Assembly (NCBI GenBank): GCA_001829315.1
Contig: MIAY01000028.1
Location: forward strand, 1-64,000
Length of the DNA: 64,000 nt
DNA from: Spirochaetes bacterium GWE1_32_154
GTDB taxonomy: Bacteria > Spirochaetota > GWE2-31-10
Direction: 5' to 3'
Position 1 is the stretch's first letter. Each line of letters begins with the position of its first letter. Positions 1 through 64,000 of the stretch are shown in pieces. A program made the translations under genes and the position numbers. The notes beneath the pieces are model-generated. The model saw only the letters and a list, made by a program, of their open reading frames with translations, searched no databases and was not told where the DNA came from.

Positions 1-1
1 G

Positions 2-73
2 TTACAACTTAGAAGTCTATATTTTAGTAATAGATGGAATGAGGTTACTGCATACCTTGAAAAGGTCGGATAG
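2..73 (+). CDS. C-terminal end of an unidentified protein (partial)
   Basis: One frame is open from the window edge to a TAG at 71-73 and encodes 23 residues ending WNEVTAYLEKVG. The composition looks like real coding sequence and the next gene has its own promoter, so this is probably the tail of an upstream gene. The fragment is too short to assign a family or to exclude chance. Confidence 0.4.
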   Translation, partial: LQLRSLYFSNRWNEVTAYLEKVG

Positions 74-145
74 TTACCAGTAAAAGAAATTTACACCCAT
101 ACATTTTTAGAATTGTTTATTTTTGTAGAAAATGTAGAAATTGTT

Positions 146-154
146 TGTTATAAT
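146..154 (+). promoter_or_regulatory. extended -10 promoter for the ankyrin gene
   Basis: A TG-N-TATAAT extended -10 element (TATAAT at 149-154) lies 29 bases before the ATG at 184. No good -35 sits at 17 bp; TTGTAG at 123-128 has a 20-bp spacer. A Shine-Dalgarno-like GTAGGAG is at 171-177. Confidence 0.5.
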
Positions 155-183
155 ACATTAAATTATGAAAGTAGGAGAATTGT

Positions 184-1902
184 ATGAATCAAGTGGTTAG
201 GTATCTAATGTTTTTTTTCTTTCTCGGTTTTTTTTCACTTCATGCTCAGCAAGCTGATGAACTTTTTAATTCGATAAAAAACGGGAGTCTTCCCGGTGTA
301 AAAAAAGAATTATCAAAAGGTGTTAATATAAATTCATTAAATATACTTCAGAAAACACCTTTAATTTATGCAACAGAAATGGGTGAAGCGACAATAGTTA
401 AATTTATATTAAATTACGATGATAAAAAAGGAAACAAAACGGCTATTGATGCAGTTGATAAAGATGGTAAAACCGCATTAATACAAAGTGTTATTTATGG
501 AAATCCCGGTTTGGTAAAAATACTTATTGATAGCGGGGTTTACCTTAATACCAAAGATAAAAACGGTAAGTCCGCATTGATGTATGCTACTGAAAAAGGT
601 GATACAGAAGTAATTCAATTATTAACAAGTGCGTTAACGGTTTATTCTGCTAAAATAACAGAATTAATTTATAAAGAAATTGATAATGATAATGAATCTC
701 AGTTTGATCAATTAATTGAGGATGGTGCTGATTTAAATAATACAATAATTTATGCTATTCAGAAAGAAAGTGATAAATATATTAAAAAACTAATTATTAA
801 AGGTGCGAATTTTCAGGATAATTTCTTTTATAATAAAAAATACAGTACTTTTGGAATCGGATTACCATTACAATGGGCGTGTTATAAAGGTGATGTAGAA
901 TTGGCAGAATTTTTGGTAACAGAGAAAAAAGTTGATGTAAATCAGGTGCCTACAAAAGGGGATTTTAAAATTCCTTCATTAATTTTCGCAATTCAGTCTA
1001 AAAATTTAAAACTTGTTGAATATTTGTTGAAGAATAATGTTTCATTGGATAATGAATTATATAAAGTCGCTGATTTATATCCAATAATAGAAGCTGTCAA
1101 AATTTTACACATAGAAATTATTAATATTTTAATTAAAAATAATTGTGATATTAAAGTTCAAAATAGAAGTGGTTTTTCAGCATTGTATTTTGCATTTGAA
1201 AATATTAATGAAAAACCTGAAACAAAACAGATTTTTGAGATTTTATTAAAATCCGGGGCTGATATTAATGGAGTAGAAGGTGGTTTACCGCTTTTAATGC
1301 AGGCGATACAAAAAGGCAACCCTGAAAAAGTAGATTATTTATTAACAAAAAAACCGGATATCAATCAGATTGTATCAAATAATAAATTTTATAACGGTTA
1401 CTTTCCCACTGCAATAAAAATGGCTTTTGGTTCATCTCCACGAAATAAAAATATTATAAAATCTTTATTAGTTGCAGGTGCAAAACCTGAATTAGAGCCG
1501 GATTATGAAATTGGTGTTGTAATATGGTCTGTCGGTGAGGGGGATACTGAATTTACTGAAATGCTTATTAAAAAAGGTATTAATATAAATTATTTTGATA
1601 TTGCTAAAAGTGTTATTGAAGATATAAATATTTATATGCTTCAACTTTTTATTAAATATGGTCTGGATGTAAATATAAAAAATGCTGATGGTAAAACCTT
1701 GTTGTTTGTTGCAGCAACAGCAAATGATCAGGTAAATGCTGTTGGGCCGGGTAGTGGAAGTTATGAAATTGTTGATTTACTCGTGAAGTCGGGAGCTGAT
1801 ATAAAACCTGTTGATTTATCAGGAAAATCAGTCATTGATTATTGTGTGAGTAAAAAAATAAAAAGTTATTTGCAGTACAATGTATCAATAACAAAAAAAT
1901 AA
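184..1902 (+). CDS. exported ankyrin-repeat protein
   Basis: 572-residue protein with an N-terminal signal peptide (hydrophobic stretch MFFFFLGFFSLHA, likely cut near residue 21), so probably periplasmic or surface associated. The rest is built of ankyrin repeats with typical pieces such as NILQKTPLIYATEMGEA, DKDGKTALIQSVIYG, KNGKSALMYATEKGD and a last copy near GADIKPVDLSGKSVIDY. The ankyrin fold is a protein-binding scaffold; no enzymatic domain is visible. Repeats in the middle (about 140-450) are diverged and spaced irregularly. The start is set by GTAGGAG 7 bases upstream. It is monocistronic, since the next gene has its own consensus promoter. The binding partner cannot be inferred. Confidence 0.85.
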   Translation: MNQVVRYLMFFFFLGFFSLHAQQADELFNSIKNGSLPGVKKELSKGVNINSLNILQKTPLIYATEMGEATIVKFILNYDDKKGNKTAIDAVDKDGKTALIQSVIYGNPGLVKILIDSGVYLNTKDKNGKSALMYATEKGDTEVIQLLTSALTVYSAKITELIYKEIDNDNESQFDQLIEDGADLNNTIIYAIQKESDKYIKKLIIKGANFQDNFFYNKKYSTFGIGLPLQWACYKGDVELAEFLVTEKKVDVNQVPTKGDFKIPSLIFAIQSKNLKLVEYLLKNNVSLDNELYKVADLYPIIEAVKILHIEIINILIKNNCDIKVQNRSGFSALYFAFENINEKPETKQIFEILLKSGADINGVEGGLPLLMQAIQKGNPEKVDYLLTKKPDINQIVSNNKFYNGYFPTAIKMAFGSSPRNKNIIKSLLVAGAKPELEPDYEIGVVIWSVGEGDTEFTEMLIKKGININYFDIAKSVIEDINIYMLQLFIKYGLDVNIKNADGKTLLFVAATANDQVNAVGPGSGSYEIVDLLVKSGADIKPVDLSGKSVIDYCVSKKIKSYLQYNVSITKK

Positions 1903-1920
1903 ACTTTTTCATATCTTTAC

Positions 1921-1949
1921 TTGACATGAGGCGTTATGAAATATATAAT
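1921..1949 (+). promoter_or_regulatory. perfect sigma70-type promoter of the histone gene
   Basis: TTGACA (1921-1926), a 17-bp spacer and TATAAT (1944-1949): both hexamers match consensus exactly at optimal spacing. An AGGAG ribosome site precedes the ATG at 1985. This suggests strong constitutive expression, as expected for an abundant chromatin protein. Confidence 0.9.
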
Positions 1950-1984
1950 AGACAGGTTATTTTATGTATAAACAGGAGAAATAA

Positions 1985-2179
1985 ATGAGCGAACAAGCTA
2001 AAAATGAAGTATTAGTAGTATCTTCAAAACTAAAAAGTTATATCAAGGAAACAAGCGGATTAAGTACTTCTGCAGCGGTTATTGATGCAGTATCAGCTAA
2101 AATCAAGGAAATGTGTGATAAAGCTATTGAGAATGCTAAAAATGACAAAAGAAAAACTGTTATGGATAGAGATTTCTAA
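1985..2179 (+). CDS. bacterial single-domain histone
   Basis: 64-residue protein with the layout of a minimal histone fold: helix 1 about residues 8-22 (VLVVSSKLKSYIKE), long helix 2 about 28-53, loop 2 with R56-K57-T58-V59, and a truncated helix 3 ending D61-R62-D63-F64. Aligned by eye with archaeal histones, R56 and T58 match the conserved Arg-Thr pair of loop 2, and R56/D63 have the 7-residue spacing of the RD clamp. Bacterial histones of this size are known from Bdellovibrio and Leptospira as DNA-binding dimers. The gene stands alone between a perfect consensus promoter and a strong terminator, which fits an abundant nucleoid protein. The family assignment is from memory of the fold, not from a search. 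Confidence 0.85.
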   Translation: MSEQAKNEVLVVSSKLKSYIKETSGLSTSAAVIDAVSAKIKEMCDKAIENAKNDKRKTVMDRDF

Positions 2180-2202
2180 TAAAATTGTTTCAGAACAAAA
2201 AA

Positions 2203-2232
2203 AACTGTCGTTTATACGGCAGTTTTTTTTTT
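2203..2232 (+). terminator. rho-independent terminator of the histone gene
   Basis: 8-bp stem AACTGTCG / CGGCAGTT (2203-2210 and 2217-2224) with a 6-base loop, followed by a run of ten T (2223-2232), 23 bp after the histone stop codon. Confidence 0.9.
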
Positions 2233-2267
2233 GCATTATTATTTAATGTAACCTATACTATAGTATA
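2231..2267 (+). promoter_or_regulatory. putative promoter with palindromic -10 for the kinase operon
   Basis: TTGCAT (2231-2236) and TATACT (2254-2259) are separated by 17 bp. The -10 lies inside a perfect 14-bp palindrome TATACTATAGTATA (2254-2267), which could be an operator. The promoter directly abuts the T-run of the preceding terminator. Confidence 0.5.
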
Positions 2268-2297
2268 TCTGAATAATCATTATAGGGTTATATTTCA

Positions 2298-5200
2298 ATG
2301 CAATTTCATAAAAAATGGTTTTTTGAGCAATTAGTAATTTTTTGTATATTAGTAGTAATCTCGGTATTCGTTTATAGTATGGCAAGGCGAAATATATATG
2401 AAAATAAGGTTATGGCCGCTACCTATTCTATGGATTTATATAATAATTTAATGAATGAACGGTTTCAAATTGTTATCGAAGATTTATATTATTTAGCATT
2501 TCAGTCCGCCAGTTATTCGGCAATTGATAATGGACTAATCTTTATTGATAAAATGTATAAAGCATTTGTGAAAAGAAAAGGTATTTATAACTCAATAACA
2601 TTGATAAATACAAATGGTCAAATTATTGCAGATTCATCAAAAATAAGTGAAAAAAGAAATATTGATGTTACAATTGTATCAATATTATCCACATTACCGG
2701 ATAGACATGTACTTATTACATCTGAAAGATTAAATAATGAATCCGGTGTACCGGTAATTGATTTTTATATACCTGTTTTTACTGTGGATAATAGTAGATA
2801 CGGGTATATAAAAATGGAATTTAAATTTGAGTATATGATAAAATTGCTGGATGAAAATAATCATCAAATGGAATTTATACTGGGAATAACTAACCGGGAA
2901 GGGTTTTGGTTATCTCATATTGATGAAAAAGAGAAATTCGGCTTTGCTGATGATAGCAGGAAAAAATATAATATTGCGATAGAATATCCTGATTTATGGC
3001 AATCTATTTATCGTTCTGCAACAGGACGGGTTGTATGCCCGAAAGGTATATTACTACATGTTCCTGTGAAACCATTTAACACTAATGATCAAATATTATT
3101 ACCTAATCATGTGCAGTTAAATATACAATACTTATCAACTAATAATAATTATTGGAATTTAATTTCATATATTTCAAATAAATCGATATCTTATTCGTTA
3201 CATCCAACCTTGTTCTCAATTTTGTTAATGGATTTAATTATTTTTTCATTATTAAATTTAATTATCTATATTAATAATACTTTATTAAAGAAAAAAGAAA
3301 TCGTTGAAAGAAAACTAAATGATACGATGGAAAAATATAAAGAACTTCTTGATACTATTGCTAATCCGGTAATTTTATTTGATAAATCATTTGCCATTCT
3401 CTATTGTAATAAAAATTTTCTTGATTTATTAGGCATAAGTAAAGATAAAGTAATCAATCATAAAATTAGTGAGTTTGTTCTGGATGTTTCAAATTTAAAA
3501 TTATTGCAGGAAAAAAATGATGTTGAGGTCGTTTTAAAAGACGTCATTGGAAATTATATTTATACAATTTTTTCTACAACAATATTAAATGATGGCAACT
3601 CGGAATATTCCGGAGCTTTTTGTTTAATCAATGATATAACTTTATTAAAAAAAGAACGTGAACGACTTGTTGAGGAAACGTACATTTTTGAAAATAATCC
3701 CGGGTTAGTATTCTGGAGTGATTGTTATGGGAATATAATTAAATCAAACTCCAATGGTCAGCAAATAATTGATAGAAAAAGTGGCATTAATAATGTTTTT
3801 TCAATTTTTCTTGATATTAATAAACAAAAAATGAAAGAATCAGGGTATGTATTTGAACAACTAATTAATAAGATATATTATTCTGTAAGTGTAAAATATG
3901 ATTTTTCATCCAATACATTCTTTTTTTATTGTTATGATATTTCCGGAATAAAAATAATGGAGAAGAAATTAATTGATTCTGATGTGTTAAATCGTACATT
4001 GCTTAATAATATTCCATTTGCAATGCGCATTTCAAGTGTGCAATTTGAAGAGTTATATAGAAAGGAAGGTTTGCATATTTCTATATATAATGAAACATTC
4101 TGGAATGCAATTAAACTATATGATACAGATACAAATTTTAACAACAAGTTATCACAATCTGAATTTAAAGTAGAAAATAAATATTATGAAATATTCAGAA
4201 TACCAATGATATATGATGGAATTGAATCAATTCTTGAAATAATCCAGGATATTACGGAAAGAAAAAAAAATGAAGATGAAGTTACTATTCTCTCAATCGG
4301 GGTTGAACAAAGTGCTAATTCAATCGTTATTACTGATGAAAAAGGTTCAATAATCTATGTAAATACTGCTTTTGAAAAAATTACAGGGTATTCAAAAGAA
4401 TCTGTAATTGGTCAAAATCCCAGACTACTTAAATCAGGTACGCACGACAGGGAATTTTATAAAAATTTATGGACTACAATTAAAAGCGGTAAAGTTTGGA
4501 TTGGTGAATTTCTCAATAAAAAAGCTGATAATAGTCTCTATTGGGAAAGAGCAGTTATAACACCAATTAAGGATAAAATTGGTACGGTAATTAATTTTAT
4601 TGCAGTCAAAGAAGATGTTACAAAAACAAGAGAAACTGAAGATTTACTTAAAAAAGCTAAAGATGACGCAGAAAAAGACAGCGTACTAAAAAGTGAATTT
4701 TTAGCAAATATGTCACATGAGATAAGAACTCCAATGAATGCAATAATTGGGTTTACTGATATTCTTCTTGAAGAAGAATATCAATTAGAGAAAATAGAAA
4801 AATTACATATGATCCGGAAATCAGGAAGTAATTTATTACATATTATTAATGATATATTAGATTTTTCAAAAATTGAAGCAGGAAAAGTAGTAATAAGTAG
4901 TGATAATTTTTATATTAGATATATGTGTGAATATGCAATATCATTATTTCAGAATAAAGCTACTGAAAAGAATCTTGGCTTGTTTCTTAATGTAGATCAG
5001 AATGTTCCTGAAAGTGTAAAAGGTGATGAAAGACATATAACACAGATTCTTATTAATTTATTAGGAAATGCAATTAAATTTACGAATGAAGGAACCGTAT
5101 TGTGTGTCGTATCGTATTCATATCCTAATCTTATAATTCATATTATTGATACAGGTATTGGTATTAATGAAAAAAAAATTAAAACAATTTTTAATGCTTT

Positions 5201-6422
5201 TGAGCAAGAAGATTCCTCAACTGAAAGAATGTATGGCGGTACAGGGTTAGGACTTGCAATTTCTAAAAAATTATCAAGTTTAATGAATGGCAATATTCTT
5301 GTATCCAGCGAATCTGGTAAAGGCTCAAAATTTTCTTTAATAGTTCCTGTAGATGTTATTACTGAAAATAAAGAAAAATCGGACAAGGATGTGTTGGAAA
5401 AAATGATAGATAATTGGTTTACTGTATGGCAGGGAGATTCTGATATGCAAAATATATTGTATATGGCTATTACGAAATTTCCTGAGAATATCAGACAATT
5501 GGAAAATAATATCAATGATCTTAATTTACTCAAACAAATCTCTCATGAAATGAAAGGAGTATTTGGAAACTTAGGTATTACAGAATTGTATGAACTTTCA
5601 ACAGAAATTGAAGAAATTTGTAATAATAGTGAATCTTATGATGAGCATAGAATTGTTGCAATAATTGAGAAATTAAAGAATATACAGACGTATTTGTCTA
5701 CATTAGATAAAAAAATAAAAAATGAAGATGATATTCAAACAGAAGTCGGGTTAGATAACCGCAGTATAAAAATACTGGTGGCAGAAGATAATAAAATTAA
5801 TCAGAAATTAATTTCAACGTTGTTGGGTAAGTTAGGGTATACTTGTGATTTTGCAGATAATGGAAAAATTGCGTTAGATAAAATATATGATATTGAATAT
5901 AATATAGTATTGTTAGATATGCAAATGCCAGTTATTGATGGGTTAGATGTAATTCATACAATACGAAAAGATGTTACATTACAGAATCTATATGTTATTG
6001 CAATTACTGCTCATGCTATTGTTGGAGATAGAGAAAAGTATATAGCCGAAGGATGTAATGATTACTTATCAAAACCAATTGATAAAAATGAATTTGAAGA
6101 AAAACTAAGTAAAGCCATGGTTTTTGTTCAAAAAAATATTGTAATGAAAAATACAAAAGATACATTATATAATGATGTCGATATTGAAAATCTAAAGAAA
6201 ATCAATATACTATTAAAGGAAAATATATCAATTTTTAAACCATCATCGATTTTTGCTTCTGTTGAGAAAATGAGTGAAATTATAAAAAATACGAATGAGA
6301 TTGAAATGCTTAAAAAAGTGTTAATAGAATCAGCAGGTTCATTTGATGAAGATAGTCTGAGTAAGGCCTGCACAATGATAGATGAGATTATTGTAAAAAA
6401 TGAGGGAGTATTTAATGAATAG
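2298..6422 (+). CDS. membrane hybrid sensor histidine kinase (Cache-PAS-HisKA-HATPase-Hpt-REC)
   Basis: 1374 residues. A transmembrane helix at about 10-30 and another at about 307-328 bracket an extracytoplasmic Cache-like sensor. Several PAS domains follow; the clearest are at about 347-455 and 664-790. The HisKA box FLANMSHEIRTPMNA carries the autophosphorylated His807; the ATPase motifs NAIKF, DTGIGI and GGTGLGLA follow. An Hpt-like segment (ISHEMKGVFGNLG, His1083) precedes a receiver domain with Asp1207 (LLDMQMP) and the KP motif. Hpt located before the receiver is unusual, since Hpt domains are more often C-terminal. The stop overlaps the start of the next gene, a REC-HD-GYP protein, so the two are co-translated and probably form one phosphorelay controlling c-di-GMP. 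The ligand is unknown. The Shine-Dalgarno site is weak. Confidence 0.92.
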   Translation: MQFHKKWFFEQLVIFCILVVISVFVYSMARRNIYENKVMAATYSMDLYNNLMNERFQIVIEDLYYLAFQSASYSAIDNGLIFIDKMYKAFVKRKGIYNSITLINTNGQIIADSSKISEKRNIDVTIVSILSTLPDRHVLITSERLNNESGVPVIDFYIPVFTVDNSRYGYIKMEFKFEYMIKLLDENNHQMEFILGITNREGFWLSHIDEKEKFGFADDSRKKYNIAIEYPDLWQSIYRSATGRVVCPKGILLHVPVKPFNTNDQILLPNHVQLNIQYLSTNNNYWNLISYISNKSISYSLHPTLFSILLMDLIIFSLLNLIIYINNTLLKKKEIVERKLNDTMEKYKELLDTIANPVILFDKSFAILYCNKNFLDLLGISKDKVINHKISEFVLDVSNLKLLQEKNDVEVVLKDVIGNYIYTIFSTTILNDGNSEYSGAFCLINDITLLKKERERLVEETYIFENNPGLVFWSDCYGNIIKSNSNGQQIIDRKSGINNVFSIFLDINKQKMKESGYVFEQLINKIYYSVSVKYDFSSNTFFFYCYDISGIKIMEKKLIDSDVLNRTLLNNIPFAMRISSVQFEELYRKEGLHISIYNETFWNAIKLYDTDTNFNNKLSQSEFKVENKYYEIFRIPMIYDGIESILEIIQDITERKKNEDEVTILSIGVEQSANSIVITDEKGSIIYVNTAFEKITGYSKESVIGQNPRLLKSGTHDREFYKNLWTTIKSGKVWIGEFLNKKADNSLYWERAVITPIKDKIGTVINFIAVKEDVTKTRETEDLLKKAKDDAEKDSVLKSEFLANMSHEIRTPMNAIIGFTDILLEEEYQLEKIEKLHMIRKSGSNLLHIINDILDFSKIEAGKVVISSDNFYIRYMCEYAISLFQNKATEKNLGLFLNVDQNVPESVKGDERHITQILINLLGNAIKFTNEGTVLCVVSYSYPNLIIHIIDTGIGINEKKIKTIFNAFEQEDSSTERMYGGTGLGLAISKKLSSLMNGNILVSSESGKGSKFSLIVPVDVITENKEKSDKDVLEKMIDNWFTVWQGDSDMQNILYMAITKFPENIRQLENNINDLNLLKQISHEMKGVFGNLGITELYELSTEIEEICNNSESYDEHRIVAIIEKLKNIQTYLSTLDKKIKNEDDIQTEVGLDNRSIKILVAEDNKINQKLISTLLGKLGYTCDFADNGKIALDKIYDIEYNIVLLDMQMPVIDGLDVIHTIRKDVTLQNLYVIAITAHAIVGDREKYIAEGCNDYLSKPIDKNEFEEKLSKAMVFVQKNIVMKNTKDTLYNDVDIENLKKINILLKENISIFKPSSIFASVEKMSEIIKNTNEIEMLKKVLIESAGSFDEDSLSKACTMIDEIIVKNEGVFNE

Positions 6423-7470
6423 AAAAAAGAAGATACTTATTGTTGATGATATAGCTGAAAATAGAAAAATTTTAGCTACAATTCTATCAAAAGAAGACGA
6501 TTATGAAATTTCATTAGCTTCTGATGGTAAAAGTGTAATAAATAATATTGAAAAAGAAGTGCCTGATATTATTTTGCTGGATATTATGATGCCGTCAATG
6601 GATGGTTTTGAAGTAATTAAGGCCTTGAAAAGCATTGAAGGTGTGAAAGATATTCCGATTATTTTTATTACGGCAATTACCGATGTTGACAGTAAGATTT
6701 TGGCCTTCAAAGAAGGAGGGGTTGATTATATTACAAAACCTTTTAATAAACAGGAGTTATTAGCCCGTGTCAATACTCATTTAACTATTAAAGTACTGCA
6801 GGATGATTTAAAAGAAAAAAATCATTTACTTCAGGATCGGGAAGCCCATCTTGAAAAATTAGTTTCTGAAAAAACAATTAAATTGGAAAATATGACAATA
6901 TCAATTGTCAATGCATTAGAAAATGCAAATTTTTATAATGATAATGATACTGGTAATCATATACGAAGAGTAAGTGAATATTCTGCATTAATTGCAGAAG
7001 AATATGGGTGTGATGTTAATTTTATTAAAAAAATAAAATTATATGCATCATTACATGATGTTGGAAAAGTTGGTATTTCTGATTCCTTACTAAAAAAACC
7101 GGGAAAATATACACCAGAAGAATTTATCGAAATGCAAAATCATGTTAAAATAGGATATCAAATTCTTAATAATTCCGGAATCGATGAAATGGCACGAAAC
7201 ATCACTTATTATCATCATGAAAAATGGGATGGAAGCGGTTATGTTCAAAAATTATCAGGAGATTCTATTCCATTAGAGGCTCGAATAGTAGCATTAGCTG
7301 ATGTGTATGATGCATTAGTAAGTAAAAGGGTTTATAAAGAAGCATTTTCTGATGATAAAGCGTTTGAAATAATAACTTCAAGTTCCGGGAGTCATTTTGA
7401 TCCAAAAATTGTTGAAATATATGTTAAACTCAGGAAAAAGTTTCTTGAAATAAGTACAGTATTGGAATAG
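6415..7470 (+). CDS. response regulator with HD-GYP c-di-GMP phosphodiesterase domain
   Basis: 351 residues from the ATG at 6415, chosen because GAGGGAG lies just upstream; an ATG at 6400 has no ribosome site. The receiver domain (1-120) has phospho-acceptor Asp56 in ILLDIMMP and a KPF motif. A short coiled linker (about 130-160) leads to the HD-GYP domain with H214-D215 (HDVGKVGI) and the signature HHEKWDGSGY (residues 267-276; GYV instead of GYP). RpfG-type proteins of this layout hydrolyse cyclic di-GMP when phosphorylated. It overlaps the hybrid kinase gene by 8 bases, so the kinase is the likely phosphodonor. It converges on prfA with only 10 bp between the stop codons. Confidence 0.93.
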   Translation: MNRKKKILIVDDIAENRKILATILSKEDDYEISLASDGKSVINNIEKEVPDIILLDIMMPSMDGFEVIKALKSIEGVKDIPIIFITAITDVDSKILAFKEGGVDYITKPFNKQELLARVNTHLTIKVLQDDLKEKNHLLQDREAHLEKLVSEKTIKLENMTISIVNALENANFYNDNDTGNHIRRVSEYSALIAEEYGCDVNFIKKIKLYASLHDVGKVGISDSLLKKPGKYTPEEFIEMQNHVKIGYQILNNSGIDEMARNITYYHHEKWDGSGYVQKLSGDSIPLEARIVALADVYDALVSKRVYKEAFSDDKAFEIITSSSGSHFDPKIVEIYVKLRKKFLEISTVLE

Positions 7471-7480
7471 TTACAAACAA

Positions 7481-8572
7481 TTATACTTTCATAGATTTTA
7501 ATGATTCTTCTCTATAGAAAATCTTAAGCCCCTCTATAATCTCATCGATATAACCTTGCATAAATAAATCAAGTTTGTAAAGGGTTACATTAATTCTATG
7601 ATCTGTTACTCTATTTTGCGGAAAATTATATGTTCGTACTTTATCTGATCTGTCTCCGGAGCCAACCTGGTTTTTTCTAAGTTCAGCCCGTTCAGAATCA
7701 AGTTCATTTTGTTGCTTTTCGTATATTTTAGCTACTAAAAGTTTCATGGCAAGAGCTCTGTTTTTTATCTGACTTTTTTGTTCTTCACATTTAACAATAA
7801 CACCGGTAGGGATATGAGTTATTCTAATCGCAGACTCAGTTTTATTAACATGCTGACCGCCGGCACCACCTGAACGCATAGTATCAACTTTTAAATCTTC
7901 ATCCCTGATATGAACATCGGCTTCTTCAGCTTCAGGTAAAACTGCAACAGTAACAGCTGATGTATGAACCCTGCCTGAACCTTCGGTTGCAGGTATTCTT
8001 TGCACTCTGTGACCACCGGACTCATATTTCATATGTTCATAGACATTTTTGCCGGTCATTGAAAAAATAATTTCTTTGTAACCGCCAAGTTCGGTTTCAT
8101 TAAAGTCCATTATTTCTGTTTTCCAGTGTTTCATTTCTGCATATCGTGAATACATTCTGAATAATTCCATGGCAAATAAAGCAGCTTCTTCACCACCGGT
8201 ACCTGCACGAATTTCTACAATTATATTTTTTGATGCCATAGGGTCTTTGGGAATAAGAATATACTTGAGACTGATTTTCATTTGTTCAATTTTTTCTTTA
8301 AGGCTTTCTGATTCTTCAAAAGCCATTGCTTTTAAATCAGGATCTTTTTCTGTATTTCTGATTGATATTGCTTCATTATATTGTTGAATGTAACTTTTAA
8401 AGATTTTATATTCAGTGGAAATTTCTTCAATTTGAGAAATTTCTTTTGTTAACGCTTTATATTGGTTCTGATTATTAAGTACATCAGGATCAGATAATAA
8501 GAAGTTAAGTTCTTCAAATCTTTTTAAAATTGAGTCAAGCTTATTAATAGCACCTTGAAAATCGTCTAACAT
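7481..8572 (-). CDS. prfA: peptide chain release factor 1
   Basis: 363 residues, the usual RF1 length. The catalytic GGQ motif is at residues 238-240 (SGGAGGQHVNKTES), and the RF1-specific recognition tripeptide PAT occurs in HRVQRIPATEGSGRVHTS, which separates it from RF2 (SPF). It releases peptides at UAA and UAG in the ribosomal A site. An AGGA ribosome site precedes the ATG. It lies directly downstream of the 6S RNA gene on the same strand; the adjacent prmC methylase found in many bacteria is absent here. Confidence 0.97.
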   Translation of the reverse strand: MLDDFQGAINKLDSILKRFEELNFLLSDPDVLNNQNQYKALTKEISQIEEISTEYKIFKSYIQQYNEAISIRNTEKDPDLKAMAFEESESLKEKIEQMKISLKYILIPKDPMASKNIIVEIRAGTGGEEAALFAMELFRMYSRYAEMKHWKTEIMDFNETELGGYKEIIFSMTGKNVYEHMKYESGGHRVQRIPATEGSGRVHTSAVTVAVLPEAEEADVHIRDEDLKVDTMRSGGAGGQHVNKTESAIRITHIPTGVIVKCEEQKSQIKNRALAMKLLVAKIYEKQQNELDSERAELRKNQVGSGDRSDKVRTYNFPQNRVTDHRINVTLYKLDLFMQGYIDEIIEGLKIFYREESLKSMKV

Positions 8573-8595
8573 TATAAATCCTACTTTAAAAAATA

Positions 8596-8786
8596 AAAAA
8601 CCCGCAATGCCGTGGTTGATAGAGTATAGATTCTACCCTGGTTTACCAAGGTGGGTCTCCTCACTCTACAATCTATTAATCAAAAGCGTAAACTTAAGAC
8701 CGATATCATGCAAATTGATGTTGGAGTCCCGTAAGTGTAATATGCGGCGAATGCAATCTCCATATCACGAGCACCGCAGGCAAAAT
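8596..8786 (-). ncRNA. ssrS: 6S RNA (regulator of RNA polymerase)
   Basis: Non-coding gap of about 200 bp between zapA and prfA. On the minus strand its ends form a long closing stem: CCTGCGGTGCTCGTG (8780-8766) with CACGGCATTGCGGG (8614-8601), nearly all paired with one bulge, followed by a T-rich tail (8600-8591). Inside are an apical stem ATAGATT / AATCTAT enclosing ACCTTGG-TAAA-CCAGGGT, and an opposite GGAG...CTCC stem, leaving an open central bubble that mimics melted promoter DNA. Length and position next to zapA match 6S RNA, which is encoded beside zapA (ygfE) in many Gram-negatives. The exact ends are estimated. Confidence 0.82.
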
Positions 8787-8793
8787 AAACATA

Positions 8794-9090
8794 TCATATT
8801 GTTAAGGATTTTTCAAGCTCTTTAATAGCCTGATTAATTAAAGAATCAGCTTTAACATCAAATTCAGGATTAAGTGTTCGTTTTCTATTAATTAATGAAT
8901 AAAACTCTTCAGTAATCATTAATCCTGCCAGTATACTAATTTCACTTGAGGTTTTATTCGGATAATGTGTTGAAATTTCATCAATTTTTCTTTTGTAATA
9001 TGCCGATATTTTTTTTAAATCTTCAATTTCACCATCTTTAACAACAAGATCAATTTTTTGACCTAAAATATCAATTGATAATTTATTCAT
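8794..9090 (-). CDS. zapA: cell division protein ZapA
   Basis: 98 residues, typical of ZapA. The N-terminal part (MNKLSIDILGQKIDLVVK) forms the small beta-alpha head, and residues about 25-95 are helical with EEFYSLINR and a C-terminal coiled coil. ZapA binds FtsZ and stabilises the Z-ring. It lies between a coiled-coil gene and the 6S RNA gene, the classical zapA-ssrS arrangement. Sequence identity to proteobacterial ZapA is low, so the call rests on length, pattern and context. Confidence 0.75.
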   Translation of the reverse strand: MNKLSIDILGQKIDLVVKDGEIEDLKKISAYYKRKIDEISTHYPNKTSSEISILAGLMITEEFYSLINRKRTLNPEFDVKADSLINQAIKELEKSLTI

Positions 9091-9114
9091 AAGAACTTCC
9101 TGTTATTATTGATT

Positions 9115-9720
9115 TTACAAAACACCTTTGGGTAAATCAATGTCTTCCTGTTCAAAGAAACTGCTTTCACTATCATTGGCATCGTCTATTATATCATCAA
9201 AAGCAAACATGTTGCTGTATACTTCTTCGCTATCTTCATGTTCATCAAATTGAGGGCTTATTGTATTATCATCAGAAATAATATTGTTTTTTTCTGTTGT
9301 ACCAAAATCAAATGAGAACGATGTATCAACTTCTTCAGGTTCTGAAGCAAAAGAAGTAATTGTTTCAGATTCGATAACTTTGTTATCCTCTTTTTCTTCT
9401 TTGCTTTCAATAACCGGTTCTGAATGTATTGACTGATTTTCTGTCTTTTCAGTCGTTACCGGTGTGTTTGATTCGATATTTTCAAAATCAGGAAGCCTTT
9501 CAAGAATATTAATGATTTTTTGTTCAATTGTGTCATGAATTTTTTCACTATTACTCATTTTATCTTTAAGTTCAGTGTTTTGATTTGTAATAATTTGCAA
9601 TTGACTGTTTAATTCTTGAATTTGTTGTTTGTAGATTTTTTCATTTTCTTTTAATATTGTAATAATTCCGGCAGCTGATTCCACTTTTTTCAAAAGAATT
9701 TCTAATCTTTCAATATTCAT
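9115..9720 (-). CDS. coiled-coil protein with acidic tail, ZapB-like position
   Basis: 201 residues from the ATG at 9720, chosen because GGGAGGGCGG precedes it and because a longer frame would run into the rplT terminator hairpin. Residues 1-75 form a coiled coil (MNIERLEILLKKVESAAG, then heptads to ILERLP). The remaining 125 residues are low-complexity and rich in Glu, Asp and Ser, probably disordered. The N-terminal pattern resembles short ZapB/DUF904-type division proteins, and zapA follows 24 bp downstream, so a role in division is plausible but not shown. Confidence 0.55.
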   Translation of the reverse strand: MNIERLEILLKKVESAAGIITILKENEKIYKQQIQELNSQLQIITNQNTELKDKMSNSEKIHDTIEQKIINILERLPDFENIESNTPVTTEKTENQSIHSEPVIESKEEKEDNKVIESETITSFASEPEEVDTSFSFDFGTTEKNNIISDDNTISPQFDEHEDSEEVYSNMFAFDDIIDDANDSESSFFEQEDIDLPKGVL

Positions 9721-9748
9721 TTTCCGCCCTCCCAGGTATAGTCTACTA

Positions 9749-9789
9749 AATTTAATTACGGGGAGCATATGCTTCCCCGTAATTAAATT
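9749..9789 (-). terminator. long hairpin after rplT
   Basis: A 15-bp perfect inverted repeat (9749-9763 with 9775-9789) encloses AGCATATGCT plus one bulged T, giving a stem of about 20 bp. It lies between rplT and the coiled-coil gene. It lacks a clean T-run, so it may terminate weakly or act as a processing or stability element. Confidence 0.6.
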
Positions 9790-9817
9790 ACAATATAATT
9801 ATAATAAATAATAATTA

Positions 9818-10174
9818 TTATTTCAATGCAGCTTTAGCTGATTCAATTAATTGCTTGAAAGCATCAATGTTTTCAATAGCAAGGTTTGAAAGATTTTTTC
9901 TATTAATGTTAATGTTAGCTTTTTTTAAGCCATTCATAAATACAGAATAAGTGATTCCCTCATTTCTGCATGCAGCATTAATTCTTGCAATCCATAATTG
10001 TCTGAATATTCTTTTTTTCTGTTTTCTTCCAACATAAGCGTTTGACAACGCTTTAATCATGGCATTTTTTGCCGGTCTGAAAAGCTTAGATCTAGCACCT
10101 CTAAAACCTTTTGTGTATTTTAGAACGGTTCTTACTTTATGTTTACTTACTGTACCTGAAACTGCTCTTGGCAT
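9818..10174 (-). CDS. rplT: 50S ribosomal protein L20
   Basis: 118 residues, the normal L20 length. It has the basic N-terminus MPRAVSGTVSKHKVRTVLK and the core RIFRQLWIARINAACRNEG. L20 is an early 50S assembly protein that binds 23S rRNA. It is last in the conserved infC-rpmI-rplT operon and is followed by the long hairpin at 9749-9789. Confidence 0.98.
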   Translation of the reverse strand: MPRAVSGTVSKHKVRTVLKYTKGFRGARSKLFRPAKNAMIKALSNAYVGRKQKKRIFRQLWIARINAACRNEGITYSVFMNGLKKANININRKNLSNLAIENIDAFKQLIESAKAALK

Positions 10175-10194
10175 TTGTTACTCCTTAATTAATC

Positions 10195-10398
10195 TTACCC
10201 GTTAGGTAGAAGAGACATAACTCTCTTTGCTTCACATGGTTTTAATACTCCGGTGGATCTTAATCCTCTTTTTCTTTTTGAAGATTTCTTTGTAAGAATA
10301 TGTCGCCTGCCTTGTTTAGCATACAGTACTTTACCATTTTTGGTAATTCTAAATCTTTTGGCTGCGCTTTTGTTATTCTTCAGCTTGAATTTTTTCAT
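10195..10398 (-). CDS. rpmI: 50S ribosomal protein L35
   Basis: 67 residues, basic, with the L35 pattern KLKNNKSAAKRFRITKNGKV and RRHILTKKSSKRKR. It lies between infC and rplT, 20 bp before rplT, with an AGGAG site upstream. Confidence 0.97.
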   Translation of the reverse strand: MKKFKLKNNKSAAKRFRITKNGKVLYAKQGRRHILTKKSSKRKRGLRSTGVLKPCEAKRVMSLLPNG

Positions 10399-10459
10399 TA
10401 GATACTCCTTTAATAATTTATAAAAATAACAGCAAAAGAGGCAGCTATCCTCTTACCGT

Positions 10460-10981
10460 TTATTTTTTCTTAGCAACCGGTGCAACAATAATGTGCATCA
10501 TTTTACCTTCTAATGAAGGATCTTTCTCGACAATACCGACACCTTCCAAGTCTTCTTTGAATTTCATCAAAACTTCTTTTCCGAGATAGGTATGTGCCAT
10601 CTGTCGACCTTTAAAACGGATTGTGATTTTTACTTTATCACCCTCGTTAAGAAATTCCTTAACATGGTTTAATTTAAAATCATAATCATGCTTTTCTATT
10701 TTTGGTTGAAGTCTGATTTCTTTCAATTTTGTTATCTGTTGTTTCTTTTTAGCATCTTTGGCTTTTTTTTCAAGTTCGAATTTATATTTGCCAAAATCGA
10801 GTATTTTACAAACAGGCGGAACTGCGTTTGGAGAAATCTCAACTAAATCGAGTTCTTCTTCTGCTGCTAATTCTAATGCCTTTTCTATTGAGATTACCTC
10901 AGGTTTTTCTGAATCGTCAATGATTAGTAAAACCTCTTTTACTCTGATGTTTTCGTTGATTCTAAGTTCTTTGCTTGCCAG
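10460..10981 (-). CDS. infC: translation initiation factor IF-3 with non-AUG start
   Basis: The only ATG-initiated frame covers just the C-terminal 88 residues. Reading upstream in frame gives a complete N-terminal domain (ELRINENIRVKEVLLI, LDLVEISPNAVPPVCKILDF) and a basic linker, with no ATG, GTG or TTG at the right place. The start is therefore CTG at 10981-10979 (6 bases after AAGGAG) or ATT at 10984-10982 (3 bases after), giving 173-174 residues, the normal IF-3 length. IF-3 rejects non-canonical start codons, and E. coli infC uses AUU for autoregulation, so this is likely a feedback device. It follows thrS by 17 bp in the usual thrS-infC-rpmI-rplT order. Confidence 0.93.
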   Translation of the reverse strand: MASKELRINENIRVKEVLLIIDDSEKPEVISIEKALELAAEEELDLVEISPNAVPPVCKILDFGKYKFELEKKAKDAKKKQQITKLKEIRLQPKIEKHDYDFKLNHVKEFLNEGDKVKITIRFKGRQMAHTYLGKEVLMKFKEDLEGVGIVEKDPSLEGKMMHIIVAPVAKKK

Positions 10982-10998
10982 AATTAACTCCTTTTATA

Positions 10999-12900
10999 TT
11001 AATTATTTTTTAGCTCATTTATGAATGAAATAATATCACCAAACGGTACTTCAGTCATTGTGTTTTCATCGGCCTTTCTGATTCCTATAACTCTATCAGA
11101 AACTTCTTTGTCTCCAATAATAATAAGATGACTAACTCTTTCAAGCCTTGCTTGTTTAATTTTAGAACCGAGTTTATCATCAGTTTCATCTATTTTAACT
11201 CTTATATCATTATTTTGCAAGATATTTTTAATTTCATATGCATAATCTTTATGAGTATTTGCAACAGTTAATATTCTCACTTGTTCAGGAGCAAGCCAGA
11301 AAGGAAATTTTCCTTTATAATTTTCAATAAGTATACCAATAAACCGTTCAATAGAACCTAATACTGTTCTATGGAGCATTACAGGCCGGTGTTTTTGTCC
11401 GTCTGTACCGATATACGAAATATCAAATCGTTCAGGAAGTGCAAAGTCACATTGAATTGTACCGCATTGCCAACTTCTTCCGATTGCATCTTTTATGTGA
11501 AAATCAATTTTCGGACCGTAAAATGCACCGTCACCGGGATTTAATTTGTATTCAAGTTCTAATTCCTCAAGAGTTTCTTTTAATGACCGTTCAGCGATTT
11601 CCCAAATTTCATCACTGCCGATTGATTTCTCCGGCCTTGTTGATAGTTCAAGGTGAACATTATCAAATCCGAATTTTGCATAAACTTTCTGAACTAATCG
11701 TATTACATCTTTAACTTCATCTTTAACCTGTTCTCTTGTACAATAAATATGAGCATCATCCTGAGTGAATTGTCTTACTCTCATTAATCCATGAAGAACG
11801 CCTGATTTTTCATGTCTGTGAACTAATCCCAATTCAGCAATTTTTAAAGGAAGTTCTCTGTATGAGTGAATTCCGTCATTGAATATTAATAAACCACCCG
11901 GACAATTCATTGGTTTTATCGCGTATTCTTCTTTATCAATTTCAGTAAAATACATATTGTCTTTATAATTATCCCAATGACCTGATCTGTGCCATAAATC
12001 AACATTAAGCATAATCGGTGTTTTTACTTCCTGATAACCGGCTCTTGTATGTTCTTTTCGCCAGTATTCAACAATTGTGTTATATAATGTCATTCCATTA
12101 GGTTTCCAGAATGGAAAACCGGGACCTTCATTGTAAAAACCGAATAAATTCATTTCTTTACCGATTTTTCTGTGATCTCTTTCTTTTGATTCTTCAATCA
12201 TTGTGAGGTATTGTTTGAGGGATTTACTGTCAGAAAATGCTGTTCCGTAAATTCTTTGCAGCATTTTATTTTTTTCGTCACCCCTCCAGTATGCACCGGA
12301 TAACTTCATAATTTTAAATGCTTTTACATATTTCGTTGATGCTACATGAGGACCTCTGCATAAATCGGTAAAATCACCATTTTTATAAAATGATATTGAA
12401 CCGTCCTGTAAATCTCTGATAAGTTCAACTTTATAGATTTCGCCATCATTGGAGAATTTTTTAATTGCATCTTCTTTGGACACAAATGATTTTTCAAATT
12501 TCTGATTAGCATCAATTATTTTCTGCATTTCATTTTCAATGGCTTCAAAATCTTCTTCATTAAATCGATGCTCAGAGTCAAAATCATAGTAAAAACCATT
12601 TTCTATTGATGGTCCGATTGTTATTTTCGTGTCGGGATAAAGGTGTTTAACGGCACTTGCCATTATATGGGATGCAGAATGTCGAATAATTTCTAAACCT
12701 TCTACAGAGCTTAGAGAAATCCACTCAATGGAAACATCTTCATTAAGAGGTTCGTTTAATTCTACAATTTTTTCATTACATCGTGCAGCGGCCATCATAT
12801 ATTGTGCACCGGATATATGTTCGTGAATTAAATCTGAAAGCGAATTACCTTTTTCAATTTCATATATTTTATTACCGATTGTAACTTTTATTTTTGACAT
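10999..12900 (-). CDS. thrS: threonyl-tRNA synthetase
   Basis: 633 residues, the full four-domain enzyme: TGS domain (1-62), editing domain (about 63-230, with HSASHIMASAVKHLYP and TDLCRGPHV), class II catalytic core (about 240-530) and anticodon-binding domain (about 535-633, starting LAPEQVRIL). The zinc site is represented by the Cys of MNCPGG, the His of DDAHIYC and the His of MLHRTVLGS; the usual MNCPGH reads MNCPGG here. It charges tRNA-Thr. It is the first gene of the thrS-infC-rpmI-rplT block, and divergent from the cyclase genes. Confidence 0.97.
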   Translation of the reverse strand: MSKIKVTIGNKIYEIEKGNSLSDLIHEHISGAQYMMAAARCNEKIVELNEPLNEDVSIEWISLSSVEGLEIIRHSASHIMASAVKHLYPDTKITIGPSIENGFYYDFDSEHRFNEEDFEAIENEMQKIIDANQKFEKSFVSKEDAIKKFSNDGEIYKVELIRDLQDGSISFYKNGDFTDLCRGPHVASTKYVKAFKIMKLSGAYWRGDEKNKMLQRIYGTAFSDSKSLKQYLTMIEESKERDHRKIGKEMNLFGFYNEGPGFPFWKPNGMTLYNTIVEYWRKEHTRAGYQEVKTPIMLNVDLWHRSGHWDNYKDNMYFTEIDKEEYAIKPMNCPGGLLIFNDGIHSYRELPLKIAELGLVHRHEKSGVLHGLMRVRQFTQDDAHIYCTREQVKDEVKDVIRLVQKVYAKFGFDNVHLELSTRPEKSIGSDEIWEIAERSLKETLEELELEYKLNPGDGAFYGPKIDFHIKDAIGRSWQCGTIQCDFALPERFDISYIGTDGQKHRPVMLHRTVLGSIERFIGILIENYKGKFPFWLAPEQVRILTVANTHKDYAYEIKNILQNNDIRVKIDETDDKLGSKIKQARLERVSHLIIIGDKEVSDRVIGIRKADENTMTEVPFGDIISFINELKNN

Positions 12901-13212
12901 ATTTAATCCTTTTAATTATATTAAAATAGAAAAATGTTGCTAATTCATAAATAAATCTGTCTTTGTAACAATTTTATGGTTTAAAGTACAGAATAACAGA
13001 CGATAGCTTTCTTTTTTTTTAACATTATCGCATAATATAAAAAAAAATAAATAAATTCAATATTTATATCAATATTTGTTCTTTTGAGTGTTATAATTGC
13101 CGATTATTTATGAGTGAAATTATTACGTCATTTACGTTATTGAATAAAATAATCTTTTAATTTTACAAAAACTATATTATAATACTTATTATTACGATAA
13201 CAAGGCGTTTAT
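12901..13212. other. divergent intergenic region thrS / cyclases
   Basis: 312 bp, AT-rich, with no coding frame or strong hairpin seen. It should hold both divergent promoters. A TATAAT at 13178-13183 is 30 bp before the first cyclase gene but has no recognisable -35. The thrS side has only a loose TTGTTA / TATGAA pair. Confidence 0.5.
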
Positions 13213-14517
13213 ATGAATGATGCAAAAAAAAACGATAATACTGTCAATAGTAATTCAGTTCAAGGTGAAGAAAAAGTAATTAAAATTTATAAGATGTTAT
13301 TGCCTATACAGATGTTTATTACAGTTGCATTCTTTTTTTATGAATTTATTTTTATACATATTTACCAGAAATATTATATGTTTTTTTTTATTGTATTATT
13401 GTTTTTTTACTTTTATTTTTACTTTATAAAAAAATATTTATCAAAGATAAAATGGTTTTTATTGTTTCAATATTTGAATACAACTCTTGAAATTTCAGTA
13501 GTAACTCTCGCTATTTTAATTTTCTCATTATCAATTAATCCTGATACTGTTTTAATTGGTCCATTTATTATGATTTATATTCTGGTTATTGTTGCTACCG
13601 GGTTCAGGCAATCATTACAGATTTCGTTTTATGCAGCAATTTTAGCAGTCATTCAACATTTATTAATATTTTATTACCTTATTAAACAGGTTAAGCCGGA
13701 TATCTTAATGGCTATAATTGATTTCGGTCCTCAAGGTACTTTTCAGAAAACACTATATATATTGTTAGCAGGTTTAATTAGTGGTTTACTTGCTAATCAT
13801 ACAAAAAAGATTATTAATAATGTATCAAAAAGCACTTTAGAACAATATCAACTAAAAAATACTTTCGGACAATATGTATCAAATGAAGTAAGAGATTATG
13901 TTTTACGGGCTGATTTTGACGGGGCAGGTGATTTAAAGTATGGAGCGGTCCTTTTTTCAGATTTACGAAATTTTACAACAATTATGGAAAGTTCTCAGAG
14001 TAAATTTATGTTAAGTCATTTGAATGAATATTTTACTGAAATGGTTGATATAATTCAAATGAATAATGGGGTGGTCAGTAAGTTTGTAGGTGATGCAATT
14101 CTTGCTGTCTTTGGCGTTTTTTCGTATGAAAAAGATTCAATATCACCGGAAGATTTTGCTGTTATGGCAGCTATTCAAATGGAAGAAAGACTTGAAGAGT
14201 TAAATAAAATATGGCTTAATGATAATAAAGCTCATTTAAAGATGGGAATCGGGATTGATTCGGGTAATCTTATTGTTGGTAATGTCGGTTGTGAAGATAG
14301 AATGGAATTTACCTGTATTGGAGAGGTTGTTAATTCAGCTATGGATATTGAAGATTTGACTAAACGATTTAATGTTAAACTTTTAATCTCTGATAATGTG
14401 CATTCGGCAATTAAAGATAATATATCGTTTGAAAGCAGAATTATTGCTCATAAAGAAGCTGTTTGTGACGGGAAAAAGTTTGTTTCTCTTTATACGGTAG
14501 AAGATCAAATTATATAG
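13213..14517 (+). CDS. membrane class III cyclase homologue lacking the catalytic arginine
   Basis: 434 residues. The N-terminal half (about 30-200) contains roughly six hydrophobic helices, a membrane sensor module. The C-terminal half (about 235-430) is a class III nucleotidyl cyclase domain. The metal-binding aspartates are present: D250 in FSDLRNFT and D294 in KFVGDAILAVFG. The region that normally reads VN-TAS-R reads VNSAMDIE, so the transition-state arginine is replaced by D378, whereas the next gene keeps it. It may be a weak or inactive subunit, a heterodimer partner or a nucleotide sensor. Only 15 bp separate it from the paralogue, so they are co-transcribed. Confidence 0.85.
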   Translation: MNDAKKNDNTVNSNSVQGEEKVIKIYKMLLPIQMFITVAFFFYEFIFIHIYQKYYMFFFIVLLFFYFYFYFIKKYLSKIKWFLLFQYLNTTLEISVVTLAILIFSLSINPDTVLIGPFIMIYILVIVATGFRQSLQISFYAAILAVIQHLLIFYYLIKQVKPDILMAIIDFGPQGTFQKTLYILLAGLISGLLANHTKKIINNVSKSTLEQYQLKNTFGQYVSNEVRDYVLRADFDGAGDLKYGAVLFSDLRNFTTIMESSQSKFMLSHLNEYFTEMVDIIQMNNGVVSKFVGDAILAVFGVFSYEKDSISPEDFAVMAAIQMEERLEELNKIWLNDNKAHLKMGIGIDSGNLIVGNVGCEDRMEFTCIGEVVNSAMDIEDLTKRFNVKLLISDNVHSAIKDNISFESRIIAHKEAVCDGKKFVSLYTVEDQII

Positions 14518-14532
14518 TTTAAAAGGACTGCT

Positions 14533-15852
14533 ATGGATAATATTGCACAAAACGAAAAAAAAGCTTTTTTCGAATATTACATAAAAGAACAAATTGAAGA
14601 TGAATCAAGAAAAGCAGAATTACTGGTTATCAGGATTTTTAAAACGGTTGTTCCTGTTTTTACAGGTGTTCCTGTTTTATACATTATTTCAAATTTTCTG
14701 TCTAAAAAAGATATTAGTGTTTTTTATTGGTTTTTATTATTATATCTGGTTTTTATTACTATTTATCACAGAATTGTAGAGTTTTTCTTAAAGCGTGGTG
14801 CAGATTCTTTTGTGTTGCGATTTATTAATGTTACTATTGAAATTACAACAATCAGCATTGTCATAATCAGTATGTATAGAGCTTTTGATGCTACAGCAAT
14901 GTTGTCAGGCCCTCTTGTTATGGTTTATATGATTATGATTATTATGACCGGCTTTCGTTATTCTTTTAGATTATGTTTGTTTTCAGGAATTATGGCTGCT
15001 TTTCAGCATTTTCTTCTTTATTTGTATATGATTAGAGAAGTTCCTGATTGGTTAATAGAAAGATTAATGGATTTTGGGCCGTCAGGAATTATTCAAAAGA
15101 GTTTATATCTTGTTTTCGCCGGTGTGATAAGCAGTACTCTTGCTTTGTATGCTAAAACAATGATTTTACAGAACGCAACAAAAACACTTGAAAATACCGA
15201 GTTAAAAAATACATTTGGTCAATTTGTATCGAATGAAATACGTGATATTATTTTAAATGGTAAAATCGATATTAATGGAGAGGAAAGAGAAGGTGTTATT
15301 TTATTTACAGATATCATTAATTTTAATGAATTTCTAAATGAGACCAAGCCTACATTGGTTGTCAGTCAGTTGAATGAATATTTAAAAGATATGGTAAAGG
15401 TTATTTCGGATAATTTTGGAGTTATTAATAAATTTGTTTCTGATGATATAATGGCTGTATTCGGTCTTATTGACAATAAGAGTAATTCTGAATTCTGTGC
15501 TGTTAAATGTGCTGTTGTTATGCAACAACAACTTGATTTACTTAATCAAAAGTGGTCTTTAGAAAATAAATTTCAATTCAAAATGTGTATTGGTATTACC
15601 TCCGGTCCTTTTGTTGCCGGAAATATTGGCAGTAAAGATAGGAAAGAGTTTACCTGTATTGGAGATACGGTAAATACTGCAAGCAGATTAGGGGGAATTG
15701 CTAAAAAATTTGATAAAGGTGTCGTTGTATCTGAAGAATTAAAAAATAAATTGGAATATGAAATGATTTTTAATTTTGCTCATATTGGTGATATTTCTTT
15801 AAAAGGAAAACAAAGAACAGTTAATGCGTATTCAGTTGAACTGGTTGTTTGA
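14533..15852 (+). CDS. membrane class III adenylate/guanylate cyclase
   Basis: 439 residues, a paralogue of the preceding gene with the same six-helix membrane N-terminus (about 35-215) and a class III cyclase domain (about 245-437). Metal-binding aspartates are D260 (FTDIINF) and D304 (KFVSDDIMAVFG). The catalytic Asn and R385 are intact in CIGDTVNTASRLGGI. It should make cAMP, or possibly cGMP; specificity cannot be fixed by eye. It is the second gene of a two-gene unit, and a heterodimer with the degenerate partner is possible. Confidence 0.9.
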   Translation: MDNIAQNEKKAFFEYYIKEQIEDESRKAELLVIRIFKTVVPVFTGVPVLYIISNFLSKKDISVFYWFLLLYLVFITIYHRIVEFFLKRGADSFVLRFINVTIEITTISIVIISMYRAFDATAMLSGPLVMVYMIMIIMTGFRYSFRLCLFSGIMAAFQHFLLYLYMIREVPDWLIERLMDFGPSGIIQKSLYLVFAGVISSTLALYAKTMILQNATKTLENTELKNTFGQFVSNEIRDIILNGKIDINGEEREGVILFTDIINFNEFLNETKPTLVVSQLNEYLKDMVKVISDNFGVINKFVSDDIMAVFGLIDNKSNSEFCAVKCAVVMQQQLDLLNQKWSLENKFQFKMCIGITSGPFVAGNIGSKDRKEFTCIGDTVNTASRLGGIAKKFDKGVVVSEELKNKLEYEMIFNFAHIGDISLKGKQRTVNAYSVELVV

Positions 15853-15888
15853 CTGGTTTCTAATTATTTAAAAAAATAAAAAAACAAG

Positions 15889-15944
15889 TTGACATAAAAT
15901 AATTTTACTAATATAATTATAATAATACACTCTATAATAGAGTA
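15889..15944 (+). promoter_or_regulatory. consensus promoter of the ilv-leu operon, with hairpin at the transcript start
   Basis: TTGACA (15889-15894), 17 bp, TATAAT (15912-15917): an exact consensus promoter. It is followed by the inverted repeat ACTCTA-TAA-TAGAGT at about 15930-15944, overlapping or just after the predicted transcription start; this may be an operator or a 5' stabilising hairpin. Confidence 0.88.
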
Positions 15945-15961
15945 TTTTAAAAGGATATACT

Positions 15962-16054
15962 ATGTTTGCTAAAAACCTGCTTACAGTCGTTTTTTTTCTT
16001 CTCGTATTAGTCGTTGGGTTGAATAAACGGGTGGCGGGTTATCTGTATAGATAA
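15962..16054 (+). CDS. Leu/Val-rich leader peptide of the ilvBN-leuA attenuator
   Basis: A 30-codon frame starting at an ATG preceded by AAAGGA, within the ilv leader. The peptide has seven Leu and six Val and no Ile, clustered in the segment LLTVVFFLLVLVV (residues 6-18), and ends at TAA 16052-16054. It is followed at once by alternative hairpins and a terminator ahead of ilvB. This is the classical design of a branched-chain attenuator, in which shortage of charged Leu- or Val-tRNA stalls the ribosome and permits read-through. The peptide itself needs no function after synthesis. Confidence 0.88.
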   Translation: MFAKNLLTVVFFLLVLVVGLNKRVAGYLYR

Positions 16055-16107
16055 ACTACAGATTAAGAATCTGTGGAAGAGCCATCCGGGTAGGATGGCT
16101 TTTTTTA
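16029..16107 (+). promoter_or_regulatory. transcription attenuator of the ilvB operon
   Basis: Terminator stem AGCCATCC (16080-16087), loop GGGTA, GGATGGCT (16093-16100), then seven T. Competing structure: GGGTGGC (16029-16035, inside the last codons of the leader peptide) can pair fully (one G-U) with GCCATCC (16081-16087) and block the terminator. A further switch exists between ATCTGTA (16041-16047), TACAGAT (16057-16063) and AATCTGT (16068-16074). A ribosome that reaches the leader stop would mask GGGTGGC and allow termination; a ribosome stalled at the Leu/Val codons would leave it free for antitermination. This mechanism is inferred from the pairing. Confidence 0.85.
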
Positions 16108-16116
16108 TTATTGTTT

Positions 16117-16167
16117 AGAGTTTTTTGCAAAAATACTCTTTATATCTCGAATTTTTGGAAGAAGTTA
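16117..16167. repeat. dispersed ~51-bp hairpin repeat, copy 1 (diverged)
   Basis: Shares most positions with the copy at 40141: TTGCAAAAATACTCTTT, then TATCTCGAATTTTTG. One arm has a G for C change that weakens the stem. It lies inside the ilv leader, between the attenuator and the ilvB start. Confidence 0.75.
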
Positions 16168-16193
16168 CTGTAGAAAATAAAAGGGGGCAGAAT

Positions 16194-17933
16194 ATGAGTA
16201 AACTAACCGGTGCACAAATAATTGTAGAAGCACTAAAACGAGAAGGAGTTGAAGTAATATTCGGATATCCGGGTGGTCAGGCAATACCGATATTTGATGC
16301 ATTATATGATTCTCCGGAAATTAGAGTTATTTTGACACGACATGAGCAAGCCGCTGTTCATGCTGCTGATGGTTATGCCAGAACAACCGGTAAGCCCGGT
16401 GTCTGTCTTGTTACATCAGGACCCGGCGCAACTAATACAATAACAGGACTGGCAACAGCAAATTTTGATTCTGTTCCCGTAATTTGTCTTTGTGGTCAGG
16501 TTCCAACTACGATGATCGGGATTGATGCTTTTCAGGAAGCTGATATAACAGGGATGGCAAATTCAGTAACGAAGCATAATTATCTGGTTCATAAAATAGA
16601 AGAACTTGCTGAAACGATTAAGAATTCATTTTTTATTGCCAATACCGGACGACCGGGGGCTGTTTTAATAGATATACCAAAGGACGTCAGTGTTAATAAA
16701 TATGAGTTTAATTATGATTTTGAAGTAAATATCAGAGGATATAAACCTCATATTGAAGGTCATTTAAATCAGATAAAGAAAGCGGTTCAATTAATTGAAG
16801 CTGCTGAAAGACCGGTTGCAATTGTTGGTGGCGGTGCTATTATAAGCGGTGCTTCAGATGAAATTATAGAATTTATTTCAAAATGTGATATTCCGGTGAC
16901 TGCAACATTAAATGGATTGGGATGTGTCGCGTTTGATTCTCCTTATTTTCTCGGTATGCATGGGATGCATGGTACTATACAGGCGAATAAGGCAATTCAA
17001 CAATCAGATTTGATTATTGCTTTGGGGTCACGATTTGATGACAGGGCTACCGGTAAACTTTCTACATTTGCTCCTAATGCAAAGATTATTCATATGGATA
17101 TTGACAGTGCAAGTATCAGTAAGAATGTTGAAGTAAAAGTTCCTGTTGTCGGGGACCTTAAAAATATACTTAAGCAAATGCTTCCTTTGTTGAATCAAAA
17201 AAAGAATGAAAAATGGATGTCAATAATTACTGAGTTAAAGGCCGTAAAACATGAAATATTACGGGATCAGAAAAGATTAACTTCAATTGAAGTTATGGAA
17301 GTTTTAAACAGTAAAGTTGATAGTAATACGATCATTGCAACAGATGTTGGTCAACATCAAATGTGGACTGCTTTGTATTATAATTTTATGAAACCAAGAA
17401 CGTTACTGACTTCAGGCGGACTTGGAACAATGGGGTATGGTTTTCCAGCAGCAATTGGAGCTCAATTGGTTAATACAGATAAACCCGTTGTTTGCATTAC
17501 CGGAGATGGTTCATTTCAAATGAATATTCAGGAATTAGCAACAGCGGTCATTGAGAGATTGCCGGTAATAATTGTTATTATGAATAATGGTTACCTTGGA
17601 ATGGTTCGTCAATGGCAGGATTTGTTTTTTGATAAACGATATTCGTCAACATGTCTGATGAACTGTGATCATAGAGATAAAGAATGTAATGGTGATTATA
17701 ACAGTTGTATGAAATTTATTCCTGACTTTGTAAAAGTTGCAGAAGCATATAGTGCAAAAGGGTTTAGAGTTACCAATAAACTTCAATTATCTGAAGCATT
17801 TGATAAGGCATTTGCAAACAGGTCAGGTCCTTTTATCATTGATATTATTACCGAGCGTGAAGAAAATGTATGGCCAATGGTTCCGGCCGGTGCAAGTCTT
17901 GATGAAATTATGAGGGGAGGTACTGTATCATGA
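16194..17933 (+). CDS. ilvB: acetolactate synthase large subunit
   Basis: 579 residues from the ATG at 16194, set by AAGGGGG just upstream; an upstream in-frame ATG would translate through a hairpin repeat. It is a ThDP enzyme with the N-terminal catalytic glutamate region (RHEQAAVHAADGYAR), a central FAD domain (SRFDDRATG) and the ThDP/Mg2+ motif GDGSFQMNIQ...MNNGYLGM. It condenses two pyruvates, or pyruvate and 2-oxobutyrate, as the first common step to Val, Leu and Ile. An insertion with three cysteines (about residues 486-503: CLMNCDHRDKECNGD) is noticeable. Translationally coupled to ilvN by an ATGA overlap, and controlled by the upstream attenuator. Confidence 0.97.
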   Translation: MSKLTGAQIIVEALKREGVEVIFGYPGGQAIPIFDALYDSPEIRVILTRHEQAAVHAADGYARTTGKPGVCLVTSGPGATNTITGLATANFDSVPVICLCGQVPTTMIGIDAFQEADITGMANSVTKHNYLVHKIEELAETIKNSFFIANTGRPGAVLIDIPKDVSVNKYEFNYDFEVNIRGYKPHIEGHLNQIKKAVQLIEAAERPVAIVGGGAIISGASDEIIEFISKCDIPVTATLNGLGCVAFDSPYFLGMHGMHGTIQANKAIQQSDLIIALGSRFDDRATGKLSTFAPNAKIIHMDIDSASISKNVEVKVPVVGDLKNILKQMLPLLNQKKNEKWMSIITELKAVKHEILRDQKRLTSIEVMEVLNSKVDSNTIIATDVGQHQMWTALYYNFMKPRTLLTSGGLGTMGYGFPAAIGAQLVNTDKPVVCITGDGSFQMNIQELATAVIERLPVIIVIMNNGYLGMVRQWQDLFFDKRYSSTCLMNCDHRDKECNGDYNSCMKFIPDFVKVAEAYSAKGFRVTNKLQLSEAFDKAFANRSGPFIIDIITEREENVWPMVPAGASLDEIMRGGTVS

Positions 17934-18436
17934 GATATATATTATCATTAATAGTAGAAAATAAACATGGTGTGCTTGCTAAAGTTGCACAGGTTGTTAC
18001 CGGACGTGGTTATAATATTTCGACTCTCACTGTAGGTCCTTCAGAAAGGGCTGATACATCAAGAATGATCATAACATTTGATAGTGATGAGAAAATAATC
18101 GAGCAGATTATTAAACAAATGAATAAACTGGTTGATGTCATTAAGATATTTCTTATTGACGATAATGAAAAAGTCGAAAGAGAGCTGCTTCTTGTACGTA
18201 TTTCAAGAAAAAAAGATAATGAAGAGAGCATAGAAAGGATCGTTAAGATTTTTAGAGGTAAAATTGTTGATGTTACAATGAAAAGTTTTGTAATAGAAAT
18301 AACAGGAGCCTCAAGAAAAATAGATTCTTTTGTTGAAAATATTAAATCGTATGGCATACAGGATTTAATGCGTACCGGCCCTCTTGCGTTGCCACGGTTT
18401 GATATGAGGACAAATACTAAGGAGCAAATAAAATGA
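17930..18436 (+). CDS. ilvN: acetolactate synthase small (regulatory) subunit
   Basis: 168 residues, the common IlvH/IlvN length. An N-terminal ACT domain (about 1-78: YILSLIVENKHGVLAKVAQVVTG) should bind valine for feedback inhibition and activate the large subunit; the C-terminal domain follows. The start overlaps the ilvB stop by 4 bp (ATGA) and its stop overlaps leuA by 4 bp. Confidence 0.95.
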   Translation: MRYILSLIVENKHGVLAKVAQVVTGRGYNISTLTVGPSERADTSRMIITFDSDEKIIEQIIKQMNKLVDVIKIFLIDDNEKVERELLLVRISRKKDNEESIERIVKIFRGKIVDVTMKSFVIEITGASRKIDSFVENIKSYGIQDLMRTGPLALPRFDMRTNTKEQIK

Positions 18437-19953
18437 GTAATGTAATAAAAATATTTGATACGACTTTACGGGATGGAGAACAATCTCCCGGTGCTGCTAT
18501 GAATGCACTTCAGAAATTAGAAGTTGCTAAAGCTTTGGACCGGATGGGTGTTGATATCATTGAAGCAGGCTTTCCTGTTTCATCAAAAGAACAAATGGAA
18601 GGTGTAAGACTTATCAGTGAAACGGTTACCAATAGTATTGTCGTCGGTCTTGCACGATGTGTAAAAGGTGATGTCGATGCAGTTTATGAAGCAACAAAAA
18701 GTGCAAAAAAGAGAATGTTACATATTTTTATTGCTACAAGTCCGATTCACATGGAATTTAAGTTACGAAAAAAACCGGATGAAGTCCTTGCTACTATTGA
18801 TGAGATGATTCGATATTCTAAAAAATACTTTGATTTAATAGAATTTTCTGCTGAAGATGCATCGCGATCTGATTTTGATTTTCTTGTACAAGCATACAAG
18901 ACTGCTATTGCTGCCGGAGCGACTACTATTAATGTACCTGATACGGTCGGGTATTCAATACCTGAAGAGTTTGGTTCGGTAATTGCCAGGTTATGTGAGG
19001 CTATACCTCAATTTGGTAAAACAGTTGATTTGTCGGTTCATTGTCATAACGATTTAGGTTTAGCAAACGCTAATGCATTATCTGCTGTGAAAAATGGTGC
19101 AACTCAAGTTGAATGCACAATAAATGGTATAGGTGAAAGAGCCGGTAATACTGCAATGGAAGAATTTGTGATGGCGTTAAATACGAGGTTTGACTATTTT
19201 GGTAAAAAAACAAAAATAGATACGACTTTAATATACTCAACATCCAAGTTATTAACCCATGTAACCGGTTTAGTTCCTGCAAGAAATAAAGCCATTGTGG
19301 GGGATAATGTTTTTATTCATGAGTCGGGTATTCATCAGGACGGGGTAATTAAACATCGTGAAACCTATGAAATTATGAAAGCAGAATCAATTGGTAGAAC
19401 TGCCGATTCTTTGGTTTTAGGGCGTCATTCAGGAATGAACGGTTTTAAAACAAGACTTGATAAGTTAGGGGTAAAATTAAATAGTAAAGAACAACTTGAT
19501 GATGCTTTTAAAAGATTTAGTGAGCTTGCTGATGCTAAAAAAGAAGTATACGATGATGATCTTTTTGTTATTATTGGTGATCTTTTAGGTACTGTTCGTG
19601 AGGGCTGGTTTTTGCAGTATTTGAATATTAATTCAGGAAATACGATTATACCAACTGCTACTATAAAGTTAACAAAAGGGTCAGAGGTTTTTCAAGCTGC
19701 TGCAACTGGTGATGGTCCGGTTGATGCGGTATGTAACGCAATAGATAAAATTATCGGTATAGAAACTTCATTAAGTGAATATATTGTTCAAGGTGTCAGT
19801 TCAGGAAAAGATGCACAGGGTGAAGTTAAGGTTTCTGTTTCAATTAAGGGAAGTATTTACAGTGGTAGAGGTGCGTCAACTGATGTTATTGAGGCCAGTG
19901 GCAAAGCGTATCTAAATGCTATTAATAAATATTGCATGATAGCAGCGATTTAA
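18433..19953 (+). CDS. leuA: 2-isopropylmalate synthase
   Basis: 506 residues, the usual bacterial LeuA length. The TIM-barrel catalytic domain opens with FDTTLRDGEQSPGAAM; the metal ligands HCHNDLG and the NGIGERAGN motif are present, and the C-terminal LeuA dimer domain (about 380-500) should bind leucine. It condenses acetyl-CoA with 2-oxoisovalerate, the first step committed to leucine. Homocitrate or citramalate synthases are related alternatives, but the ilvBN context supports LeuA. It is last in the operon and is followed by a perfect 13-bp hairpin. Confidence 0.95.
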   Translation: MSNVIKIFDTTLRDGEQSPGAAMNALQKLEVAKALDRMGVDIIEAGFPVSSKEQMEGVRLISETVTNSIVVGLARCVKGDVDAVYEATKSAKKRMLHIFIATSPIHMEFKLRKKPDEVLATIDEMIRYSKKYFDLIEFSAEDASRSDFDFLVQAYKTAIAAGATTINVPDTVGYSIPEEFGSVIARLCEAIPQFGKTVDLSVHCHNDLGLANANALSAVKNGATQVECTINGIGERAGNTAMEEFVMALNTRFDYFGKKTKIDTTLIYSTSKLLTHVTGLVPARNKAIVGDNVFIHESGIHQDGVIKHRETYEIMKAESIGRTADSLVLGRHSGMNGFKTRLDKLGVKLNSKEQLDDAFKRFSELADAKKEVYDDDLFVIIGDLLGTVREGWFLQYLNINSGNTIIPTATIKLTKGSEVFQAAATGDGPVDAVCNAIDKIIGIETSLSEYIVQGVSSGKDAQGEVKVSVSIKGSIYSGRGASTDVIEASGKAYLNAINKYCMIAAI

Positions 19954-19960
19954 AGAAAAT

Positions 19961-19993
19961 AATTGAAAGAGGCGTAAAAAGCCTCTTTCAATT
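19961..19993 (+). terminator. hairpin terminating the ilv-leu operon
   Basis: Perfect 13-bp stem AATTGAAAGAGGC / GCCTCTTTCAATT with loop GTAAAAA, 8 bp after the leuA stop. There is no T-run beyond the arm's own TT, so efficiency is uncertain. Confidence 0.7.
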
Positions 19994-20042
19994 GAGCATT
20001 TATCTGACTCGATTATAATAGTAATAATGTAAAAAGGTGAGT

Positions 20043-20687
20043 ATGCTGCTTTTTAATATTCCTGAAATAAGAAAAAGTCTTAAAGAACTTTTAAAAGACT
20101 TTAAAAAAATAAATAAAACGTTATCAATAAAAAGGGAAGAGTTAACAATTTCTCACGTAGAAAATGTGCTATGTGCTTATCAATATTTAAATGAGTTGCT
20201 CGTTAGTGAAATTGAATTGTTTAGTAAAATGGGTCTTTTTTCATTACTAGAATTAAATCACCTCGTTTTATGTGGAAAAGATTCAGAAAAAAGAGCTGAA
20301 TATCACAAGCATATTATGAAAACACAGGAAAAATTTACACAACGCATACCTGACTTAATTGCATGGTACAATAAAGCTGAAAAGACATTGGACCCTTATG
20401 ATTTATCAACCGGTTTTTACTGGAGGCAATTGAGTCAACCTCAATTATTTATAGAAGGAAATCATAGAACCGGTAATATATTAATAAACTATATGTTACT
20501 TCGTATGAATAAACCACCATTTATTGTTAATGCAAATAATGCCTGGGGGTATTTTGAATATTCCGGCAGGATAAAATTCAGCAGTAAGGAAAAAATAATT
20601 CACAGTTTGTTTAACCTGCCAAAACATGGACGAGATTTACAAGAGTTCATTGTCGAAAACAGCTCAAGAAAATATATTGTTGAATAA
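20043..20687 (+). CDS. Fic-fold-like protein with altered active-site motif
   Basis: 214 residues from the ATG at 20043 (AAAGG upstream; a GTG two codons earlier is also possible). The segment QLFIEGNHRTGNILINYMLL (from residue 134) matches the core of the Fic motif, HPFx(D/E)GN(G/K)R, with E138, G139, N140 and R142 retained. The catalytic His position is Gln134 and the Pro is Leu135. Canonical Fic enzymes transfer AMP or other nucleotides to target hydroxyls using that His, so this copy is probably not an ordinary AMP transferase. The upstream half is helical, as in Fic proteins. It is monocistronic and convergent with the YhhN gene. Confidence 0.6.
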   Translation: MLLFNIPEIRKSLKELLKDFKKINKTLSIKREELTISHVENVLCAYQYLNELLVSEIELFSKMGLFSLLELNHLVLCGKDSEKRAEYHKHIMKTQEKFTQRIPDLIAWYNKAEKTLDPYDLSTGFYWRQLSQPQLFIEGNHRTGNILINYMLLRMNKPPFIVNANNAWGYFEYSGRIKFSSKEKIIHSLFNLPKHGRDLQEFIVENSSRKYIVE

Positions 20688-20704
20688 ATCGCATATCTAA
20701 AAAC

Positions 20705-21370
20705 TCAGTTTAATACCATTGTTTTGAGTAGGCCGTCACATAGCATGAGCTCTGCTAAATAATAGGTTGTTAAAATAGCAGTTGAATCATATTTAAATTT
20801 TTTTATAAAAATATGAAATGTTAACAGTGTATCAGAAACTATAAAAAGCATCCCGCCGAGAAGCATTTGAAGAAAAATACCATTATTATACCCGTATCCT
20901 GCAGAAAAAATAAACATTGAAGATAATACAGCAACATATATAATCATGGGAACTCTTGTTAATCTACGGGTTTCAGGTTTCATTTTAGAAAAAATAAGCA
21001 TCAAAGTAATAAATGAAAGAATATATACAGGCGTTAAATACCAGATTACTGTGTAGTTTTTTGAAAAAGCAGTAATTAATAATAAATGCCCGAGTAAAAA
21101 CGAGTATAAACCCGGGAAAAAGAATTTTTCATGCCTGCTCATAAAATAATCACCTAATGCACCAAAAAGAAGTGCCACGATAGCAGATGCAATATATACA
21201 TCAAATTTATTCTGAATAATTGTACTTACTGTAAATAGTATTGCCAATATCACCAATGAAACAGGTTTTACAAAAACATGATATTTATTTTCTGTTTGCT
21301 TTGTCCATATGGATAGCATGGCAAAAACAATAAAAAAAATATAGCCGGTATAAAGTGCAATGTTTTGCAT
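20705..21370 (-). CDS. TMEM86/YhhN-family membrane protein (lysoplasmalogenase-like)
   Basis: 221 residues from the ATG at 21370, set by GGAGGAG; an ATG six codons earlier lacks a ribosome site. About eight hydrophobic helices. The conserved family residues appear in LFGALGDYFMSR, GGMLFIVSDTLLTFHIF and TYYLAELML, containing the acidic residues typical of YhhN/TMEM86 membrane hydrolases that cleave the vinyl-ether bond of lysoplasmalogens. Substrate in this organism unknown. Confidence 0.8.
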   Translation of the reverse strand: MQNIALYTGYIFFIVFAMLSIWTKQTENKYHVFVKPVSLVILAILFTVSTIIQNKFDVYIASAIVALLFGALGDYFMSRHEKFFFPGLYSFLLGHLLLITAFSKNYTVIWYLTPVYILSFITLMLIFSKMKPETRRLTRVPMIIYVAVLSSMFIFSAGYGYNNGIFLQMLLGGMLFIVSDTLLTFHIFIKKFKYDSTAILTTYYLAELMLCDGLLKTMVLN

Positions 21371-21483
21371 ATAGTAAATCTCCTCCATACGAATAAGTAT
21401 AGTAAATAAGTATAGTAAGTCAATAGGTGAAATGTCATGAGTAAATAAAAATGATAATTTTTTATAAAAAGTTTTAAAATATA

Positions 21484-21512
21484 TTGATTTTTTTAGTTAT
21501 ATGCTGTATATA
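21484..21512 (+). promoter_or_regulatory. promoter of the metal-efflux operon
   Basis: TTGATT (21484-21489), 17 bp, TATATA (21507-21512). The predicted transcription start falls inside the inverted repeat at 21516-21539, which fits direct repression by the ArsR-type regulator encoded next. Confidence 0.6.
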
Positions 21513-21515
21513 TGA

Positions 21516-21539
21516 ATATATGTTCAATTGCACATATGT
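21516..21539 (+). promoter_or_regulatory. putative ArsR/SmtB-type operator
   Basis: Inverted repeat ATATATGT - 8 bp - ACATATGT (7 of 8 positions symmetric) located directly after the -10 and before the regulator's ATG at 21551. AT-rich dyads of this type in this position are the usual binding sites of CadC/SmtB repressors. Confidence 0.6.
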
Positions 21540-21550
21540 TTGGAGGTTGT

Positions 21551-21925
21551 ATGGTTGATAATCAAATTGAAGTATGTAACTGCGGTGAAATTCATTCTGA
21601 AGAGTTACAAAAAATTAGAACTGAAATGCCGGATGTTACTCTTATTCATCGGCTGGCTGATTTTTTCAAAATACTTGGTGATCCGACTCGAATTACTATT
21701 GTTTTTGCTTTGTTAGAAAAAGAAATGTGTGTTTGTGATATCGCAACGCTTTTAAATATGTCCCAGTCATCAATTTCTCATCAGCTTAAAACATTAAAAA
21801 TTGCCAGGCTTGTTAAATACAGGCGCTCAGGTAAAACTATTTTTTATTCTCTCGATGACCGGCATATAGACGAAATTGTATCTATCGGAGTTTTACATAC
21901 AAAGGAGGGAAATGATGGAAAATAA
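21551..21925 (+). CDS. ArsR/SmtB-family metal-sensing repressor (CadC-like)
   Basis: 124 residues from the ATG at 21551, chosen for its GGAGG site; the upstream ATG at 21512 lies at the promoter. Winged-helix domain with FKILGDPTRITIVFALL and recognition helix SQSSISHQLKTLKIARLVKYRRSG. The N-terminal CNCG and the helix motif EMCVCDIA give the Cys ligands of CadC-type sensors, which release DNA on binding Cd2+, Pb2+ or Zn2+. Its 3' end overlaps the P-type ATPase gene, the expected target. Confidence 0.93.
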   Translation: MVDNQIEVCNCGEIHSEELQKIRTEMPDVTLIHRLADFFKILGDPTRITIVFALLEKEMCVCDIATLLNMSQSSISHQLKTLKIARLVKYRRSGKTIFYSLDDRHIDEIVSIGVLHTKEGNDGK

Positions 21926-24260
21926 GACAGAACTCTTACTTGAAGGACTAAGTTGCCCTAATTGTTTTGCTAAGATCGAAGATGAAATAAAAAAACTTTC
22001 AGATGTAAAAGGTGTTTCAATAAATTTCATGGAGAAAACGCTTTCAATAGAGCTTAATGAAATAAGCCGGGCTGATGCAGTATTGAAAGAAGCGTATCAG
22101 ATAATTAACCATATTGAGCCTGATATAATCATTAAAGATAAAAAATTATCAAAACACGAACAAAAAATTTTTATTGCAACCGGTCTTTGTTGTGAATCAT
22201 GTTGCGTCAAAGTTGAAAAAGAACTTCGCCAGATTGATGGGGTGAAGTCAGCAATGCTTGATTATGCAACAGGGAAACTTCTTTTAGAATTCATGCCCCA
22301 TGCAAATTCCGATAGAATTATTAAAGAGGTCAGGGGGACTGCAAAAACTATTATTGAAAAGATTAAAATTAAGGATGAAGAAATAACGGTTAAGAGGCAG
22401 GCACTTATATATTACATACAAATTGGTATTGGTGTTTTACTGTATGCCGTTGCTTTATTTATTCCATTAAAACCGGAAATACGATTTGTTATATTTGTTT
22501 TATCGTTTTTATGTATCGGGATACATGTGTTGATTGCCGCTATAAAAAATATAGTGAGGGGTAATTTCTTTGATGAAAATTTTCTAATGACAATTGCAAC
22601 AATCGGAGCATTTGTTTTACATGAATATCCTGAAGCTGTTGCTGTAATGCTATTTTATCAGATTGGTGAAATGTTACAGGAAGGGGCGATTTCTCATTCA
22701 AGAAGTTCTATCAAATCTCTTCTAAATATACGGCCGGAATATGCCAATATCATGCAAGGCAGTGATTTAGTGAAAATATCACCGTATGAGGTTAATGTGG
22801 GGGATGTAATTGTTGTAAAACCGGGTGAAAAAATACCGGTTGACGGCATTGTTGAAAAGGGGGCCGGTTTTATTGACACAAGAGCATTAACCGGTGAATC
22901 GGTTCCTCAAAGTATACGACCCGGAGAAGAAGTATTAAGCGGTTCGATTGTAACTAACACAGTGCTAAGTGTTAAAGCAACTAAAACATTCAGTAATTCA
23001 ACTGTTTCTAAAATAATGGAACTTATTGAAACATCTACATCAAAGAAATCAAAAACTGAGAATTTTATAACAAAATTTGCAAAAATATATACACCTGTTG
23101 TCGTATTCGCTGCATTTCTTATCGCATTTGTACCGCCACTATTATTGAATGCCGGGGAACTTGGAGAGTGGGTATATAAAGCGTTAGTTTTTCTTGTTAT
23201 ATCATGCCCATGTGCTTTGGTTTTATCAATACCGCTTGGTTTTTTTGGAGGAATCGGCCGTGCTTCAAAGGATGGTATTCTGATTAAAGGGAGTAATTAT
23301 CTTGAAGCGTTAAATCAGGTTGATACTATTGTTTTTGATAAAACGGGAACTTTAACCAAAGGAACTTTTAAAGTTGAGAAAATAGTAACTGCAAACGGGT
23401 TTTCAAAAGATGATATTGTACAGTATACAGCGTTTGCTGAAGCCTACTCAAACCATCCCATAGCTCTTTCCATAATTTCAGAATATGGACATGATGTCGA
23501 TAAAAAGCTGATTGAATCATTTGAGGAGATTTCAGGTATGGGAATAATCGTTAAAACATTAGATAAAACGATTGTAGCAGGAAATGAAGCACTTATGAAA
23601 AAAGAACATATTATTTATACACCTTCAAAGGATGCGGGAACCGTGGTTTATTGTGCTATTAATGGGATTTTTGCCGGGTACATTAGTATCAATGATGAAA
23701 TAAAAGAAGATGCTAAAAATCTGGTTAAACAATTAAAAAAAGCCGGTATAAAGAAAACCGTTATTTTATCAGGTGATAATAAAGAAATTGCAGATTATGT
23801 TGGAGCTCAACTGGGTTTTGATACTGTTATTGCAAATCTACTACCGGAAGATAAGGTTTTTGCTCTTGAAAAAATCATATCTGAAAAGAAAATTGGAAAT
23901 AAAAATAAAGTGATGTTTGTCGGTGATGGAATTAATGACGCGCCGGTTTTAGCCCGTGCTGATATTGGAGTTGCAATGGGGTTACATGGTACTGATGTTG
24001 CTATAGAATCTGCTGATATTATTATCACAAATGATAATCTTGAAAAATTACTTGATGCTTTTAGAATTGCAAAGAAAACAAGAAATGTCGTTATACAAAA
24101 TATTATTCTTGCATTTACTGTGAAAGCAATTGTATTAATTCTTGGGTCAGGTGGACTTGCCACAATGTGGGAAGCTGTTTTTGCCGATGTTGGTGTTGCA
24201 TTGCTTGCGGTAGCTAATTCACTTAGAATTCTAAAAAAAGGGAACGGGGGGAAATTATGA
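21915..24260 (+). CDS. Zn2+/Cd2+/Pb2+-exporting P1B-type ATPase
   Basis: About 781 residues; ATG codons at 21912 and 21915 both follow AAAGGAGGG. Two N-terminal HMA-like domains carry CPNC (EGLSCPNCFAK) and CCESCC (GLCCESCC). The core has the membrane motif C431-P-C433 (SCPCALVLS), the phosphorylated Asp475 in DKTGTLTKG, the HP motif (SNHPIALS) and GDGINDAP. This is the ZntA/CadA group, pumping soft divalent metals from the cytoplasm. It overlaps the arsR-type gene at its start and the ICMT-like gene by 4 bp at its stop. Confidence 0.95.
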   Translation: MENKTELLLEGLSCPNCFAKIEDEIKKLSDVKGVSINFMEKTLSIELNEISRADAVLKEAYQIINHIEPDIIIKDKKLSKHEQKIFIATGLCCESCCVKVEKELRQIDGVKSAMLDYATGKLLLEFMPHANSDRIIKEVRGTAKTIIEKIKIKDEEITVKRQALIYYIQIGIGVLLYAVALFIPLKPEIRFVIFVLSFLCIGIHVLIAAIKNIVRGNFFDENFLMTIATIGAFVLHEYPEAVAVMLFYQIGEMLQEGAISHSRSSIKSLLNIRPEYANIMQGSDLVKISPYEVNVGDVIVVKPGEKIPVDGIVEKGAGFIDTRALTGESVPQSIRPGEEVLSGSIVTNTVLSVKATKTFSNSTVSKIMELIETSTSKKSKTENFITKFAKIYTPVVVFAAFLIAFVPPLLLNAGELGEWVYKALVFLVISCPCALVLSIPLGFFGGIGRASKDGILIKGSNYLEALNQVDTIVFDKTGTLTKGTFKVEKIVTANGFSKDDIVQYTAFAEAYSNHPIALSIISEYGHDVDKKLIESFEEISGMGIIVKTLDKTIVAGNEALMKKEHIIYTPSKDAGTVVYCAINGIFAGYISINDEIKEDAKNLVKQLKKAGIKKTVILSGDNKEIADYVGAQLGFDTVIANLLPEDKVFALEKIISEKKIGNKNKVMFVGDGINDAPVLARADIGVAMGLHGTDVAIESADIIITNDNLEKLLDAFRIAKKTRNVVIQNIILAFTVKAIVLILGSGGLATMWEAVFADVGVALLAVANSLRILKKGNGGKL

Positions 24261-24871
24261 GATTTATTGAATCTATTTTAGCAGTAACTTTATTATTCGG
24301 GTACTTAATTTTATGGAAAGTAAAGGAAATCAGACAGCATGCTGTAACCGGGATAAATCCTAAAGTGATGAGTAAGTCAACATCAAATATTCAGCGCTTT
24401 ATGGATAATTATTCAAAAGTATTGATGGTATATTCAATTGCATTTGTTGTAATCCACTCTTTTAATTTTCAATTGTACTCTTTGTTTACCAGGTTTGAAG
24501 TACTTAATAAACCTCTATTTGATTTGTCAGGTTTTTTTGTCGGGATTATAGGATTAGGATTTTGTTTGTATGCTCAATTGAAAATGGGGGCATCGTGGCG
24601 TGTCGGCATTGATGAAGATATCAAAACAGAACTGGTAATGAACGGATTGTATGCTTATATAAGAAATCCGACCTATTTGGGATTGTTTTTATTGAATAGT
24701 GGTATTTGGCTGCTATGGCCTACATGGACTGTTTTTTTATTTAATGTATTATTTGTATTATTTCTTGAAATACAAGTTCGTTGTGAAGAAGATTTTTTAG
24801 TTGCAAGACATGGTGATGTGTATGTCGAATATAAACAGAAAACAAAAAGATATTTTCCTTTTATATATTGA
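24257..24871 (+). CDS. isoprenylcysteine carboxyl methyltransferase (ICMT/PEMT)-like membrane protein
   Basis: 204 residues with about four or five transmembrane helices. The C-terminal half has the family signature: VMNGLYAYIRNPTYLGLFL and EEDFLVARHGDVYVEYKQK, which bind S-adenosylmethionine in ICMT-type methyltransferases. The bacterial substrate is unknown, possibly lipids or small molecules. Its start overlaps the metal ATPase stop by 4 bp, so it is the third gene of that operon. It ends 2 bp before a hairpin repeat that may serve as terminator. Confidence 0.85.
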   Translation: MRFIESILAVTLLFGYLILWKVKEIRQHAVTGINPKVMSKSTSNIQRFMDNYSKVLMVYSIAFVVIHSFNFQLYSLFTRFEVLNKPLFDLSGFFVGIIGLGFCLYAQLKMGASWRVGIDEDIKTELVMNGLYAYIRNPTYLGLFLLNSGIWLLWPTWTVFLFNVLFVLFLEIQVRCEEDFLVARHGDVYVEYKQKTKRYFPFIY

Positions 24872-24872
24872 T

Positions 24873-24923
24873 GGAAGCTCTTGCAAAAATACACTTCTAA
24901 CCCGTATTTTTGCAAGTTGCTTC
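24873..24923. repeat. dispersed ~51-bp hairpin repeat, copy 2
   Basis: GAAGC-TCTTGCAAAAATAC ... GTATTTTTGCAAG-TTGCTTC forms a stem of about 15 bp. It starts 2 bp after the ICMT-like gene, at the 3' end of the metal-efflux operon. Confidence 0.75.
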
Positions 24924-25040
24924 TTCAATATCAGGTTTTTAGAAGTGTCCTTGATTTATTTTGATATATATATTACACTACAACAGTTTAACGACGAAAA
25001 ACCCGTATGGGATTTGAATATATATGTAAGAAGAGAGTAA

Positions 25041-27566
25041 ATGGAAAAATCTAAATTAGCAGTCAATCTCTACAAAGATGAGATTATTGACAAAATTATT
25101 AACAACAAAGTAGTTGTTATTGAAGCCCCGACAGGATCGGGTAAAACAACACAGATACCGCAAATAATTTTTGATTCAGGCCTCGATAAATGGGGTATGA
25201 TCGGTGTAACACAACCGCGAAGAATTGCAGCTTTTGGTGTCAGCAAAAGAATTGCTTCTGAAATGAATGTTGAATTAGGGCGTTTAGTCGGTTATAAAAT
25301 GCGGTTTGATGATATGACAACTTCACAGACTAAGATTAAAATAATGACTGATGGTATATTACTCGAAGAACTCCGGTCCGATCCGATGTTATTAAAGTAT
25401 TCTATTATTATAGTGGATGAAGCACATGAACGAAGTCTTAATATTGACTTTATTCTCGGGCTTTTAAAAAGTATTTTGAAAGAAAGAGAAGATTTTAAAG
25501 TAATTGTATCCTCTGCAACTATTAATGCAAAATTGTTCAGTGAATATTTCTGGAACGCTCCAATTATATCAGTTGAAACAAAACCATATCCTGTTGAAGA
25601 AAAATACTTTAAATTAAAAAATATTGAAGATCAGGCAGAACAGCTTGGTATAATAAAATCAATTATGATTAATATTGAAACTGAAGCATGTAGCGGGGAT
25701 GTCTTAATTTTCCTTCCCGGTGAAGGTGCAATTAAAGAATGTTGCAGTATGTTAGAAAGTATTGACTCTTTTAATCATTTTGAAGTTCTTCCTTTATATT
25801 CACGATTGTCTCCTGAAGAACAGAATATGGTTTTTGAAGAGTTTCCGGGTAAACGAAAAATCGTCGTTGCTACAAATATAGCTGAGACGAGTATAACGAT
25901 AGATGGAGTTGTCCATGTTATTGATACCGGGTATGCAAAAATTAATTATTATAATCCACGTACATTTACATCATACCTTGAGTTGAAATCTGTTTCAAAA
26001 GCATCGGCTGATCAAAGAAGAGGCAGGGCAGGGCGAACAGCACCGGGTGTTGTGTATCGTCTTTATTCTAAAGAAGATTATGCGAAGAAAGAAGATTATA
26101 CGAAGGAAGAAATCTACCGGACTGATTTATCAGAAGTTGTTTTACGAATGGCTGATCTTGGTATTAGTAATTACAATAATTTTGATTTTATTTCGCCTCC
26201 AACAAAAGGTGCAATTAATTCTGCAATTGATACATTAGTTTCAATTGAAGCACTGGATAAACATTATAATTTAACAACTCTTGGTAAATCAATGGTTGAT
26301 TATCCTTTGGCTCCGAGATTTTCACGAATTATGCTTGAATCCATTTTAAAATATCCGTCAGTATTAAATAATGTTCTTATTGTCATTTCATATTTATCAG
26401 CGAAAAAACCGTTTCTATATCCAAGAGGTGAAGAAATGGAAAGTCAGACAGCTCAGAAAAAACTGCTTGATAAAGGTGGTGACTTTTTTACCTGGATCAA
26501 TGTGTTTTTTAAATACGAAAAAGCAAAAGATAAAGAAGCGTTTTGTAAAACCTATTATCTTGATACACGGGTAATGAATGAAATAGTTAATATTCATTTG
26601 CAGCTTACAAGTATGCTTGAACAAAGAAAGCATGAAATCGGGTATAAGCAGGATTATAATAAAATAACCCTCTGTATTTGTGCCGGGTTAAAACAGTATA
26701 TTTGCAGAAAAGAGCCGAAAAAGAGAAATAGTTATAAATCAATAACTGAACAGGATATTAGAATACATCCCGGTTCATTTTTGTATTATGAAAACCCGGA
26801 GTGGTTAGTCGGCGGTGAGATTGTAAACACAGGAAGAACGTATTTACGATCAGGTTCTGTTATCCCTGAGAAATTAATAAAGAATGAAATGGTCAGTATT
26901 TATAATGAGATTATCGGGAAAAAACATACTGATAAAAATACCGATAAACAACCGGAAAGAACTGCTGCAGTAACGTCAGTTTCGACATCAAAAGCTAATA
27001 AGGAACCTGAACAAATTACTGTATTTGATAAATATTTTCTTGTCATGAAAGATCATGGTGAATATATTATTGATGTTCCTTATTCTGTTTTGATACAATT
27101 GAAAGATAGAAAAGAGGAACTGATTTCCATGGATTTTGGACGCAAACGTGCAAAATTAATGTATAAAGATGTTCTGATTCTGAAAGATAAATTTTCTTCC
27201 CTGACACAGTATTTTGATCATATTGATCTTGAAAAAGGCTTAAATCGTGATTATCCGCATGGACTTTCTCTGGTTTATCCTGATGACTGGATTACAATTT
27301 ATATGACATTTCCAGATATTATGCGACCGACATTAAAAAAGACGAACCGGAAATCTGCCGGTTTCTTAACATTTACTAAATCAGGTGAAGATATTTATGA
27401 GTTTTATTTAGAGAATGATTTTTATACCGCTTTAGAAACTTCTCTGGCAACAATTTACACTATGTTTGAGTCTGATATTCCTGCGTGGAATGAAAATGAG
27501 AAGGTTGAAATGGAAAATATTGTTGCAAAACTTAATGGAATGTTATCCGAGTCGGGTACTGTATGA
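25041..27566 (+). CDS. HrpA-like DEAH-box RNA helicase
   Basis: 841 residues. Helicase motifs in order: I (APTGSGKTTQIPQI, about 27-40), Ia (QPRRIAA), II (DEAHERS), III (SAT), V (ATNIAETSITIDGVVHVIDTG), VI (QRRGRAGR), followed by the winged-helix and ratchet region (HA2, about 380-470). The middle region resembles HrpA more than HrpB, but the protein is much shorter than the ~1300-residue E. coli HrpA and ends in a divergent domain (about 640-841). It should be an ATP-driven RNA helicase in RNA turnover or ribosome rescue. Its stop overlaps the pseudouridine synthase start by 4 bp. Confidence 0.9.
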   Translation: MEKSKLAVNLYKDEIIDKIINNKVVVIEAPTGSGKTTQIPQIIFDSGLDKWGMIGVTQPRRIAAFGVSKRIASEMNVELGRLVGYKMRFDDMTTSQTKIKIMTDGILLEELRSDPMLLKYSIIIVDEAHERSLNIDFILGLLKSILKEREDFKVIVSSATINAKLFSEYFWNAPIISVETKPYPVEEKYFKLKNIEDQAEQLGIIKSIMINIETEACSGDVLIFLPGEGAIKECCSMLESIDSFNHFEVLPLYSRLSPEEQNMVFEEFPGKRKIVVATNIAETSITIDGVVHVIDTGYAKINYYNPRTFTSYLELKSVSKASADQRRGRAGRTAPGVVYRLYSKEDYAKKEDYTKEEIYRTDLSEVVLRMADLGISNYNNFDFISPPTKGAINSAIDTLVSIEALDKHYNLTTLGKSMVDYPLAPRFSRIMLESILKYPSVLNNVLIVISYLSAKKPFLYPRGEEMESQTAQKKLLDKGGDFFTWINVFFKYEKAKDKEAFCKTYYLDTRVMNEIVNIHLQLTSMLEQRKHEIGYKQDYNKITLCICAGLKQYICRKEPKKRNSYKSITEQDIRIHPGSFLYYENPEWLVGGEIVNTGRTYLRSGSVIPEKLIKNEMVSIYNEIIGKKHTDKNTDKQPERTAAVTSVSTSKANKEPEQITVFDKYFLVMKDHGEYIIDVPYSVLIQLKDRKEELISMDFGRKRAKLMYKDVLILKDKFSSLTQYFDHIDLEKGLNRDYPHGLSLVYPDDWITIYMTFPDIMRPTLKKTNRKSAGFLTFTKSGEDIYEFYLENDFYTALETSLATIYTMFESDIPAWNENEKVEMENIVAKLNGMLSESGTV

Positions 27567-28543
27567 GAGAATATACAATAGACAACAGATCGGCCGGATT
27601 AAAATTATTCAATTTTGTACAAAGGATTGCACCGGTAATAAAAAACAGTGATCTTTTTAAAATCATTCGAAAAGGCGTTATTACGGTCAATAATAAAAAA
27701 GTTGATTTTTCATATAAATTACTTGAAAATGATGAAGTGATTTTACATCTTGATGAACAGTATTTTATGCCACTTGAGAAGAAAATGAATTTTCCGGTGT
27801 ATAATCTTGATATCGTTTTTGAAAATAATGATATCCTTGTGATTAATAAACCGCGGGGCGTATTGATTCATTCAGATGGAAAAGAATACAAAGATAATCT
27901 TGTAGAATATATAAAAGGGTATTTATTCAGGAAAAATGAGTGGAACCCCGATTTACCGTTTACACCGACTGTTTGTAACCGGCTTGATTATAACACCAGC
28001 GGTTTAATTGTGTCTGCAAAAAATCATAATGCACTTAAGAAAATTACAGCCCAGTTTAGAAAACGGGATACCGGAAAACGATATTACACACTGATTTATG
28101 GTGTACCTGACAGAAAGTTTTTACTTGTATCCGATATCAATCAGAAGTCCGGTGAGGATAATATGATGGTGTCTGATAATACCGAAATTATCAGGGATAT
28201 ACCGGAAAAAGATGAGTTTATCGCATCACATCCTGAGAAATCAGCTATGGTGGTAACAACCGTTTTATCAAATAATGAGGTTTCTCTTGTTGAAATAGAA
28301 TTATGGACAGGCAGAAAACATCAGATACGATGCCAGTTAAAACATGCAAGTTATCCGGTTATGGGGGATTTTAAATATTTTTCACCACAATCGGTAAAAG
28401 TAAGTAATAATTATGGAATGGATGGGTATTACCTTCATTCATATTTTCTCGAGTTAGAAGAATATGGTTCATGGAAATCAAAACCGGATCAGAGATTTCT
28501 CGATATGATACATACATTATTTCCTGATGAAAAGATTTTTTAG
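27563..28543 (+). CDS. RluA-family rRNA/tRNA pseudouridine synthase
   Basis: 326 residues. An S4-like N-terminal part (about 12-75, including FKIIRKGVITVNNKKVDFSY) precedes the synthase domain with the catalytic motif NRLDYNTSGLIV (Asp in RLD), KPRGVLIHSDG, and WTGRKHQIRCQLKHASYPVMGD near the C-terminus. It isomerises specific uridines in structured RNA, most likely 23S rRNA (RluC/RluD group). Start overlaps the helicase stop (ATGA) and its end overlaps the next gene by 17 bp. Confidence 0.92.
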   Translation: MREYTIDNRSAGLKLFNFVQRIAPVIKNSDLFKIIRKGVITVNNKKVDFSYKLLENDEVILHLDEQYFMPLEKKMNFPVYNLDIVFENNDILVINKPRGVLIHSDGKEYKDNLVEYIKGYLFRKNEWNPDLPFTPTVCNRLDYNTSGLIVSAKNHNALKKITAQFRKRDTGKRYYTLIYGVPDRKFLLVSDINQKSGEDNMMVSDNTEIIRDIPEKDEFIASHPEKSAMVVTTVLSNNEVSLVEIELWTGRKHQIRCQLKHASYPVMGDFKYFSPQSVKVSNNYGMDGYYLHSYFLELEEYGSWKSKPDQRFLDMIHTLFPDEKIF

Positions 28544-29255
28544 CAGCATATTTTTCCTTCTGGTTGCATTTCAGATTGTACCGGACGATTTGATTACTTT
28601 TTTTTATTACACTGATAAAGAAACTGATTTTATCAGTGTAAAAGAAATAAGTCCGTTTACTTTTTATGCAGACAATATAATTGAAACAGTTATTACTGAA
28701 TATGAAAAACCATATTCAGTTACTGGCGGTAGAATAGTTACAATAAAAACCAAGGTTCTTTCTGCTGTTGCAAAAGAAAAAGGAAGATCCACAGTTCATA
28801 TTTTTGTTATTCCCGATTCGCCCTTGCTTATCAGTAAAGGTGGAGTGATTACTTCAGATGATGTCATACAAGTCGTTTTTATAAAAGAAGGTTATCATCC
28901 CGATGAATTACTTCATGAGTTAGGTCATGCCCTATTCTCCCTTGCCGATGAATATGGCACAGAGTCTCATTCACCGGGAAAATATAAACATACCCCGGCA
29001 AAAAATATTTCGTATGAAAAAAATAACATTGGGTGGGATATGATTGCACGCATTTTCAATGATGAAAAAATCGGGTTTTATGAAGGCGGGGCGGGGTTTA
29101 AAACCGGGGTTTACCGTTCATATCCTGATTGTTTAATGAAAAGTTTAGATAGTAAATTCTGTCCGGTTTGCTTTTTTTATGTTATAAACACATTAAATGA
29201 ACTGACAAATAAAGATATTGATTGTAATACGATATTTGAATTGTATAAGAGGTAA
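28527..29255 (+). CDS. exported M64-type zinc metallopeptidase-like protein
   Basis: 242 residues. Signal peptide at 1-20 (MKRFFSSIFFLLVAFQIVPD). The zinc site HELGH plus downstream LADEYG (in ELLHELGHALFSLADEYG) matches the HExxHxxxxLADEY pattern of peptidase family M64 (IgA-peptidase-like). PDCLMKS and FCPVC near the C-terminus may form the cysteine pair seen in that family. It is short for the family, with only the catalytic part. Overlaps the pseudouridine synthase gene by 17 bp. Confidence 0.8.
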   Translation: MKRFFSSIFFLLVAFQIVPDDLITFFYYTDKETDFISVKEISPFTFYADNIIETVITEYEKPYSVTGGRIVTIKTKVLSAVAKEKGRSTVHIFVIPDSPLLISKGGVITSDDVIQVVFIKEGYHPDELLHELGHALFSLADEYGTESHSPGKYKHTPAKNISYEKNNIGWDMIARIFNDEKIGFYEGGAGFKTGVYRSYPDCLMKSLDSKFCPVCFFYVINTLNELTNKDIDCNTIFELYKR

Positions 29256-29259
29256 TGAA

Positions 29260-30564
29260 ATGGATAAAGAAAAATTAAAAGAGTTAGCATTGAATTATCA
29301 CAGCTTCCCTGAAAAAGGTAAAATCGAAGTTGTGCCGTCAAAAAGTTGTAACACTCAAGCCGAGTTATCATTAGCATACACTCCAGGTGTTGCTATTCCC
29401 TGCAAGGAAATTGAAAGGGACCCTGAACTTTCTTACCAGTATACATCACGTGGTAATCTTGTAGCAGTTATCAGTAACGGAACGGCTGTTCTTGGATTAG
29501 GTGATATCGGTGCCGAGGCTTCAAAACCGGTCATGGAAGGTAAAGGCGTTTTGTTTAAACGATTTGCTGATGTTGATGTATTTGATTTGGAAATTAATGA
29601 AAAAGATCCGTATAAATTAATTGAAATCATTTCAAAACTTGAGCCTACATTTGGCGGAATAAATCTTGAGGATATAAAAGGACCTGATTGTTTTACCGTT
29701 GAAACTGAGTTAAAAAAGATTATGAATATTCCTGTTTTTCATGATGATCAGCATGGAACTGCAATTATTTCGGGTGCAGGTTTATTAAATGCTCTTGATA
29801 TTTCAGGAAAGAACATTGAAACTATTAAAGTTGTATTTAACGGAAGCGGTGCAGCCGGTATTGCCTGTGCAAAGTTTTATAAATTACTGGGTGTTAAACC
29901 TGAGAATCTTCTTATGTGTGACACGAAAGGGGTAATTTACAAAGGTAGAACCGAGGGGATGAATCTTTATAAAGAGGAATTCGCCATTGAATCAGACAGA
30001 AGAACGTTAGCCGATGCATTAGTTGGTGCCGATCTGTTTGTTGGTGTTTCAAGTGCTGATATACTTACTGATGAAATGGTTTTATCGATGGCAAAAGATC
30101 CGATTATTTTTGCGCTTGCCAACCCTGACCCTGAAATACGGTATGAAAAAGCTGTTGCGTTACGAAAGGATTTGATAATGGCATCGGGTAGAAGTGATTA
30201 TCCTAATCAGATTAATAATGTCCTCGGCTTCCCGTTTATTTTTAGAGGTGCATTGGATGTTCGGGCGAAAGAAATAAATGATCAAATGAAAGTGGCTGCC
30301 ACCATTGCCTTATCTGAACTAGCTAAAAAAGAAGTTCCGCAGTATGTTGTCGATGCGTATGGTATAGAAAGTCTTTCTTATGGCAGAGAATATATTATTC
30401 CCAAACCTTTTGATACAAGAGTTTTTATTGAAGTTTCTCTTGCTGTTGCAAAATCGGCTGTTGAAACAGGTGTGGCACGGGTAACTGATTTTGATGAACA
30501 AAAATATAGAAAAGCATTGGAAGAACGATACGAGAAAAAATTAAAGAAATATTCGGTAAAGTAA
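29260..30564 (+). CDS. NAD(P)-dependent malic enzyme
   Basis: 434 residues from the ATG at 29260, which follows GAGGTAATGAA; an upstream in-frame ATG at 29218 lies within the preceding gene. Malic domain with YTPGVAIPCKEI, SNGTAVLGLGDIGAEASKPV and HDDQHGTAI; Rossmann motif NGSGAAGIACAKF. It decarboxylates malate to pyruvate, giving NADH or NADPH. The short form lacks the phosphotransacetylase domain of MaeB. A terminator lies at 30605-30633. Confidence 0.95.
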   Translation: MDKEKLKELALNYHSFPEKGKIEVVPSKSCNTQAELSLAYTPGVAIPCKEIERDPELSYQYTSRGNLVAVISNGTAVLGLGDIGAEASKPVMEGKGVLFKRFADVDVFDLEINEKDPYKLIEIISKLEPTFGGINLEDIKGPDCFTVETELKKIMNIPVFHDDQHGTAIISGAGLLNALDISGKNIETIKVVFNGSGAAGIACAKFYKLLGVKPENLLMCDTKGVIYKGRTEGMNLYKEEFAIESDRRTLADALVGADLFVGVSSADILTDEMVLSMAKDPIIFALANPDPEIRYEKAVALRKDLIMASGRSDYPNQINNVLGFPFIFRGALDVRAKEINDQMKVAATIALSELAKKEVPQYVVDAYGIESLSYGREYIIPKPFDTRVFIEVSLAVAKSAVETGVARVTDFDEQKYRKALEERYEKKLKKYSVK

Positions 30565-30590
30565 GGTTTCATAAAACTACAGTTGTCATT

Positions 30591-30890
30591 TTAAAATAAT
30601 TCCTGTTGCCCGATAATCCCGGGCAACTTTTTTGGGGCTTTTATTTTCAGTACTTTGTTTACATTCATTCTTCCGGTAACTACCGTAATATCTTTGACAG
30701 ATACATCAAATTCTTTTGCAAGAAAACGTACCATATAATCAGTTGCTTTTCCGCCTTCGGGGACTGCTTTTACGCTAATGCAGAGCTGGTGTCCTTTGAC
30801 CTTACCAATTACATCTTTTTTAGCATTTGGTTTTCCAAGAATATGTAAAACGAGGGTATCGCCCTCCCATGTATAAAATGGCCGATCCAT
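30591..30890 (-). CDS. DUF167/YggU-family protein
   Basis: 99 residues with the family core KPNAKKDVIGKV, ISVKAVPEGGKATDYMVRFLAKEF and the RMNVNKVLKI region. The function of the family is not established. The 3' end of this gene carries the terminator hairpin for the convergent malic enzyme gene. Confidence 0.9.
   Translation of the reverse strand: MDRPFYTWEGDTLVLHILGKPNAKKDVIGKVKGHQLCISVKAVPEGGKATDYMVRFLAKEFDVSVKDITVVTGRMNVNKVLKIKAPKKLPGIIGQQELF
30605..30633 (+). terminator. terminator of the malic enzyme gene, inside yggU
   Basis: Stem GTTGCCCG (30605-30612) / CGGGCAAC (30620-30627), then TTTTTT (30628-30633). It lies within the coding end of the convergent YggU-type gene, so the same bases serve as terminator and codons. 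Confidence 0.85.
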
Positions 30891-30939
30891 TATTTCTCCT
30901 TGCTTAGACTTTAAGATTTAATGAAGTTCAACTTGCCTG

Positions 30940-31050
30940 CTAAATCCGGTTTTCAATTTTTAAATCTTTTATTCTTTTAAATTCTCTCACATTGTTAGTA
31001 ATCAAAAATCCTTCATTTGCTTTAACAATTGCAGCGATCAAAATAATATT
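30940..31050 (-). pseudogene. C-terminal remnant of a VapC-type PIN toxin
   Basis: Directly after the antitoxin-like stop codon the same frame continues for 36 codons to TAG: it includes ILIAAIVKANEGFLITNN and VREFKRIKDLKIENRI, the typical last third of a VapC PIN domain (IAA...L.T.N..DF..I..L.). The first ~90 residues, with the N-terminal catalytic Asp, are missing, so the toxin is dead, probably by an internal deletion. Confidence 0.75.
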
Positions 31051-31281
31051 TCAAAGTTCTTCTCTTGGAATATCATTATTAAAATTATTAATTTTAACTA
31101 TTTCAAATGTGTCATCAGAAATGCACCCGTATAAATCGGCATAATGATCGGGCCATTTTGAATGCATAGATTCATTTAATTTTTTTACAGCATATTTTGA
31201 AATAGATATATGTTCTATTTCAGCAGCAATTTCTAATTTTCGCAGTGTTTTTTCATCTATATATAAAGATAATTGGGGTAT
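31051..31281 (-). pseudogene. VapB-like antitoxin with ATA in place of the start codon
   Basis: 76 codons encode PQLSLYIDEKTLRKLEIAAE and later SISKYAVKKLNESMH and IPREEL, a small antitoxin of a kind common beside VapC in Treponema. AAAGGAG lies 6 bases before an ATA codon at 31281-31279, exactly where the family starts MPQ. So either the start codon mutated from ATG or AUA is used weakly. The following toxin is truncated, consistent with relaxed selection. Confidence 0.7.
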
Positions 31282-31306
31282 AAGAAACTCCTTTAAGTGT
31301 GTTATA

Positions 31307-31336
31307 AAGTATACTTGTTTCTTTGGTTAGCGTCAA
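31307..31336 (-). promoter_or_regulatory. promoter/operator of the decayed toxin-antitoxin pair
   Basis: On the minus strand TTGACG (31336-31331), 17 bp, TATACT (31313-31308). The -10 is embedded in the perfect 10-bp palindrome AAGTATACTT (31307-31316), a plausible antitoxin operator. The control region is intact although the genes are broken. Confidence 0.65.
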
Positions 31337-31405
31337 CTTATTATGTTTTAATTTATTTAAATTTTTATTTGATCATCTACACAGGATATTTTTAAAAAAA
31401 TATAA

Positions 31406-31714
31406 CTAATAAAACCTATACTTAATTACAAAACTTCCTTTGCTCGCACCTAACGGTTCATAAATAATAGTTGCATTATTTGAATACCAATCAGCAGAAT
31501 ATTTGAATATAAAAATATTTTTTATGATTTCTTTTTTAATATCATTTAGTCTTATTTTTGCTTCACCATCAATAGTACCAATAATTTCCAGTTCTAAAGA
31601 ATAAACACTATACAATTTTTTATCACTAATTTCTATAATTTGAGAAATATCTGATACTTCTATTACTGTTTTATTGTTTGAATAATAACAACTAACGCAC
31701 AATAATAACTTCAA
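31406..31714 (-). CDS. hypothetical lipoprotein, probably with a frameshift near its start
   Basis: 102 residues if read from a TTG at 31714, but no ribosome site fits. An ATG preceded by AGAAGGAA lies about 20 bases upstream in another frame; adding one A to the run of five A after it would give a lipoprotein-type signal (MQKIFILNLKLLLCVSC). I therefore suspect a one-base deletion or sequencing error. The mature part (about 80 residues) contains two beta-rich halves and no family that I recognise. It lies between the vapBC remnant and the first attC-like site. Confidence 0.45.
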   Translation of the reverse strand: MKLLLCVSCYYSNNKTVIEVSDISQIIEISDKKLYSVYSLELEIIGTIDGEAKIRLNDIKKEIIKNIFIFKYSADWYSNNATIIYEPLGASKGSFVIKYRFY

Positions 31715-31800
31715 ATTTAAAATAAATATTTTTGCATATTTCCTTCTATGTGAGCGAATAGACTAGGTAAATACAACTAATTTCACAGGCTTGAAGCGCT

Positions 31801-31966
31801 GTCTAACTCGCGAGGCGTAATTGGCGCATAAATTGCTATTTTCAGCCAATTTTTTCGTGATTAACAAGAAATTTCCCAGTTTAACCCGAAATTAGAACCT
31901 ATAAGTACCATTTCAGCATTTTGTTTGACAATAGCCTGAGTCGGTTTGTTAAATCGGTTGTTAGCA
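31801..31966 (-). repeat. attC-like recombination site 1
   Basis: 166 bp. On the minus strand it starts with TGCTAAC (31966-31960) and ends with GTTAGAC (31807-31801), matching the integron RYYYAAC / GTTRRRY end boxes. It shares long stretches (ACCGACTC, GGCTATTGTC, TTTATGCGCCAAT, TACGCCTC) with sites at 34485 and 34896. The vapC stop codon lies inside the left box, as is usual for cassette genes. Confidence 0.6.
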
Positions 31967-32383
31967 CTCTTCTTTAAATATATTTTCAATTTTAACTTTT
32001 CCGGGTAATCGATAAACATCAAAATCTGAATCAATGCTTATTATTTTCTTAACTCCTGTTTTTTCTGCAACTAATACGAGTGTTGCATCTGCAAAATCCA
32101 TAGGTCGATCAGAATATTTCTTTGTTAATTCAATGATTCGAATAAAATCTTTTTGTTTTATTTCTTGTATAATCACACCTTCATTCATAATCCATTCAAG
32201 AAAATTGATCTGAACATTTACATTAAAATCCAGCATGTGGGTTACTTCAGTAATTACAGCTGTTGTTGATATAAATTTATAATCTTTTCCTTTAATAAAA
32301 TTTATAATTTTTTTATGATATGTATCATCTTTATCAAAAAGTGCAATTAGAGGGCCGGAATCAATAAGAATTTCTTTTAGCAT
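31961..32383 (-). CDS. VapC-type PIN-domain toxin (ribonuclease)
   Basis: 140 residues. PIN-domain acidic residues are visible: D8 in LIDSGPLIALF, the Glu in VITEVTHML, the Asp in MDFADATLV and the Asp pair in SIDSDFD. Such toxins cleave tRNA or rRNA when freed from antitoxin. It overlaps the upstream antitoxin gene by 23 bp, and its stop lies within an attC-like site, consistent with a mobile cassette. Confidence 0.9.
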   Translation of the reverse strand: MLKEILIDSGPLIALFDKDDTYHKKIINFIKGKDYKFISTTAVITEVTHMLDFNVNVQINFLEWIMNEGVIIQEIKQKDFIRIIELTKKYSDRPMDFADATLVLVAEKTGVKKIISIDSDFDVYRLPGKVKIENIFKEEC

Positions 32384-32612
32384 TGATTTTTTCCTTTAAT
32401 TTTTTTTTATATGTTGTTGATAATGAACCATCACCACTACCATATAAACCAAAAAAAGATTCTCCCAATTTATATGAATCCAGTTCTGATTCTTCTTGTG
32501 TAAAAAATACATCAAGAGCCTCTTTAATAATTTCACTTTTTGTTTTCTTTTTAAGATTTGCTAAAAAATCCAGTTTTTGTTCATAATCTATTGGTAATCT
32601 AACTGTTGTCAT
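32361..32612 (-). CDS. ribbon-helix-helix antitoxin of the VapBC pair
   Basis: 83 residues from the ATG at 32612, preceded by CGGAG; a longer in-frame start has no site. The N-terminal MTTVRLPIDYEQKLDFLA-NLKKKTKSEIIKEALD is a CopG-type ribbon-helix-helix DNA-binding unit; the C-terminal part (about 50-83) should bind and block the PIN toxin encoded by the overlapping next gene. Confidence 0.88.
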   Translation of the reverse strand: MTTVRLPIDYEQKLDFLANLKKKTKSEIIKEALDVFFTQEESELDSYKLGESFFGLYGSGDGSLSTTYKKKLKEKINAKRNSY

Positions 32613-32778
32613 ATAAATCTCCGTATTACTAACAGTAATACCATTAGGCAGAAATGTCAACTTTTTTTTGCACGAAATAATTCATAATTGAATTAATATT
32701 TGTTAATTTGAAGAGGCTCTGAAAACAAATATTATTTTATAATTCATCCCGGCGCTGGGGGTAACATAGTTACCATTT

Positions 32779-32883
32779 GATTAACTCGCATTTCTGGCCC
32801 GAAGGGCTTGGTGTGGTTTGTCCGAGTGTAGCGACTAGCACAAACCATGACAACAGGAAATGTCATGTTGAAGCAAGTTGATA
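32779..32883 (-). repeat. attC-like recombination site 2
   Basis: 105 bp, a different sequence from the other three but the same architecture: minus-strand TATCAAC ... GTTAATC ends, with AACTTGC / GCGAGTT (32879-32873 with 32789-32783) fully pairable, and an inner 8-bp stem TGGTTTGT / ACAAACCA (32814-32821, 32840-32847). Starts 11 bp after the GNAT stop. The length is in the normal attC range. Confidence 0.55.
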
Positions 32884-32893
32884 GCTGAATCTT

Positions 32894-33709
32894 TTATCCC
32901 GCAAAACCCCCAATTCTTGAATAACAATGTTGTGGATTATATACAAATTCTTGACCCAATATCATTCGATGAATTCTTTTTATTTCCTGATAACCATTCT
33001 TAATTAAATAATTATATGCAATTTTATTTTCTTCTGGTAAAAATATCTTATTTTCATTTTTTATACGTTCATTTAATAATGCAATTCCAGCTTCTTCTGA
33101 TTGTGCAATTACACCACCATCACCTAAATCAGGTAAATAAAACCCATCTACTTCTCCTTTTTTGATATAAACAAATCCATTTTCCAGCACTGGTTTTATT
33201 AATTCCATTCGATGTTCACCTGATGTTATTTTATCTATTTTTTCAATTCCATCATAATGTGAGTTATTTATTTTAAAAATATTACTAGATTTTTCAACAG
33301 TATTTTGAATATCTTTAGTTCTGCTTAATATGTAGTACAAACTCTGATCAATAAAACCTATTTTTTTATATACAGGATATCCCTGATCAGTTGCAGTTAA
33401 TGTTATTGTTTTACATCCACATTTTGTTTGTAAATAATCAATACGATTTCTAACAATTAATGATCCAATTCCATTATTTTGGAATTGCCTCCCAACAATT
33501 ATATGTGCCAACCAACCAGTTTTATTAAAATCTATTCCAGTTCCAATTCCCAATAATTGATTATTTTTATCAGTGTGTTTAATACAAAAACAATTTGTTG
33601 TTTTCAAGTAATGTTTATGTATTTCTGCAATACTACCCCATCCTTCCGGTTGAATTGTATTCAAATCCGGAATATCAGAATTTAATAAACTTGATATATA
33701 TTTTTCCAT
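32894..33709 (-). CDS. GNAT-family N-acetyltransferase
   Basis: 271 residues. Residues about 30-135 form a GNAT domain: the acetyl-CoA loop is IIVGRQFQNNGIGSLIVRN (Q/R-x-x-G-x-G) and the last strand has GYPVYKKIGF. The C-terminal half (about 150-255) looks like a second, GNAT-type SCP or degenerate domain, as in two-domain acetyltransferases. The substrate is unknown. It is probably a cassette gene, because an attC-like site follows immediately. Confidence 0.85.
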   Translation of the reverse strand: MEKYISSLLNSDIPDLNTIQPEGWGSIAEIHKHYLKTTNCFCIKHTDKNNQLLGIGTGIDFNKTGWLAHIIVGRQFQNNGIGSLIVRNRIDYLQTKCGCKTITLTATDQGYPVYKKIGFIDQSLYYILSRTKDIQNTVEKSSNIFKINNSHYDGIEKIDKITSGEHRMELIKPVLENGFVYIKKGEVDGFYLPDLGDGGVIAQSEEAGIALLNERIKNENKIFLPEENKIAYNYLIKNGYQEIKRIHRMILGQEFVYNPQHCYSRIGGFAG

Positions 33710-33743
33710 TATTTTCTCCGTGCTCGCAGGGGCTATCGAATAA

Positions 33744-34475
33744 GGCTGTAGAAAAGCCCCGCTTTTAAAATCTGCCCCTTTCTGAAATCGTCTAATTTTT
33801 AACGTTTTACCTAATTTAAAGTATTAATTCAATCTGAAATTTTAAAATCAACTAGATTCAATATTCCGGTGTATGCTCAGCACCATTCAACTACGCCCGA
33901 TTTCCTAATATTTGCACCTTGCCAATATTGTGCATAATGCAATACAAAAGCTATTGAGAATTTACCTTGATTGATCCTCGTAGTGGAAAACGATTTAACT
34001 TTTTTTGCTCCGCGAAGATGTCCGAAAACAGGTACAACAGTTTCCATTCTATGAGAATAGACTTGTCGTTCATACGGCGTATCAAACCGCTCCCGCATCA
34101 TTTCGGTATAATTGCAAGAAGATGCATCTTTTCCTTTTTCCGATAAAGTTTTCCGAGTAGCAGATAGTAAGAACTTGAGTAAATATTTTTGTGATTTCAT
34201 TATCTATGGCGGAATATAATTGGTAATCGTTGTATAATGCGGTTTTAGTATCTGCTGAAAAGGTTATATGGAAAGATCAAGTTTCTCATTTATGAGCATA
34301 TTCAATGTATATTCAAAAGTATCTGGTAGTAATTGATGTTCAAGACATACCGGAAGCAGTGATTGTAGTTCGTATGAATATTCTTTAAACTTTGTCAGAT
34401 GTATCCTCGATTATTGCAAGGAAAATTATAGCAGAATTTGAGTAAATAATCAATTAATAGGGTTTTTCTACAGTT
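33744..34475 (-). mobile_element. remnant of an IS1182-like insertion sequence
   Basis: About 730 bp bounded by inverted repeats: CTGTAGAAAAGCCC (33746-33759) and, on the other strand, CTGTAGAAAAACCC (34473-34460). The inside holds the two ends of one transposase gene on the minus strand, with the centre deleted. The element sits within a repeat unit: the flank GCAGGGGCTATCGAA on its left is joined to GTTAACC...on its right, which are adjacent in the copy at 34876. No target duplication is obvious. Confidence 0.75.
33877..34395 (-). pseudogene. internally deleted IS1182-type transposase
   Basis: An N-terminal piece (about 34395-34264) reads KFKEYSYELQSLLP and later NMLINEKLDLSI, the typical start of IS1182 transposases, and stops. 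A C-terminal piece (34200-33877) contains MRERFDTPYERQVYSHRMET and VVPVFGHLRG, the conserved end of the DDE domain. Roughly 250 residues, including most catalytic acids, are missing, so it cannot transpose itself. Confidence 0.8.
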
Positions 34476-34484
34476 TCAACATTG

Positions 34485-34680
34485 AGTTAACCTGCGAGCC
34501 GTTAAGTGGCGTATAAATAGCTTTTTTTAGTATGATTTATGCCATGAAATTGCTATATTCAGTCCGGTTCTTTGTGATTAACAGGAAATCTTCCGGTTTA
34601 ACCTGAAATTAGAATCTCTAAAAAACAGTTTAGCATTTTGTGTGACAATAGCCGAGTCGGTGTTAAATCGTTTGTTTGAT
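34485..34680 (-). repeat. attC-like recombination site 3
   Basis: 196 bp, minus-strand ends ATCAAAC (34680-34674) and GTTAACT (34491-34485). The interior matches sites 1 and 4 (ACACCGACTCGGCTATTGTC, TTAAACCGGAAGATTTC) with an extra segment of about 25 bp. The box sequences keep only the AAC / GTT triplets. The IS1182-like remnant is inserted just beyond its GTT end. Confidence 0.55.
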
Positions 34681-34738
34681 AATTATTTTTTTATTATATA
34701 ATAATTTCAGATTTACACAATAAAATAAAATGTATCAT

Positions 34739-34837
34739 TTACATTAATCTTCTATAATTCTTTGGAAACAAACTCTGAAACATAAATTCGTAGTCGCTTT
34801 CAAATGCAAACCAATCATTTATCGCAAATAATATTTG
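34739..34837 (-). pseudogene. decayed cassette gene fragment
   Basis: Between attC-like sites 3 and 4 a 32-codon stretch ends NDWFAFESDYEFMFQSLF... LM-TAA. The aromatic-rich composition looks like the genuine C-terminus of a protein, but no start or upstream part remains. The family is not recognised. Confidence 0.3.
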
Positions 34838-34895
34838 TTATCGAAAACAAAATCGCTAAAGAAATCTCTGTCCGCGCAGGGGCTATCGAACGCCA

Positions 34896-35055
34896 GATTA
34901 ACCCGTGAGGCGTACATTGGCGCATAAATTGCTTTTTTCAGCCCAGTTCTTCGTGACTAACAAGAAATCTTCCGGTTTAACCACAACTAGAACTTTTCAA
35001 TACCATTTCAGCAATTTGTGTGACAATAGCCGAGTCGGCGTTGAATCGGTTGTCA
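34896..35055 (-). repeat. attC-like recombination site 4
   Basis: 160 bp, minus-strand ends TGACAAC (35055-35049) and GTTAATC (34902-34896). Shares CGATTCAACGCCGACTCGGC and GCGCCAATGTACGCCTCACG with the other copies. It starts 30 bp downstream of the exonuclease stop, in the same relation as sites 1 and 2 to their genes. Confidence 0.6.
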
Positions 35056-35084
35056 AAGAATCCAGTAGGTTATGTGTAATAATT

Positions 35085-35669
35085 TTATATAACATTATGT
35101 AAGAAATTAAAAATATTATTTTTTGTTTTCTCATATTTAATCATTTCAGAAAAAATTTTAAATGTTAAAAAAGTATCATACTCACTTTGGTGAAGTTTAG
35201 TAGATTCGATTGATATTTCATAAAAATTTACAGTTTCAAGCAAAGTTGGCCACTTATATGTTTGATATTGTTCAATCCATTTTAATTTCAGAATATTTAT
35301 ATTTGATTTCATTGTACAAAACTGGTATTCAAGTTCAAAATCAAAAAATGACTTATCAAAATCAATATTATGAGCAACAAAATGATTGGAATCACCACAA
35401 AAAGACTTAAAACTTTCACTATCTTTTTTAAAATATAATGGGTAATTATTATTTTCTCTTAATTGAGCAATCATACTATCTTTTAAACCATTTATTTCAA
35501 TAGCTTTTCGATTTAATTTTTCTCCGGGAACTCTAAAGTAAAATCGATTAAACTTATCGATAATATATACTTCATTATAATCATTAATTTTACATTTTAG
35601 CGCTGAAAGTGACAATACAGAAGATCCTTCCATGCCATTAGTTTCTACATCAAAAATAATAATATTCAT
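35085..35669 (-). CDS. DEDDh-type 3'-5' exonuclease (DnaQ-like)
   Basis: 194 residues. Exo I: FDVETNG (D7, E9). Exo II: FVAHNIDFDKSFF (central Asp). Exo III: LHQSEYDTFLTFKIF, the H-x4-D form of the DEDDh group. It should degrade single-stranded DNA or RNA from the 3' end. Its start overlaps the SLATT gene stop by 4 bp, so it is translationally coupled in the RT-SLATT-exonuclease operon; it could trim reverse-transcribed DNA or act as effector or control. It is followed by an attC-like site. Confidence 0.88.
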   Translation of the reverse strand: MNIIIFDVETNGMEGSSVLSLSALKCKINDYNEVYIIDKFNRFYFRVPGEKLNRKAIEINGLKDSMIAQLRENNNYPLYFKKDSESFKSFCGDSNHFVAHNIDFDKSFFDFELEYQFCTMKSNINILKLKWIEQYQTYKWPTLLETVNFYEISIESTKLHQSEYDTFLTFKIFSEMIKYEKTKNNIFNFLHNVI

Positions 35670-36268
35670 GGCGTTGGTAATACATTAAAGTGTTTTAAAA
35701 GGAAATAGACAGTAAAATAAATTATTATCGGTAAAATAATCATTGAAAATTTTATTAAGAAATATAGAAATCTTAATCCAAATAACTTAACAATTCCTAT
35801 ATATGAAATATGTAAAGTATTTTTTTTGTCAATTTCATATTGAAATACTAAGAAATCATAAACATTATGATTCTCAACACTACTTAATACTGAAGAGTAA
35901 TCAGATGAAATTTTTAATATTTTATCTATATTAGATTTATCTATTGTTTTTAATTCTATATAAATTTGATCTAATTCTATATAAACATTTTTCATGCTTA
36001 AAGCTCTTTCTTTATAATTTTGGAAATTATAAAATAAAACAATAAACGTTGTTGATATTGACAATATTACTAAAGTTAAAGAATTATAATTTCCTGACTT
36101 ATATAAGTTAATAATAGATAGTATTATAAGAAAAACAGAATAATAAAAACTAAGGAATAGAAAAAACTTATTATCATTTTCTAACCTCATTGCAGTGTTT
36201 ATTCGACATTTTTTTGTTATCCAAATTTTATTAAGTAAATCTTCTTTTATTGTTATAGCATTATCCAT
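35666..36268 (-). CDS. SLATT-domain two-helix membrane protein (RT-associated type)
   Basis: 200 residues. Two adjacent transmembrane helices (about 31-51, FLFLSFYYSVFLIILSIINL, and 58-78) are followed by NYKERALSMKNVYIELDQIY, which matches the R-A-x-x-x-K-x-x-Y-I-x-L segment of the SLATT variant linked with reverse transcriptases; another hydrophobic stretch lies at about 168-192. SLATT proteins are thought to be membrane effectors that oligomerise and disrupt the membrane after a nucleic-acid or nucleotide signal. Starts 12 bp after the RT stop and overlaps the exonuclease start. Confidence 0.85.
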   Translation of the reverse strand: MDNAITIKEDLLNKIWITKKCRINTAMRLENDNKFFLFLSFYYSVFLIILSIINLYKSGNYNSLTLVILSISTTFIVLFYNFQNYKERALSMKNVYIELDQIYIELKTIDKSNIDKILKISSDYSSVLSSVENHNVYDFLVFQYEIDKKNTLHISYIGIVKLFGLRFLYFLIKFSMIILPIIIYFTVYFLLKHFNVLPTP

Positions 36269-36280
36269 TTTTACTCCCCA

Positions 36281-37630
36281 TTATGAAAACGACTGAATAT
36301 CTTTTTCTAACTCTTTTATTTTAATAAATACATATTTATCAAATAAATAATTAATATCTTTTTCCAATTTATTTTCGACATTTTTCATTCCAATAATATC
36401 AGTTAAAAATATTTTTTTTTCTTCAATTAAAAAATTATCAAAGTTGATAATGTATCTACTATTATGAAGATTTTTAGTTATTTCATTATACGCCCTAACA
36501 AACTTTTTAATTTTACAATCATTCTCTTGCAATGATATATTAAATCTTTTAGCAAAGGTATTAATTAAATTATCTAAACGAAATAATAAACTAATATCAT
36601 TTATTTGTGAAAAGTAAAATAACCAACCATATTTCTTGTTGTTTTTTATACAACCGCTAATCCTTAGATTTAATAAATACAAAAATATTTCATAAGATTT
36701 TATTTTTTTGGGATTAGTATGTATATAATCTAAAAATATTTTTTCCAAACTTCTTTCTAACTTAAGAACAGAGTTTTTTCTAACGCTTATTAATTTGTCA
36801 TTAAAAGAATACCCTAAAAAACTAAAACCTTCATTGATTGTGTTTTCAAGATGTTTTTCTGGATTTAGTTCTAATAAAAATTTATTTTCAATATTATCCT
36901 CAATACTTTCTTTAATTTTTTTCTTATTTTTATTTGATGTAAAAATAAGTATGTCATCAACATAACGAAAATAACTAATACAAGTATTAGTTTTATATAT
37001 TTTATCGAATTCTAACAAATAAATTGATGCTAAAATATTAGAGATTGGAAGTCCTTGAGGTACACCTTTTGTATTTGTAATTTTTTTATAAAGAATATCA
37101 TTTGAATTTTTTGTATCATTCCTAATAGCCTTAATAATTAAATTTAGTACACTTTTATGAATATTTAACTCAAGAATAGATATAAGCTTATGATGATTAA
37201 TTGAATCAAAAAATGTTTTAATATCATATTTTAAAATGTAATCATAATTAGATGTTTTTGATATTATGCTTATTTCATTAATCATTGAATGTGATACTGG
37301 CATATTTGCCTCAGGAAACAATGCAAGTAAATAGTCTTTTATAAGACTTAAAGTTAGTTTATCACGTAAAGTTGGTATAGAAATTATTCTAGGAAATTTA
37401 TTTTTTCCTTTAGAAATAAGTTTTTCTTTGTAAGAACTAAATTTGTAAGTCTCAGTGAAAACTCTATAAGAAATCCTTTCAATTACAGAATCCTTATCTT
37501 TATCGAAAACCCTCAAGTTCACATTATCAATACCTACAGTTGGTTTGATTTTTATTTTTTCTTCATAATGTTTATGTAAGTTTTCAACATCAAATATATC
37601 ATAAAATATTTTTTTAGAATCAACTTCCAT
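36281..37630 (-). CDS. reverse transcriptase of a defence-type (non-retron) group
   Basis: 449 residues. RT motifs: RIISIPTLRDKLTLSLI (motif 1), DYILKYDIKTFFDSINH (A, first catalytic Asp), GVPQGLPISNILASIYL (B), YFRYVDDILIF (C, Y223-V-D-D226) and FSFLGYSF (D/E). The NAxxH and VTG motifs of retron RTs are not seen, and no maturase or endonuclease domain of group II introns follows; the last ~150 residues are helical. A SLATT gene and an exonuclease gene follow in the same operon, and a structured non-coding segment lies 20 bp upstream. This combination fits the DRT (defence-associated RT) group, specifically the SLATT-linked type. Priming and product are unknown. Confidence 0.9.
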   Translation of the reverse strand: MEVDSKKIFYDIFDVENLHKHYEEKIKIKPTVGIDNVNLRVFDKDKDSVIERISYRVFTETYKFSSYKEKLISKGKNKFPRIISIPTLRDKLTLSLIKDYLLALFPEANMPVSHSMINEISIISKTSNYDYILKYDIKTFFDSINHHKLISILELNIHKSVLNLIIKAIRNDTKNSNDILYKKITNTKGVPQGLPISNILASIYLLEFDKIYKTNTCISYFRYVDDILIFTSNKNKKKIKESIEDNIENKFLLELNPEKHLENTINEGFSFLGYSFNDKLISVRKNSVLKLERSLEKIFLDYIHTNPKKIKSYEIFLYLLNLRISGCIKNNKKYGWLFYFSQINDISLLFRLDNLINTFAKRFNISLQENDCKIKKFVRAYNEITKNLHNSRYIINFDNFLIEEKKIFLTDIIGMKNVENKLEKDINYLFDKYVFIKIKELEKDIQSFS

Positions 37631-37650
37631 AGAATCCTTTTTTACATTAT

Positions 37651-37791
37651 AAATATGAAAGGTCTTATAAAACTTAGATACTATACTTTAAATAAATTAA
37701 AGTCTTTAAAAAGCAGATGCTTATTGTTTAGAACAATATTTTAGTTTTTAAAACTAAAATCACAGGATTACCTGTAAGACCTTTCATATTT
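37651..37791 (-). ncRNA. putative structured ncRNA of the reverse transcriptase system
   Basis: A 141-bp non-coding stretch bounded by a perfect 17-bp inverted repeat (AAATATGAAAGGTCTTA at 37651-37667; complement at 37775-37791). On the minus strand it also contains hairpins CAGG-TAAT-CCTG, a 10-bp stem TTTTAGTTTT / AAAACTAAAA, TTGTT / AACAA and ACTTTAA / TTAAAGT. It starts next to an extended -10 and ends 20 bp before the RT gene, like a retron msr-msd with a1/a2 ends or a DRT template RNA. The transcript itself is inferred. Confidence 0.75.
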
Positions 37792-37800
37792 ATTATATCA
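37792..37800 (-). promoter_or_regulatory. extended -10 promoter for the ncRNA/RT operon
   Basis: Minus-strand TGA-TATAAT (37800-37792). The start would lie near 37785, i.e. inside the first arm of the ncRNA repeat. There is no good -35, but TGN before TATAAT can compensate. Confidence 0.65.
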
Positions 37801-37828
37801 TAAAATAATTTATTAAAAATAAAAATAA

Positions 37829-37852
37829 TTAGGATATTTTAAAAAATCCTAA
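37829..37852 (-). terminator. hairpin between the grpB and ncRNA/RT units
   Basis: TTAGGAT (37829-37835) pairs with ATCCTAA (37846-37852), with further A/T pairs inside; on the minus strand it is followed by AATTATTTTTATTTT. It probably ends transcription from the upstream nitrilase-DUF4300-grpB genes and insulates the RT operon. Confidence 0.55.
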
Positions 37853-38016
37853 ACACATAACTATTATTATATGTATAACAAAAATTGAACAATTTTCCAT
37901 TAAATAATTTGACTTTTTCTATTCCTGAACTATAACACACTGACGTAACCGGACAGTCAAACCGGTTTCTTTAATAAATACATAAAGAATTTTTTATATA
38001 CCAAACTTACAAATAC

Positions 38017-38586
38017 TCAGTACTTGTCAATTTTAAGTGGTTGTTCTTTTTCATTTGCATAAAGTTTATTGGCAATATTTATTATATGTTGAAAATATTC
38101 TTTATAATCAGTTTCTTTTGATTCTACATATTTTTCCCGATTGTCATTTCCGTATTTTTTTATGATTTCTAATTTTATTGCGTTATATGCATCTCTTGCA
38201 TCATTATGTGTCCTTAAATAATTTCTGAAATTAAGATGTTGCATTAATTCCTGACTCTCCGAAGGGCAAACATACAAGTGATGTTGGATAGTATCCAGGA
38301 TTTTATTTTTTAGTATTCCATTTCTTTTAAAAGATTCTCTTTTTGGTATTCCTAAATCGCCTTCATGGCAATATCCGATTTTCTCAAGTTCATTTTTAAT
38401 AGTATTAAAATTGTTGTAATCTAAAATTTCTATATCAATATCAATAATTGGTTTTGCAAACATTCCTTCAATTGATGTACTGCCAACGTGATGAATAGAG
38501 AATAAGCCTGCTAAGTTTTGATGAAGTAATTCACATATTTCAAAAAATTGTTTTTTCCATTGTGGATTATATGCAACGATTACCAT
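38017..38586 (-). CDS. GrpB/UPF0157 nucleotidyltransferase-fold protein
   Basis: 189 residues. Family core: W-K-K-x-F, HHVGSTSIEGMFAKPIIDIDIEI and later HLYVCPSESQELMQHLNFRN and REKYVESKETDYKEY. The family has a nucleotidyltransferase fold (G-S-T-S plus D-I-D); the reaction is unproven. It overlaps the upstream DUF4300-like gene by 7 bp. Confidence 0.92.
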   Translation of the reverse strand: MVIVAYNPQWKKQFFEICELLHQNLAGLFSIHHVGSTSIEGMFAKPIIDIDIEILDYNNFNTIKNELEKIGYCHEGDLGIPKRESFKRNGILKNKILDTIQHHLYVCPSESQELMQHLNFRNYLRTHNDARDAYNAIKLEIIKKYGNDNREKYVESKETDYKEYFQHIINIANKLYANEKEQPLKIDKY

Positions 38587-39323
38587 AATATTTCATTTCC
38601 AATAGAAATAACAATATGACCTTTGCTGGACAGAAGTTCTTTATAATAATCAAATACATTATTTTTTTTAATTTTTACCCGGACAAATGGGTCAAATGGT
38701 GATAATTTTTCAATTATACTTATAGTTTCATCATCATTTTCAATTACTAATGCCACATGAGTAACAGCAATCGCATTTGAGTAAACCTCATTAACAATCA
38801 AAATATTAATTGAAGATTCTTTTATTTTCAGTTTTTCATATTTTTGTTTTAAAATATCAATTGAGTTCGTTGTATCAGATAAATAAATTGTTGAAAACAA
38901 CATTTGATATATGTACTTATCACTTTCATTCAGTTTTATTCCATACTTTTCATAATTATTAACTTCGACTTCTGTGAAGGGATCAATTGTATTATCCATA
39001 AAATTAAATTCTATAATATTACTTTTAATTAATAAAAAAGCATTCATTCTACAATTAAAATACCTTCCTTGAAGATTTAAGGATGCTGTATTTTTTATTA
39101 AATCAATATTCGTTGTATAATTACTTTTTGAAATATTATGTATGCGGAAATTATAATCTTTAACTATTTTATTCCAGGTAATTAAGGTTTCTGAATCAAT
39201 ATATTTTTCTAAAAGCTTATTAACTTTCCGGTAATTATAATTATTAATTATTCTAATATCCTGTGAATGAAGTGAATTTGCTGAAATTAAGAAAACTAAT
39301 ATAAAAATTAAATTTCTAATCAC
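38580..39323 (-). CDS. exported DUF4300-like protein
   Basis: About 247 residues when started at the GTG at 39323, which follows GGAG by 7 bases; an ATG 21 bases earlier lacks a site. The signal peptide is VIRNLIFILVFLISANSLHS. The mature part has the pattern RYFNCRMNAFLLI, an acidic-hydrophobic middle, AVTHVALVIEND and EKLSPFDPFVRVKIK, which I recall from DUF4300, a family of unknown function with conserved N-C-R and H-x-x-x-x-I. It lies between nitrilase and GrpB genes, overlapping the latter. Confidence 0.6.
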   Translation of the reverse strand: MIRNLIFILVFLISANSLHSQDIRIINNYNYRKVNKLLEKYIDSETLITWNKIVKDYNFRIHNISKSNYTTNIDLIKNTASLNLQGRYFNCRMNAFLLIKSNIIEFNFMDNTIDPFTEVEVNNYEKYGIKLNESDKYIYQMLFSTIYLSDTTNSIDILKQKYEKLKIKESSINILIVNEVYSNAIAVTHVALVIENDDETISIIEKLSPFDPFVRVKIKKNNVFDYYKELLSSKGHIVISIGNEILW

Positions 39324-39349
39324 TTTATTACTCCATATTACCATTTTAT

Positions 39350-40099
39350 TTATATATAAAAAGAGACTAATTCTCCACTCCACTCTTCTTGTTGTTTCGT
39401 CAGAAGAAGCAAACACTCATCTTTATCATTAGCAGTAATAATTATTTTTCCATCTTTATTCCATGCAGAGCTATTCCCCCCGGATTGAATACCAAAACAT
39501 TTTCCACTATAGTTTGACATCATGACAGGAATTGAAAATGACCTCGATATATAACTTAATCTTTGTAATCCGGAATTAATTCCTGCTTTAGAATAAAAAA
39601 TACTTGGCATATATAATGTTGAGTTACTTAAAACAGCATCTTCAATATGTTTATCTTTTTCAATATCATAACAAATTGCACATGATATTTTTTCGCCTTT
39701 TAAATTAATTTTATAATCAAAATCATTATGACTATTAAAATACAACTCTTCGCCTTCATGCAAATATTTCTTTATATAAATCTCAACATCTTGATTGGGA
39801 AAAATTATAAATGAACCAATATACTGCTTTTCATCTATTTTTAAAGGGGCTCCGGTAACAATAATTTGATTATACTTTTCAGACAATACTTTCAAAATAT
39901 CTAATCTCGAATCATTAATTTCAAATACCAGTTTATGTGCATTTTTAGTTTCATAACCGGTTAATGACATTTCTGGAAATAGAATTATATCTGAATGATG
40001 TTTTGATGCTAATTCAATAAATTCAATGTGTTTTTGAATATTTCTTTTTGTATTATTTCTAAAACTTTTAATTTGAGCAATAGCAATTTTGATTTCCAT
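39350..40099 (-). CDS. nitrilase-superfamily carbon-nitrogen hydrolase
   Basis: 249 residues. The Glu-Lys-Cys triad is visible: E43 (LFPEMSLTGYE), K111 (IKKYLHEGEE) and C143 (CAICYDIE). The end of the fold, including SAWNKDGKIII, is complete. The superfamily hydrolyses amides or nitriles; the substrate is not predictable, though omega-amidase and N-carbamoyl-type hydrolases are possible. Nitrilase domains also occur in some defence RT systems, but this gene is 1.7 kb from the RT and separated from it by other genes and a hairpin. Confidence 0.9.
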   Translation of the reverse strand: MEIKIAIAQIKSFRNNTKRNIQKHIEFIELASKHHSDIILFPEMSLTGYETKNAHKLVFEINDSRLDILKVLSEKYNQIIVTGAPLKIDEKQYIGSFIIFPNQDVEIYIKKYLHEGEELYFNSHNDFDYKINLKGEKISCAICYDIEKDKHIEDAVLSNSTLYMPSIFYSKAGINSGLQRLSYISRSFSIPVMMSNYSGKCFGIQSGGNSSAWNKDGKIIITANDKDECLLLLTKQQEEWSGELVSFYI

Positions 40100-40140
40100 T
40101 ACAAAGTCCTTATTTTTATTTTAGAAATAAATTATTTTAT

Positions 40141-40191
40141 AGAGCTTCTTGCAAAAATACTCTTTTTATCTCGAATTTTTGCAAGAAGCTA
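40141..40191. repeat. dispersed ~51-bp hairpin repeat, copy 3 (best copy)
   Basis: AGCTTCTTGCAAAAAT ... ATTTTTGCAAGAAGCT: 15 of 16 positions pair, with a central CTCTTTTTATCTCGA-type loop. It lies 42 bp upstream of the nitrilase gene. Confidence 0.85.
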
Positions 40192-40206
40192 CCTTTAACG
40201 CAATAT

Positions 40207-40267
40207 AATTAAAAAATAAAATTATTATTGCAAGAGCTTCTTGTAATAATAATTTTATTTTTTAATT
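40207..40267. repeat. 29-bp near-perfect inverted repeat
   Basis: Arms 40207-40235 and 40239-40267 are complementary at 28 of 29 positions with a 3-base centre (GCT), mostly A/T. It overlaps copy 4 of the dispersed hairpin repeat and would form an extended cruciform or hairpin. Confidence 0.85.
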
Positions 40268-40283
40268 TTTGCATGAGGCTTCT
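40233..40283. repeat. dispersed ~51-bp hairpin repeat, copy 4 (diverged)
   Basis: Begins AGAGCTTCTTG and ends TTTTTGCATGAGGCTTCT, as in copy 3, but the middle is replaced by AT-rich sequence complementary to the left neighbour (see the 29-bp inverted repeat). Confidence 0.6.
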
Positions 40284-40336
40284 TATAATACAGTTCAATT
40301 GCGTAATGGAGGAAGCATAAAGAAAGTACCCTTTTC

Positions 40337-40633
40337 TCATTCCTGAACCGAAGATACTGTATAATTAATTTCAATTGCTTCAAGATAACCGACTGATAGA
40401 TAATGAGCTTCACTATATAACCCGTCTTTTTCACGTATTGTAAATTCTATTTCACCGGGATAGACTTCAAATACTGTGCTTTTTTTACTGCTGATTACTA
40501 AGGTATTCATAAAGCTTTTCGATTCAACTATAATTGTTGCTTTTGATGAATTGATAATTTTTACTACTGACGGAGTAAGTAATGTGCAGGAAGTATTTAT
40601 TAATAGTAGTAAATAGAATGTCAATTTTTTCAT
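40337..40633 (-). CDS. small lipoprotein of unknown function
   Basis: 98 residues. The signal peptide MKKLTFYLLLLINTSC ends in a lipobox-like N-T-S-C, so Cys16 is probably lipidated. The remaining ~80 residues are beta-rich with VVKIINSSKATIIVES and EVYPGEIEFTI, resembling short surface beta-sandwich domains, without a recognised family. Preceded by GAGGAG; it is divergent from the PHP gene. Confidence 0.75.
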   Translation of the reverse strand: MKKLTFYLLLLINTSCTLLTPSVVKIINSSKATIIVESKSFMNTLVISSKKSTVFEVYPGEIEFTIREKDGLYSEAHYLSVGYLEAIEINYTVSSVQE

Positions 40634-40731
40634 TTTTTTCTCCTCGTATTATTTAAGTAAAAAAAGTGATTTTTCAATAGAAAATTCACTAATAAAATAG
40701 TAGATTTATAAAAATAGGTATGGAGGATTGT

Positions 40732-41337
40732 GTGTTAATAGATTTGCATAATCATACAAATAAATATTCACCCTGTTCGGTAATAAGCCCGGAAGATTTA
40801 ATTGATATTTATGTTAAAAACGGTATTGACGGAGTTTGTATAACTGAACATAATATTGTCTGGTCTGTTGAAGAACAGTTATTAATCAAAAAACGATATG
40901 AAGGAAAAATAAAGATTTTTTTTGGATATGAAATTGATACTGATTTCGGTCATGTTCTTGTTTTTTCTGCAAAGGCACCTGATATTAAAAGTAAAATTCC
41001 AATTCCGCTTAATAAACTGAATACTTTTTTTCCTGTTAAAACAAGTGCTTTTATTTGGGCACATCCATATCGATGGAGTAGTTATCATGAATCACATTTG
41101 ACAAAATTATCAGATTTTGATGCTATTGAGCTCTATAATGGAAATCTTGGTTTGGAGCGAATTAAGTATACATATGACAATTTGAGAAAAAATTATGTAC
41201 GATTTACCGGTGGTAGTGATACTCATGCAGTTTCAATGGCTTGTAAATATGGAACTAAGTTTGATGATGAAATTTCAACAAATGATGAACTGATAAAAGC
41301 AATTAAATTCGGGAATTTTAAACCGGTTGAATATTAG
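40732..41337 (+). CDS. PHP-domain phosphoesterase
   Basis: About 201 residues if started at the GTG at 40732, which has GGAGG 5 bases upstream; an ATG at 40720 lies before that site and has none of its own. Metal-binding motifs of the PHP family: DLHNHTNKYSPCS, CITEHN, GYEIDT, WAHPYRW and GGSDTHA. Such proteins hydrolyse phosphoesters with a trinuclear metal centre (e.g. histidinol phosphatase, RNase AM/YciV types). The substrate is unknown. Confidence 0.88.
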   Translation: MLIDLHNHTNKYSPCSVISPEDLIDIYVKNGIDGVCITEHNIVWSVEEQLLIKKRYEGKIKIFFGYEIDTDFGHVLVFSAKAPDIKSKIPIPLNKLNTFFPVKTSAFIWAHPYRWSSYHESHLTKLSDFDAIELYNGNLGLERIKYTYDNLRKNYVRFTGGSDTHAVSMACKYGTKFDDEISTNDELIKAIKFGNFKPVEY

Positions 41338-41381
41338 TCATTTTGTAATCGTAAATAAAATTAAATAATTTCGTGTTTATG

Positions 41382-41410
41382 TTGACATTTAAGATGATAT
41401 ATTGGATATT
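41382..41410 (+). promoter_or_regulatory. putative promoter of citrate synthase
   Basis: TTGACA (41382-41387), 17 bp, GATATT (41405-41410; 4 of 6 match). It is 38 bp before the ATG at 41448. Confidence 0.5.
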
Positions 41411-41447
41411 CTTTAACCAAATAAAATACATTCAATTGGAGATTCAT

Positions 41448-42761
41448 ATGAATGAAAATGAAGACAGTGTAGAATTACGATATAAAGATCATGTTAAACA
41501 ATTGAAAATAATTCAAGGTACAGATGGTAATAAAGCTGTTGACATTAGTAATCTAAAACAAGAGACAGGTTTTATTACTTATGATCCTGGTTACCAGAAT
41601 ACAAGTGCATATAAAAGTGGTATTTCTTTTGTTGATGGTGAAAAAGGGATTTTACGATATAGAGGGATTCCAATTGAGGAGCTTGCAACGAAGTCAACTT
41701 TTGTTGAGACGGCATATTTATTAATATATGGGAATTTACCCGAAAAAAAAGAACTTCATACATTTTCACGACACCTTAATGAATATTCACTTCTACATGA
41801 AGATATGGTTCATTTCTTTCATAATATTCCTCAACATGCCCATCCTATGGCAACTTTGTCTATGATGGTGAATGGTTTATCAATTTTTTATAAAGATGCT
41901 TTTGATCTTGAAGGTGAATTCACCGGTAAAGAACCTCTTGATATTACAATAGCACGATTAATTAGTATAATAAGAACAATTGCTGCGTTTTCGTATAAAA
42001 AATATAAAGGTGAACCTTTTGTTTATCCGAGACCTGATTTAAAATATTGTGCTAATTTTTTAAATATGATGTTTTCAAATCCTGTAAATCCTTACGAAAT
42101 TGCAGATGAAGATGTGAAATTACTTAATATTTTATTAACTGTTCACGCAGATCATGAACAAAATTGTTCTACATCGACAGTGAAACTGGTAGGGTCAAGC
42201 AGGGTTAATTTATACGCTTCAATATGTTCGGGTATTTGTGCTTTGTGGGGGCCTCTTCATGGCGGGGCTAATCAAAAAGTGATTGAAATGCTATATAATA
42301 TAAAACGCGATAATTTAACAATTAAAGATGTTTTAGAAAAAGCAAAACGAAAAAGTGAACCGTATCGTTTGATGGGGGTTGGACATAGAGTTTATAAAAC
42401 ATTTGATCCGAGAGCAAAAATACTTAAAGATATATGTGCTACAAGGTTGACAAACGATAGGAGATTGGATCCCTATTTTGAGATAGCATTGGAACTCGAG
42501 CATTCTATATTAAAGGATGATTATTTTATAGAAAGAAATTTATATCCAAATGTTGATTTCTATAGTGGTTTGTTATACCGGTCTTTAGGTATTCCTACTA
42601 ATATGTTTACCGTTATGTTTGCTATAGGAAGAATTCCCGGTTGGATTGCTCAGTGGAAGGAAATGCGTGACAGCACTTCAAAAATTGGTCGCCCGCGACA
42701 GGTTTATGTTGGCAATAATCTTGATCATTATGTTCCGTTGGATTTAAGAGGTCAAAAGTGA
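41448..42761 (+). CDS. gltA: citrate synthase
   Basis: 437 residues from the ATG at 41448 (GGAG 6 bases upstream); an upstream in-frame ATG at 41373 lies before the promoter. Catalytic residues are in HADHEQNCSTSTVKLVGSS, WGPLHGGANQKVIEM and MGVGHRVYKTFDPRAKILK, followed by the active-site Asp in NVDFYSG. It condenses oxaloacetate and acetyl-CoA to citrate. The length and N-terminal beta-rich part indicate type II (hexameric, NADH-sensitive in other Gram-negatives). dinB follows 19 bp downstream. Confidence 0.97.
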   Translation: MNENEDSVELRYKDHVKQLKIIQGTDGNKAVDISNLKQETGFITYDPGYQNTSAYKSGISFVDGEKGILRYRGIPIEELATKSTFVETAYLLIYGNLPEKKELHTFSRHLNEYSLLHEDMVHFFHNIPQHAHPMATLSMMVNGLSIFYKDAFDLEGEFTGKEPLDITIARLISIIRTIAAFSYKKYKGEPFVYPRPDLKYCANFLNMMFSNPVNPYEIADEDVKLLNILLTVHADHEQNCSTSTVKLVGSSRVNLYASICSGICALWGPLHGGANQKVIEMLYNIKRDNLTIKDVLEKAKRKSEPYRLMGVGHRVYKTFDPRAKILKDICATRLTNDRRLDPYFEIALELEHSILKDDYFIERNLYPNVDFYSGLLYRSLGIPTNMFTVMFAIGRIPGWIAQWKEMRDSTSKIGRPRQVYVGNNLDHYVPLDLRGQK

Positions 42762-42780
42762 TCTGTAATTTATAACTGCA

Positions 42781-43827
42781 ATGCCTATAAGAAAAATAAT
42801 TCATATTGATATGGATGCTTTTTATGCCAGTGTTGAGCAAAGAGATAATCCTTCGTTAAGAGGGAAACCTATTGCTATTGGAAGACCGGCTGAAGAGCGT
42901 GGTGTTATTGCAACAGCAAGTTATGAGGCAAGAGTATTTGGTGTGAAGTCGGCATTAAGTACTGCAGAAGCGTTCCGTTTGTGTTCCGGTTTGATATTAG
43001 TACAGCCGGATTTTACTAAATATGAAGCAATATCAATTGAGCTATACAAAATATATCAGAATTGGACTGATATTATTGAAACTGTTGCTCTTGATGAGTG
43101 TTATTTAGATGTTTCACATCACAGATCTGCTACAATTATTGCTCATGAAATAAAAAAAAGAATTAAAGACCAGCTTCAATTAACAGCATCAGCAGGTGTT
43201 TCTGTTAATAAACTTTTAGCAAAGATTGCATCTGATATTAATAAACCGGATGGAATTTGTGTTGTTGAGCCTGGTATAGTTTCTGAATTTATCAAAAAAG
43301 TTCCTGTTAAAGATATAAATGGTGTTGGCAGTGAAACTATGAAAAAAATTTACTCATTACATCTTGGTTCTACATGTAATGATTTACAAGTATTACCACT
43401 TATAAAAATGATTGAATATTTTGGTTCTTTTGGTGAAAAGTTATATTATTATGTAAGAGGAATTGATGATCGGCCAGTTTTTTCTGATCGTGAGTCAAAA
43501 TCAATAGGGACTGAAACTACATTTCAAGTTGATATGTACGATTTAAAAAAATTGCATGAAATAATTAATGAACAGTTACGTGAAGTGGTTTCCCGTGGTA
43601 TTGAAAAATCGCTGAAATGGCGTACTGTTACATTAAAAATAAAATATAAAAATTTTAAACAAATTACCAGAAGTAAGTCATTTGACTATTTTGATGATGA
43701 TTTTTCACTGTTTTCAGATGAAATATGCTTATTATTAAAAGAAATTGATATTACACAGGGAGTTCGATTATCCGGTGTCACAATATCAAATTTTGTGCAT
43801 AAAGAGGATGAGCATTATTTATTTTAA
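42781..43827 (+). CDS. dinB: DNA polymerase IV (Y-family)
   Basis: 348 residues. Palm motifs HIDMDAFYASVEQRDNP (first metal Asp) and ALDECYLDVS (the second Asp-Glu pair), helix-hairpin-helix near DINGVGSETMKKI and a C-terminal little-finger domain to about 340. It carries out error-prone translesion synthesis. There is no beta-clamp-binding pentapeptide at the very end that I can recognise; the C-terminus is EDEHYLF, of which HYLF may play that role. No LexA box is seen; it follows gltA closely, with no clear ribosome site. Confidence 0.95.
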   Translation: MPIRKIIHIDMDAFYASVEQRDNPSLRGKPIAIGRPAEERGVIATASYEARVFGVKSALSTAEAFRLCSGLILVQPDFTKYEAISIELYKIYQNWTDIIETVALDECYLDVSHHRSATIIAHEIKKRIKDQLQLTASAGVSVNKLLAKIASDINKPDGICVVEPGIVSEFIKKVPVKDINGVGSETMKKIYSLHLGSTCNDLQVLPLIKMIEYFGSFGEKLYYYVRGIDDRPVFSDRESKSIGTETTFQVDMYDLKKLHEIINEQLREVVSRGIEKSLKWRTVTLKIKYKNFKQITRSKSFDYFDDDFSLFSDEICLLLKEIDITQGVRLSGVTISNFVHKEDEHYLF

Positions 43828-43901
43828 TAATATACTCTATCCGATTTATAAAAAATGTATTATACTACTAAAGAATAGAATCATAATGGAGCGCTAAACG
43901 C

Positions 43902-44114
43902 ATGGAAGATAAAAATATTAAATTTGATTTAATTGATAATAACTTTAAAAGGGCTGCTATGAATATTGCCCAGAATATTCATGGCGATATTGAAAAAACA
44001 AAATTCAGAGATGAATTTGTTCGTGTACTCGATTCTGCTTTGCATAATTTTTCGGAATTAAAGAAAAATTATGAGAAGGAAAGAGACGAAAGTAATGTGA
44101 CTAAAAAAATATAA
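43902..44114 (+). CDS. small hypothetical helical protein
   Basis: 70 residues, charged and helical (NFKRAAMNIAQNIHGDIEKT), without signal peptide or recognised family. ATG preceded by GGAGCG. It stands alone and is followed by a hairpin repeat shared with the convergent gene. Confidence 0.65.
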   Translation: MEDKNIKFDLIDNNFKRAAMNIAQNIHGDIEKTKFRDEFVRVLDSALHNFSELKKNYEKERDESNVTKKI

Positions 44115-44130
44115 TCTTTTATATGTAAAT

Positions 44131-44181
44131 GGAGCTTTTTGCAAAAATATTTTTTAATTTCGAATTTTTGCAAAAGTTTTG
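44131..44181. repeat. dispersed ~51-bp hairpin repeat, copy 5
   Basis: AGCTTTTTGCAAAAATA ... GAATTTTTGCAAAAGTTT; stem about 14 bp. It exactly fills the gap between two convergent genes (stops at 44114 and 44184), so it probably serves as bidirectional terminator. Confidence 0.8.
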
Positions 44182-44183
44182 TC

Positions 44184-44531
44184 TTAAAGTGTCTCTAATT
44201 TATCAATAACTGAATGAAAGCGTTTGTTAACTTTTTGTGAAAGTTCATCTAATCTGATGATCGTTTCGTTGAATTCATTATTAAGTAAAATAATATCTTC
44301 TTTGTCATCAGCTAATAAATCAGGTAGTTTTTCCAGTGAAAATGACATAATATCTATAGAATTTCTTGTCCCGAAATATTGAACTGAAAGTTTTGATATC
44401 ATATCTTCAGCTGTCAGATTAGTTTTTAATTCATTATTTGATATTTTTGCCATTTCTGAAATGAGTTGATATAATTTTACCGGTAGTTCAATGCTAACTT
44501 CCATAACATCATTATTTGGATTATTATTCAT
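44184..44531 (-). CDS. hypothetical helical protein
   Basis: 115 residues from the ATG at 44531, preceded by AGAGGT; a longer in-frame start has no site. It begins MNNNPNNDVMEVSIELPVKL, then is entirely helical with a C-terminal coiled coil (about 80-115). The N-terminal VSIELPVKLYQLI resembles a ribbon-helix-helix strand, but the following helices do not fit clearly. Function unknown. Confidence 0.65.
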   Translation of the reverse strand: MNNNPNNDVMEVSIELPVKLYQLISEMAKISNNELKTNLTAEDMISKLSVQYFGTRNSIDIMSFSLEKLPDLLADDKEDIILLNNEFNETIIRLDELSQKVNKRFHSVIDKLETL

Positions 44532-44671
44532 AGTTACCTCTTTTTGATTTGTTTTACAATAATTCATAAATAATTGCAATGCATTAGATTTTTTACTTCA
44601 GTTTTTTTTAAATGATTTGCTTTTTACTTGTTTCCGTATTATACTTTTCTAATATAGACAGGAGGCGTAGT

Positions 44672-44989
44672 ATGAATAATATATTTAAGGATATGGCAAT
44701 TCTTCTTTTTTCTGCAGGTGATGAGATTGAGAAAAAAGCAGAGGAATTTAAACAGGACAGGGAAGTAAGATACAAAGAGTTTCAGGAAAAGACAAAAGAA
44801 AAAAAAGAAGAATTTAAGGCAAAATCTGAAGAATTTAAAGGTAAATTTGAAGAAGAATTGCATAAGGCAAAAGGAAATATTGAAGCATTTACTGAAAAAA
44901 TTGGTCTTGCTACAAAAAAAGAAGTCAGCGATCTTGAAAAGAAAATTGATGATCTTAACCAGAAACTTGATCAATTACTTTCTAAGTAA
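44672..44989 (+). CDS. phasin-like coiled-coil protein
   Basis: 105 residues from the ATG at 44672 (ACAGGAGGC upstream; the earlier in-frame ATG lacks a site). A short hydrophobic start (DMAILLFSAGDEIEKK) is followed by continuous Lys/Glu-rich helix and a C-terminal coiled coil with ATKKEVSDLEKKIDDLNQKL. That last segment closely matches the phasin-type poly(hydroxyalkanoate) granule proteins (PhaI/PhaF: T-K-x-E-V-x-x-L-x-x-K-I-x-x-L). No PHA synthase is in the window, so another surface-binding role is possible. UbiB/ABC1 gene begins 9 bp after it. Confidence 0.7.
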   Translation: MNNIFKDMAILLFSAGDEIEKKAEEFKQDREVRYKEFQEKTKEKKEEFKAKSEEFKGKFEEELHKAKGNIEAFTEKIGLATKKEVSDLEKKIDDLNQKLDQLLSK

Positions 44990-44998
44990 CAGGTGTTA

Positions 44999-46678
44999 AT
45001 GAATAAAAAATCATATATAAAAAGATTTATACGTGTATTGTTTGTTTTTTTTAAAATATTTTTATCATTTAGAAAAGAATTTATTCTTACAAGAAAAAAA
45101 GGTTATAAATATTCACAGTTAAGAATGTTAAAAATACATAAGAAAAATGCGAAACTTCTTTATAATTTAGCAGTTGATTTAGGCGGAGTTATGATTAAAC
45201 TCTGCCAGTATTTCAGTACGAGAAGAGATATGTTTCCCGAACCATATATTGAAATATTATCTCCATTACAGGATAATGTTCCTCCGGTATCTTTTCAAGA
45301 AATTGAATCCCGGTTAATCGAAGAATATGGTGATTACAATAAAATATTTATTGATATAAACAAGGTTCCCCTTGCTGCTGCATCGCTTGGTCAGGTTCAC
45401 AGAGCAATGTTGCATAATGGTGATAAAGTTGTTCTTAAAGTGTTAAAACCTATGGCTGAAAGGGTTGTTGACATTGATTTCGCAATATTATTTCATGTTT
45501 TTAAGTTATTCGGGAATTTGAAAGCTATTTCTGATAAAATTGATATTAATCTTATATTAAGTGAATTTATCCGGGTAACCGGAGATGAACTAAATTTTCG
45601 CAGAGAGGCATTTGTTTCAAAGTTATTAAAAGAGAAATTAGGAAAATTTAATTATTTGAAAATTCCTTATATTTATGAAGAAATTTCAACAGAAAATATT
45701 CTTGTCATGGAATTTTGTGAAGGTGTTAAAATATCTGAATTATCTGATTATGATGCTATTCATTGTGATCCTGTTATTTTAGCTAGAAGGATCGTTGAAA
45801 TATATTTTGAGCAGTTACTTTTTATCAAAACTATACATTTTGACCCTCATCCGGGTAACATTTTAATAAATACAAATAATCAAATTATTCTACTTGATTT
45901 TGGTATGTCCGGAGAGATTACCGAAAAAATGAGTGCCGGAATGAAAGATGGTTTAAAAGCATTTTCTATACGGGATTACAGAAAAATATTGGATATTTTA
46001 CATGATCTCGGCTTTTTAAGAAAAGGCGTTAATCGCTATTCTCTATTGACAGTTATGGAGTATTTCTTCGATGAAATTCTCAATGTTGTCAGGCTTGATA
46101 AAGAATCAATTCAAACAGTGGATTTAGGTCCTGTTATTGATGATTTAATTGAGATAATATATTCTCAGCCATTTATATTACCTGTTGAGTGGGCATATAT
46201 TGCACGGACTGCATCTACTTTAGCAGGCATTATTTCGGGTTTAAACCCTGCCTTTAAGTTTAATGATGAATTTAAACCCTTTGCGGATAAACTTCTTCGT
46301 AATAATATTGAAGAGATATTGTCCGGCACCGGCGAACAGTTATTAAAAAATATCAAAACAGTCTATTCACTGCCTTCAAGAATGGAATACGTATTAGATA
46401 CTCTCGATAGAGGGACTCTTAAGTTTAAAGTTGATTTAACCGAAGTTGATGATAGATTAGATGATCTGAAGAATACTATCGTTCGTTTAGTTGCTATTGG
46501 AATTGGTTTTTTTTCGTTAGTAGGTGCATATACAATTTATTATGTCGGTAGATCGGAAATGTATATCTATTTGTCAATTGTTGGTTTTTCATCATTTTTC
46601 TTTTCATGGCTTTATTCTTTAAAACTTAAAGCGTTAAGAAAAAGAGATTTTATAAAAAAAGCCATATCCGGAAAATAA
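44999..46678 (+). CDS. ABC1/UbiB-family atypical kinase
   Basis: 559 residues from the ATG at 44999; a GTG two codons earlier is an alternative. Family motifs: LGQVHRA in VPLAAASLGQVHRAML (alanine-rich nucleotide loop), LKVLKP, HFDPHPGNILI and LLDFGMSG. The C-terminus has one or two transmembrane helices (about 495-540). UbiB/COQ8-like proteins are ATPases supporting quinone or lipid metabolism at the membrane. It probably forms an operon with the phasin-like gene, a pairing that hints at a lipid-related role. Confidence 0.93.
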   Translation: MNKKSYIKRFIRVLFVFFKIFLSFRKEFILTRKKGYKYSQLRMLKIHKKNAKLLYNLAVDLGGVMIKLCQYFSTRRDMFPEPYIEILSPLQDNVPPVSFQEIESRLIEEYGDYNKIFIDINKVPLAAASLGQVHRAMLHNGDKVVLKVLKPMAERVVDIDFAILFHVFKLFGNLKAISDKIDINLILSEFIRVTGDELNFRREAFVSKLLKEKLGKFNYLKIPYIYEEISTENILVMEFCEGVKISELSDYDAIHCDPVILARRIVEIYFEQLLFIKTIHFDPHPGNILINTNNQIILLDFGMSGEITEKMSAGMKDGLKAFSIRDYRKILDILHDLGFLRKGVNRYSLLTVMEYFFDEILNVVRLDKESIQTVDLGPVIDDLIEIIYSQPFILPVEWAYIARTASTLAGIISGLNPAFKFNDEFKPFADKLLRNNIEEILSGTGEQLLKNIKTVYSLPSRMEYVLDTLDRGTLKFKVDLTEVDDRLDDLKNTIVRLVAIGIGFFSLVGAYTIYYVGRSEMYIYLSIVGFSSFFFSWLYSLKLKALRKRDFIKKAISGK

Positions 46679-46808
46679 AAATGTTTTCAGAGTTATGTGA
46701 AAAAATATGGTTATAGAGATTTTTTTATATAATTTTTTTTTGATTCTTTTTGTATTTTTTTTTAAATTTTAAAAAAAATATAGTTTTTAAAGTTTATTCA
46801 AATACTTG

Positions 46809-46838
46809 TTGACTTACAATAGTTAAATTTTATACAAT
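46809..46838 (+). promoter_or_regulatory. promoter of the first giant Ig-like gene
   Basis: TTGACT (46809-46814) and TACAAT (46833-46838), 18-bp spacer; each hexamer differs from consensus at one base. 29 bp before the ATG. Confidence 0.65.
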
Positions 46839-46867
46839 CAAAAATAGAATGAAAAAAAGGGGAAATC

Positions 46868-49800
46868 ATGTTTCAAAGTAGAATTAGTCTAAGAGTTTTT
46901 ATTTTTATTTCATTAATTATTTTTAATGCAATACTATTTTCTCAAGATGGAGAAATTGGAATTCCGGAGTTGAATGCAAATAAGATTACTGTTGAGAGTT
47001 CAATAAAATTAAAGACAAAAGAGTTGTCTGATGTAAAAAAACAAGTTAAATTAGCAGAAAATGCAATAAAAAAAGAAAAAGTTCCTGAAGAAATTGAAAA
47101 ATTAACATCAGAAAAAGATGCACTTTTAGTCACCCAGGAAACAGTAACATCTGAAATTGCAGATTTAAATAATCAACTCATAGAGTTAAAAGCAAAAATT
47201 AAACAAGCCGGAACAAAGAAACCTAAGAAAACAAAAGAAGAACCGGTTGCAGATATTAAAGAAGAAATTGATGAAATTAAAGATGAACCTGTCGTAACCG
47301 ATGGTGTTGAAACTATTAAAGAAAGAGAAGCACGAATTAACAATGAATTAAAAGCTAAATTTGATCAAAAAGTAAATGCTCAGAAAGAACAGCAGATTTT
47401 AATTAAACAACAAAAATTGGTAGAAAAAAATGCTTTAATTGAGGAAATCAAAAAAGTAAAAAATGAAATAAAATTAAAAATTGTAGAATTAAAAAATATT
47501 GATAAAGAATTAAGTCTGGTAATTGCAACAATCATTACATCAAATGATAAAGAAATTATTAAAGAAAATAGTGAAAAAAAATCTTCTTTAATACTCCAGC
47601 AAACCATAGCAGAGAAAGATAAAACAGATCTTCAGACGAAACTTGCTACTTTTGAAGCTACTTTGAAAATTAAAGATGATGGTTTTGAACCTGCTGAAGG
47701 AACATTAAACTGGAGCAAAATCTATGACATAGAAACTATTCAAAAGAAAAAGCCGGGCACATGGAATATTTCTGTGTTAGCAAAAGACTCTATGGATAAT
47801 TATAGTGAAGAAAATTCAATAAATATAAAGGTAGATCCTAAATCTGATATTCCCTTCTTAAATGTTATTAATCCTCAACCAAATTCAAGAGTTCCCGGTA
47901 ATTTAATGGTTGTAGGTACTGCATTTGATGATGATAAAGTAAAGAATGTTGTAATGTACCTTAACAACGAAAATATTGAGCGAAATTGTATCGGTACTGA
48001 TTTCTGGTATAATAATCTTGATACAACAGAAATGGACGATGGAGTGCATACTTTGTCATTTAGAGTGTATGATGTAAATGATGTTCAAAGTAAATTATAT
48101 GAAGTTCCGTTTATTCTTGATAGAAAAGTACCGCTTATAACAGTTGATACTATTAATTCAGGTGCTGTTGTTTCCGGTAGAAAAAAGATTGGAGGAACAG
48201 TTTCAGATACAAATGGTATTAAATCTATTGAATATTCACTTGATAACAGGTATTCGTTTACAAAAATATCTTCTGTTTCATCAACCGCTCCAGGTAAAAT
48301 AAGTGCCGGATGGAATTTTTCATTAAATACAAATCTTTTACCTGGCGGTACACAAGTTGTATGGATTAAAGCAGTTGATAATGCCGGTTCAGAAGGATAT
48401 TTTCCATTAACATTAATTGTTGACCGGGAAGTTCCGGTTATTGGATTCAATTTTCCTCAAAATAAAGAAAAAATTGGTGATCGATTTACGATTTATGGAT
48501 ATGCATATGATAATGTAGATATAAAAAGTGTTGATGTTAAAATTAAATTTAGTGGTTTCCCGGATAAAAACTTCCCGGTTACAATCGTTCCGGGTAATCC
48601 ATTCTGGAAATTTCCTGTTGATGTTGCCATGATTGGTGATGTTTCCAAACTTAAAAGCGGTAGTTGTGTAATTATGGCTACGGTTAAAGATGTTGCAGAT
48701 AATATTGTCACAAATCAATTAAATTTGATACTCGATACCGAAGTTGAAAAACCGGTTATGACATTAAAAAGTATCAAAAAGGGTGATAGCTTTGCAAATA
48801 CCATTCCTTTGTATGGGACAGTAACTGATGATGAGGAAATGAAAGATGTTACAGTCAATTTGTATAATACTGCTAATGAAGTTGTAATGTCAAAAGTTAT
48901 TGATTCAAAATATTCTTTTTCTACCAATTTTGATGTTTCATCAATCAATGAAGGAGAATATACCGTTGAAACAATTCCAAGGGACTTTTTTGTAATTGGT
49001 AATAGCGTTAAAGAGAAAATCTGGATTGATAGAAGTTCTTCGCGATTTGACATTGAGGCAATTAATTCCACTTGGGCCGGTAAAATTTTTAATAATAAAA
49101 TGTCATTAGATTTTTCAGTTATAAAATATGGTGAAATGCCTGATGTAACGTATGAGTTTCTTGAAAAAGACGGGAAAACAATAATTGAATCCGGTGTAGT
49201 AAAATTAAAAACCGGAACAGCACCGGGTGTTTTTACTGCTGTCCCGATTATTTTCGATTTTACAAAAGACAAGAAGTACGAAGGTTTAAAATTAATTAAA
49301 CTTACTGCTATAGATAAGGCTATGAAAAAGTCAACTATTGTAGTTCCAATTATTATTGATACAACAGCGCCTGCTATAACTGACATAATTATAGATGAAA
49401 AAACAGGATTGATGGAAGATATTGATATTGTTATTTCAGATAATCAGATTATTAATTCAATTCAGATTATTCAAACAGCTGGAAAATCAGCACCGGTAAC
49501 CAATGAGGTTATTCCCGGAGAGCCTTTAGAAAGCATTATTAATGTTAAGGGCGAAGATGGTAAATTTTTATCCTATGACTATGAAATAAAAGTAACTGAT
49601 ACAGCAGGGTTAATAACTAATAAAAAATTCAAAATACGATTTAAAGATACTGATAAAACAGAAATTAAACTAAAATTCAGTGCAGAGAAAAAAGACAATA
49701 CAATATATACTGATGCTCCAGTGGTGTTTATACCGGATTCCGTTATCAATCCTGATGAAATACGCTATGCGTATGGTCAATCTCCTGTGGGAGTTGAAAC

Positions 49801-52800
49801 GGTTAAAGTAAAATTATCAGCTTTGGAAATTCCTGTTATTCAAGTAAATCAAAGTTCAGGCTTTTATATGTTTGATATTTCACCTGAAATTAGAAAGGAT
49901 TTCAATATAGGTGAAAATTCTCTGTCGCTATCATATGCTCAGGAAAGCAATGAGGTAAATTTTGCAACATTAAAATATTTTAATGATTTATCAATTCCTA
50001 AAACAGCAATTTTATGGCCACCGTCATACATACCGTTTAATAATGATCTAACAATTTATGGTATGGCTGATGATGATTCAGGTTTAACATCTGTTTTTGT
50101 CGGATTGGATTCAACAAATGATGCTCAAATGTCTGAACTTAAATTTGAACCTATTTCATCAATTAGAAATTTCAAAGTTCCTGTTATTAATCCTTTAAGA
50201 AGAGGGGAGACTCAAACATTAGCTGATTTTTCAACAGAAACCGGTTCAGAGATTTATAAAACAGGGATGATGTATAAGTTTGATTTAAAAGCATCTTCAT
50301 TACCTGAAGGTGAAAGAAATATACGATTTAAAATAACAGATAAAGCAGGAAAAATTGTTTATAGAAATATGGTTGTGATAGTTGACAGAACTAACCCGGG
50401 TGTAAGAATTGTATCGCCTACAGTTGGTGAATCTGTAAACGGTGTTATTACGGTTAGAGGTGATGCTTCAGATGATACCGGGATCGGAAGTGTTATATTA
50501 AAAATGAATGACCGAATTATTTTATCTGATACTACCAATATTTGGGATGCATTATATGATGTGTATGAAAGAAAAGAATTTAATCCGGCTAATAAAGAAA
50601 AACAGGATTTAAATATTGATGTAATCGGTATAGATTTTGCAGGTAACAGAACGACGGTAACTCAAAGTATAATTATTGATAAACAAAAAGATATTCCTCA
50701 AATATATATAAATAGTCCGGCTGTAGAAGGTCAACGATATACTATTGATAATGTAAAATTTGAAGGTGTTGCGTTAGATGATGATGGTATTGACTCAGTT
50801 CAGTATCGACTGGATTTAGGATTAGATGAATTAGACGGTTCTCTTGGCGGTACAAGTGAAGGCGGATGGCGAAATATTATTCTAAAAGAAAGTGAAAAAC
50901 CAAACTGGAGTATTACTATGGCTCCCGGGTATTTAAAACCGGGTAAACATACTTTGGAAGTACGATGTTTTGATTATGGTTTCCTTGAAAGTTCTATAGC
51001 GTCAATAACATTCCAAATTGATAAAGAAAACCCTGTTATTCATATTACTTCACCCGAAAATGGTAGTTATATTAAAGGTTTAAGAGTTGTAAATGGAAAA
51101 GCTTCGGATCCTAATCAGATAGCATCAATTGAAGTAAGTACAAATAATGGATGGTCATTTGTTCCTGCAGAAGGATTTGAAAATTGGCAGTACTTTTTAG
51201 ATTCATCAACTCTTCCTGATGGACCATTGAACTTTTTAATAAAGGCAAAAGATATTGCAGGGTCTGAATCTTATTCTTTTTCTGTATATAATATGGATAA
51301 TACTCCGCCTGAGTTAACAATTTTACAACCTAAAGATGGTTTTAGTTTAAATGGAAAGTATAAAATAATTGGCCGGGCAAAGGATAATATTGCACTTGAT
51401 AAAGGATATATTAAAATAACTCAAGGACAAAGAAATGTTCTTGAAAAAACAGATGAGTATGGGTTTGTTCAGATTAACGGATCGGATGCATGGGATTTTG
51501 ATATTGATACAAGTAAATGGGCTAATGGTGAGATACATCATATGGTTGTACGAATGTATGATCTTGCCGGTAATCTAACTGAAAGATCATTGGACTTTTT
51601 TGTTGATCAAAGAAGTGATTTTCCCGTAATAACATTAGATCAACCGCAGTCAGGACAATATCTTGGTGGCGAAATGATAGAATTTTATGGAACGGCAGAT
51701 GATGATGATGATGTTGAAGCCGTGTGGATCGATATAGATGGTCTGGGACGAGTTAAAGCAGAAGGAACTACCGAGTGGAAATATTTATATCCGTCTGTTA
51801 ATTTGGAACCGGGTATGCACCGAGTTGTTGTTGTTGCCCAAGAGAAACCATTAGAGGATGGAAGTCCCGGTAAGTTTTCTCAGTCAATATCAAGATCATT
51901 TTTTGTTCAGGACTCAGGAGTCGTAATAAATATTAAATCTCATGATAATGGGTATCCGGTAACACATAGACCTTGGATTATAGGAAGTGCTTATTATCAC
52001 GAAAGGGATCTTGAGTTAAAAATTAAAAAAGAGCTTCAAACAAAAAAATATTATGAATTATTGCGTAAATATAAAGATGATATAGAAAAAGTACCGGCAA
52101 TCGAAGATATTCCTATGAAAAAGGCTGAAGTATTGGCTGCAGTGAATAAGCATTTAGCTGAAAATAGAGTTACAGCTGTATATATGAGTTATGATAATGG
52201 AAATACCTATAAAAAACAATTGGGCAGTGTAATTGACTTCCGTCATAGACTACAAACTCAATTGCTTGGTGATGGTATTCATATGCTTCAATTTAAAGGT
52301 GTAACTGCCTCAGGAAAAGAGACTATTAAATATTTTAAAATTAAAATTGACAGACAAAAACCAGTTGTAATTATTGACTCACCTGTTGAAAATAAGAGTG
52401 TTAATGAAAAAATTATTGTAAAAGGTTCTGTAGATGATAATAATGAAATAGTTGAAATGAAAGTCAGATTAAAACAGTTTGATAAAAATCTTGGAAAACT
52501 ACCTAAATTCATTGAGGGTATGTATCTTTGGGCTCAAATATTTAGCGGACCGATTGCTTCCGGTGGTTTCGGCTTTAGTTTTTTTGATAACATTGTAAGG
52601 CTTGAAGGTTTATTTGGCTGGATTCCAACGCAACAAAATTTAATTGATATGGGGATAAAAATAGATGATCCTAATTTATTCAGTAAAGATTTAGGTTGGA
52701 CAAATGCAAAATATGAACCGCGATTTGCAGGTTTTGCAGCAGGTGGTAAGTTACTTGCCAGAGTCATTGATTTACCTTTTGAATTTTTCTTAGGTGAAGA

Positions 52801-53146
52801 TGCCAAAAACTTTTCAGTCAGTGTAGAAATTGGAGCTGGTTTCTTTTGGATAAGTGGTTTTGCCGGAGCTTCATCTGAAGTCGATGGAAGTTTCTATCGA
52901 GCTAAAAGAGAGACTGAAAGATTGTTAACCGGTATATCATCTGAACAGGATGGATATGATCCTGTCAAGGATGCTAAAGTTTTAGCCGGATTTATGTATC
53001 AGGTAGACTTTTTTAAAGTAGAAAAATATGGTATTTTGAAAAACTTTGCTATGTACTTTGAACATTCCTTCTATTTTATTGCCAGTGAAGTTGAAAGTAC
53101 TTTAACTCAGCAAATTGGTTTTGGTATGAGAAACAGTTTGTTTTAA
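46868..53146 (+). CDS. giant exported Ig-like repeat protein with coiled-coil N-terminus
   Basis: 2092 residues. Signal peptide about 1-25 (VFIFISLIIFNAILFS). Residues ~30-260 are Lys/Glu-rich coiled coil. From ~330 to ~1880 follow at least twelve Ig-like (Big-type) repeats, each opening like P-x-I-x-I-x-S-P-x-x-G, then V-x-G-x-A-x-D-D-x-G-I, and closing with DGxH..........D-x-A-G-N. The last ~220 residues differ: aromatic and glycine-rich beta strands (SGGFGFSFFDNIVRLEGLFG, VEIGAGFFWISGFAGA) ending in Phe, which resembles an outer-membrane barrel or anchor. It is likely a surface or periplasm-spanning protein. A strong terminator follows. Two further large Ig-like genes lie next to it. Confidence 0.85.
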   Translation: MFQSRISLRVFIFISLIIFNAILFSQDGEIGIPELNANKITVESSIKLKTKELSDVKKQVKLAENAIKKEKVPEEIEKLTSEKDALLVTQETVTSEIADLNNQLIELKAKIKQAGTKKPKKTKEEPVADIKEEIDEIKDEPVVTDGVETIKEREARINNELKAKFDQKVNAQKEQQILIKQQKLVEKNALIEEIKKVKNEIKLKIVELKNIDKELSLVIATIITSNDKEIIKENSEKKSSLILQQTIAEKDKTDLQTKLATFEATLKIKDDGFEPAEGTLNWSKIYDIETIQKKKPGTWNISVLAKDSMDNYSEENSINIKVDPKSDIPFLNVINPQPNSRVPGNLMVVGTAFDDDKVKNVVMYLNNENIERNCIGTDFWYNNLDTTEMDDGVHTLSFRVYDVNDVQSKLYEVPFILDRKVPLITVDTINSGAVVSGRKKIGGTVSDTNGIKSIEYSLDNRYSFTKISSVSSTAPGKISAGWNFSLNTNLLPGGTQVVWIKAVDNAGSEGYFPLTLIVDREVPVIGFNFPQNKEKIGDRFTIYGYAYDNVDIKSVDVKIKFSGFPDKNFPVTIVPGNPFWKFPVDVAMIGDVSKLKSGSCVIMATVKDVADNIVTNQLNLILDTEVEKPVMTLKSIKKGDSFANTIPLYGTVTDDEEMKDVTVNLYNTANEVVMSKVIDSKYSFSTNFDVSSINEGEYTVETIPRDFFVIGNSVKEKIWIDRSSSRFDIEAINSTWAGKIFNNKMSLDFSVIKYGEMPDVTYEFLEKDGKTIIESGVVKLKTGTAPGVFTAVPIIFDFTKDKKYEGLKLIKLTAIDKAMKKSTIVVPIIIDTTAPAITDIIIDEKTGLMEDIDIVISDNQIINSIQIIQTAGKSAPVTNEVIPGEPLESIINVKGEDGKFLSYDYEIKVTDTAGLITNKKFKIRFKDTDKTEIKLKFSAEKKDNTIYTDAPVVFIPDSVINPDEIRYAYGQSPVGVETVKVKLSALEIPVIQVNQSSGFYMFDISPEIRKDFNIGENSLSLSYAQESNEVNFATLKYFNDLSIPKTAILWPPSYIPFNNDLTIYGMADDDSGLTSVFVGLDSTNDAQMSELKFEPISSIRNFKVPVINPLRRGETQTLADFSTETGSEIYKTGMMYKFDLKASSLPEGERNIRFKITDKAGKIVYRNMVVIVDRTNPGVRIVSPTVGESVNGVITVRGDASDDTGIGSVILKMNDRIILSDTTNIWDALYDVYERKEFNPANKEKQDLNIDVIGIDFAGNRTTVTQSIIIDKQKDIPQIYINSPAVEGQRYTIDNVKFEGVALDDDGIDSVQYRLDLGLDELDGSLGGTSEGGWRNIILKESEKPNWSITMAPGYLKPGKHTLEVRCFDYGFLESSIASITFQIDKENPVIHITSPENGSYIKGLRVVNGKASDPNQIASIEVSTNNGWSFVPAEGFENWQYFLDSSTLPDGPLNFLIKAKDIAGSESYSFSVYNMDNTPPELTILQPKDGFSLNGKYKIIGRAKDNIALDKGYIKITQGQRNVLEKTDEYGFVQINGSDAWDFDIDTSKWANGEIHHMVVRMYDLAGNLTERSLDFFVDQRSDFPVITLDQPQSGQYLGGEMIEFYGTADDDDDVEAVWIDIDGLGRVKAEGTTEWKYLYPSVNLEPGMHRVVVVAQEKPLEDGSPGKFSQSISRSFFVQDSGVVINIKSHDNGYPVTHRPWIIGSAYYHERDLELKIKKELQTKKYYELLRKYKDDIEKVPAIEDIPMKKAEVLAAVNKHLAENRVTAVYMSYDNGNTYKKQLGSVIDFRHRLQTQLLGDGIHMLQFKGVTASGKETIKYFKIKIDRQKPVVIIDSPVENKSVNEKIIVKGSVDDNNEIVEMKVRLKQFDKNLGKLPKFIEGMYLWAQIFSGPIASGGFGFSFFDNIVRLEGLFGWIPTQQNLIDMGIKIDDPNLFSKDLGWTNAKYEPRFAGFAAGGKLLARVIDLPFEFFLGEDAKNFSVSVEIGAGFFWISGFAGASSEVDGSFYRAKRETERLLTGISSEQDGYDPVKDAKVLAGFMYQVDFFKVEKYGILKNFAMYFEHSFYFIASEVESTLTQQIGFGMRNSLF

Positions 53147-53161
53147 ACTGATATCTAACAA

Positions 53162-53202
53162 ATAACTACTTTATCGAAAGATGAAGTAGTTATTTTTTTT
53201 TG
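53162..53202 (+). terminator. rho-independent terminator
   Basis: Stem ATAACTACTT / AAGTAGTTAT (53162-53171 and 53184-53193), 12-base loop, then nine T. It separates the first giant gene from the next. Confidence 0.9.
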
Positions 53203-53285
53203 TTATGTAATAGTAAAAAAGTATGAATTGAAGCAGTTATAGAATGGGTAAGTTCTTTACTGTTGGATGATTAAGGAGAATATAA

Positions 53286-56200
53286 ATGAATAAACGATTT
53301 TTTTCCCACTTCACTGTGTTATTGTTTTTTTTTATTCTGTCCTGCACAAATAATCCCTTTATTGGAATCGGAAATGATAAAGATGTTGAATATCCAAAGA
53401 TAAATATTCAAACACCACTTAATTCGGATTATGTCGGGCGATATTTTAATATCAAGGGAATTGTGAGTGATGATAAGGGAATAAGTAGAGTTGAGGTAAG
53501 CAGTCCGGGTTTTCCGACGATTGTTTATCCTACCGGTGGGGTTATTAATATACCGGTTGATGCAATTACGTTACCGGATGGGCCAATTAAATTAACAATT
53601 GCAGCGTTTGATACATCGGGTAAGAGAAGCGGTTTAGACTTAAGTTTAACATTAGATAAAGTCGGACCTGCTATTTCATTATTTCAACCGGAAAACATTG
53701 ATTCAAGAAAATTGGTTGGTAAAATAAATTTTATTGGCAGTGCTTCAGATGACACCGGTTTAAATCATTTATCGAGTCAAAACCGTTTTGTTATTTACAA
53801 ACGTGGCGGTTCTCCTGATAATACTTCAGATATTATTTTCATTGAACATCTTACCAATTCTCCTTTTCAAGTAATGGATCTTTTTGATACTATGTCCGAA
53901 TCTCATGTTGCCGGTCTTTACACATTACGTATAACCTATGAAGACATACTTGGTAATATTGGTGAAAGATTCTGGGATATTGAAACTATTAAAGGTGATG
54001 ACAAAACGAGACTTTTTATTCAGTCACCTGTGAATAATAGTGCAGTAGGTAGACTTCTTACTTTAAGTGGTTATGCAACAAATGATTTTGCAGCTATTGA
54101 TTCTGTTCTGTTCAAGATATACAAACAGTCAGATCCGGCACAAATTATATATACAAAAACTCTCGATACCGATTATGCTTTTAGTGAAATATTGGATTTA
54201 CAGACTATCGGTTTAACTACGGCACGTTATGTATTATATTCAATAGCAACTGATACAAATGGTAATACAAGTAATGAAGTTTCTACTGTGTTTGATTTTG
54301 ATAATACCTTGCCGGTTTTTACAATTCAAGATGTAAGTTCTGATCCGGCAGGTATAACGCCGTCAGGTTCGTCTATAATAAACGGAAGTTTTGGGATAAC
54401 ATTGCAGGTTGTAACCCCTTCACCAACTGCTGTTCAATATAAATTGATGCAGAATGGTGTTGAAAAAGTCGGCTATAGTACTGCGACAGAAATACCGGCA
54501 GTATCGGGTATGAAATATGAATTGGTTAGTATCCCGGATACATTACTTGCTGACGGTTCAGTAACTCTATATGCAAAGGTAACTAAAGGAGAAAAGTCAC
54601 TTGAGTTAAATAGAATATTCTATTTCGATAAAACCTTACCGGATATTGAAATATTGTCTCATCGAGAAAACCAGTCTGTCAATGGTTCAGTTAGTATGAG
54701 CGGTTCGGCTGATGATAATCTTGGACTTGAGAAAGTTGAAATAAAACTACCCGGTTCTGAAGAATGGATTACAGTAACCGGTACAAGCCTTTGGAGTTAT
54801 GTAGTTGCTGATGATACGCTAATTCCGGTTGAAAGTATTTATAATGTGGTAAAACCGGATGTAATTGATAAAGTTTTTACTGTTAAGGCAACAGATAAAG
54901 CTGGAAATGAAAAGGAACAAGCAATAACGCTTAAAATTGATCCTGGTATGGATGATCCGGTTGTGTCAATTTTAATGCCTGAAACAGATGGTAATAAAGT
55001 TTCCGGTATGCTTTCAGTTATAGGAACAATAGATGACGATGATTATCCGGTAAAAGATATGAGTGCTGTAATGCGTCTTTATAAAGTGAGTGATAATTCT
55101 CTTGTGTCAGGATATTCAATTACATTTGATAAAACTATAAATGGATTTCCAAATATTGCCGGTAACATTAATACAGAAGATCTTGATGATATGACAATGT
55201 ACCGCATTGAATTAAGTGGTTCAGCGTGGAAAAATAAGACATCGGATGTACAGACCCGGACTTTTCAGGTTGATAAAAATACTCCTGTCATTGAATTTGA
55301 TGGAGATTCTTCGGCAAATGAGTCTTATCTTACTTCACCAATATGTTTAAAAGGTAAGATTCGAGATAAAGGACAACTTGCAGCTTCGGAGAGCTTAATG
55401 CTTTCGTTTGTTGTAAGAGATGGATCTACGAAAAGTTATCCGGTGTCCTTAACCCCATCAGTTGCTGTTGGCGATTATAATGTATGGGTCTTTAATGTTA
55501 CTCTAAATGCTAATGGTACACATTCAGGTTTTGTAACACCCCCTTTACCTGCAGATGTGTCGTGGGGTAATGACGAATATGGTAATAATTCACGAACTTT
55601 CACATTGAGAGCCACAGATGAAACTGCTCTTGCCGGATATAATTTTGTAAAAGTAAATCTTGATAATAATATTCCTGAGGTAAACTTCACTTCTCCGGCT
55701 AATGGATATGTGCATCGTGATACTTCAAATATTGACTTGTCATTTTCGGTTGATGATGTTCCGGTTGCAGGAAAAGAGTATTCTTTAAATTTCAATGAAA
55801 ATATTCGTATTGAACTGTACGAGTCCGGTAGTTTGTTGAGCGTTATTAAAGATTATAATTCCGGAGATAATTTTTCGCTAACAAATGCTAACACATATAG
55901 TATGCCACAGGCACTTGCACAGTCTAATGCGTATCAATTAAGAATGTTTGTAAAAGATAATGCTGGTAATGTTAAATTGACACCCGCTACGCTGGACTTC
56001 AAGAAAAATAGTGAGCCTCCACTCATTAATTCCTTAACAGTACCGCTTCTTCCATATCATAAAGGTACATTCTCAATTGATGTTATCGGTGAAGATAGAG
56101 GTAGTCTTGCAGACGCTAATGGAGTAGATAAAATTGAGTTGTTTATCAGAAATTCAGGCGGGACAGTGACGAAACTCTATACAGGAACATATCCCGGAAA

Positions 56201-58766
56201 TAGTCTTACTGAAACATTGAGTTATTCGTTTAATTCAAACGGATATCCTGATGGAAGTTATACACTCTATGCTGAAGTTACAGACACTCTTGATACGGTA
56301 GTTTCAGGAGGTGATAAGAATATTTATATTGATAATACAAAACCAACTGTAAGTATAACCTATCAGTCAATGGGAGAAACGCCATCTTCAGATCCATATT
56401 CGATCACTGCGTTTACCGCATATCTCGGTATGACTGTATCAGTAACTGATAATGCAAGTCTTATGGGTGATACTCCAAAGATTAAAGTTGGTACGACATT
56501 CGAGGGGAGCGAAGTATTAGCAGATACGTTTGTAACTCCGATTATGAATGGTGCTGCAGAATATAGCGCAAAATATCATAACTGGATTGACTTGTTTGAA
56601 GTTCTTGGAGGTACTTACAGTGCTACCGGTACTCTACATATTACGGTTGAAACGAAAGATGCTGCCGGAAACATAGAAACTTCTGCTTTTACAATCAATA
56701 AAGGAACACTTCCCGTTGGTTTATTTACTCCGGCTGCTGAATCATGGTTTAAGCCGGTATCAGGTAAAATTTCAATTCCTGGTACAACAAGTGGCGCAAC
56801 CCGTGCTTTTGTCAAAATTGGTAACACCGGTGAAACTGAAACTGTAATCTCTTCAAATGCTTTTACCGCTGTTTTTAATGAAAGTGATTTTGAGATTGAT
56901 GGTCGTTATTTGATTAAACTAAGAGTCACTAATAATGGTGATCAGAATATCGTAAGCCGTTATTTTAATATTGATAAAACCGCTCCGGTTCTAACTATTA
57001 CCGGCATAACAGCCGCATCTGCTACCGGTAATGCTGATGGTGACCGTTTATCGGGACTGGTTACTATAAAAGGGACATACACCGATAACTTTGCAGATGA
57101 ACTTACAGCAACAACAGATGCAGCAATAAAATTAACTATTGGAAGTACGTCGAATTTCTCTCCAACACGAATTACCCGTGGATACTCCGGTACTCCATGG
57201 CAATGGGAGTATGACTGGAATACTGAAGCAGATAGTTTAGTGACGAGAACAGGAGTGTCTGTTTCTGCTTCGGCTGTTGACAAAGCAGGTAACTTCGTAG
57301 CAGTAACCAAGGGAACTAATGTCAGTGTTGTACCGTATATCACATCGATTGCAGCAACAAACGGAACAGATCTTGTTACCGAAGTCCGCTATCACAACGG
57401 TACGTTATGGGGTAATCACAAGAGTTACAAAAAATATGCGGTTCATAGCGGTAAATCGATAAATATTAATGGATTTAATCTCAAACAAGGTACACTGGTT
57501 CCCGGTGTAACTCTCGGTGGGACAGCAATTGTACTTACAGGAAGCACTATTCATACTTTATCAACTACAGGTACTACAAAATCAGGTGATCTTGTGGTAA
57601 CGGTAAATAGTATAGCGTCAGACCCCGTGAATATCAATTCATGGACATTCAGTCTACTCGGTAGAAGTGGCACGAACCGTACCGATACGCTGGATGCGGA
57701 GAATTATGATATGGAACTTTCATCAACAGATAAGGTTATTGCTGTGTATGCGAGGAATCACAAAGTATCGACAGATTATACAGCGTTTGACTATTCGGCA
57801 TTTATTTTCTGGGAAGGACAAACAACTGTTGCCAGCAGGTTTTTTGGAGAAATTGATCCTGTTTTCTACGCATCTCTTGCGCGAAAAGACGATAGTACTA
57901 TTTTTGCAACATCAACGTATGATGAGTGGTCAGGTACCGCTATCTTTACAAAAATAGTAAAAATAAACACTCTTCCTAATTATGATATATACACTGCAGA
58001 AGCATCAAATAAAAGCTTTACAAATAAACGCGCATCTATGGTTCATAATGGTAACGGCAGACTTTTTGTTGCTTATCATGATGATGATTCAAGAGAAGCA
58101 TCTCCGGTTCCTGAACTTACATTTATTTCTGTTGAGGATACAAACCCTACAGGAAATGTAACGCGAATTGATGACGACGGTTTTTACAGAGACCTTGTCA
58201 GTCTTAACAAGATTCCTGTTATGGTGTATTATAAAAACACAAATAAAACACTTAATATAGCGAAGGGTACTTCTGAAACGGCGACTACTTTTACAATAAA
58301 CACATTATTATCGAGTAATGGAGGTACGTATTGTAAAATAACACCGATAGGGACTACAGAACTTCATCTTATTTATCAGGATACTACCAGTAATCTTGTA
58401 TATCAAAGACTCTCAGGTACTAATTTGAATACTATGAGTTCCGCTATCACTCTCGAATCCGGAACTACTGTAATTAACGGTGTACAAGAGGGAATCACCG
58501 GGTTTAACACGAGTATTGACTTAAACTCTACCGGCGTTCCTTTTATTTCTTATATGAATAATTCGCGGCTTGAAACACGGGAAGCTCTAAGATTTGCTCG
58601 ATCGTCAGCTCCAGCTCCAACCGGGCAGAGTCAGTGGGAATATATGATTGTTCCTTCACCGAAAGCAGTGAACGACGGAAACACCATTATTAAGATGGAT
58701 TCGAATAATAACCCGGTCATTATGTACAAAGCGGATAACTGCTTGTACATTGCACGATTACTTTAG
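53286..58766 (+). CDS. giant Ig-like repeat lipoprotein 1
   Basis: 1826 residues. Lipoprotein signal peptide ending FFFILSC (Cys20), so it is anchored in a membrane by lipid. The chain contains many Ig-like repeats of the same type as its neighbour (for instance KINIQTPLNSDYVGRYFNIKG, FIGSASDDTGL, DKAGNEKE). Near residue ~1390 an IPT/TIG-like piece (INGFNLKQGTL) precedes a C-terminal ~380-residue region rich in beta strands of the kind HLIYQDTTSNLVYQRL and PVIMYKADN, resembling a beta-propeller. AAGGAG precedes the ATG. The stop is 10 bp before the next, related gene, so the two are co-transcribed. Confidence 0.85.
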   Translation: MNKRFFSHFTVLLFFFILSCTNNPFIGIGNDKDVEYPKINIQTPLNSDYVGRYFNIKGIVSDDKGISRVEVSSPGFPTIVYPTGGVINIPVDAITLPDGPIKLTIAAFDTSGKRSGLDLSLTLDKVGPAISLFQPENIDSRKLVGKINFIGSASDDTGLNHLSSQNRFVIYKRGGSPDNTSDIIFIEHLTNSPFQVMDLFDTMSESHVAGLYTLRITYEDILGNIGERFWDIETIKGDDKTRLFIQSPVNNSAVGRLLTLSGYATNDFAAIDSVLFKIYKQSDPAQIIYTKTLDTDYAFSEILDLQTIGLTTARYVLYSIATDTNGNTSNEVSTVFDFDNTLPVFTIQDVSSDPAGITPSGSSIINGSFGITLQVVTPSPTAVQYKLMQNGVEKVGYSTATEIPAVSGMKYELVSIPDTLLADGSVTLYAKVTKGEKSLELNRIFYFDKTLPDIEILSHRENQSVNGSVSMSGSADDNLGLEKVEIKLPGSEEWITVTGTSLWSYVVADDTLIPVESIYNVVKPDVIDKVFTVKATDKAGNEKEQAITLKIDPGMDDPVVSILMPETDGNKVSGMLSVIGTIDDDDYPVKDMSAVMRLYKVSDNSLVSGYSITFDKTINGFPNIAGNINTEDLDDMTMYRIELSGSAWKNKTSDVQTRTFQVDKNTPVIEFDGDSSANESYLTSPICLKGKIRDKGQLAASESLMLSFVVRDGSTKSYPVSLTPSVAVGDYNVWVFNVTLNANGTHSGFVTPPLPADVSWGNDEYGNNSRTFTLRATDETALAGYNFVKVNLDNNIPEVNFTSPANGYVHRDTSNIDLSFSVDDVPVAGKEYSLNFNENIRIELYESGSLLSVIKDYNSGDNFSLTNANTYSMPQALAQSNAYQLRMFVKDNAGNVKLTPATLDFKKNSEPPLINSLTVPLLPYHKGTFSIDVIGEDRGSLADANGVDKIELFIRNSGGTVTKLYTGTYPGNSLTETLSYSFNSNGYPDGSYTLYAEVTDTLDTVVSGGDKNIYIDNTKPTVSITYQSMGETPSSDPYSITAFTAYLGMTVSVTDNASLMGDTPKIKVGTTFEGSEVLADTFVTPIMNGAAEYSAKYHNWIDLFEVLGGTYSATGTLHITVETKDAAGNIETSAFTINKGTLPVGLFTPAAESWFKPVSGKISIPGTTSGATRAFVKIGNTGETETVISSNAFTAVFNESDFEIDGRYLIKLRVTNNGDQNIVSRYFNIDKTAPVLTITGITAASATGNADGDRLSGLVTIKGTYTDNFADELTATTDAAIKLTIGSTSNFSPTRITRGYSGTPWQWEYDWNTEADSLVTRTGVSVSASAVDKAGNFVAVTKGTNVSVVPYITSIAATNGTDLVTEVRYHNGTLWGNHKSYKKYAVHSGKSININGFNLKQGTLVPGVTLGGTAIVLTGSTIHTLSTTGTTKSGDLVVTVNSIASDPVNINSWTFSLLGRSGTNRTDTLDAENYDMELSSTDKVIAVYARNHKVSTDYTAFDYSAFIFWEGQTTVASRFFGEIDPVFYASLARKDDSTIFATSTYDEWSGTAIFTKIVKINTLPNYDIYTAEASNKSFTNKRASMVHNGNGRLFVAYHDDDSREASPVPELTFISVEDTNPTGNVTRIDDDGFYRDLVSLNKIPVMVYYKNTNKTLNIAKGTSETATTFTINTLLSSNGGTYCKITPIGTTELHLIYQDTTSNLVYQRLSGTNLNTMSSAITLESGTTVINGVQEGITGFNTSIDLNSTGVPFISYMNNSRLETREALRFARSSAPAPTGQSQWEYMIVPSPKAVNDGNTIIKMDSNNNPVIMYKADNCLYIARLL

Positions 58767-58776
58767 GGGGGGCGTA

Positions 58777-61700
58777 ATGAAAAAAAATATATATATAGTG
58801 ACAATATTGATATTTATACTATCTTGTACCAACACTTCTAATCTCTTTGTCGGTGCTGGAAAAGCACCTGATATAAACAAACCTTCTATAGAAATCATAG
58901 AGCCGTCTGGAAATAAGGCTGTAAAAGGTTTGGTTACCATTACAGGCAAGGCAATAGATGATCTGGGAGCTGATAGTGTAGAGTTCTATCATGTTCAATC
59001 CGAAGCTTCGGGAACTGTTGATGTGCTTATCGGAACTGTAAAAGTGAAAAACGAACAGTTTTCATATACGCTTGACACAACAGTTTTTGAAGACGGTGCA
59101 AATTTATTTAAAGCAAAAGTCATTGAAATTGATAAAGCGGGGAAATTTGCATTTACGAATATTACATTGATACTCGATAACTACGGACCTTTTGTTATAA
59201 TTAACCAACCGGAAGAGAATAAAGCATCTTCACCAATATATTCAATATTTACCGCATCGATTCTTCCTGTTGATTATGAAGAAAATTCTATTACAGGAAT
59301 CGACTGGAAAATAGCATCGGATGCAAATCCTGAACATGAAATTTCCGGCAGTGTTGATTATAGTATAACACCTCTTACGACAAATGAAAGTCTTTCATTT
59401 CAGATAGATCCTTTCGGATTACTAAAAATAGCTGATTTTGAACCTGGATTTTGCACACTTTCAATACGGTGTAAAAATCAGAATGATGCATATTCAAGAG
59501 AATATGCAGTTAAGAAAATTTACATTGACTTCGGAGATTCAATTCCTCGTATATTTATTACTACTCCGACTAGCAAAGATGAAAACGTGCCGACTAATAC
59601 CGGATCATCTATCATTATAACAGGTCTTGCGAAAGATGACAGCTCAGTTGAACTTGTAGAATTTGAATGGGGGGCGATAAATGGCAATATGTCAGTGATT
59701 ATACTTCCGGTGAGTGAATCCGGGGTGGTGACATCATATTCTATATCGCAACAAATTACTGATCTTGAAAATGGTGATTATAAAATTAGAGCAAGAATAA
59801 CGGATGATTTACAAAATATTTCTGATTGGACAGATTTTTACTATTTTAGAGCTGATAGTAATTATCCGAGTATTAAAATCACTTCTCCTGCTCAGGGTAG
59901 CTGGGTAAATGGTGATGTTGATGTGACCGGTACAGTAGGAATCGGCCTAGGCAGTATAATATCAGAAATTAGCTATAAAATTGAAGGTGAAACTGTTTGG
60001 ACTACTTTGAGTAAACCAAATTCTTCTTCTGCTTCTTTTACGCTCCCTGTTAAGGCGGAAACATATCCTCTTGGTGGTGAAATTAAAGTGTATCTTCGAG
60101 GATATAAAGATGCGGATAATTTTACCGAAGGTTCTGTTTTATTTAATATGGATAATAGAATTCCAGATTTAATTATGAATAGTCCGGTTGAAGGCGCACT
60201 ACAGCTTAATCAGAAAATATTGATTCAAGGGACTGCCTCAGACCTTGTTGGAGACGGAGTCGATCCGGGTATAATCAAAGATATTCGCATATCAATCAGT
60301 GGCACTTCGATTGAAGATGAATTGGTAAATGGAATTTCGAGTTTTCAATATGAATTTGATTCTTTTGCAAATAATATTGGTTTAACCGGAAATCAGGATG
60401 TTTCTGTTACGTTGAAGGCTGAAGATCAGGCAGGCAATAGCTCAATTGTTTTAAGAAACCTTACTATCAATCAGCTTACGGACATACCTGTGGTTACAGT
60501 TGATAATTTATCTGCCGGCGACAAAAAATATGGTATTTTTACAGTTCTTGGAACAGCAACAGATGATGATGCTATTAAAGATGTTGAGGTGCAGATCGAT
60601 GATACCGGATGGCAAAAAGCTTCGGGTTCAACGAACTGGTCGTTTAAAATAGATGGTTCACAGCTCAGTATTGGTGATCATACATTATATTACCGTACGC
60701 GTGATATTTATAATATAAATTCTGAATATGATCCGGGTAGTGTAGTTGGCTATCCTCGTATTAAGTCTGTACTATTTGAGATTGATCCGGATGTGCCTGT
60801 AATTGAATTTAATAGCCTGTATAATGCTGCATTTAATAATGATGCTGTTTTTTCAGGGACGATAAGTAAGTCAAGCGGTGGTTTTATAAAGAGTGCTGAA
60901 ATAAAGATTGCAGGTACTTTAGCCACTAAGAACTGGACAGCGTTGTCAGGTTCTGAAGTGACAGATTTGAATACTAATAATGCTACTTTTGCCTATCCGA
61001 TATCTGTTGATGAATTTGGAGACGGTCAGATAAGAGTTTATATGCGGGCTATGGATGATATGGATAAAATTACTGAACAGGAAACAATAATCTTTATGGA
61101 TTCAAAATCTCTCACAGGTTCATTATCTGCACCGGCATCAAATTATGAAGTGACAGGAAATAATCTGACAATTACCGGGTCAATTCTTGATGATGAACCG
61201 AGTTCGGGAGTTATAGCATCGAATGTTAAGATTTATGCAATTAATACAACGGACTCTAATACTCGTACAGATATAGTTGATGGAACAGCAGTAAAAATTA
61301 CGACAGCATTAAGTAATTTTAGTTTTGTATGGAATATTCCTGCATCACAAAAGGACGGTGTATATGATATTTATCTTGATGCAACTGATAGAGCCGGTAA
61401 TGGTTTTAGCGTTGGTGTAAAAAAAGTTACGGGCATACGTCTGGCACGGTATAAATCAGAAATTATTGATGTTTTCGTAAACAGGACCGCATTAACAAAT
61501 AACACTTATATACGTCAAACTTGTGAATTTAAAGGAACTCTTCGTGATGAAAATCCGAATGACAAGGTGAGCGGTGTTAAGAGCATATACATATATCAGA
61601 GTGCTGATGCTGTTTATAATTCCGGAGATACACTTCTTGGTTTTTTAGTTTTCAGTGGCACAGAGACAATGGAATCATTTGTGATAAATGCGTCTATTAC

Positions 61701-64000
61701 AAGTACAAGTTCTTATATTATTCTCAGAGCTTCAGACATTATCGGAGGAGTTACTGAAACAGTATATCAGGTTATTGTTGATTATACACCGCCAACACCG
61801 GATTTTACCTATTCATCTGTCGGTCATGACGGGGTAGATGTCACAATTGCAACTGCAACAGGTTATAGTGATTCATTCTGGATAAAACTTGGTGCAACAG
61901 ATACAATTGACGGTACAGCTTCCGGTAATATGGATGGCAGCACAATACAGGCAGGACTTGGAACAACATCAGGTGATACCTCGATAATTGGTAATAAAAT
62001 ATATACAGTTAATAGTTACTTAAAGGCTGATCTAAAAGGCAAAACAGGGATTATTTATCTTAATTATTCACTTTATGATAAAGCCGGTAATGTAACAAAC
62101 GACAGTCTTCCAATTAACGCTGCAACCGGTAAACCAACACTGGCAGTTCCGGGTTTGTCAGGATCATGGATTAATTCGATAACTATTCCGACAACAGGAA
62201 GTACAGGGACAGTTAAGTATTCTGCGGTAGATTTTGATGGCGAAATTAATGAGTTATCGGGTTCGCTCACTTCTGTTGCAGGTGGAAATATAAATATTGG
62301 CGGAACGTCTAATGGAGATCACACGATTACTGTTATTTCTACTGATGCACAAAGTCGAAATATCTATGAAAAGTATTCGTTTACTCTTGATACAGTGAGT
62401 CCTGTTATTTCATCATTCACAGTAACCGAAGATGATGGAGCGGTAAATGGGCGGGTGGACGGAGCAAATTTGTCCGGTAGAATAACATTTAGTGCAGTAG
62501 TCAGTGACAATGAAATGGCAAGACTTAACACGACTGACCTTTTGTTTAAAGTTAAAATCGGAGCCGGAGCTGTTACTGATATAACTGCATTATCAACAGT
62601 GGTTAAAAATTCTGATAATTCATTTAGCTGGAGCTGGGAGTATGATACCCAGACGTATGTTGATAAAGTCGGTAGTGGAATAGATTTTGTGTTTACTGTT
62701 ACGGATAAGGCGGGTAATCAGTCGTTAGATAATAATCATACATATAATATCGTACCATATATACGAAGTATTACTGAAGTAACCGGTAAAATTGTTGCGG
62801 TGAAACGATGGGATAGCACTACAAGTACCTGGAGAAACACCTTGTATGACGAAATGTACTCATACAGAATAAATGGAACAAACTCCATTACGCTTAACGG
62901 GTTTAACTTAAACGCAGCAGGTAATGAAACAGTGTCGTTTTCCGGTGGTGCCAAATCATGGACTGTCGCAGGAATATCAGACAACACACTCAGTTTTGAC
63001 CTGACTGGTCAAGGTTCAGATATTACCTATGGTAATCTTACTGTTGCAACGGGTGGTATTACTTCAAATGCGAAGAAAATCTATGTGTTTAATAACTATG
63101 CGGCACCGGCTGATTTCTCGAACATTGCCGAGGCCGACATGGTTGTTAAGGATGATGATAATGCACTTGTTGTGTATCAGAAACATTTTTCGGAAGGATC
63201 AGGAGCCTATCGTTTGTGGGAAACTAATGAAAACACTTTTCTCCCAAATACAACAATTGATAACGCATTTTATATTGGCAATTATATAGCAAAAGCGTAC
63301 AACCGTATGTGGTTTGTGCATCTTGCAAAAGATCGAGGAGCAACATTCGATGCGACTGACGGTAAATATTACCTGTTTAATGATGACTCAGAAATGAATG
63401 CTAATACAAAAGGTTTACAGCTTACAGGTAATTTTGGCGGTTGGGAAACTCTCCCAAACCGAACAGGAAGCGGATATATTTATCAGCCGACTAACGACTG
63501 GAATTTTAATCAGACAGGTTCTGTTGTAGGAAATAATACTGATGAAAGACGGTATGGCAACCGATGGCGAATGTCTATGCCGAATGATGACAATCGTGAT
63601 GGAATAGGTGATGGTGGTGCACTTGAAGATTATTCTGTTTCATGGGCAGATATGTACGCATACAATAACAATGTTCATGTCGTGTGGTACTCGGAACTTG
63701 ATAAGAAAACTTATTATCGTATGATAGTGAATGCAGTAAATAATTCTCTTAAATACCCCACAACCGGTGCCGTCGATCTAGGATTATCCGGGAAAAGTTA
63801 TCCTGCGATAACAATTACAAGTGGTGGCTTTCCTGTAATTACTGCGTATGATGAAACAGCAGGTGCACTGAAAGTTTTTACCGGGAATGCTGTTCAAGCC
63901 TCATCATTTGCAAATGTTACGGTCGAATCCGGCACATTCGCCTATCCGAAAATCAGTTGCATCGAATCAGGCGGAAACTACCACCTGTTCTACCAGGACA
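58777..64000 (+). CDS. giant Ig-like repeat lipoprotein 2 (runs off the window)
   Basis: The frame is open from the ATG at 58777 (GGGGGGGCG upstream) to the window end, at least 1741 residues. Lipoprotein signal IVTILIFILSC (Cys17). It has the same plan as the preceding gene: Ig-like repeats (IDDLGADSVEFYH, TSPAQGSWVNGDVDVTGTVG, TDDDAIKDVEVQIDD), an IPT/TIG-like motif LNGFNLNAAGNE near residue ~1370, then beta-propeller-like strands (NNNVHVVWYSELDKKTYY). The two are tandem paralogues; homologous segments are at 57400-58766 and 62800-64000. The end of the gene is not in this window. Confidence 0.9.
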   Translation, partial: MKKNIYIVTILIFILSCTNTSNLFVGAGKAPDINKPSIEIIEPSGNKAVKGLVTITGKAIDDLGADSVEFYHVQSEASGTVDVLIGTVKVKNEQFSYTLDTTVFEDGANLFKAKVIEIDKAGKFAFTNITLILDNYGPFVIINQPEENKASSPIYSIFTASILPVDYEENSITGIDWKIASDANPEHEISGSVDYSITPLTTNESLSFQIDPFGLLKIADFEPGFCTLSIRCKNQNDAYSREYAVKKIYIDFGDSIPRIFITTPTSKDENVPTNTGSSIIITGLAKDDSSVELVEFEWGAINGNMSVIILPVSESGVVTSYSISQQITDLENGDYKIRARITDDLQNISDWTDFYYFRADSNYPSIKITSPAQGSWVNGDVDVTGTVGIGLGSIISEISYKIEGETVWTTLSKPNSSSASFTLPVKAETYPLGGEIKVYLRGYKDADNFTEGSVLFNMDNRIPDLIMNSPVEGALQLNQKILIQGTASDLVGDGVDPGIIKDIRISISGTSIEDELVNGISSFQYEFDSFANNIGLTGNQDVSVTLKAEDQAGNSSIVLRNLTINQLTDIPVVTVDNLSAGDKKYGIFTVLGTATDDDAIKDVEVQIDDTGWQKASGSTNWSFKIDGSQLSIGDHTLYYRTRDIYNINSEYDPGSVVGYPRIKSVLFEIDPDVPVIEFNSLYNAAFNNDAVFSGTISKSSGGFIKSAEIKIAGTLATKNWTALSGSEVTDLNTNNATFAYPISVDEFGDGQIRVYMRAMDDMDKITEQETIIFMDSKSLTGSLSAPASNYEVTGNNLTITGSILDDEPSSGVIASNVKIYAINTTDSNTRTDIVDGTAVKITTALSNFSFVWNIPASQKDGVYDIYLDATDRAGNGFSVGVKKVTGIRLARYKSEIIDVFVNRTALTNNTYIRQTCEFKGTLRDENPNDKVSGVKSIYIYQSADAVYNSGDTLLGFLVFSGTETMESFVINASITSTSSYIILRASDIIGGVTETVYQVIVDYTPPTPDFTYSSVGHDGVDVTIATATGYSDSFWIKLGATDTIDGTASGNMDGSTIQAGLGTTSGDTSIIGNKIYTVNSYLKADLKGKTGIIYLNYSLYDKAGNVTNDSLPINAATGKPTLAVPGLSGSWINSITIPTTGSTGTVKYSAVDFDGEINELSGSLTSVAGGNINIGGTSNGDHTITVISTDAQSRNIYEKYSFTLDTVSPVISSFTVTEDDGAVNGRVDGANLSGRITFSAVVSDNEMARLNTTDLLFKVKIGAGAVTDITALSTVVKNSDNSFSWSWEYDTQTYVDKVGSGIDFVFTVTDKAGNQSLDNNHTYNIVPYIRSITEVTGKIVAVKRWDSTTSTWRNTLYDEMYSYRINGTNSITLNGFNLNAAGNETVSFSGGAKSWTVAGISDNTLSFDLTGQGSDITYGNLTVATGGITSNAKKIYVFNNYAAPADFSNIAEADMVVKDDDNALVVYQKHFSEGSGAYRLWETNENTFLPNTTIDNAFYIGNYIAKAYNRMWFVHLAKDRGATFDATDGKYYLFNDDSEMNANTKGLQLTGNFGGWETLPNRTGSGYIYQPTNDWNFNQTGSVVGNNTDERRYGNRWRMSMPNDDNRDGIGDGGALEDYSVSWADMYAYNNNVHVVWYSELDKKTYYRMIVNAVNNSLKYPTTGAVDLGLSGKSYPAITITSGGFPVITAYDETAGALKVFTGNAVQASSFANVTVESGTFAYPKISCIESGGNYHLFYQD

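Follow-up and report, generated by a model that had tools for sequence, protein, structure and literature searches.

A divergent DRT10 (UG17) locus with a predicted template RNA directly upstream of its reverse transcriptase gene

UG17 reverse transcriptases (RTs), together with a SLATT protein and an ncRNA, have been described as DRT10, in which the ncRNA templates telomerase-like tandem-repeat cDNA (PMC12632851, Tang et al. 2025); SLATT_5 beside UG17 had been noted earlier (82%, PMC8934634). The ncRNA (137 nt in Eco3) binds the RT and carries an A-B-A' arrangement in the loop after stem-loop 5, the RT primes on a C-terminal Ser or Tyr (S456/Y444) and produces tandem-repeat DNA of great length, and defence requires RT, SLATT and ncRNA. 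Binding of the ncRNA to the RT was found in three E. coli DRT10 systems and the need of the ncRNA for defence in Eco3, and an evolutionary link between telomerase and DRT10 is claimed in the same paper (PMC12632851). DRT9 produces homopolymer cDNA, which is held down by ExoI (PMC12483538).

Here, we analysed a locus in a 64-kb stretch of DNA (the window), where a first-pass annotation had taken a hairpin-rich, non-coding segment just ahead of an RT gene for a possible dedicated template RNA. The genes of the locus are the following:

36281..37630, minus strand: UG17 (DRT10) reverse transcriptase (PADLOC RT_UG17, E 5e-141, residues 5-449; YVDD at 223-226; S449 is the last residue)
35666..36268, minus strand: SLATT_5 membrane effector protein (PF18160, E 3e-29; RTasSLATT, E 2.5e-41; NF033631 above cut-off)
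35085..35669, minus strand: DEDDh 3'-5' exonuclease (PF00929, RNase_T, E 3e-6, 28.3 bits with a cut-off of 24; PADLOC DEDDh, E 7e-17)

The SLATT_5 gene starts 12 bp downstream of the RT gene and the start codon of the exonuclease overlaps the SLATT stop codon (ATGA), which gives the minus-strand order ncRNA-RT-SLATT-exonuclease in the window. With the PADLOC models, the RT scored 468 bits for RT_UG17, 138 bits for the next best model and 52 bits for Drt9. Its AlphaFold model has a mean pLDDT of 93.9 (70 in the last block), and its closest matches among solved structures include complexes of group II intron RT and of DRT9 RT-ncRNA. In the RT tree, the protein groups with UG17 relatives, the nearest being that of Propionispira (L084; support 95/68), and its identity to any relative found is at most 44%. 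All 8 residues of the C-terminus EKDIQSFS are the same in the Propionispira protein, and a C-terminal Ser or Tyr is present in 76 of the 85 relatives (Ser in 61, Tyr in 15). With DRT9 (UG28; PMC12483538) the system shares a Class 2 UG RT, a similar upstream ncRNA and the SLATT protein that DRT9 sometimes has; however, the RT scores given above speak against membership of DRT9, and so does the loop sequence (see below), which does not form a U tract like that of DRT9.

The survey of relatives comprised 86 UG17 loci, 80 from named genomes and 6 from plasmids, and about 55 further UG17 loci were obtained from viral contigs by a search with the RT alignment; the same search with the RT sequence alone returned no UG17 loci. 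At the cut-offs used, no other UG17 turned up in 393 genomes from the same phylum or in 9 from the same order, so that no close relative was available for comparison of the template loop. A SLATT gene adjoins the RT in 85/86 surveyed loci. SLATT precedes the RT in 76 of 85 relatives and follows it in the other 9; the window has the second, minor order, which occurs in the region of the tree where its RT is placed. Most surveyed loci have an RNA of similar plan upstream of the operon's first gene. No such ncRNA was found upstream of the RT in L075, L076, L085, L086, L087 and L088, which have the RT-SLATT order and come from cyanobacteria, Pseudomonas and Propionigenium; their ncRNA may be located elsewhere or be different.

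The segment before the RT gene of the window is enclosed by a perfect inverted repeat with arms at 37649-37667 and 37775-37793. Arms of 17 bp had been annotated at first, and their positions (37651-37667 and 37775-37791) are exact, but the true perfect length is 19 bp; extended with mismatches, the repeat reaches 39 bp at 79%. It is far beyond chance, as shuffling the dinucleotides of the whole window 60 times never gave a perfect inverted repeat of at least 16 bp. Both strands of the segment fold far better than shuffles, the minus strand with -40.9 kcal/mol (z -7.5), a value reached by none of 200 shuffles. Between the RT start (37630) and 38017, there is no ORF of at least 60 aa, and only 20 bp separate the repeat-enclosed segment from the RT start codon. 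The description as hairpin-rich, non-coding and directly before the RT gene therefore stands. The elements that we recognize here, given from the promoter onwards, are listed below; R3 is a covariance model and A13 an alignment of related RNAs, both described further on.

37792..37800, minus strand: extended -10 promoter element TGATATAAT (from the sequence; hexamer at 37797-37792)
37775..37793, minus strand: 5' arm of the 19-bp repeat, the inner part of which makes up the 5' strand of the closing stem (repeat search; A13 covariation)
37657..37785, minus strand: predicted DRT10 ncRNA of about 129 nt (best R3 match in the 64-kb window; fold z -7.5)
37761..37776, minus strand: stem-loop SL1 (fold)
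37738..37760, minus strand: stem-loop SL2, 10 bp (fold; covariation in A13 helix 3)
37724..37731, minus strand: single-strand motif CUAAACAA (fits the family motif [CG]UA[AU]NN[AC]A between SL2 and SL3)
37711..37722, minus strand: stem-loop SL3 (fold; A13 helix 4)
37685..37703, minus strand: last stem-loop, equivalent of SL5 or the template boundary element (fold; A13 helix 6)
37666..37684, minus strand: template loop of 19 nt, AUAGUAUCUAAGUUUUAUA (single-stranded in the fold; position as the DRT10 template loop, PMC12632851)
37649..37667, minus strand: 3' arm of the inverted repeat and closing stem (repeat search; A13 covariation)

The pattern for the motif between SL2 and SL3 was widened post hoc from the family form CUAAUNAA and so also admits the window. 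In the fold, the SL5-like stem-loop (37703-37685) lies directly upstream of the open 19-nt loop, as in DRT10.

On the minus strand, TGATATAAT ends exactly 6 nt before G37785, which is the same end that was chosen by model R3, and the start of transcription (+1) of the ncRNA is predicted near this G, within the first arm. The RNA therefore probably excludes the outer AT pairs of the repeat: the outer 6 bp (AAATAT/ATATTT) lie upstream of the predicted start, and the closing stem of the RNA would consist of the inner 10-13 bp. The early proposal of an extended -10 that starts transcription inside the first arm is supported in this form, with the outer 6 bp of the arms taken out. The same spacing is found in the relatives. 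Of 51 upstream sequences, 14 have an extended -10 that precedes the closing stem by 3-8 nt, typically by about 6 nt, where 0.84 would be expected and the maximum in 1000 shuffles was 5; a plain -10 with 5/6 matches has this position in 19 of the 51 (4.2 expected). An extended -10 about 6 nt ahead of the closing stem constitutes a promoter rule that could aid the annotation of DRT10 RNAs.

Three covariance models were tried (R1, R2 and R3), and the window was reached by the third only. R1, trained on 14 gammaproteobacterial RNAs, finds the RNA in 33 of the 86 loci, every time upstream of the operon; R1 and R2 (two RNAs) both missed the RNA of the window, and most RNAs of the Bacillota-type half of the family escape R1 as well. 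R3 was trained on 4 RNAs of this half (Nitrospinia, Hatepunaea, Oceanobacillus and Sulfurimonas), and no sequence of the window was included. Its best site in the 64 kb was 37785-37657 on the minus strand, with a modest score of 25.0 bits (E 0.006; next site 13.6 bits), a composition bias of 10.7 bits and the rough E-values of a model of 4 sequences. R3 also matches L092, L072, L014, L017 and L022 and, weakly, L084, in all cases upstream of their operons. A hand-made descriptor likewise had the segment as its sole site in the 64 kb; it was set aside as evidence since it also matched 9 of 1000 shuffles and found only 13 of 87 regions.

The first-pass annotation had suggested covariation analysis of related loci as a check and had named a lack of conserved structure in them as a finding against its proposal; the opposite was seen, namely a covarying upstream RNA with strong compensatory changes. 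In the RNAs of the relatives, 205 cells are changed on both sides of a pair, versus 61 when shuffled. In alignment A13, which holds ten RNAs including that of the window and, being model-aligned and fitted to the structure, favours it, the corresponding numbers are 105 versus 34, and none of 500 shuffles was as high. Changes on both sides occur in 29 of the 31 pairs, among them all 10 pairs of the closing stem, and 93% of the cells pair. Aligning the RNAs with plain MAFFT did not give structure-consistent results. The DRT10 ncRNA is thereby extended to a divergent, AT-rich lineage missed by the gammaproteobacterial model, and R3 is provided as a model for it.

The locus therefore has a UG17-clade RT with a C-terminal Ser, an adjacent SLATT gene and a homologous structured ncRNA upstream. 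The UG17 RT, the SLATT partner, the covarying upstream RNA and the match of R3, which was blind to the window and returned the predicted ends, support a dedicated template RNA, as had been claimed, by homology to DRT10. In our view, the segment very probably encodes the ncRNA of a DRT10 (UG17) anti-phage operon, and this RNA would template repeat cDNA. DRT10 is a known kind of system, of which the window copy is a divergent member. In common with Eco1, Eco2 and Eco3, it has a UG17 RT that is about 450 aa long, contains YVDD and ends in Ser, a SLATT_5 partner and an upstream ncRNA built of a closing stem, small stem-loops and, following the last of these, an open template loop. It differs in its order (ncRNA-RT-SLATT instead of ncRNA-SLATT-RT), in an AT-rich ncRNA that apparently has no SL4 and goes undetected with the gammaproteobacterial RNA model, and in the DEDDh exonuclease gene overlapping SLATT. 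By analogy with DRT10, the RNA also resembles that of telomerase in its short template with an alignment segment and a boundary stem-loop, whereas DRT10 has no role at chromosome ends, is protein-primed and uses a compact RT in place of TERT.

From the homology of structure, promoter and genes, we infer transcription, cDNA synthesis and defence by the following route. The UG17 RT would bind the ncRNA, prime DNA synthesis on S449, the serine at its own C-terminus, and copy a short unit of the template loop, up to the last stem-loop; it would then slip back onto the repeated A' sequence and copy again. The product would be a long tandem-repeat single-stranded DNA, which, jointly with the SLATT membrane protein, may act in defence against phages, and the co-encoded DEDDh exonuclease may hold the repeat DNA in check. 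Two candidate units were recognized in the loop:

37678..37686, minus strand: candidate A-B-A' no. 1, GUAU-A-GUAU (5-nt unit; cDNA repeat TATAC/CTATA)
37664..37676, minus strand: candidate A-B-A' no. 2, UAAG-UUUUA-UAAG (9-nt unit; cDNA repeat TAAAACTTA)

Candidate no. 1 sits right after the last stem-loop, while the A' of no. 2, at its 3' end, extends into the closing stem; these units give concrete predictions of the cDNA repeat, probably TATAC/CTATA or else TAAAACTTA. A third register, AGU-AUCUA-AGU (period 8), is weaker, so that three registers compete. As a 4-nt repeat is present in 64% of shuffled window loops, periods 5 and 9 in this AT-rich loop are not beyond chance, and A-B-A' was rejected as proof of function here. 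Over 18 loops of the family, the mean longest A is 4.44 versus 3.58 +- 0.21 by chance. Period 5 occurs in 7 of the 11 nearest RNAs (3.2 expected; p 0.017 before correction, with nine periods tried), and period 9 is less enriched. Since period 5 is the commonest in relatives of the same (Bacillota-type) half, we favour this unit, with low confidence.

Retrons also have a non-coding RNA with complementary ends beside the RT, and the first-pass annotation had likened the segment to msr-msd. The resemblance is confined to the layout, with an inverted repeat, which would correspond to a1/a2, surrounding hairpins directly before the RT gene; but the expected template is a short loop that is copied many times over, not an msd that gives rise to branched msDNA. 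The class of the RT, the family of the RNA and the predicted product all differ from those of retrons. By a wide margin, the RT belongs to UG17, the sole NCBIfam retron model that matches it (St85) gives 60 bits with a cut-off of 235, no Rfam retron RNA family matches, and the RNA aligns with those of UG17 relatives instead. A retron-like element is thus most improbable. We give equally little credit to a chance or DNA-level feature, such as the inverted repeat of a mobile element or a cruciform: the region is AT-rich and has two further AT-rich hairpins at 40143-40267, but the shuffled windows, the fold and the covariation with UG17 relatives speak against it.

A somewhat better case, although still an improbable one, can be made for a cis-acting 5' UTR element of the RT mRNA (an attenuator or autoregulatory hairpin) with no separate template RNA. 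With 20 bp to the RT start and no clear terminator between, read-through into the RT mRNA is likely, and SL1 followed by a U-rich sequence scores as terminator-like. Against this, SLATT comes first in most relatives, so that there the RNA precedes SLATT and not the RT, and the E. coli DRT10 RNA binds the RT in three systems and is needed for Eco3 defence (PMC12632851). A leader role could coexist with the favoured role as DRT10 template.

The exonuclease, in which the expected D-E, D and H-x4-D positions are present by eye, is a possible accessory gene of the operon. In E. coli carrying UG17, sbcB (ExoI) is reported to be essential (PMC12483538), and ExoI is reported to digest DRT10 cDNA (PMC12632851). 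The ExoI C-terminal domain PF08411 was not found in the genome of the window (97.6% complete); this absence is usual, since of 14 control genomes only E. coli has the domain. The exonuclease might be a built-in brake that replaces ExoI by digesting or trimming the 3' end of the cDNA; the system would then be set free once the nuclease is blocked or overloaded by a phage. Such a brake is plausible, but we hold it to be rather unlikely; it is based on one overlapping gene pair. If true, it would make the system safe in a host that lacks ExoI, and an exonuclease that is part of the system would offer a handle on the control of the repeat DNA and its action with SLATT. Among the surveyed UG17 loci, a DEDDh gene is nearby only on the viral contig L092, where it belongs to a different subfamily (24% identity), and the closest plasmid relatives of the exonuclease are in unrelated neighbourhoods. 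The L092 gene (2493-3134) lies just before an R3-positive ncRNA (3186-3321), and the UG17 RT of this contig is 43% identical.

Downstream of the operon on the minus strand, a transposase remnant (33877-34200) and two small adjoining genes that look like an antitoxin with a PIN-domain toxin (31961-32660) were recognized by eye; NCBIfam gave no family match above cut-off for these genes. The AT-rich inverted repeats of 16 and 23 bp at 40143-40281 (40143-40190 and 40207-40267) are intergenic, have the word GCTTCTTG in common and are possibly terminators or small repeat elements. The same genome carries a second RT (L002, G000:C42:16382-17542), which contains one in-frame TAG and probably belongs to the group II intron type. 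A scan with Rfam gave no match at the locus; the single match of the window at gathering score is a 6S RNA at 8595-8785 on the minus strand (RF00013, 58 bits).
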